Below are positions 1-18,713 of a stretch of 18,713 nucleotides of DNA, one piece after another. Position 1 is the stretch's first letter; the number at the start of each line of letters is the position of its first letter. Under the pieces are notes generated by a model. The model ran no database searches, was not told the origin of the DNA, and saw nothing but the letters and a program-made list of their open reading frames with translations. The stretch comes from a bacterium (GTDB taxonomy: Bacteria; Thermosulfidibacterota; Thermosulfidibacteria; Thermosulfidibacterales; Thermosulfidibacteraceae), in contig JALVZS010000222.1 in assembly GCA_027022065.1 (NCBI GenBank), positions 1-18,713 on the forward strand, given 5' to 3'. Made by a program: the position numbers and the translations under genes.

Positions 1-765
1 GACCCCATGGACTCCACAAGTGCACCGGTGGGTGTGGAGAGATTCACGGAGAAGCTCTCTGAGGATGTTAAAGGGCTGAAGGTTGCTCTTCCCAAGGAGT
101 ACTTTGCAGAAGGCATACAGAAGGAGGTAAAGGAAGCGGTTCTTTCGGCAGTGAGGCTCCTTGAGGGAGAGGGCGTTTTTGCGGAGGAGGTTTCCCTTCC
201 CCACACGGAGTACGCCGTTGCCACATACTACATCGTGGCTCCCGCCGAGGCTTCATCCAACCTTGCGAGGTACGATGGAGTGAAGTACGGCTACAGGGCC
301 AAAGGCTTCAGCGGGCTTGTGGATATGTACTTCAAAACCCGCTCAGAAGGCTTTGGTGACGAGGTGAAAAGAAGAATCATGCTTGGTACATACTCTCTGG
401 CTTCCGGTTACTACGATGCCTACTACCTCAGGGCGAAAAAGGTGAGAACCTTGATAAAAAGGGACTTTGAAAAGGTTTTTGAGAGTTTTGATGTGGTAAT
501 CACCCCTACGTCCCCCACCACTGCCTTCAGAATAGGAGAGAAGGTTTCCGATCCTCTTACCATGTACCTTTCCGATATCTTCACCATTTCCGCGAATCTT
601 GCCGGCGTTCCCGCCATTTCCATACCCTGTGGCGTGGATGAAAATGGCCTTCCCATAGGGCTTCAGATAATCGCAAAGCCCTTTGACGAGGCGACATTGC
701 TTAAAGTTGCATACAGAATCCAGGAGCTTGTGGGATTCAGAGATAAGCACAGGCCCAACATATGA
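1..765 (+). CDS. gatA: GatA, glutamyl-tRNA(Gln)/aspartyl-tRNA(Asn) amidotransferase subunit A (3' part only)
   Basis: This is the C-terminal half of the amidase subunit of GatCAB, which makes ammonia from glutamine and passes it to GatB to convert Glu-tRNA(Gln) (or Asp-tRNA(Asn)) to the amidated form in the cytosol. The frame is open from the first base of the window. It begins with the conserved DPMDSTS segment, which lies near the middle of a roughly 480-residue GatA, so about 230 residues and the Lys-Ser-Ser catalytic triad lie outside the window. The stretches [21 protein letters not shown] and LPIGLQII are typical of the amidase-signature family C-terminus. The ATG at base 7 is internal and not a start. 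gatB follows immediately, as in many genomes. No frameshift or internal stop is seen. Confidence 0.95.
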
Positions 766-767
766 TC

Positions 768-774
768 AGGAGGT
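768..774 (+). promoter_or_regulatory. Shine-Dalgarno sequence that sets the gatB start at TTG 780
   Basis: AGGAGGT at 768-774 lies 5 bases before an in-frame TTG at 780. It lies downstream of the alternative ATG at 762, so it cannot serve that ATG, and no good ribosome site precedes 762. GatB proteins usually begin close to an E-Y-E-x-V-I-G-L-E-V-H segment, which is what a TTG 780 start gives. Confidence 0.75.
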
Positions 775-779
775 GTGCC

Positions 780-2222
780 TTGGAGTATGAGGCGGTTATA
801 GGGCTTGAAGTGCATGTTCAGCTGAATACGAAGAGCAAAATCTTCTGCTCCTGCAGTACGGAATTCGGCGCTCCACCCAACACCCATGTGTGCCCTGTGT
901 GCTTGGGTATGCCGGGAAGCCTTCCTGTTTTAAACAAAAGGGCGGTGGAGTATGCCGTCAAGGCTGCTTTGGCTTTGAACTGCAGGATAAATCTTAAGTC
1001 TGTTTTTGCCAGAAAAAATTACTTCTATCCCGATCTTCCCAAAGGCTATCAGATATCGCAGTATGACATGCCGCTGGCTGAAGATGGCTACATAGAGATA
1101 GAAACAGAAGAAGGTTCCAAGCGCATAAGGATAAAGAGGGTTCACATGGAGGAGGATGCCGGAAAAAACATACACGGCGAGGGAGATGATCCCTTTAGCT
1201 ATGTGGATCTCAATAGAGCTGGTGTTCCTCTTATAGAGATAGTTAGCGAGCCGGATATATCGTCTCCTGAAGAGGCAAGGCTGTATCTTCAGAAGCTTAG
1301 AACCATAATGCGATACATAGGAGTTTCCAATGCTGATATGGAAAAGGGAGAACTAAGGTGCGATGCCAACGTTTCCATCCGTCCGAAGGGTTCTGACAGG
1401 CTTGGGACCAAGACGGAGCTGAAGAACATGAACTCCTTCAGGCATGTGCAGCGTGCCCTTGAGTATGAGATAGAAAGGCAGATCTCCGTGGTGGAGGAAG
1501 GCGGGCAGGTTGAGCAGGAAACCCGCCTCTGGAATCCGCATCTCGGCATAACGGAGACCATGAGGAAGAAGGAGGAGGAACACGATTACAGATACTTCCC
1601 GGAACCGGATCTGGTTCCTTTAGTGCTGACAGAGGAATTTGTTGAGAAGATGCGTTCTGAGCTTCCGGAGCTTCCCGATGAGAAGAAGAAGCGTTTTATG
1701 GAGCAGTATGGGCTTTCCGCCTACGACAGCGAAGTTTTGTGCTCTTCAAGGGAGCTTGCGGATTACTACGAGGAGGCGGTTTCCGCCTACAAAAACCCCA
1801 AGGCAATAGCCAACTGGGTAATGGTGGAACTTCTTGGTCGTCTAAACAAAGAGAACAAAGATATAACCCAGTCTCCTGTAAAGCCCGAGCAGGTGGCAAA
1901 GCTTGTGGAGTTGATAGACAAAGGGACCATATCCGGCAAGATAGGCAAGCAGGTGTTTGACATCATGTATAAGGAGGGTGGGGATCCTGAGGCGATAGTC
2001 AAAGAAAGAGGACTCGTTCAGATAACCGACGCTTCGGAAATAGAAAAGTTCGTTGACGAGGTGATAGCCGAGTGTCCTGAAGAGGTGCAGAAGTATCTTA
2101 AGGGCAAGACCAAAGTAATAGGCTACCTTGTGGGGCAGGTGATGAAGAAAACGAAAGGAAAAGCCAATCCCCAGCTTGTTAACGAGCTTTTAAGGGAGAA
2201 GCTTGAAAAGATGAGAGAGTAA
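780..2222 (+). CDS. gatB: GatB, glutamyl-tRNA(Gln)/aspartyl-tRNA(Asn) amidotransferase subunit B
   Basis: This is the tRNA-binding kinase/transamidase subunit of GatCAB, which phosphorylates the mischarged glutamyl or aspartyl group and accepts ammonia from GatA. From TTG 780 the protein has 480 residues, the usual family size. It opens with IGLEVHVQL, followed by a zinc site formed by C23, C25, C38 and C41 (CSC ... CPVC). The conserved [12 protein letters not shown] and DANVSIRP segments follow in the catalytic cradle domain. The last 150 or so residues form the helical GatB/YqeY tail that holds tRNA. An ATG at 762 overlapping the gatA stop (ATGA) would add six residues, but the Shine-Dalgarno position favours TTG 780. 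The gene is cotranscribed with gatA; gatC is not in the window. Confidence 0.96.
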
Positions 2223-2225
2223 ATC

Positions 2226-2432
2226 ATGGGAGAGGTAGTGTATCTTCCTGTGGATCAGGAGTTGCTGGCTCTTCTTGAGCATTTAAGGGAAAACTCTGAG
2301 ACTATTCAGGATGTTATAAAAAGGCTGGCTGAAGAAAAACTTTTCTTAAGAGATTTTGAAACATTGCAGGCGGAAAAGATGAGAGAACTTTGGGATAATG
2401 AGCATGATAAGATATGGGACAGTTTGGCTTAG
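2226..2432 (+). CDS. Small antitoxin-like protein of a type II toxin-antitoxin pair
   Basis: This 68-residue acidic protein starts 3 bases after the gatB stop. Residues 4-37 look like a ribbon-helix-helix DNA-binding unit: a short strand (VYLPVD) followed by two helices containing ENSETIQDVIKRLAEE. The C-terminus, with L-W-D-N-E-H-D-K-I-W-D, resembles the tails of many small antitoxins that end in W-D-N-E-x-D, the part that usually wraps the partner toxin. The following gene overlaps it by 35 bases and is MazF/PemK-like, which supports an antitoxin role and probable autoregulation. I cannot assign a named family from sequence alone. Base composition here and in the partner is more AT-rich than in gatB and hisC. 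Confidence 0.7.
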   Translation: MGEVVYLPVDQELLALLEHLRENSETIQDVIKRLAEEKLFLRDFETLQAEKMRELWDNEHDKIWDSLA

Positions 2433-2775
2433 TTTTTGGAGTGTTGTTCTTGTTGAGGTTCCTTTTGTTTCAAGAGAAGGTGTAAAGTTAAGACCAGCGG
2501 TTGTCCTCTTTGAGGAAAGAGATAACATAGTGATTGCAGGAATAACAAGCAATTTGAAGATGCAGGGCGTCTTTATTCCGAAAGAGGAGGGAATAGTAGT
2601 GGATAGCGTGGTTAAGTTAAACTATATCTTTACGGTGTCCAAGCAGAGAATAAGAAAAAGGCTTACGCATCTTTCTTTTGAAAAGAAGCTGGAAATTTGT
2701 AGTGAGTTAGCAAATAGAATGAGCTTTTGCTTGAATAATCAGTGGAGGAAGATAGATGCTAAAAATAAGGCCTGA
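2398..2775 (+). CDS. MazF/PemK-family toxin-like protein (putative endoribonuclease)
   Basis: MazF/PemK toxins are small beta-barrel ribonucleases that cut mRNA when not held by their antitoxin. This 125-residue protein has the order of segments expected for the family: VVLVEVPF near the N-terminus, then KLRPAVVL with the conserved R-P, then IAGITSN, and a late V-V-K-L-N-Y-I-F-T-V segment. The start is uncertain. ATG 2398 and ATG 2404 are the only usual start codons before the conserved part, and both give 12-16 extra residues. The usual G-D before V-V-L-V reads W-S here. G+C over 2521-2700 is about 38% by hand count, against about 52% at 3001-3120 in hisC, which suggests acquisition. Its end overlaps the hisC start by 20 bases. 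Confidence 0.72.
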   Translation: MSMIRYGTVWLSFWSVVLVEVPFVSREGVKLRPAVVLFEERDNIVIAGITSNLKMQGVFIPKEEGIVVDSVVKLNYIFTVSKQRIRKRLTHLSFEKKLEICSELANRMSFCLNNQWRKIDAKNKA

Positions 2776-3850
2776 GCTTGAGGATCTCGTTCCCTACGAT
2801 CCGGGAAAGCCCATAGAGGAATTGGAGAGGGAAAAGGGAATAAAGGCGGTGAAGCTTGCCTCCAACGAAAATCCACTTGGTCCCTCTCCAAAGGCGGTTG
2901 AAGCCATAAGGCAGGCTGCATTCAAGGTTAACAGATACCCGGATGGAGCCTGCTATTATCTTAGAAAAAAGCTTGCGAAGTTTTTGGGAGTTGGTGAGAA
3001 GAACCTCATCTTCGGGAACGGCTCCAACGAGATAATAGAGATCCTCATGCGCACCTTTCTTGAGCCTGGGGATGAGGTGGTTTACGCATGGCCCGCCTTT
3101 GTGGTTTACAAGCTCATATCAAAGGCTATGGGCTTGAAGGCGATTGAAGTGCCTTTAACAGAGGATCTTCGCCACGACCTTGATGCCATGGTGGATGCAA
3201 TAACTGAAAGAACAAAAATGGTCTTTGTGGCAAATCCCAACAATCCCACTGGCACTATTGTGAAGAAAAACGAAGTAGAGCGCTTTCTTTCTAAGATTCC
3301 CGATCATGTGATAGTGGTCTTTGATGAGGCATACTACGAGTTTGCCTGTGATGAGCCTGATTTTCCCGACCTTAAAAAGATAGCTGTTGGTGGTGAAAAG
3401 AATCTCATCCTCATGCGCACCTTTTCCAAAGCCTATGGTCTTGCGGGGCTTCGGATAGGATACGGCATATCCAATGAGACCATTATAGATTACATGAATA
3501 GGGTAAGACAGCCCTTTAATGTAAATCTTTTAGCTCAGGAAGCCGCTTTGGCTGCCTTAGACGATCAGGACCATGTGAAGAAAACCGTTGAGCTTACCAA
3601 AGAGGGGCTTTTTTACTTCTACAAGTGCTTTGAAGAGATGGGTCTTGAGTATGTTCCCTCTTATGCCAACTTCGTTTTGGTGAAGGTGGGCAAGGGCAGG
3701 GAGGTTTTTGAGAAGCTTCTTGATAGAGGCGTTATTGTAAGAGCCATGGACGGATACTCTTTGCCTGAATACATCAGGGTGAATGTGGGCTTGCCTGAGG
3801 AGAACGAGAAGTTTATCAACGCCCTCAAGCAGGTCATTTCCGAGGTTTAG
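2756..3850 (+). CDS. hisC: Histidinol-phosphate aminotransferase
   Basis: HisC is a PLP-dependent fold-type I aminotransferase that converts imidazole-acetol phosphate and glutamate to histidinol phosphate in histidine synthesis. Many members also act on aromatic keto acids. The 364-residue length is normal. Visible motifs are the N-terminal LASNENPLGPSP, GNGSNEII (about 87-94), NPNNPTG (160-166), D190 in VVFDEAYY for the PLP ring nitrogen, and TFSKAYGLAGLRIGYG with K225 as the Schiff-base lysine. GGAGGA at 2744-2749, 6 bases before ATG 2756, supports the start, which lies inside the end of the toxin gene. The tyrA gene lies further downstream in the same run, so this enzyme may also serve tyrosine/phenylalanine synthesis (inference). 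Confidence 0.96.
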   Translation: MLKIRPELEDLVPYDPGKPIEELEREKGIKAVKLASNENPLGPSPKAVEAIRQAAFKVNRYPDGACYYLRKKLAKFLGVGEKNLIFGNGSNEIIEILMRTFLEPGDEVVYAWPAFVVYKLISKAMGLKAIEVPLTEDLRHDLDAMVDAITERTKMVFVANPNNPTGTIVKKNEVERFLSKIPDHVIVVFDEAYYEFACDEPDFPDLKKIAVGGEKNLILMRTFSKAYGLAGLRIGYGISNETIIDYMNRVRQPFNVNLLAQEAALAALDDQDHVKKTVELTKEGLFYFYKCFEEMGLEYVPSYANFVLVKVGKGREVFEKLLDRGVIVRAMDGYSLPEYIRVNVGLPEENEKFINALKQVISEV

Positions 3851-3856
3851 CAGGAG

Positions 3857-3872
3857 TGTTCCACGTGGAACA
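3857..3872. other. parS: parS centromere site 1 (ParB-binding palindrome)
   Basis: TGTTCCACGTGGAACA is a perfect 16-bp inverted repeat and matches the known bacterial parS sequence (B. subtilis TGTTTCACGTGAAACA and the Pseudomonas TGTTCCACGTGGAAC form). ParB loads here and with ParA/SMC segregates the chromosome. The site lies in the 27-base gap between hisC and the PLD-ATPase gene, in the place where that gene's ribosome-binding site should be. An identical copy lies 2.3 kb downstream. Confidence 0.9.
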
Positions 3873-3877
3873 TTGCC

Positions 3878-6031
3878 ATGCAGCTTTCATTTCTTGAAGA
3901 TACAGTAGCCAGCACCAACCTTATATGTTTCTACAAGGGAAAGAGGATATCCTCTGTATTTGATTACTTGAAGGGCTTTCGCAGGGTGCTGGTTCTCACC
4001 TTTTCCTTTTCACCGGTTCATGTGCTTACCCTGTTTGATGAGCTTGGTTATGAAGAGGCGGATGTGGTAATGGGCCTTCGCGGGTCCGACGTGGAGGAGG
4101 TGTTGGGAAATTTTGTGGGCGAGCTTTTTGATATTCCCAAACTTTCTCAAGAGATACAGGAGCTTTTATCTGTAAATGTGAGGGCTGCATCTAAAGTGGC
4201 TTCGGGGAAATACAGGGTTTTTACCGCTTCTTTTCCCATGCATGCCAAATTGGCTGTGCTTTACGGGGAGAGGGATCCAGAAAGGATCATCTGGGGCAGT
4301 GCCAATTTTACCAAGCAGGGCTTGGGTGGGCAGCAGTATGAGATACTGGAGGTGGTTGATCCCGAAGATGCACCGGAGAAGTTTGCAGCCCTTGAGGCGT
4401 TGGGGAATGAGGTGCTTTCCAAGGCAAAACCCCGCTATCCCGATAGGCTTATAAAGAGATGTTCTGAGATGCTCTCGTCTTCTAATGGCACTGAAAGAAC
4501 GGTGGTGGCTGATACAGTGGATATAGTTGAATCTGTGATAGAGCAGGCGGATAGGATCAGGGTTTGTGCCCCTCCAGAAGTGCTGCAGAGGGCTTTAAAT
4601 CTTACTGTTCAAAGGGTTAAGGAGCAAAGCCTCAGGTTGGAGGACAGAAAAAAGGTTGTGGCGGATCTTGTTCCTCTGGTTTCCGAGCAAAGGGGCAAAA
4701 AGCTCATTTTCGGTTCTAAAGGCGAGATTTCCAAGAAGGCGTCGCAGATAGTTCAGGTGTTTAAGGGGTCCCAAAGAGAGCAGGAAGTCTGGAAGGATAA
4801 GAGACCCTGGTGGGTTTTTAGAGAAGACGGAACGCTGATATGCAGGGATACAACGGATGCGGTCTCGTCTTTGGATGTTGATTGGGAAGATTCCCTGAGG
4901 CTGCTTGTGAATTTCGTTGACTCTTACAGAATAGGTGTGGGAGCGAGGGAGGGCTTTAGAACCGCATCTTATGTGATGGAAGCCCTCCTGTATCTGTTGC
5001 AGTCTCCTTTTATGTGGAGAATCCGCTATCTTGTGAGTAAGTATCAGCACATAGGGCTTGAGATTTGCGATATACCGCCTTTTCTCGTAATAGCTGGTGA
5101 GTCAAGCACAGGAAAAACCTATCTTCTCAGGAGGATGGCGGAGCTTTTGGGCTACCCCGATACGGTTTATCAGTATTCTTTGAAGGCTGCCCGCTATTCT
5201 GATGAAGCCGGGGATAGGGAAATTGCCTACATGCTTGCTTCAAGGGGAGTATTTCCTGTTCTTGTGGATGAGATACAGCCACAGTATTTCTCGTCGCAGG
5301 AAGCTAAAAGGAGCAATTCGGGAATCTTCTTTGTAAAGGCTTTGGCAAATAGAATTCCGGATACGCCATGGGATGAGGCATCGTGCCTCATTGCTACCTG
5401 CAACTTTCTAACCTTTGCCGCTCCTTTTGAGCTTGTGGGCAGAAGAGTTTACTATCTGCCCCTTAAGTATCGCCTTTACAGAAACAGGGTGGAAGCTTCG
5501 GGAAAGCTCGTTAAGCAACTGGACAGCAGAGTATTTACCGCTTTTTCTGCTTACATGGAGGCTTTTTTGGAGAGGGTGGAGGAGAACGAGTTTGAGTCTG
5601 AGGAGCTGGTAAAGAGAATGAAGGAGGACTTTCTATACCCTGCAAGGAGTATAGTTAAGAGCATGTTTGAAAGGGCAAGGATCCCTAAGCCTGAATGGTA
5701 TCCTGAGCGTAGCTTTTCCAATCTTTATTATGCTGAGGTTGCCAGAACCACATGGATAGGCATCGTTAAGCAGCACCCGCATCTTTTTGAGAAGAAAGAG
5801 GTGATAGACGGCGTTGAGTATTACAATGTTACCCCAGTCCTTACAGGCTATTCCAAAAATGATATAAGAAGTCTCACTGCAAAACTTCCCTCCGGTGTTC
5901 TACAGACCTCTTCTGGAGTATACTTGCTTCACGCAGGTGAGTTTGAGAAGTTTGTCGGAAAAGAGGTTTTTGAAGAGATTAGAAGAAAAAACCTTTGGGG
6001 CATGATAAAAAGGATAACCGGCTGGTCTTAG
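3878..6031 (+). CDS. Uncharacterised PLD-type phosphodiesterase/P-loop ATPase fusion protein
   Basis: I do not recognise this 717-residue protein as a named family. Residues 35-160 look like a phospholipase-D-superfamily nuclease domain with a single active-site set: H122-x-K124, GSANFT with N143, and E155. This resembles BfiI-like and helicase-associated PLD domains, which work as dimers. Residues 400-530 form an ATPase: Walker A GESSTGKT (407-414), Walker B VFPVLVDE (458-465), a sensor-1-like CLIATCN (N509) and a GRR (521-523) that could be an arginine finger, reminiscent of AAA+ or superfamily 3/DUF927-type ATPases. No membrane segment or signal peptide is seen. The only usable start is ATG 3878; it has only a weak ribosome site (GTGGA), part of parS. 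The gene splits hisC from tyrA. Its G+C is near that of its neighbours, so it is not obviously recent. Its role may be in defence, DNA processing or something centromere-linked; this is open. Confidence 0.8.
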   Translation: MQLSFLEDTVASTNLICFYKGKRISSVFDYLKGFRRVLVLTFSFSPVHVLTLFDELGYEEADVVMGLRGSDVEEVLGNFVGELFDIPKLSQEIQELLSVNVRAASKVASGKYRVFTASFPMHAKLAVLYGERDPERIIWGSANFTKQGLGGQQYEILEVVDPEDAPEKFAALEALGNEVLSKAKPRYPDRLIKRCSEMLSSSNGTERTVVADTVDIVESVIEQADRIRVCAPPEVLQRALNLTVQRVKEQSLRLEDRKKVVADLVPLVSEQRGKKLIFGSKGEISKKASQIVQVFKGSQREQEVWKDKRPWWVFREDGTLICRDTTDAVSSLDVDWEDSLRLLVNFVDSYRIGVGAREGFRTASYVMEALLYLLQSPFMWRIRYLVSKYQHIGLEICDIPPFLVIAGESSTGKTYLLRRMAELLGYPDTVYQYSLKAARYSDEAGDREIAYMLASRGVFPVLVDEIQPQYFSSQEAKRSNSGIFFVKALANRIPDTPWDEASCLIATCNFLTFAAPFELVGRRVYYLPLKYRLYRNRVEASGKLVKQLDSRVFTAFSAYMEAFLERVEENEFESEELVKRMKEDFLYPARSIVKSMFERARIPKPEWYPERSFSNLYYAEVARTTWIGIVKQHPHLFEKKEVIDGVEYYNVTPVLTGYSKNDIRSLTAKLPSGVLQTSSGVYLLHAGEFEKFVGKEVFEEIRRKNLWGMIKRITGWS

Positions 6032-6050
6032 AACTCATTGAGGAGTGAGC

Positions 6051-6896
6051 ATGAAGGTTTCCATAATAGGCTTTGGCTTGATAGGTGGCTCCATTGCCCT
6101 GAATCTCAAGCTTATCAATCCTTCCATAGAGATCGTGGGGGTGGATAGGGATGAGAGCAACTTGGACTACGCCATAACCCACGGCTTCTGCGATGTTCCA
6201 CGTGGAACAATTGGGGAAGAGGTTGCCGGATCCGATGTTGTGGTTATCGCCACCCATCTTGATGCCTTTGTTCCTGTGGCTGAAAGGCTTGTCAGGGTGC
6301 TTTCGGGTAGTGAGCTTGTTATGGATGTGGGTTCCGTTAAGGGATGGGTGGTGGAGAATGTTAAACCCATCTTTGATGAAGTGGGCATCTCTTTTGTTCC
6401 AGCCCATCCCATAGCGGGTACAGAAAAAAGCGGTGCCATGAATGCGGTTAAGGGTCTTTTTGACGGTGCAAGGTGTATCCTGACTCCGTCAGGAAACGCT
6501 CCCGAGGAGGTGAAAAGGGCAAGGCTCTTCTGGGAGCTTCTCGGCTCCCGCGTGGAGGTTCTTGATCCCTACGAGCACGACAGCATCTTCTCTCAGGTGA
6601 GCCATCTTCCCCATCTCATAGCCTATGCCCTTGTGGACTATGTTCTTGCAAGGGACGAGGGTGCTGCCCTCAACTATGCGGGAGGGGGATTCAGGGACTT
6701 CACGAGGATTGCGGCAAGTTCTTCTGCCATGTGGGTGGAGATCTTTAAGAAGAACAGGGGTTTTGTGGTCAGGGATCTTGAAAGCTTCATTTCGGTGCTT
6801 CAGCGCTATCTGGAGGATCTCAAAAAGGGAGACTGGGAAGCCCTTGAAAGTATATTAAGCAGGGTTTCTAAAGAGCGCGCCCAGATGAGGTTTTGA
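6051..6896 (+). CDS. tyrA: Prephenate dehydrogenase
   Basis: TyrA oxidises prephenate (or arogenate) to 4-hydroxyphenylpyruvate with NAD(P)+ in tyrosine synthesis. The 281-residue protein opens with a Rossmann motif, IIGFGLIGGSIA, and the acidic D of VDRDE follows at the second strand, which favours NAD+. Further family segments are DVGSVKG, PAHPIAGTEKSG and SQVSHLPHLIAYAL, with the catalytic and substrate-binding His residues. There is no chorismate mutase or ACT domain. GAGGAG at 6040-6045, 5 bases before ATG 6051, sets the start over a GTG at 6045. The gene contains a complete parS site, read as D-V-P-R-G-T around residues 48-53. It is the last gene of the + strand run, with only 12 bases to the convergent hpt. 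Confidence 0.95.
   Translation: MKVSIIGFGLIGGSIALNLKLINPSIEIVGVDRDESNLDYAITHGFCDVPRGTIGEEVAGSDVVVIATHLDAFVPVAERLVRVLSGSELVMDVGSVKGWVVENVKPIFDEVGISFVPAHPIAGTEKSGAMNAVKGLFDGARCILTPSGNAPEEVKRARLFWELLGSRVEVLDPYEHDSIFSQVSHLPHLIAYALVDYVLARDEGAALNYAGGGFRDFTRIAASSSAMWVEIFKKNRGFVVRDLESFISVLQRYLEDLKKGDWEALESILSRVSKERAQMRF
6194..6209. other. parS: parS centromere site 2, inside tyrA
   Basis: This is a second perfect TGTTCCACGTGGAACA, identical in all 16 bases to the site at 3857-3872. It lies wholly within the tyrA reading frame, where it is read as the end of GAT followed by GTT CCA CGT GGA ACA. Parts of these codons are A/T-ending (CCA, CGT, GGA, ACA), unlike the CCC, AGG, GGC and ACC common nearby, as expected if DNA-level selection maintains the site. 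Confidence 0.9.
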
Positions 6897-6908
6897 GTTT
6901 TTGGCAAG

Positions 6909-7418
6909 CTATTCTAATATGGCCACATAGGGGAGATGTCTGTATCTTTCGGCGCAATCCATGCCGTAGCCCACAACAAAGTGGTTGGGGATTTCAAAGC
7001 CTGTGTAGTCCGCTTTGAAGGGGACCTTTCTCCTTTCTGGCTTGTCTAATAGCACGCATGTTTCGCAGTTTTTGGCTCCCTGCTCAAGCACCCAGTCTTT
7101 TACCTTTTTCAGGGTGAGGCCCGTATCCAGTATGTCGTCCACTAGAAGGACTTCCTTGCCCGTTATGTCTAAAGAGGGAAGGAGGTTAAGTTGGACATTT
7201 CCAGAGCTTTCCGTGGATGTGCCGTAGGATGAGGCCTTGATGAAGTCACATCTTATCTCCACCCCCTCAAGCCTTCTTAGAAGGTCCGCTGCGAAGACGA
7301 AAGCTCCTTTAAGGAGTATAAGCACGACGAGCTCTTTTCCCTTGTATTTTCGCCTTATCTCCTCAGCTAATTCCTCAACCCTCTTTTTGATCTCCTCCTG
7401 GGTTATTAGCACCTTCAC
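6909..7418 (-). CDS. hpt: Hypoxanthine phosphoribosyltransferase
   Basis: Hpt joins hypoxanthine or guanine to PRPP in purine salvage. The protein has 169 residues from a GTG start at 7418, close to the usual 170-185. It contains LLKGAFVFAADLLRRL near residues 36-50 and the PRPP-binding loop LLVDDILDTGLTL (about 91-103), with the two Asp residues that bind ribose. The GTG overlaps the tilS stop as GTGA, and GGAGGA lies just upstream, so translation is probably coupled to tilS. tilS-hpt is a common bacterial pair, often followed by ftsH, which is absent here. Extending the frame further upstream to 7499 would run deep into tilS and is unlikely. Confidence 0.95.
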   Translation of the reverse strand: MKVLITQEEIKKRVEELAEEIRRKYKGKELVVLILLKGAFVFAADLLRRLEGVEIRCDFIKASSYGTSTESSGNVQLNLLPSLDITGKEVLLVDDILDTGLTLKKVKDWVLEQGAKNCETCVLLDKPERRKVPFKADYTGFEIPNHFVVGYGMDCAERYRHLPYVAILE

Positions 7419-8767
7419 CTCTTCCTCCGAGCCTCTATTAGTATGGCCTCCCCATTGGAGGGTCTTAGATCCTCCCTCTGGCGGTATCCCACTATCCATA
7501 GAATTTCCCCTTTGCTGTTCACAAGAAGGGGTGTTCTTTTCCTTTCACTTCTGGGCACCTTGGCGTCTACAAAGAAGTCCTGCAGCTTTTTTCTCCCCAC
7601 CCCTGGGATGAGGAGCCTGTCTCCGGGTTTTCTATATCTGAGCACGAGGGGAAAGCCCACCTTCTCGGCATCAAAAAGGGCACACCACCTGCCACCGCTT
7701 ATTAGGCTGGTAAAACTCCCCTTTTTGACGGTGAAGATGTAGTCTCCAAATAGGTAGACCCCTGTTGATGGTATGAGAAGCTCTTTATCTTCAGGCTCCT
7801 TCCTTTTGGGACCTATGTAGAGATGATGATACTCCCTTACGGCCTCAATGCCTCCCGGAAGGTTCAATCTCTCGCTTCCCTCGCTTCTCTTCGCCATCTT
7901 AACCAGGCCCTCTACATGGGCTATGGAAAGTGCTCCTGACAAACCAGGGTAAAAGTATCTGTAAAGTAGTCTAAAGAAAAGATGCCTCCAGAGAACATCT
8001 TCAAGGTTTGTATTCTGTAAGTTTATATATAACACACCTTCCCTAAAGGAAAAGTCTAGCCTTCTTTCGACTTCATCCACAAGCCCTTCTATAAGCTTCC
8101 AGTCTTCTCTTAGGCTCTTCAAGATGCCTCCTGCCGTTTCCTCTATAGAGGGATTTCTCTCTTTTAGAACGGGGATAAGCCTGTGTCTTATCCAGTTTCT
8201 CAGAATGGTAATGTCCCTGTTGGTTTCGTCTTCCATGTAGTTTAGGTTGTTCTGCGCCAGATACTTTAACACCTCTTTCCTTGTTACTTCTAGAAGGGGT
8301 CTTATGTATAAGTCTCTCTTGGGAAGCATGCCCTTTAGGCCTTCAAGTCCCGCCCCCCTTATTATGCGGATGAACAGATTTTCCACATTATCGGAAAGGG
8401 TGTGTCCCAGTGCTATTTTGTTGAATCCTTTGTTTTTTGCAGTTTCCTCAAGAAAGCGGTATCTTGCCCTTCTTGCAGCATCTTCCAGGCCGAATCCTGC
8501 ATCTTTCGGCTTTCCCCTCCCGTAGAAGAGCTCAACGCCATAGGCACTGCACAAGTCTTCAACAAACTTCTGATCCCTCTCAGCTGTATCCCTTAGGCAG
8601 TGATTGTAGTGGGCGGCAGCTAGCTGGAAATTTAGCTCTTCCTTCAGTTTGAAAAGGATGTCCAGCAGGCATACAGAATCAGGTCCTCCAGATACGGCGG
8701 CTAAAACCTTGTCCCCTTCTTCAATGAGCTTGTGATCTTTAATAGTTCTTTTTACCTTCTCTATCAT
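7415..8767 (-). CDS. tilS: tRNA(Ile)-lysidine synthase
   Basis: TilS ligates lysine to C34 of the CAU anticodon of a minor tRNA(Ile), using ATP, which changes both its charging and its decoding from AUG to AUA. The 450-residue protein has the N-type ATP-pyrophosphatase loop SGGPDS at residues 26-31, HYNHCLR and ALGHTLSDNVE typical of the catalytic domain, a middle helical part, and a C-terminal domain with RYRKPGDRL and KKLQDFFVDAKVPRSER. ATG 8767 overlaps the stop of the upstream PfpI-like gene as ATGA. The gene is essential in most bacteria. The genome's heavy use of ATA for isoleucine in these genes fits a need for it. Confidence 0.96.
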   Translation of the reverse strand: MIEKVKRTIKDHKLIEEGDKVLAAVSGGPDSVCLLDILFKLKEELNFQLAAAHYNHCLRDTAERDQKFVEDLCSAYGVELFYGRGKPKDAGFGLEDAARRARYRFLEETAKNKGFNKIALGHTLSDNVENLFIRIIRGAGLEGLKGMLPKRDLYIRPLLEVTRKEVLKYLAQNNLNYMEDETNRDITILRNWIRHRLIPVLKERNPSIEETAGGILKSLREDWKLIEGLVDEVERRLDFSFREGVLYINLQNTNLEDVLWRHLFFRLLYRYFYPGLSGALSIAHVEGLVKMAKRSEGSERLNLPGGIEAVREYHHLYIGPKRKEPEDKELLIPSTGVYLFGDYIFTVKKGSFTSLISGGRWCALFDAEKVGFPLVLRYRKPGDRLLIPGVGRKKLQDFFVDAKVPRSERKRTPLLVNSKGEILWIVGYRQREDLRPSNGEAILIEARRKR

Positions 8768-9339
8768 CTATAGCCTAGGAGCCTGCAGATGGCCCTCCCA
8801 AACTCATCGGCGTAGTAGGGTCCTGCCGCTGTAACTATCCTTCCTGAAACCACCACCCCTTTGCCCGTGTATATGGCCCCGTATTTTGAAAGTCTCCATC
8901 CCACCCCGGGCCAGCAGGTGGCCTTCTTGCCCTTGAGGATTCCTGTCATGGCCAGGGTAACGGGGGACAGGCATATGGCCGCTACAATCTTTCCCTTCTC
9001 ATAGGCGCTTTTTATCATTCTTTGTATTAGGGGATCACTCCAGAAGATGGTGGCTCCTGAGCCTCCCACAAGCACAATGGCGCTGAACTCATCCCAGTTC
9101 ACATCGGTGTATTTCTTCTCCACCATATAGGTGCCGCCCAGCATTCCGTGGGCAATGCCGAGCCTCGTTGAAGCCACAACAACCTTTGCCCCGCAGCTTT
9201 CCAAAACACCTTTTGTTCTGAAAAGCTCCTCATCTCTGAAGTTCTCAGGAGCTATTATCATAAGCACCTTTTTCTGGGTTGAGGCATAGGCAGGAAGCCC
9301 TATGAGCAGGGCCATTAGGAGTGCCATCACCCTTTTCAT
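8764..9339 (-). CDS. Exported DJ-1/PfpI-family protein
   Basis: The 191-residue protein starts at ATG 9339, preceded by a strong AAGGAGGT. Residues 1-20 are a signal peptide: K-R, a hydrophobic stretch MALLMALLIGLP, then AYA-S as a likely cleavage site. The rest is a DJ-1/PfpI (class I glutamine amidotransferase-like) domain. It has PENFRDEE near 31-38, carrying the acidic residue that pairs with the nucleophile, VLVGGSGA (about 89-96), and the nucleophile elbow AAICLSP with C123. Family members include glyoxalases/deglycases, chaperones and peptidases; the exact activity cannot be read from sequence. Most relatives are cytosolic, so a periplasmic copy is less usual. The gene lies between a radical SAM gene and tilS, with overlap to the latter. 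Confidence 0.85.
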   Translation of the reverse strand: MKRVMALLMALLIGLPAYASTQKKVLMIIAPENFRDEELFRTKGVLESCGAKVVVASTRLGIAHGMLGGTYMVEKKYTDVNWDEFSAIVLVGGSGATIFWSDPLIQRMIKSAYEKGKIVAAICLSPVTLAMTGILKGKKATCWPGVGWRLSKYGAIYTGKGVVVSGRIVTAAGPYYADEFGRAICRLLGYR

Positions 9340-9358
9340 GTTAACACCTCCTTGCTTT

Positions 9359-10315
9359 TTATCTCTCTTTCGCGGTCGTAGAAGGGCATGCAGAGCCTCC
9401 TCTGGCTTTGAAGAAGCACTGGCTTTCAAAGTGAACTTCTTCCACGAGGTCGTCTTTTTTCAGGGCGTCTAGAAGCTTTGCCACCATTCTTATGTCTTGA
9501 CCCGTGAGTTTTGCGATGTCCGTTTCCCTTAATGGCCTTCTCTGGATTACTGCCAGCACCGCATCTTTCAGCCTTTCAAGCTCTAAAGTGGTTTCGTACT
9601 CGCCAAAACCTACAATTTTTGTGTTTCCGCCAAAGTAGCTTTTAACCTCCTTAAGGAACTGAATGTCCACAGGCTCCACCTTCTCCGCAGGGGGTCTGTC
9701 AACCGTGTTGAGATGCACGCCATCCGGCTCTATGAACTCTATGGCCTTTTTAAGCTCCTTTATCTCCTCTTCCTGATCGTTGTAGTCCTTAACAAAGAGA
9801 ACTTCTAGATCCATCCTAACCGACGGGTGTTCTCTTTTGAAGTCTTTAAGTGCCCTGATAATCTCTTTAATCTCTATCCCTTCAGCGGGCCTGTTTATTT
9901 TTAAAAAAGTCTCCTGTCTTGCTGCATCTAGGGATGGAAGTACCACCGTGCATAAAGAGGCCTCTTTTCTTACCTCAGGGTGCACGAGGAGGGATGAATT
10001 TGTAAGGAGGGCAAGGGGAAACTGGGTGTGTTCCCTTATCCACCTGGCCACTTTACCGAATCCAATATTTAGAGTAGGCTCTCCAAATCCAGAGAAGGTT
10101 ATGTAGTGAAGCTCAGGCGGGTTTTTTAGCAACTCTTCAAGCTCCTCTATTACTTCACTGCAGGGCACATATTCCGCCCTTTTTGTGGTGTGTATAGTGG
10201 TTCTTCCGCATTCGCAGTAGACACAGTCAAAGGAGCAAACCTTGTAAGGAACGAGATCAACTCCCAGCGAAAGCCCCAGTCTTCTTGAGGGAACGGGGCC
10301 GAAAAGATGCTTCAT
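9359..10315 (-). CDS. Radical SAM protein, COG0731 (wyosine-synthase-like) group, with C-terminal winged helix
   Basis: This 318-residue protein has the radical SAM iron-sulfur motif C27-x3-C31-x2-C34 (CSFDCVYC), preceded by FGPVPSRRLGLSLG. That opening is characteristic of the COG0731 group related to archaeal TYW1-like enzymes. Segments such as TFSGFGEPTLN fit the SAM-binding GGE-type motif, here as G-F-G-E. Residues from about 245 to 300 look like a winged-helix domain (RPLRETDIAKLTGQD followed by a recognition-like helix). Bacterial members of this group have no firm substrate, so a tRNA-modifying role is only suggested. The start ATG 10315 overlaps the upstream oxidoreductase stop (ATGA). 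Family assignment is firm; function is unknown. Confidence 0.85.
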   Translation of the reverse strand: MKHLFGPVPSRRLGLSLGVDLVPYKVCSFDCVYCECGRTTIHTTKRAEYVPCSEVIEELEELLKNPPELHYITFSGFGEPTLNIGFGKVARWIREHTQFPLALLTNSSLLVHPEVRKEASLCTVVLPSLDAARQETFLKINRPAEGIEIKEIIRALKDFKREHPSVRMDLEVLFVKDYNDQEEEIKELKKAIEFIEPDGVHLNTVDRPPAEKVEPVDIQFLKEVKSYFGGNTKIVGFGEYETTLELERLKDAVLAVIQRRPLRETDIAKLTGQDIRMVAKLLDALKKDDLVEEVHFESQCFFKARGGSACPSTTAKER

Positions 10316-11382
10316 GCCTCATACTCCCTTTTCAGTTGTTCAAATACTTCCTTTACGGAGTATATTCCGTCAACCTCGTAAACCCTTGCTCCGCAGAAGA
10401 ATAGGCCGTTTTCCGTATCTCCTCTTTTTGCTCTTATGAGTGCCTCGGCTATGCAGTAGGGAACCTTTTTGGGATTGCAGGGTTTAAGGCAGTTGTAGGG
10501 GCACCTTACGGGAACAGTTTCTCCTTTCAGCATCCTTTCAACAAATGAGGTTCTGAGGGCCCTTGCGGGCATGCCTACGGGACTTTTTATGATGAGCACA
10601 TCCTCCTTTTTGGCTTTTACATACATCTCTTTAAAAGCCACATCTGCATCGCACTCGTGGGTGGCCACAAAGCGCGTTGCCATCTGCACCCCAGCGGCTC
10701 CCATCTCTATGGCCCTTCTCACCTCCCAGCCCCTGTATATGCCCCCTGCTACAATCACGGGTATTTTGTAGCCCGTTTTTATTCTCCACTTGTCTGTGAG
10801 ATGAATAAGCTCCTCCAGTATGGAGAAGACATCAGGCACCTTTTCCTCAACAAGCTCCTCCTCGGAAAAACCCAGATGCCCTCCTGCAAGAGGACCCTCC
10901 AGAACGAATGCGTCGGGAAGTCTTTTGTGCCTCTTCCACCACCTTTTGAGTATCACCTCTGCCGCCTTTGCAGAAGAGACTATGGGGATAAGGAGTACAT
11001 CCTTTCCCTCCGCCACCTGTGGAAGGGTTAGGGGAAGGCCCGCACCGGATATGATAGCATCTGCCCCTGCATCTATCGCCGCCTTAACCTTTTCCTCGTA
11101 GTTGGTTACAGCCACCATTATGTTAACGCCTATGGGTTTGCCTGGAGCCATCTCCTTTGCCAGCCTTATCTCTTCCTTGAGGACCTCTTCATCTGCTCTT
11201 CTAAGGTCCTTTACCGTTTCTATGCGCTCAAGGCCTATGGCTGCGGCGGCTATTACTCCAAGTCCACCTGCATTGCTCACAGCAGAGGCCAATCTGTGCA
11301 GAGATATACCTACTCCCATGCCGCCCTGAATTATAGGAATGGGAAGCTCCATCTCCTTTATCACAAGAGGAGGCCACGGCAT
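10312..11382 (-). CDS. Nitronate monooxygenase/FabK-family FMN oxidoreductase with a four-Cys cluster
   Basis: This is a 356-residue TIM-barrel flavoprotein of the 2-nitropropane dioxygenase family. It has IIQGGMGVGIS near residues 17-27, AGGHLG with H169 (the catalytic-type His of the family), VAGGI (211-215) and GVQMATRF (231-238) for FMN phosphate. Near the C-terminus C294, C298, C302 and C310 form C-x3-C-x3-C-x7-C, a cluster seen in many anaerobe members and possibly a metal or Fe-S site (inference). Substrates of this subgroup are unknown; they could be nitronates, enoyl thioesters or others. I chose ATG 11382, preceded by a G-rich ribosome site (GGGGGAAGGG); it overlaps the DUF89 gene by 22 bases. 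A longer frame to 11451 has no support. Confidence 0.87.
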   Translation of the reverse strand: MPWPPLVIKEMELPIPIIQGGMGVGISLHRLASAVSNAGGLGVIAAAAIGLERIETVKDLRRADEEVLKEEIRLAKEMAPGKPIGVNIMVAVTNYEEKVKAAIDAGADAIISGAGLPLTLPQVAEGKDVLLIPIVSSAKAAEVILKRWWKRHKRLPDAFVLEGPLAGGHLGFSEEELVEEKVPDVFSILEELIHLTDKWRIKTGYKIPVIVAGGIYRGWEVRRAIEMGAAGVQMATRFVATHECDADVAFKEMYVKAKKEDVLIIKSPVGMPARALRTSFVERMLKGETVPVRCPYNCLKPCNPKKVPYCIAEALIRAKRGDTENGLFFCGARVYEVDGIYSVKEVFEQLKREYEA

Positions 11383-12233
11383 TCCCTTCCCCCTTTCAGT
11401 ATAACAATATTGCCCATCTCTGTGCCAATCTTTCTTGCCACCACGGGGCACTTGACCCTGAGCAGGAAGTAAACCCTTCTCGGAATATCCTCTAGTGTTT
11501 CATAGTTCCCTTGGCCTTTACTTATTACCACGTGTGCGTCTCTGAAAAGATGTTTAAACCTTTCTGTTGCCTTTTCAATAACAATGCCTGGGGCGTCTGA
11601 TCCGCTTTCAATTATCTCTGCCACCTTATCAATGCCCGCTTCAATCGCCTCCTTTTTTGTGACGTCGTTTATTATGGGAGCGCTCCTTACTGCAAAGTAG
11701 AGCCTTTTCCCCATCTCTTTGAGTTTCTCCAAGAGGATCCTGTCAAAGACCACCTCCCCTGCGTTGTCTCCAATGTACAGCACCGTTTTTGCCCTTTCAA
11801 TTTCCTCCTTGAGCTGTGGATAGTGGTTTATCCCTATGGGGATTTCGTGAAAGCTGGAGATGTCCTCAAGCTTGAACTCCTGGCAGGCTCCGAAGTCTAT
11901 GATGTTTCCAATTATGGCTATTCTGACCGCTTCAAACAGGGGGTCATCGGCCTCCTCCACCATCTTTTTCAGTTGGGGATAAAGGGAAAGGGCCATGCTG
12001 TTGGACTCCTCCTTTTTCTCCTTGTACGGATCCTCCACGCCAAGGATTTCTGAGATTATGTTGTAAACATCCCTTGAGAGGTAGGGAGGCGGAACGTCGT
12101 TTCTTGCCTCTGCAAGGAAGGCCATTACCCTTTTTAAAAGCTCTTTTCTTTTATCCTCATCGGCCCCCACCACACTGCATACGCTTAAAACCTGCCTGAG
12201 AAAACAGGGGTAGCATCCGGAGTGTATCTGCAT
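11361..12233 (-). CDS. DUF89 family protein (metal-dependent damage-control phosphatase/ARMT1-like)
   Basis: DUF89 proteins are metal-dependent phosphatases that act on damaged or surplus phosphometabolites (damage-control role, established for plant, yeast and some archaeal members). This 290-residue protein has the prokaryotic-type N-terminal cysteines C7 and C10 (GCYPC), GNIIDFG (109-115), GDNAGE (155-160, D156 and N157), PIINDVT with D190, and SKGQGNYE (238-245), together forming the expected metal and phosphate site. ATG 12233 lies 10 bases after AAGGAGG; a TTG at 12242 sits too close to that site. The first 77 bases also encode the tail of the upstream radical SAM protein in another frame. 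Confidence 0.88.
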   Translation of the reverse strand: MQIHSGCYPCFLRQVLSVCSVVGADEDKRKELLKRVMAFLAEARNDVPPPYLSRDVYNIISEILGVEDPYKEKKEESNSMALSLYPQLKKMVEEADDPLFEAVRIAIIGNIIDFGACQEFKLEDISSFHEIPIGINHYPQLKEEIERAKTVLYIGDNAGEVVFDRILLEKLKEMGKRLYFAVRSAPIINDVTKKEAIEAGIDKVAEIIESGSDAPGIVIEKATERFKHLFRDAHVVISKGQGNYETLEDIPRRVYFLLRVKCPVVARKIGTEMGNIVILKGGRECRGLLL

Positions 12234-13284
12234 CCTCCACAATCCTCCTTCCGTTGAAGGTTAGAAATCTGCAACTTTTATTAAAACAGAAAAGGACTTT
12301 CTTCAAACCCTCTACAGAGAGCTCGCCTTTTCTTCTTAACCTGAGGATCTTTCTTGCGGTTTTAGGGCCTATACCGGGAACCCTGATGAGCTCCTCAAAG
12401 GAGGCCCTCTTCACCTCCACGGGAAACATCTCTGGATGCCTTTCAGCCCACCAAAGCTTTAAGTCCCCTTCGGGAAGCCTCTTTCCTTCAAGGAGCTCCT
12501 CTGGTGAGAAGCCGTATTTTTGGATGAGCATGGACGCCTGATAGAGGCTGTGCTCTCTGGCCTTCCTTCCAGGAGGGGTGTTCTCCATGGGAGTTTCCTT
12601 TATGGGGATAAAGGCCTTAAAGTAGATCCTTTTAACCCCCACTTTAAAAAGCCTTTTCATGAGCCTCAGATAGCTTTCGTCTTCCTCTTCTCCGTAGTCC
12701 ACCACAAACTGGGTGGTTCCTCCAAACTTGGAAAGCACTTTAAGGTGGTATGCTAGGGCCTTTTCCCTGCTTAGTATCCTTAAAGCCCTTTCCGACGGGG
12801 CCTCCAGATTGCAGGATAGCCTGTTTGCATACCTTGCGTAAAAGCTTACGGCATCAAGAGGCACACCGGGAAGCACCTTCAGGTGTATGTAACCCTTGAA
12901 CCCCCTTTTCCTTAACAGCCTTGCCACCTCTCCCATCTTTATGAATGTTTCGGTGGAGCTTTCCCCCGTGCCCGATGAGAGAAACAGCCCTTTTATGAGG
13001 CCCTTCTGGTAGAGCTGTTCAGTAATCCTTACAAGCTCCTCCACCTCAAAGGAGAGCCTGTGCTCTCTGTCCCTGTCCCTTCTGTTGGCGCAGTAGTTGC
13101 AGTTTTTATAGCAGATGTTGGTGAAGAGCACCTTTAGTATGGGAATGCGTCCCTTTGGGGTAGCTGCATGGTATATGCCGGGTATTACCGCATTGGATTC
13201 GTGGTCTTCCCACAGGGAACAGACGTCAAAGCGGGAGTGAACGCCCAATATCGTAAGCTTTGCATAGGTGTCAAAGCCTCGCAA
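12157..13284 (-). CDS. Radical SAM protein with C-terminal helix-hairpin-helix (putative DNA modification/repair group)
   Basis: The protein carries the radical SAM cluster motif C-x3-C-x2-C (CYKNCNYC; C58, C62, C65 from the chosen start). It is preceded by a K-L-x-I-L-G segment and IPGIYHAATPKGR, as in the family annotated as putative DNA modification/repair radical SAM protein. Near residues 310-330 lies a helix-hairpin-helix, VPGIGPKTARKIL, which suggests DNA or RNA binding. The real substrate is not known. The start is uncertain: I used TTG 13284, which overlaps hisH by 14 bases and leaves the normal short N-terminus, but no clear ribosome site precedes it. The frame is open to 13344. After the HhH the protein runs on into the DUF89 gene, giving about 20 residues that look non-homologous. 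Confidence 0.8.
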   Translation of the reverse strand: MRGFDTYAKLTILGVHSRFDVCSLWEDHESNAVIPGIYHAATPKGRIPILKVLFTNICYKNCNYCANRRDRDREHRLSFEVEELVRITEQLYQKGLIKGLFLSSGTGESSTETFIKMGEVARLLRKRGFKGYIHLKVLPGVPLDAVSFYARYANRLSCNLEAPSERALRILSREKALAYHLKVLSKFGGTTQFVVDYGEEEDESYLRLMKRLFKVGVKRIYFKAFIPIKETPMENTPPGRKAREHSLYQASMLIQKYGFSPEELLEGKRLPEGDLKLWWAERHPEMFPVEVKRASFEELIRVPGIGPKTARKILRLRRKGELSVEGLKKVLFCFNKSCRFLTFNGRRIVEDADTLRMLPLFSQAGFKRMQCGGGR

Positions 13285-13867
13285 AATTCTCAAGGAGCCT
13301 AAGCCCCAGCTTTTGGCTCTTTTCGGGATGAAACTGGGTGGCAAAAATGTTGTCCTTGTTTATCATGGAGGTAAAGGTGACGCCGTACTCTGTGGTTGTG
13401 GAAGTTACATCCTCATCGGGCACCACGTAGTAGGAGTGCACGAAGTAGAAGAAGTCTCCGCTTTTTATGCCCTCAAGCAGTGGATTTTCCCTGACTATCT
13501 CCACCTGATTCCATCCTATATGGGGTATCTTCAAGCCCTTAGGAAAACGCACCACCCTCCCCTTCACAAGATCCATTCCTTTAACGGGGCCAAACTCTTC
13601 ACTTTCGGTAAAGAGAAGCTGAAGGCCCAGACATATCCCCAAAAAGGGCTTTCCAGATCTTATGAACTCCACCACGGCTTCATCAAGGTGTCTGCTTTTT
13701 AGGTTTTCCATGCAGTCTCCAAAGGCCCCAACCCCTGGGAGCACCACTTTATCCGCCTTGACGACAATGTCTGGATCATCCGTGACAATAGCTTTATGGC
13801 CCAGATACTCAAAGGCCTTCTGAACGCTTCTCAGGTTTCCCCTTCCGTAGTCCACAACGGCTATCAT
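13271..13867 (-). CDS. hisH: Imidazole glycerol phosphate synthase, glutaminase subunit
   Basis: HisH hydrolyses glutamine and channels ammonia to HisF, forming imidazole glycerol phosphate and AICAR in histidine synthesis. The 198-residue protein has the class I amidotransferase triad: C79 in FLGICLGLQLLF, and H180 and E182 in FHPEKS. It opens with VVDYGRGNLRSV, typical of the family, and also has the LPGVGAFG oxyanion-strand segment. ATG 13867 overlaps the hisB stop as ATGA. hisF is not in the window. Confidence 0.97.
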   Translation of the reverse strand: MIAVVDYGRGNLRSVQKAFEYLGHKAIVTDDPDIVVKADKVVLPGVGAFGDCMENLKSRHLDEAVVEFIRSGKPFLGICLGLQLLFTESEEFGPVKGMDLVKGRVVRFPKGLKIPHIGWNQVEIVRENPLLEGIKSGDFFYFVHSYYVVPDEDVTSTTTEYGVTFTSMINKDNIFATQFHPEKSQKLGLRLLENFARL

Positions 13868-14442
13868 AGGACACCCTTTGTGCTTGGTATCCCTTCCCCC
13901 GATACGGCAATAGCCTCTTTCAGCGCCCTTGCAACGGCCTTGAAGATGGCCTCAACCGTGTGATGCGCGTTCTTTCCAGAAAGCACCCTTACGTGAAGGG
14001 TTATGCCTGCCTCTCTGGCAAACGCGATGAAGAACTCCTCCACAAGCTCCGTGGGAAATGTTCCCACTGTTTCTGATGGGATTTTGCCTTCCATGAAGAA
14101 GGCTCCTCTTCCGGAGATGTCCAGAGCGCAAAGCACCAGTGCTTCGTCCATGGGCACAACCGCACTTCCAAAGCGGTTTATCCCCATTTTGTCACCAAGG
14201 GCCTCTTTAAGGGCCATGCCCAAAACGATCCCTGTGTCCTCCACGCTGTGGTGAAGGTCCACGTGCACATCGCCCTTTATGTTAACATCCATTGATATTC
14301 CGCTGTGCTTGGCAAGACTTTCAAGCATATGCTGGAAGAAGCCGTTGGGAACGGTGCCGGAGAAGGAGCCCTTCCCGTCTATGGCTATCTCAATGGATAT
14401 GTTTGTCTCTTTCGTTTTCCTCTTAACGCTGGCTCTTTTCAT
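13864..14442 (-). CDS. hisB: Imidazoleglycerol-phosphate dehydratase
   Basis: HisB dehydrates imidazole glycerol phosphate to imidazole acetol phosphate using manganese; HisC (also in this window, on the other strand) acts on the product. The 192-residue protein is the single-function form, without the histidinol phosphatase domain of enteric HisB. It has the two metal-binding motifs DLHHSVEDT and AHHTVEA, plus QHMLESLAKHSG. ATG 14442 overlaps the upstream phasin-like gene by 20 bases; its ribosome site (GGAAAAG) is weak, which suggests translational coupling. Confidence 0.97.
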   Translation of the reverse strand: MKRASVKRKTKETNISIEIAIDGKGSFSGTVPNGFFQHMLESLAKHSGISMDVNIKGDVHVDLHHSVEDTGIVLGMALKEALGDKMGINRFGSAVVPMDEALVLCALDISGRGAFFMEGKIPSETVGTFPTELVEEFFIAFAREAGITLHVRVLSGKNAHHTVEAIFKAVARALKEAIAVSGEGIPSTKGVL

Positions 14443-14728
14443 TCTTTTCCAGCATCTCCTTGAGGCTCTTTATCTCGCTCTTCAGCTCCTTTATTTCCGA
14501 ATAGGTTGGAATGTCCAGCTTCTTCAAAAGCCTTTTTGCAGCTTTGTTGAGGGTGCTTTCCATCTTGGCGATGCTTTCCTTTTTCTTCAACTGCTGGGCA
14601 AGTTCTTTCTGTTTTTTCTCTCCCTTTTGCTCTAACTCGCCGAGCACTTTAGAGATCTTCTCCTCCGCAAGGGCAATGGCACCCAAGGAGCACAATATAC
14701 TTTTCTCAATAAAACCCCTCTCCTCCAT
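14423..14728 (-). CDS. Small phasin/PhaF-like coiled-coil protein
   Basis: This 101-residue protein is Lys/Glu-rich. Its first 25 residues are mildly hydrophobic and helical (SILCSLGAIALAEEKI), followed by an amphipathic Lys/Glu-rich region and a motif L-D-I-P-T-Y-S-E-I-K-E-L (about 71-82). That motif leads into a heptad-like coiled coil up to the C-terminus. The I-P-T-x-x-E-I-x-x-L pattern is found in PhaF/PhaI-type phasin-related proteins, which coat polyhydroxyalkanoate granules or act as oligomeric scaffolds. No PHA synthase is visible nearby, so the family link is tentative. AGAGGT precedes ATG 14728. It is the first gene of the ten-gene - strand run and hisB starts inside its end. Confidence 0.7.
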   Translation of the reverse strand: MEERGFIEKSILCSLGAIALAEEKISKVLGELEQKGEKKQKELAQQLKKKESIAKMESTLNKAAKRLLKKLDIPTYSEIKELKSEIKSLKEMLEKNEKSQR

Positions 14729-14739
14729 GGCCTAACCTC

Positions 14740-14768
14740 TTTACTTGCTTTCTCCTTTTACTTAGAAT
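14740..14768 (+). promoter_or_regulatory. Possible promoter giving a leaderless transcript of the glycosyltransferase gene
   Basis: TTTACT (14740-14745), a 17-base spacer and TAGAAT (14763-14768) resemble sigma-70 boxes. The expected transcription start, about 7 bases after the -10 box, falls on the ATG at 14775. No Shine-Dalgarno sequence precedes that ATG. The -10 box overlaps the putative opposite-strand -10 box. Confidence 0.35.
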
Positions 14769-14794
14769 TTACACATGCTCAACGGGAATTACAA
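14766..14794 (-). promoter_or_regulatory. Possible promoter for the - strand ten-gene operon
   Basis: On the - strand TTGTAA (14794-14789), a 17-base spacer and TAAATT (14771-14766) match the sigma-70 consensus at 4 of 6 positions each. They are placed 38 bases before the phasin-like start. The -35 box would lie within the first codons of the divergent glycosyltransferase gene. By-eye match only. Confidence 0.3.
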
Positions 14795-16262
14795 GCTGAA
14801 GTTTCTAGCCCTTCTAGCCCTCTTCGCTCTGGTGGTTTTCCCCACCTTGGGCAGGGTTACCTTATGGGACTCGGATGAGGGAAGGTATCTTGTGTGTGCC
14901 AAAAACGCCATTGAGCACGGAAGGTGGATCATTCCGGAGTACAACGGGGGAGACAGGATACAGAAACCCCCGCTTATGGTGTGGCTTGTGGCTGTATCCA
15001 GCCTGGCCTTTAACAATGGAAAGGTCAACGAGTTTTTCGCAAGGCTTCCCTCTGTGGCTGCGGCTTTTGGGGTTCTTGTGGTGCTCTTTCTGTTTGTTTC
15101 TTGGTACGCGAAAGATGAAAGGCTTGCACTTTACTCCTGCTTTTTTCTAAGCACAAGCCTTCTTTTCATCAAGCAGGCACGATTTGCCATAACCGACATG
15201 GTTCTTTTGTTCTTCATTGTCTCTGCTATCTGCTCAGGCGTTTATGCCCTTGAGAAGAGAAGCAGTTTGGCCTTTTACGCGGCCTTTGCTCTTTGCGGCA
15301 TAGGGTTTATGGACAAAGGACCCGTGGCCTTTGTGGTGCCCTCTTTGGTGGTCTTTCTCTGGAGTATATCCGAAAGAAGGCCTATACCCTGGAAGAAGGT
15401 GCCTTTTGGACTTCTAGTATTCCTGGTTCTTGCCCTGTGGTGGCCTCTGGTTGTGGGAAGGAGATACTGGGAGGCCTTCATAGTGAAATCCAACATTGAC
15501 AGAATGCTCCACAACCCCGCCTGGAAGACCAGCCTCTTTTTCTATGTGCTTAACTTTCCAGCCCACTTCATAACTGCATCCTGCCTCATCCCCACGGCCT
15601 TCTGGGCCTTAAAGAGATACAGAAGACCTGCTCTTTCCTTGTTCTTTATCTGGTTTTGGGTTGTATTCGTGCTTTTTTCCATCTCGGATACAAAGCGCTC
15701 TTCATACATTCTGCCCCTTTATCCTGCGGCGTCAGTTATTGTCGCATGGGCCTTTTTGAGGGCAAAGAGGCTTGTATGGGCCAAGACTTTAGCGCTTTTT
15801 GTGCTTCTGGGAGGGCTGGCACGCTGTCTTTACATTTTCTTCAAATACAATGCTCCATATCTTTGGTGCGTTCTTGCTCTTCTGGCAATGGCTTTTGCTG
15901 TTCTGCTTTACTTTGTGATAAGTAGAGAAAAGGCCTTCGTGGTGGTTGCATGTGCGCTTTTTGCCCTCTCTTACACCAATCTTTATCAGCCTGCGGCGGA
16001 TGTCCTCTTTCACTCTCCCAAAAGGTGCGTTGAGGAAATGAAGGCCTACGTGGACGGCGAGCCTCTGTACATATACGGCTCCCTGAGAGCCAACGAGCTA
16101 TGGTACTGGGGAAGGGAAAAGATTGAAAAAGTGGAGAAGTTAGGCGGACTGAAAGGCTTTGTGTACACGAGGAAAAGGAAAGATCTTGGCTTGCCTTTAA
16201 TTACCTGCTGCAGTTATCAAAAACATAGATTGTGCCTTTACAGGCTGAAAGGGGGAGAGTGA
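14775..16262 (+). CDS. ArnT/GT39-family membrane glycosyltransferase
   Basis: This 495-residue polytopic membrane protein belongs to the dolichyl-phosphate-mannose/ArnT-type glycosyltransferases, which move a sugar from a polyprenyl-phosphate carrier to a lipid or protein on the outer face of the inner membrane. After a first membrane segment (about 8-26) comes the first periplasmic loop with W-D-S-D34-E35-G-R, the acidic pair essential in this superfamily, then QKPPLMVWL and ARLPS. About ten further hydrophobic segments follow, and a soluble C-terminal part starts near residue 415. The acceptor (lipid A, protein or another glycan) cannot be read from sequence, so no gene symbol is given. ATG 14775 has no ribosome site. 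The kinase gene starts 1 base after its stop, so the two are probably cotranscribed. Confidence 0.88.
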   Translation: MLNGNYKLKFLALLALFALVVFPTLGRVTLWDSDEGRYLVCAKNAIEHGRWIIPEYNGGDRIQKPPLMVWLVAVSSLAFNNGKVNEFFARLPSVAAAFGVLVVLFLFVSWYAKDERLALYSCFFLSTSLLFIKQARFAITDMVLLFFIVSAICSGVYALEKRSSLAFYAAFALCGIGFMDKGPVAFVVPSLVVFLWSISERRPIPWKKVPFGLLVFLVLALWWPLVVGRRYWEAFIVKSNIDRMLHNPAWKTSLFFYVLNFPAHFITASCLIPTAFWALKRYRRPALSLFFIWFWVVFVLFSISDTKRSSYILPLYPAASVIVAWAFLRAKRLVWAKTLALFVLLGGLARCLYIFFKYNAPYLWCVLALLAMAFAVLLYFVISREKAFVVVACALFALSYTNLYQPAADVLFHSPKRCVEEMKAYVDGEPLYIYGSLRANELWYWGREKIEKVEKLGGLKGFVYTRKRKDLGLPLITCCSYQKHRLCLYRLKGGE

Positions 16263-16263
16263 T

Positions 16264-18378
16264 TTGAAGAAAGGCGTGGTAGCTTTTTTGATGGAGGATT
16301 TTCTCAAGAAGGCCGTTAGGGAAGGAACGCTGGATGATGTTATAGAGAAGGTGCTTTACTACCTTAAGGAAAGCGTTGATGCAGACTATGCGGCTATAAC
16401 CCTGTGGGACGGGGAGAACAGAATCTTTGTCTACCACAGGTACCTTTCCGAGGACATAGAAATACCGCCTGCAAAGCCGGGAAACTCTCCTTTAGGCGTT
16501 TGCATGCTCACGGAAGAGCCCATAAGGGGAGACTACGCCAAGTTTCCCAGAAGCGACAAAAAACTTGCCCAGTACATAGGGGATAGCTTCTGCATTCCCA
16601 TAGTGCTTCCCGAGAAGAACATCATAGGCGCCATAGGAATAGGAAGGAAGAGGGGCAGAAGGCCCTTTACCTACATAGCCGATGCAAACCTGAGAATTGC
16701 AAGCAACCTTTTATCCATAGTCATAAGCCTTAAGCTCTTTCAGGATCTTTTGGGTAGAGAGAGGAGGTTGGTAGAGGCCTTGGTGGATCTGCTACAGCAC
16801 CTTTTCAGGGAGAAGGAGGCGAAGCAGAGGAAGCTGTGGATTTTAAAGGCTATAAAGCATATGTTTGACGCTACATATTGTCTTTTGGGGAGGATAGACC
16901 ACGAAAAAAGGCAGATAGTGCCGATGCTATTTTTAGGTTTTGATAGGGAAGAGCTACCGCCTATTCCTTTTGGAGAAGGGATTATAGGTTCTGTGGCGGT
17001 AACACTAAAGCCCAAACTTTTTAAGAAATATCCTTTTGATAAAGTCCCGAAAGGTTATGAAGAGGAGGCGAAAAAGGTAAAAAGTGCAATGGCAGCTCTT
17101 ATTTCAGTTTTTGAAAAGCCTATGTATTCCCTTACCGTTGCGAGAAGTTGGGAGAAGCCAGGATACACCGAGGTGGACTTCTACTACTTCAACCTAACCA
17201 TACACATTCTCTCCCTGCTTCTTACCTTGGAGCATGAGATGGAAAGGGTTGAGAGGTTTGAGCGGCTGAGGAAGAGGATGGAGAGATTGGATGCGGTGGG
17301 AACCCTTGCAGGGGGTATAGCCCACGACTTCAATAATGTGGTGAATGTTATTATGGGATATGCCCAGCTTGGGTATGAGTCCACTGCAGACGAAGGCTCA
17401 AAAGAGCTGTTCAAGGTCATATACGATCAGTGCCAGCACGCTGCCAACATAATTAAGCAGATACTGGTGCTAACAAGAGGGGCTGAGGAGGAGAAAAAGG
17501 TTGTCAACCTCAAACACTTTATAAAAGGGTTAATACACCTGTTGAGAAGGACCTTGCCCGAAAATATTGAGGTCATCTATGAGGACGACGGGCACCCGGA
17601 GTATAAAGCAAAGATTGATCCCACGCAGTTTCACAGCATGATGCTCAACCTCGCATCCAACGCCAGAGACGCTATGCCGGAGGGAGGAAAACTCATAATA
17701 AGGCTTAAAAAACACAGGCTTCCCATATCCATACAGGGAGGGACGAGAAGCGCCATAGTTATAGAGGTTGAGGATACGGGATGCGGGATACCTGCAGAAA
17801 TTATAGACCGCATATTTGATCCCTTCTTCACCACAAAAGAGCCTGGCAAAGGAACGGGGCTGGGGCTTTCCCAGGTTCAGAGGGCGGTTTCTATTATGGA
17901 GGGCATGATAGATGTGGAGAGCACGCCTGGCAAGGGCACTAAGTTCATCATATACCTGCCAGAGGCCAAGGAAAACGGAAGGACCATTGAGGAGGAATTT
18001 TCACTGAAAGAGAAAAGATTTTCCGGCAAGGCCTTCGTGGTGGAGGACAACAGGGAGCTTTTAAAGCTTCTTGAAGGCTTTCTGCAGGGGGCAGGGCTCA
18101 TCGTTTGGGGATTTGAAGATCCGGAAGAAGCGCTCAAACTATTTGACGAAAAGAGACCCGATTGGCTCATAGCCGATGTGATGCTTCCCAAGATGGACGG
18201 GATAGAGCTTGCAAGAAGGTGCGTGCAGAAGTCTCCAGAGTTGAAGGTGGTTCTGATAACGGGCTACTCAAACAAGATTGCAGAGGCGAAGGAGTTTACC
18301 AAAGAGGCCAAGGCTACCTTTTTGCCCAAACCCTTTACAGCAGGGGAGCTTTTCTCCGCAATGGAGTCTTTAATGTGA
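16264..18378 (+). CDS. Soluble hybrid sensor histidine kinase (GAF-GAF-HisKA-HATPase-receiver)
   Basis: This 704-residue protein has no membrane segment and is probably a cytosolic sensor. Residues 10-160 look like a GAF domain, and about 175-325 a second, more divergent GAF-like region. A linking coiled coil (320-345) leads to HisKA with LAGGIAHDFNN, H354 being the phosphorylated His. The ATPase follows with the N box NLASNARDAMPEGG, G1 DTGCGIP, the F box and the G2 box GKGTGLGLSQV. A C-terminal receiver has E594/D595, phosphorylatable D638, T666 and K689. It uses a TTG start at 16264, with GGGAGA 6 bases upstream; ATG 16291 is the alternative. No DNA-binding response regulator is nearby, so its output partner is unknown. 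The second GAF region is more AT-rich (about 40% over 16861-17100) than the rest. Confidence 0.93.
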   Translation: MKKGVVAFLMEDFLKKAVREGTLDDVIEKVLYYLKESVDADYAAITLWDGENRIFVYHRYLSEDIEIPPAKPGNSPLGVCMLTEEPIRGDYAKFPRSDKKLAQYIGDSFCIPIVLPEKNIIGAIGIGRKRGRRPFTYIADANLRIASNLLSIVISLKLFQDLLGRERRLVEALVDLLQHLFREKEAKQRKLWILKAIKHMFDATYCLLGRIDHEKRQIVPMLFLGFDREELPPIPFGEGIIGSVAVTLKPKLFKKYPFDKVPKGYEEEAKKVKSAMAALISVFEKPMYSLTVARSWEKPGYTEVDFYYFNLTIHILSLLLTLEHEMERVERFERLRKRMERLDAVGTLAGGIAHDFNNVVNVIMGYAQLGYESTADEGSKELFKVIYDQCQHAANIIKQILVLTRGAEEEKKVVNLKHFIKGLIHLLRRTLPENIEVIYEDDGHPEYKAKIDPTQFHSMMLNLASNARDAMPEGGKLIIRLKKHRLPISIQGGTRSAIVIEVEDTGCGIPAEIIDRIFDPFFTTKEPGKGTGLGLSQVQRAVSIMEGMIDVESTPGKGTKFIIYLPEAKENGRTIEEEFSLKEKRFSGKAFVVEDNRELLKLLEGFLQGAGLIVWGFEDPEEALKLFDEKRPDWLIADVMLPKMDGIELARRCVQKSPELKVVLITGYSNKIAEAKEFTKEAKATFLPKPFTAGELFSAMESLM

Positions 18379-18381
18379 AAA

Positions 18382-18405
18382 AAGGCCCCCCGAAGGGGGG
18401 GCCTT
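18382..18405. terminator. Intrinsic terminator hairpin between convergent genes
   Basis: A perfect 10-bp stem, AAGGCCCCCC/GGGGGGCCTT, with loop GAAG lies in the 31-base gap between the kinase stop and the acyl-CoA dehydrogenase stop. Read on the - strand, the stem is continuous with a run of six T (complement of 18378-18383), so it should terminate the - strand gene well. On the + strand the following T content is weak (GGGTTTAT), but the very stable stem may still stop the kinase transcript. Confidence 0.85.
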
Positions 18406-18409
18406 GGGT

Positions 18410-18713
18410 TTATCTATAGCTTTTAGGAAGACCCAGAATGTGCTGGGCTATGTAGTTCAGGGCCATCTGTTGGGTCACGGGGGCAAGCCTTACCAGGTTT
18501 ATCTCCCTCCACCACCTTTCCACATGGTACTCTTTTGCGTATCCGTATCCGCCGTGGACCTGCATGGCCCAGTAAACAGCTTTAAATGCCGCTTCTACCG
18601 CAACGGTTTTTGCTATGTTGGCCGCCGCACCGATTTCTCTGTAGTGGGCGTCGTTGTCAAAGAGCCAGGCTGCCTTGTATCCCATAACCTCAGCGCACTC
18701 TAACTCGCAGTAG
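18410..18713 (-). CDS. Acyl-CoA dehydrogenase (C-terminal part only)
   Basis: These are the last 100 or so residues of an acyl-CoA dehydrogenase, an FAD enzyme that introduces a C2-C3 double bond into acyl-CoA thioesters. The frame is open to the window edge, so the start lies outside; the ATG at 18685 is internal (upstream residues read ECAEV). The helix beginning MGYKAAWLFD and the segment QVHGGYGYAKEYHVER are hallmarks of the family's C-terminal helical domain, where FAD of the neighbouring subunit is contacted. The end of the protein, WWREINLVRLAPVTQQM, differs from the usual Y-E-G-T-S-E-I-Q pattern that contains the Glu base in some members, so the substrate subclass is unclear. It ends at the shared terminator. 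Confidence 0.9.
   Translation of the reverse strand, partial: YCELECAEVMGYKAAWLFDNDAHYREIGAAANIAKTVAVEAAFKAVYWAMQVHGGYGYAKEYHVERWWREINLVRLAPVTQQMALNYIAQHILGLPKSYR

Follow-up and report, generated by a model that had tools for sequence, protein, structure and literature searches.

A PLD nuclease-AAA+ motor fusion encoded between hisC and tyrA as a candidate anti-plasmid protein of the TrgA/AgaP family

An intact nuclease-motor fusion between hisC and tyrA

The window (the whole 18,713-nucleotide stretch of Thermosulfidibacteraceae DNA analysed here) carries gatA-gatB, a PemK-type toxin gene, hisC, an open reading frame of 717 aa, tyrA and other genes. What kind of protein does this reading frame encode, and does its position between two parS-like sites say anything about its role? 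As the initial annotation had stated, the frame (P0001) occupies positions 3878–6031 of the + strand and begins with ATG; it is flanked by hisC (2756–3850) and tyrA (6051–6896). Its GC content (0.469) and codon usage match those of its neighbours (0.465–0.520 for the other window genes, with an AT-rich toxin gene at 0.381), so composition gives no sign of a recent arrival, which also agrees with that annotation.

The PLD residues H122, K124, G140-S-x-N143 and E155, the Walker A motif G407-ESSTGKT414 and the Walker B motif VFPVLVDE (residues 458–465) were all found at the positions first assigned to them. When 27 family members (P0001 included) were aligned, H122, S141, G412, K413, D464, N509 and R523 were each present in 27 of 27, N143 in 26 and K124 in 24, with R in the other three, while position 155 was E in 20 and N in seven. 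Since these residues are conserved over the 27 members, their presence in P0001 is not due to chance. Together with the predicted folds, the motifs and their conservation indicate that P0001 joins a PLD nuclease to an ATPase with the key residues of both intact, as had been proposed. AlphaFold2, run with 13 relatives, modelled the whole protein with a mean pLDDT of 72, and residues 300–717 alone with a pLDDT of 81 and a pTM of 0.80.

The N-terminal domain (model residues 13–191, positions 3914–4450, + strand) matches PF09565 in Pfam with an E value of 4.7e-6 and 26.5 bits against a cut-off of 23.8. In VIA comparisons, its predicted model was closest to NgoAVII R (4rct, Z 11.9, rmsd 3.6 over 146 residues), followed by SauUSI (7clg, 11.7), Nuc (1byr, 11.5) and BfiI (2c1l, 9.3), and on this modelled structure the domain is a BfiI/NgoAVII-type PLD nuclease. 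Phospholipid enzymes and polyphosphate kinase were also matched structurally, which reflects the common fold only, and were rejected as identities of the domain. Pfam gave no B3 match in P0001, in which residues 190–310 are poorly modelled.

The motor core covers residues 310–625 (positions 4805–5752, + strand; residues 310–700 when counted together with the C-terminal part) and carries the AAA+ helicase signature, namely Walker A and B, an Asn in the sensor-1 position (N509) and an invariant Arg (R523). Using the predicted whole-protein model, VIA matched it best to SCCmec Cch (5dgk, Z 13.6, rmsd 3.9 over 239 residues), the next matches being SaPIBov1 Rep, MCM, African swine fever PrimPol and poxvirus D5/E5. 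A domain-only model scored Z 12.9 to both 5dgk and 8tch, about 10 to MCM and about 8 to D5/E5, and Foldseek concurred on Cch and D5/E5. Judged by these models, the motor has its nearest kin in two helicases, SCCmec Cch and SaPI Rep, and in the D5/MCM group. Sequence searches of the PDB, profile-based ones included, returned only PLD nucleases and generic P-loop/AAA proteins and did not reach Cch, so this placement stands on predicted structures. The original label of "P-loop ATPase" thus holds for the ATPase motifs and was too generic for the motor, which appears to be a Cch/D5/MCM-like AAA+ ring helicase.

Behind the motor, residues 626–700 or thereabouts (positions 5753–5977, + strand) are predicted to form helices and two beta hairpins (pLDDT 81) of winged-helix-like character, and the family alignment shows an invariant W626 and a conserved F/W692 in this part. 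The family alignment and a hydrophobic-moment score further delimit a basic amphipathic C-terminal tail, RKNLWGMIKRITGWS (positions 5978–6028, + strand). Most members likewise end in a basic hydrophobic segment of 10–15 residues, such as KKGFWARLFG, KKGFFGKIFGG and KNLWGMIKRITGW; one member (G026) has no such tail. The tail of P0001 ranks in the top 3% of the protein's own segments for hydrophobic moment and positive charge, and the tail ranks under 10% in 12 of the 27 members, relatives being counted without correction for phylogeny. In many relatives the tail resembles the membrane-targeting tail of MinD. By this analogy it may bind the membrane, and the reported insolubility of the relative TrgA is compatible with such a tail (PMC6122466).

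The combination differs from those of known systems. NgoAVII and SauUSI likewise couple a PLD nuclease to an ATP-driven motor. In these enzymes the motor is an SF2 helicase, accompanied by a reader domain of the B3/SRA type, whereas P0001 has a single AAA+ motor and no match to any SF2 family in Pfam up to an E value of 1. BfiI and NgoFVII share the PF09565-type catalytic domain and the H-K-N-E set, but they are about 350 aa long, lack a motor and carry a B3-like reader domain. Conversely, SCCmec Cch, SaPI Rep, poxvirus D5 and MCM, which the motor resembles most in structure (Z about 13), are helicases that serve the replication of mobile elements or chromosomes and have no PLD nuclease. Matches to DISARM DrmC, Zorya ZacB and the SspE-like PbeA were weak and confined to the PLD motif; membership in DrmC was rejected at 14.4 bits against an NCBIfam equivalog cut-off of 133.

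The parS-like sites and the history of the locus

The first parS-like site, TGTTCCACGTGGAACA (positions 3857–3872, no strand assigned), lies in the gap between hisC and the P0001 gene and ends 5 bp before the ATG, in the leader of the gene, where 21 nt separate AGGAG from the ATG. The second copy of TGTTCCACGTGGAACA (positions 6194–6209, no strand assigned) falls within tyrA, 143 bp in. When the window was shuffled with its dinucleotides preserved, 0.05 matches at up to three mismatches were expected by chance. These two exact 16-mers are the sole matches within two mismatches in the assembly, which is 88% complete, so further parS sites may be missing from it. The assembly encodes a chromosomal-type ParA-ParB pair adjoining ATP-synthase genes. 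Regulation of the P0001 gene by ParB at the first site is possible.

The sister genus (G001) has the gene order dnaN-gyrB-gatA-gatB-hisC-tyrA with a hisC-tyrA gap of 83 bp. There the second site is kept at the same tyrA codons, while the first site and the P0001 gene are both absent. In two further host relatives (G004 and G005), gatB-hisC-tyrA are likewise adjacent, and no P0001-type gene was found in any of eight same-order genomes. The gene thus splits a pair which these relatives keep together with nothing between, and the adjacency in G001, G004 and G005 suggests that the ancestral operon was probably uninterrupted and that its tyrA already contained parS, at least by the time of the ancestor shared with G001. 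To this operon the window lineage added the PLD-AAA+ gene, the parS-like site in the leader of that gene and a toxin-antitoxin pair (2226–2775). This pair lies between gatB and hisC and consists of a 68-aa antitoxin-like ORF (2226–2432) and a PemK/MazF-like toxin (PF02452, E 2.6e-10); it is AT-rich and is absent in G001, in which only a few bp separate gatB from hisC.

We scanned 30 homologue loci for TGTTNCACGTGNAACA and found only three two-mismatch sites, none of them a convincing parS. Bracketing by parS, as first described, is thus real locally, with one exact site beyond each end of the reading frame, but it is not a trait of the family (0 of 30 loci), and the centromere setting is specific to the host genome. 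Most likely, the gene came to lie near parS by coincidence, through insertion into an operon close to ori in which parS was already present.

Two published proteins belong to the same family

P0001 had been said to belong to no named family. This holds insofar as there is no curated full-length model in Pfam, NCBIfam or PADLOC, and searches of these and of PHROGs returned partial matches only, to the PLD motif or to generic AAA; however, TrgA and AgaP are published members, after which we propose the name TrgA/AgaP for the unnamed family. Collinear full-length relatives with the same PLD-then-motor layout, as a survey of homologue domain order showed, occur on an Athalassotoga plasmid (E 6e-37, 91% of the query) and in Arcobacter (5e-19), Lactobacillus (5e-10) and L. 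salivarius (1e-6). Plasmid-borne copies were found in Athalassotoga, Arcobacter, lactobacilli and many haloarchaea, and further copies, on contigs either chromosomal or unassigned, come from Desulfurellales (Hippea), Spirochaetia, Syntrophomonadaceae, Lysinibacillus and an Aenigmatarchaeota bin. Six other bacterial genomes among 386 sampled carry relatives (about 1–2%), while in one Lactobacillaceae genus all 50 of 50 genomes have at least one copy and many have two; we take this genus to be Limosilactobacillus, because an L. fermentum-type protein and TrgA occur in it. No relatives were found in phages by tblastn with P0001 or a Hippea-type protein, nor in two scans of viral contigs. The family tree gave support for joining AgaP to the rest of the haloarchaeal copies and TrgA to the L. 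salivarius protein, and P0001 formed a long divergent branch (length 2.5) whose place is not settled.

Neighbours of family genes include type I restriction-modification (R-M) genes (L045, L135), a type III methyltransferase gene (L005) and Argonaute genes (L013, L150–L152). SbcCD/Mre11-Rad50-like genes adjoin the family gene in three lineages (L058:9587-13599, L011:9910-15382 and L138:2909-7130). The lactobacillus genus with a family member in all 50 genomes repeatedly carries a paralogue that is not TrgA (L144, L145, L146, L147, L148); where inspected, it lies near alpha/beta-hydrolase-like and amino-acid permease genes, and it appears to be a core gene of that genus. On L. salivarius megaplasmids (L007, L010, H40–H46), the TrgA orthologue is situated near replication-initiator genes and is repeatedly split by an IS3-type transposase or frameshifted. 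Family copies in L055, L066 and L067 are also broken.

TrgA of Limosilactobacillus reuteri 6475 (LAR_0821) has a published length of 755 aa. Its loss is reported to raise plasmid transformation at least 100-fold in viable strains, and both pJP067 transformants screened carried trgA mutations; the protein, described as insoluble, could not be purified, and cleavage was not demonstrated (PMC6122466). The frame L135:8087-10354 encodes 755 aa, agrees with the published mutation table at 16 of 16 reference bases, has a GGG codon for G664E and lies directly downstream of hsdR, in agreement with the published setting. As four other loci in the same genus fit all 16 bases, this frame is TrgA or a close orthologue; residues were mapped on one of these four (L130), in which the mutated residues are identical. 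TrgA is 48% identical to its L. salivarius relative. Its direct link to P0001 is weak (about 20% identity over 322 residues), and the two share the full-length domain order, HxK...GSxN, Walker A/B, the sensor Asn, the invariant Arg and the basic tail. TrgA blocks plasmid transformation and its gene, unlike that of P0001, adjoins type I R-M. Among the escape mutations, S408L hits the Walker A Ser/Thr (T414 in P0001) and R522C the invariant Arg (R523), M502I adjoins the sensor Asn, G411R and K412R lie just past the P-loop, and premature stops at 613, 639 and 700 delete the C-terminal part including the tail. No escape missense change fell at a PLD catalytic residue. Since the escape mutations fall in motor motifs, the selection imposed by plasmids acts on the motor, a part that the accessible text of the TrgA report, in noting the PLD part only, leaves aside (PMC6122466).

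AgaP of Natrinema pellirubrum was located on pNATPE02 at L150:6001-8151, where nine of nine published residues match and the frame starts 64 bp after the Piwi gene. The intact 717-aa frame is annotated in the pNATPE02 record as three hypothetical ORFs, two of them on the wrong strand. AgaP has the same layout as P0001, with a P-loop motor (its Walker A ends GGKG) and a tail, and differs in having a long-A Argonaute partner (the APAP system) and an insert of about 50 residues between HxK and GSxN. Its PLD residues are essential: alanine mutants of H105, K107, G157, S158 and N160 lost toxicity, and H105A/K107A abolished both toxicity and plasmid restriction (PMC11442185). Argonaute is needed to curb this toxicity, and together the two restrict plasmids and also suppress a single-stranded DNA virus (PMC11442185). 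The terms ATPase, Walker and P-loop do not appear in the accessible part of that paper, and in the available portions of neither report (PMC6122466, PMC11442185) is the motor or the family recognised. The nuclease half is thus necessary in one member (AgaP) and the motor half implicated in another (TrgA).

Proposed function and its alternatives

With a probability of roughly 0.6, we consider P0001 to be a stand-alone restriction protein of the TrgA/AgaP family directed against plasmids, that is, against invading replicons. Plasmid restriction is established for TrgA and AgaP only (PMC6122466, PMC11442185), and by analogy with their phenotypes the "solitary defence nuclease" among the functions first suggested is probably the right one. 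The gene probably entered the gatB-hisC-tyrA operon by insertion, the parS neighbour being incidental. The Cch/D5/MCM-kind motor would assemble on the DNA of an invader, probably where this is replicating or locally unwound, as a ring that translocates with ATP; cutting would fall to the N-terminal PLD domains of BfiI type, two of which pair into one active site in BfiI; and the basic amphipathic tail would anchor the complex at the membrane. Plasmid restriction by P0001 itself, the ring, the order of events, discrimination of self from non-self and membrane tethering are what we infer from the relatives and the models. P0001 is divergent from TrgA, so its function may have shifted, and no Argonaute lies beside its gene, though AgaP toxicity requires restraint by Argonaute.

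A host factor for DNA processing or replication quality, for example one clearing stalled or excised replicons, would block plasmids as a side effect. A housekeeping role of this kind would fit the presence of the family in every genome of the Lactobacillaceae genus, often with a second paralogue besides TrgA, the stable Desulfurellales locus beside rpsT-groESL, and the copies adjoining SbcCD/Mre11-Rad50, NurA, RecQ or PIF1-like genes. We regard it as unlikely, given the patchy distribution elsewhere, including the absence from all same-order relatives, the viable and better transformed trgA nulls (PMC6122466), the frequent disruption in L. salivarius megaplasmids and the frequent R-M or Argonaute neighbours. 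That the main target is phages rather than plasmids is distinctly less probable still: the defence-type neighbours and the virus suppressed by NpAgo-AgaP (PMC11442185) would suit it, but the direct phenotypes concern plasmids, the accessible TrgA data include none on phages (PMC6122466), and neither phage nor viral collections held homologues. The initial annotation had also offered a factor working at the ParB-bound region. Such a chromosome-segregation factor, or a gene regulated by ParB at its leader, would account for two exact sites without counterpart elsewhere in the assembly, one of them so near the start codon, and for their location, which in the sister genus is close to dnaN-gyrB; in Arcobacter, moreover, the plasmid copy adjoins parAB. 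The latter is ordinary plasmid backbone, however, and with no convincing parS at the relatives' loci and a tyrA site that exists in G001 without the gene, this explanation is very improbable.

More broadly, and only tentatively, the restriction reading might extend to a widespread single-protein anti-plasmid immunity, in which a membrane-tethered ring helicase-PLD nuclease senses the structure or replication state of a replicon rather than sequence or methylation, is a core gene product of one genus or more and is open to recruitment by Argonaute. Our literature search found no paper uniting the TrgA/AgaP family. Two unlinked published observations, a block to plasmid uptake in a lactobacillus and an Argonaute partner in a haloarchaeon, now become one family with a defined motor, into which many plasmid and chromosome genes labelled "phospholipase D family" fall. 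Genes of this type may hinder genetic engineering of lactobacilli and other hosts. Among the lactobacillus records, the 252-kb "L. fermentum plasmid" L008 (CP033373.1) has a gene order in common with the chromosomal-scale L146 and looks chromosomal.
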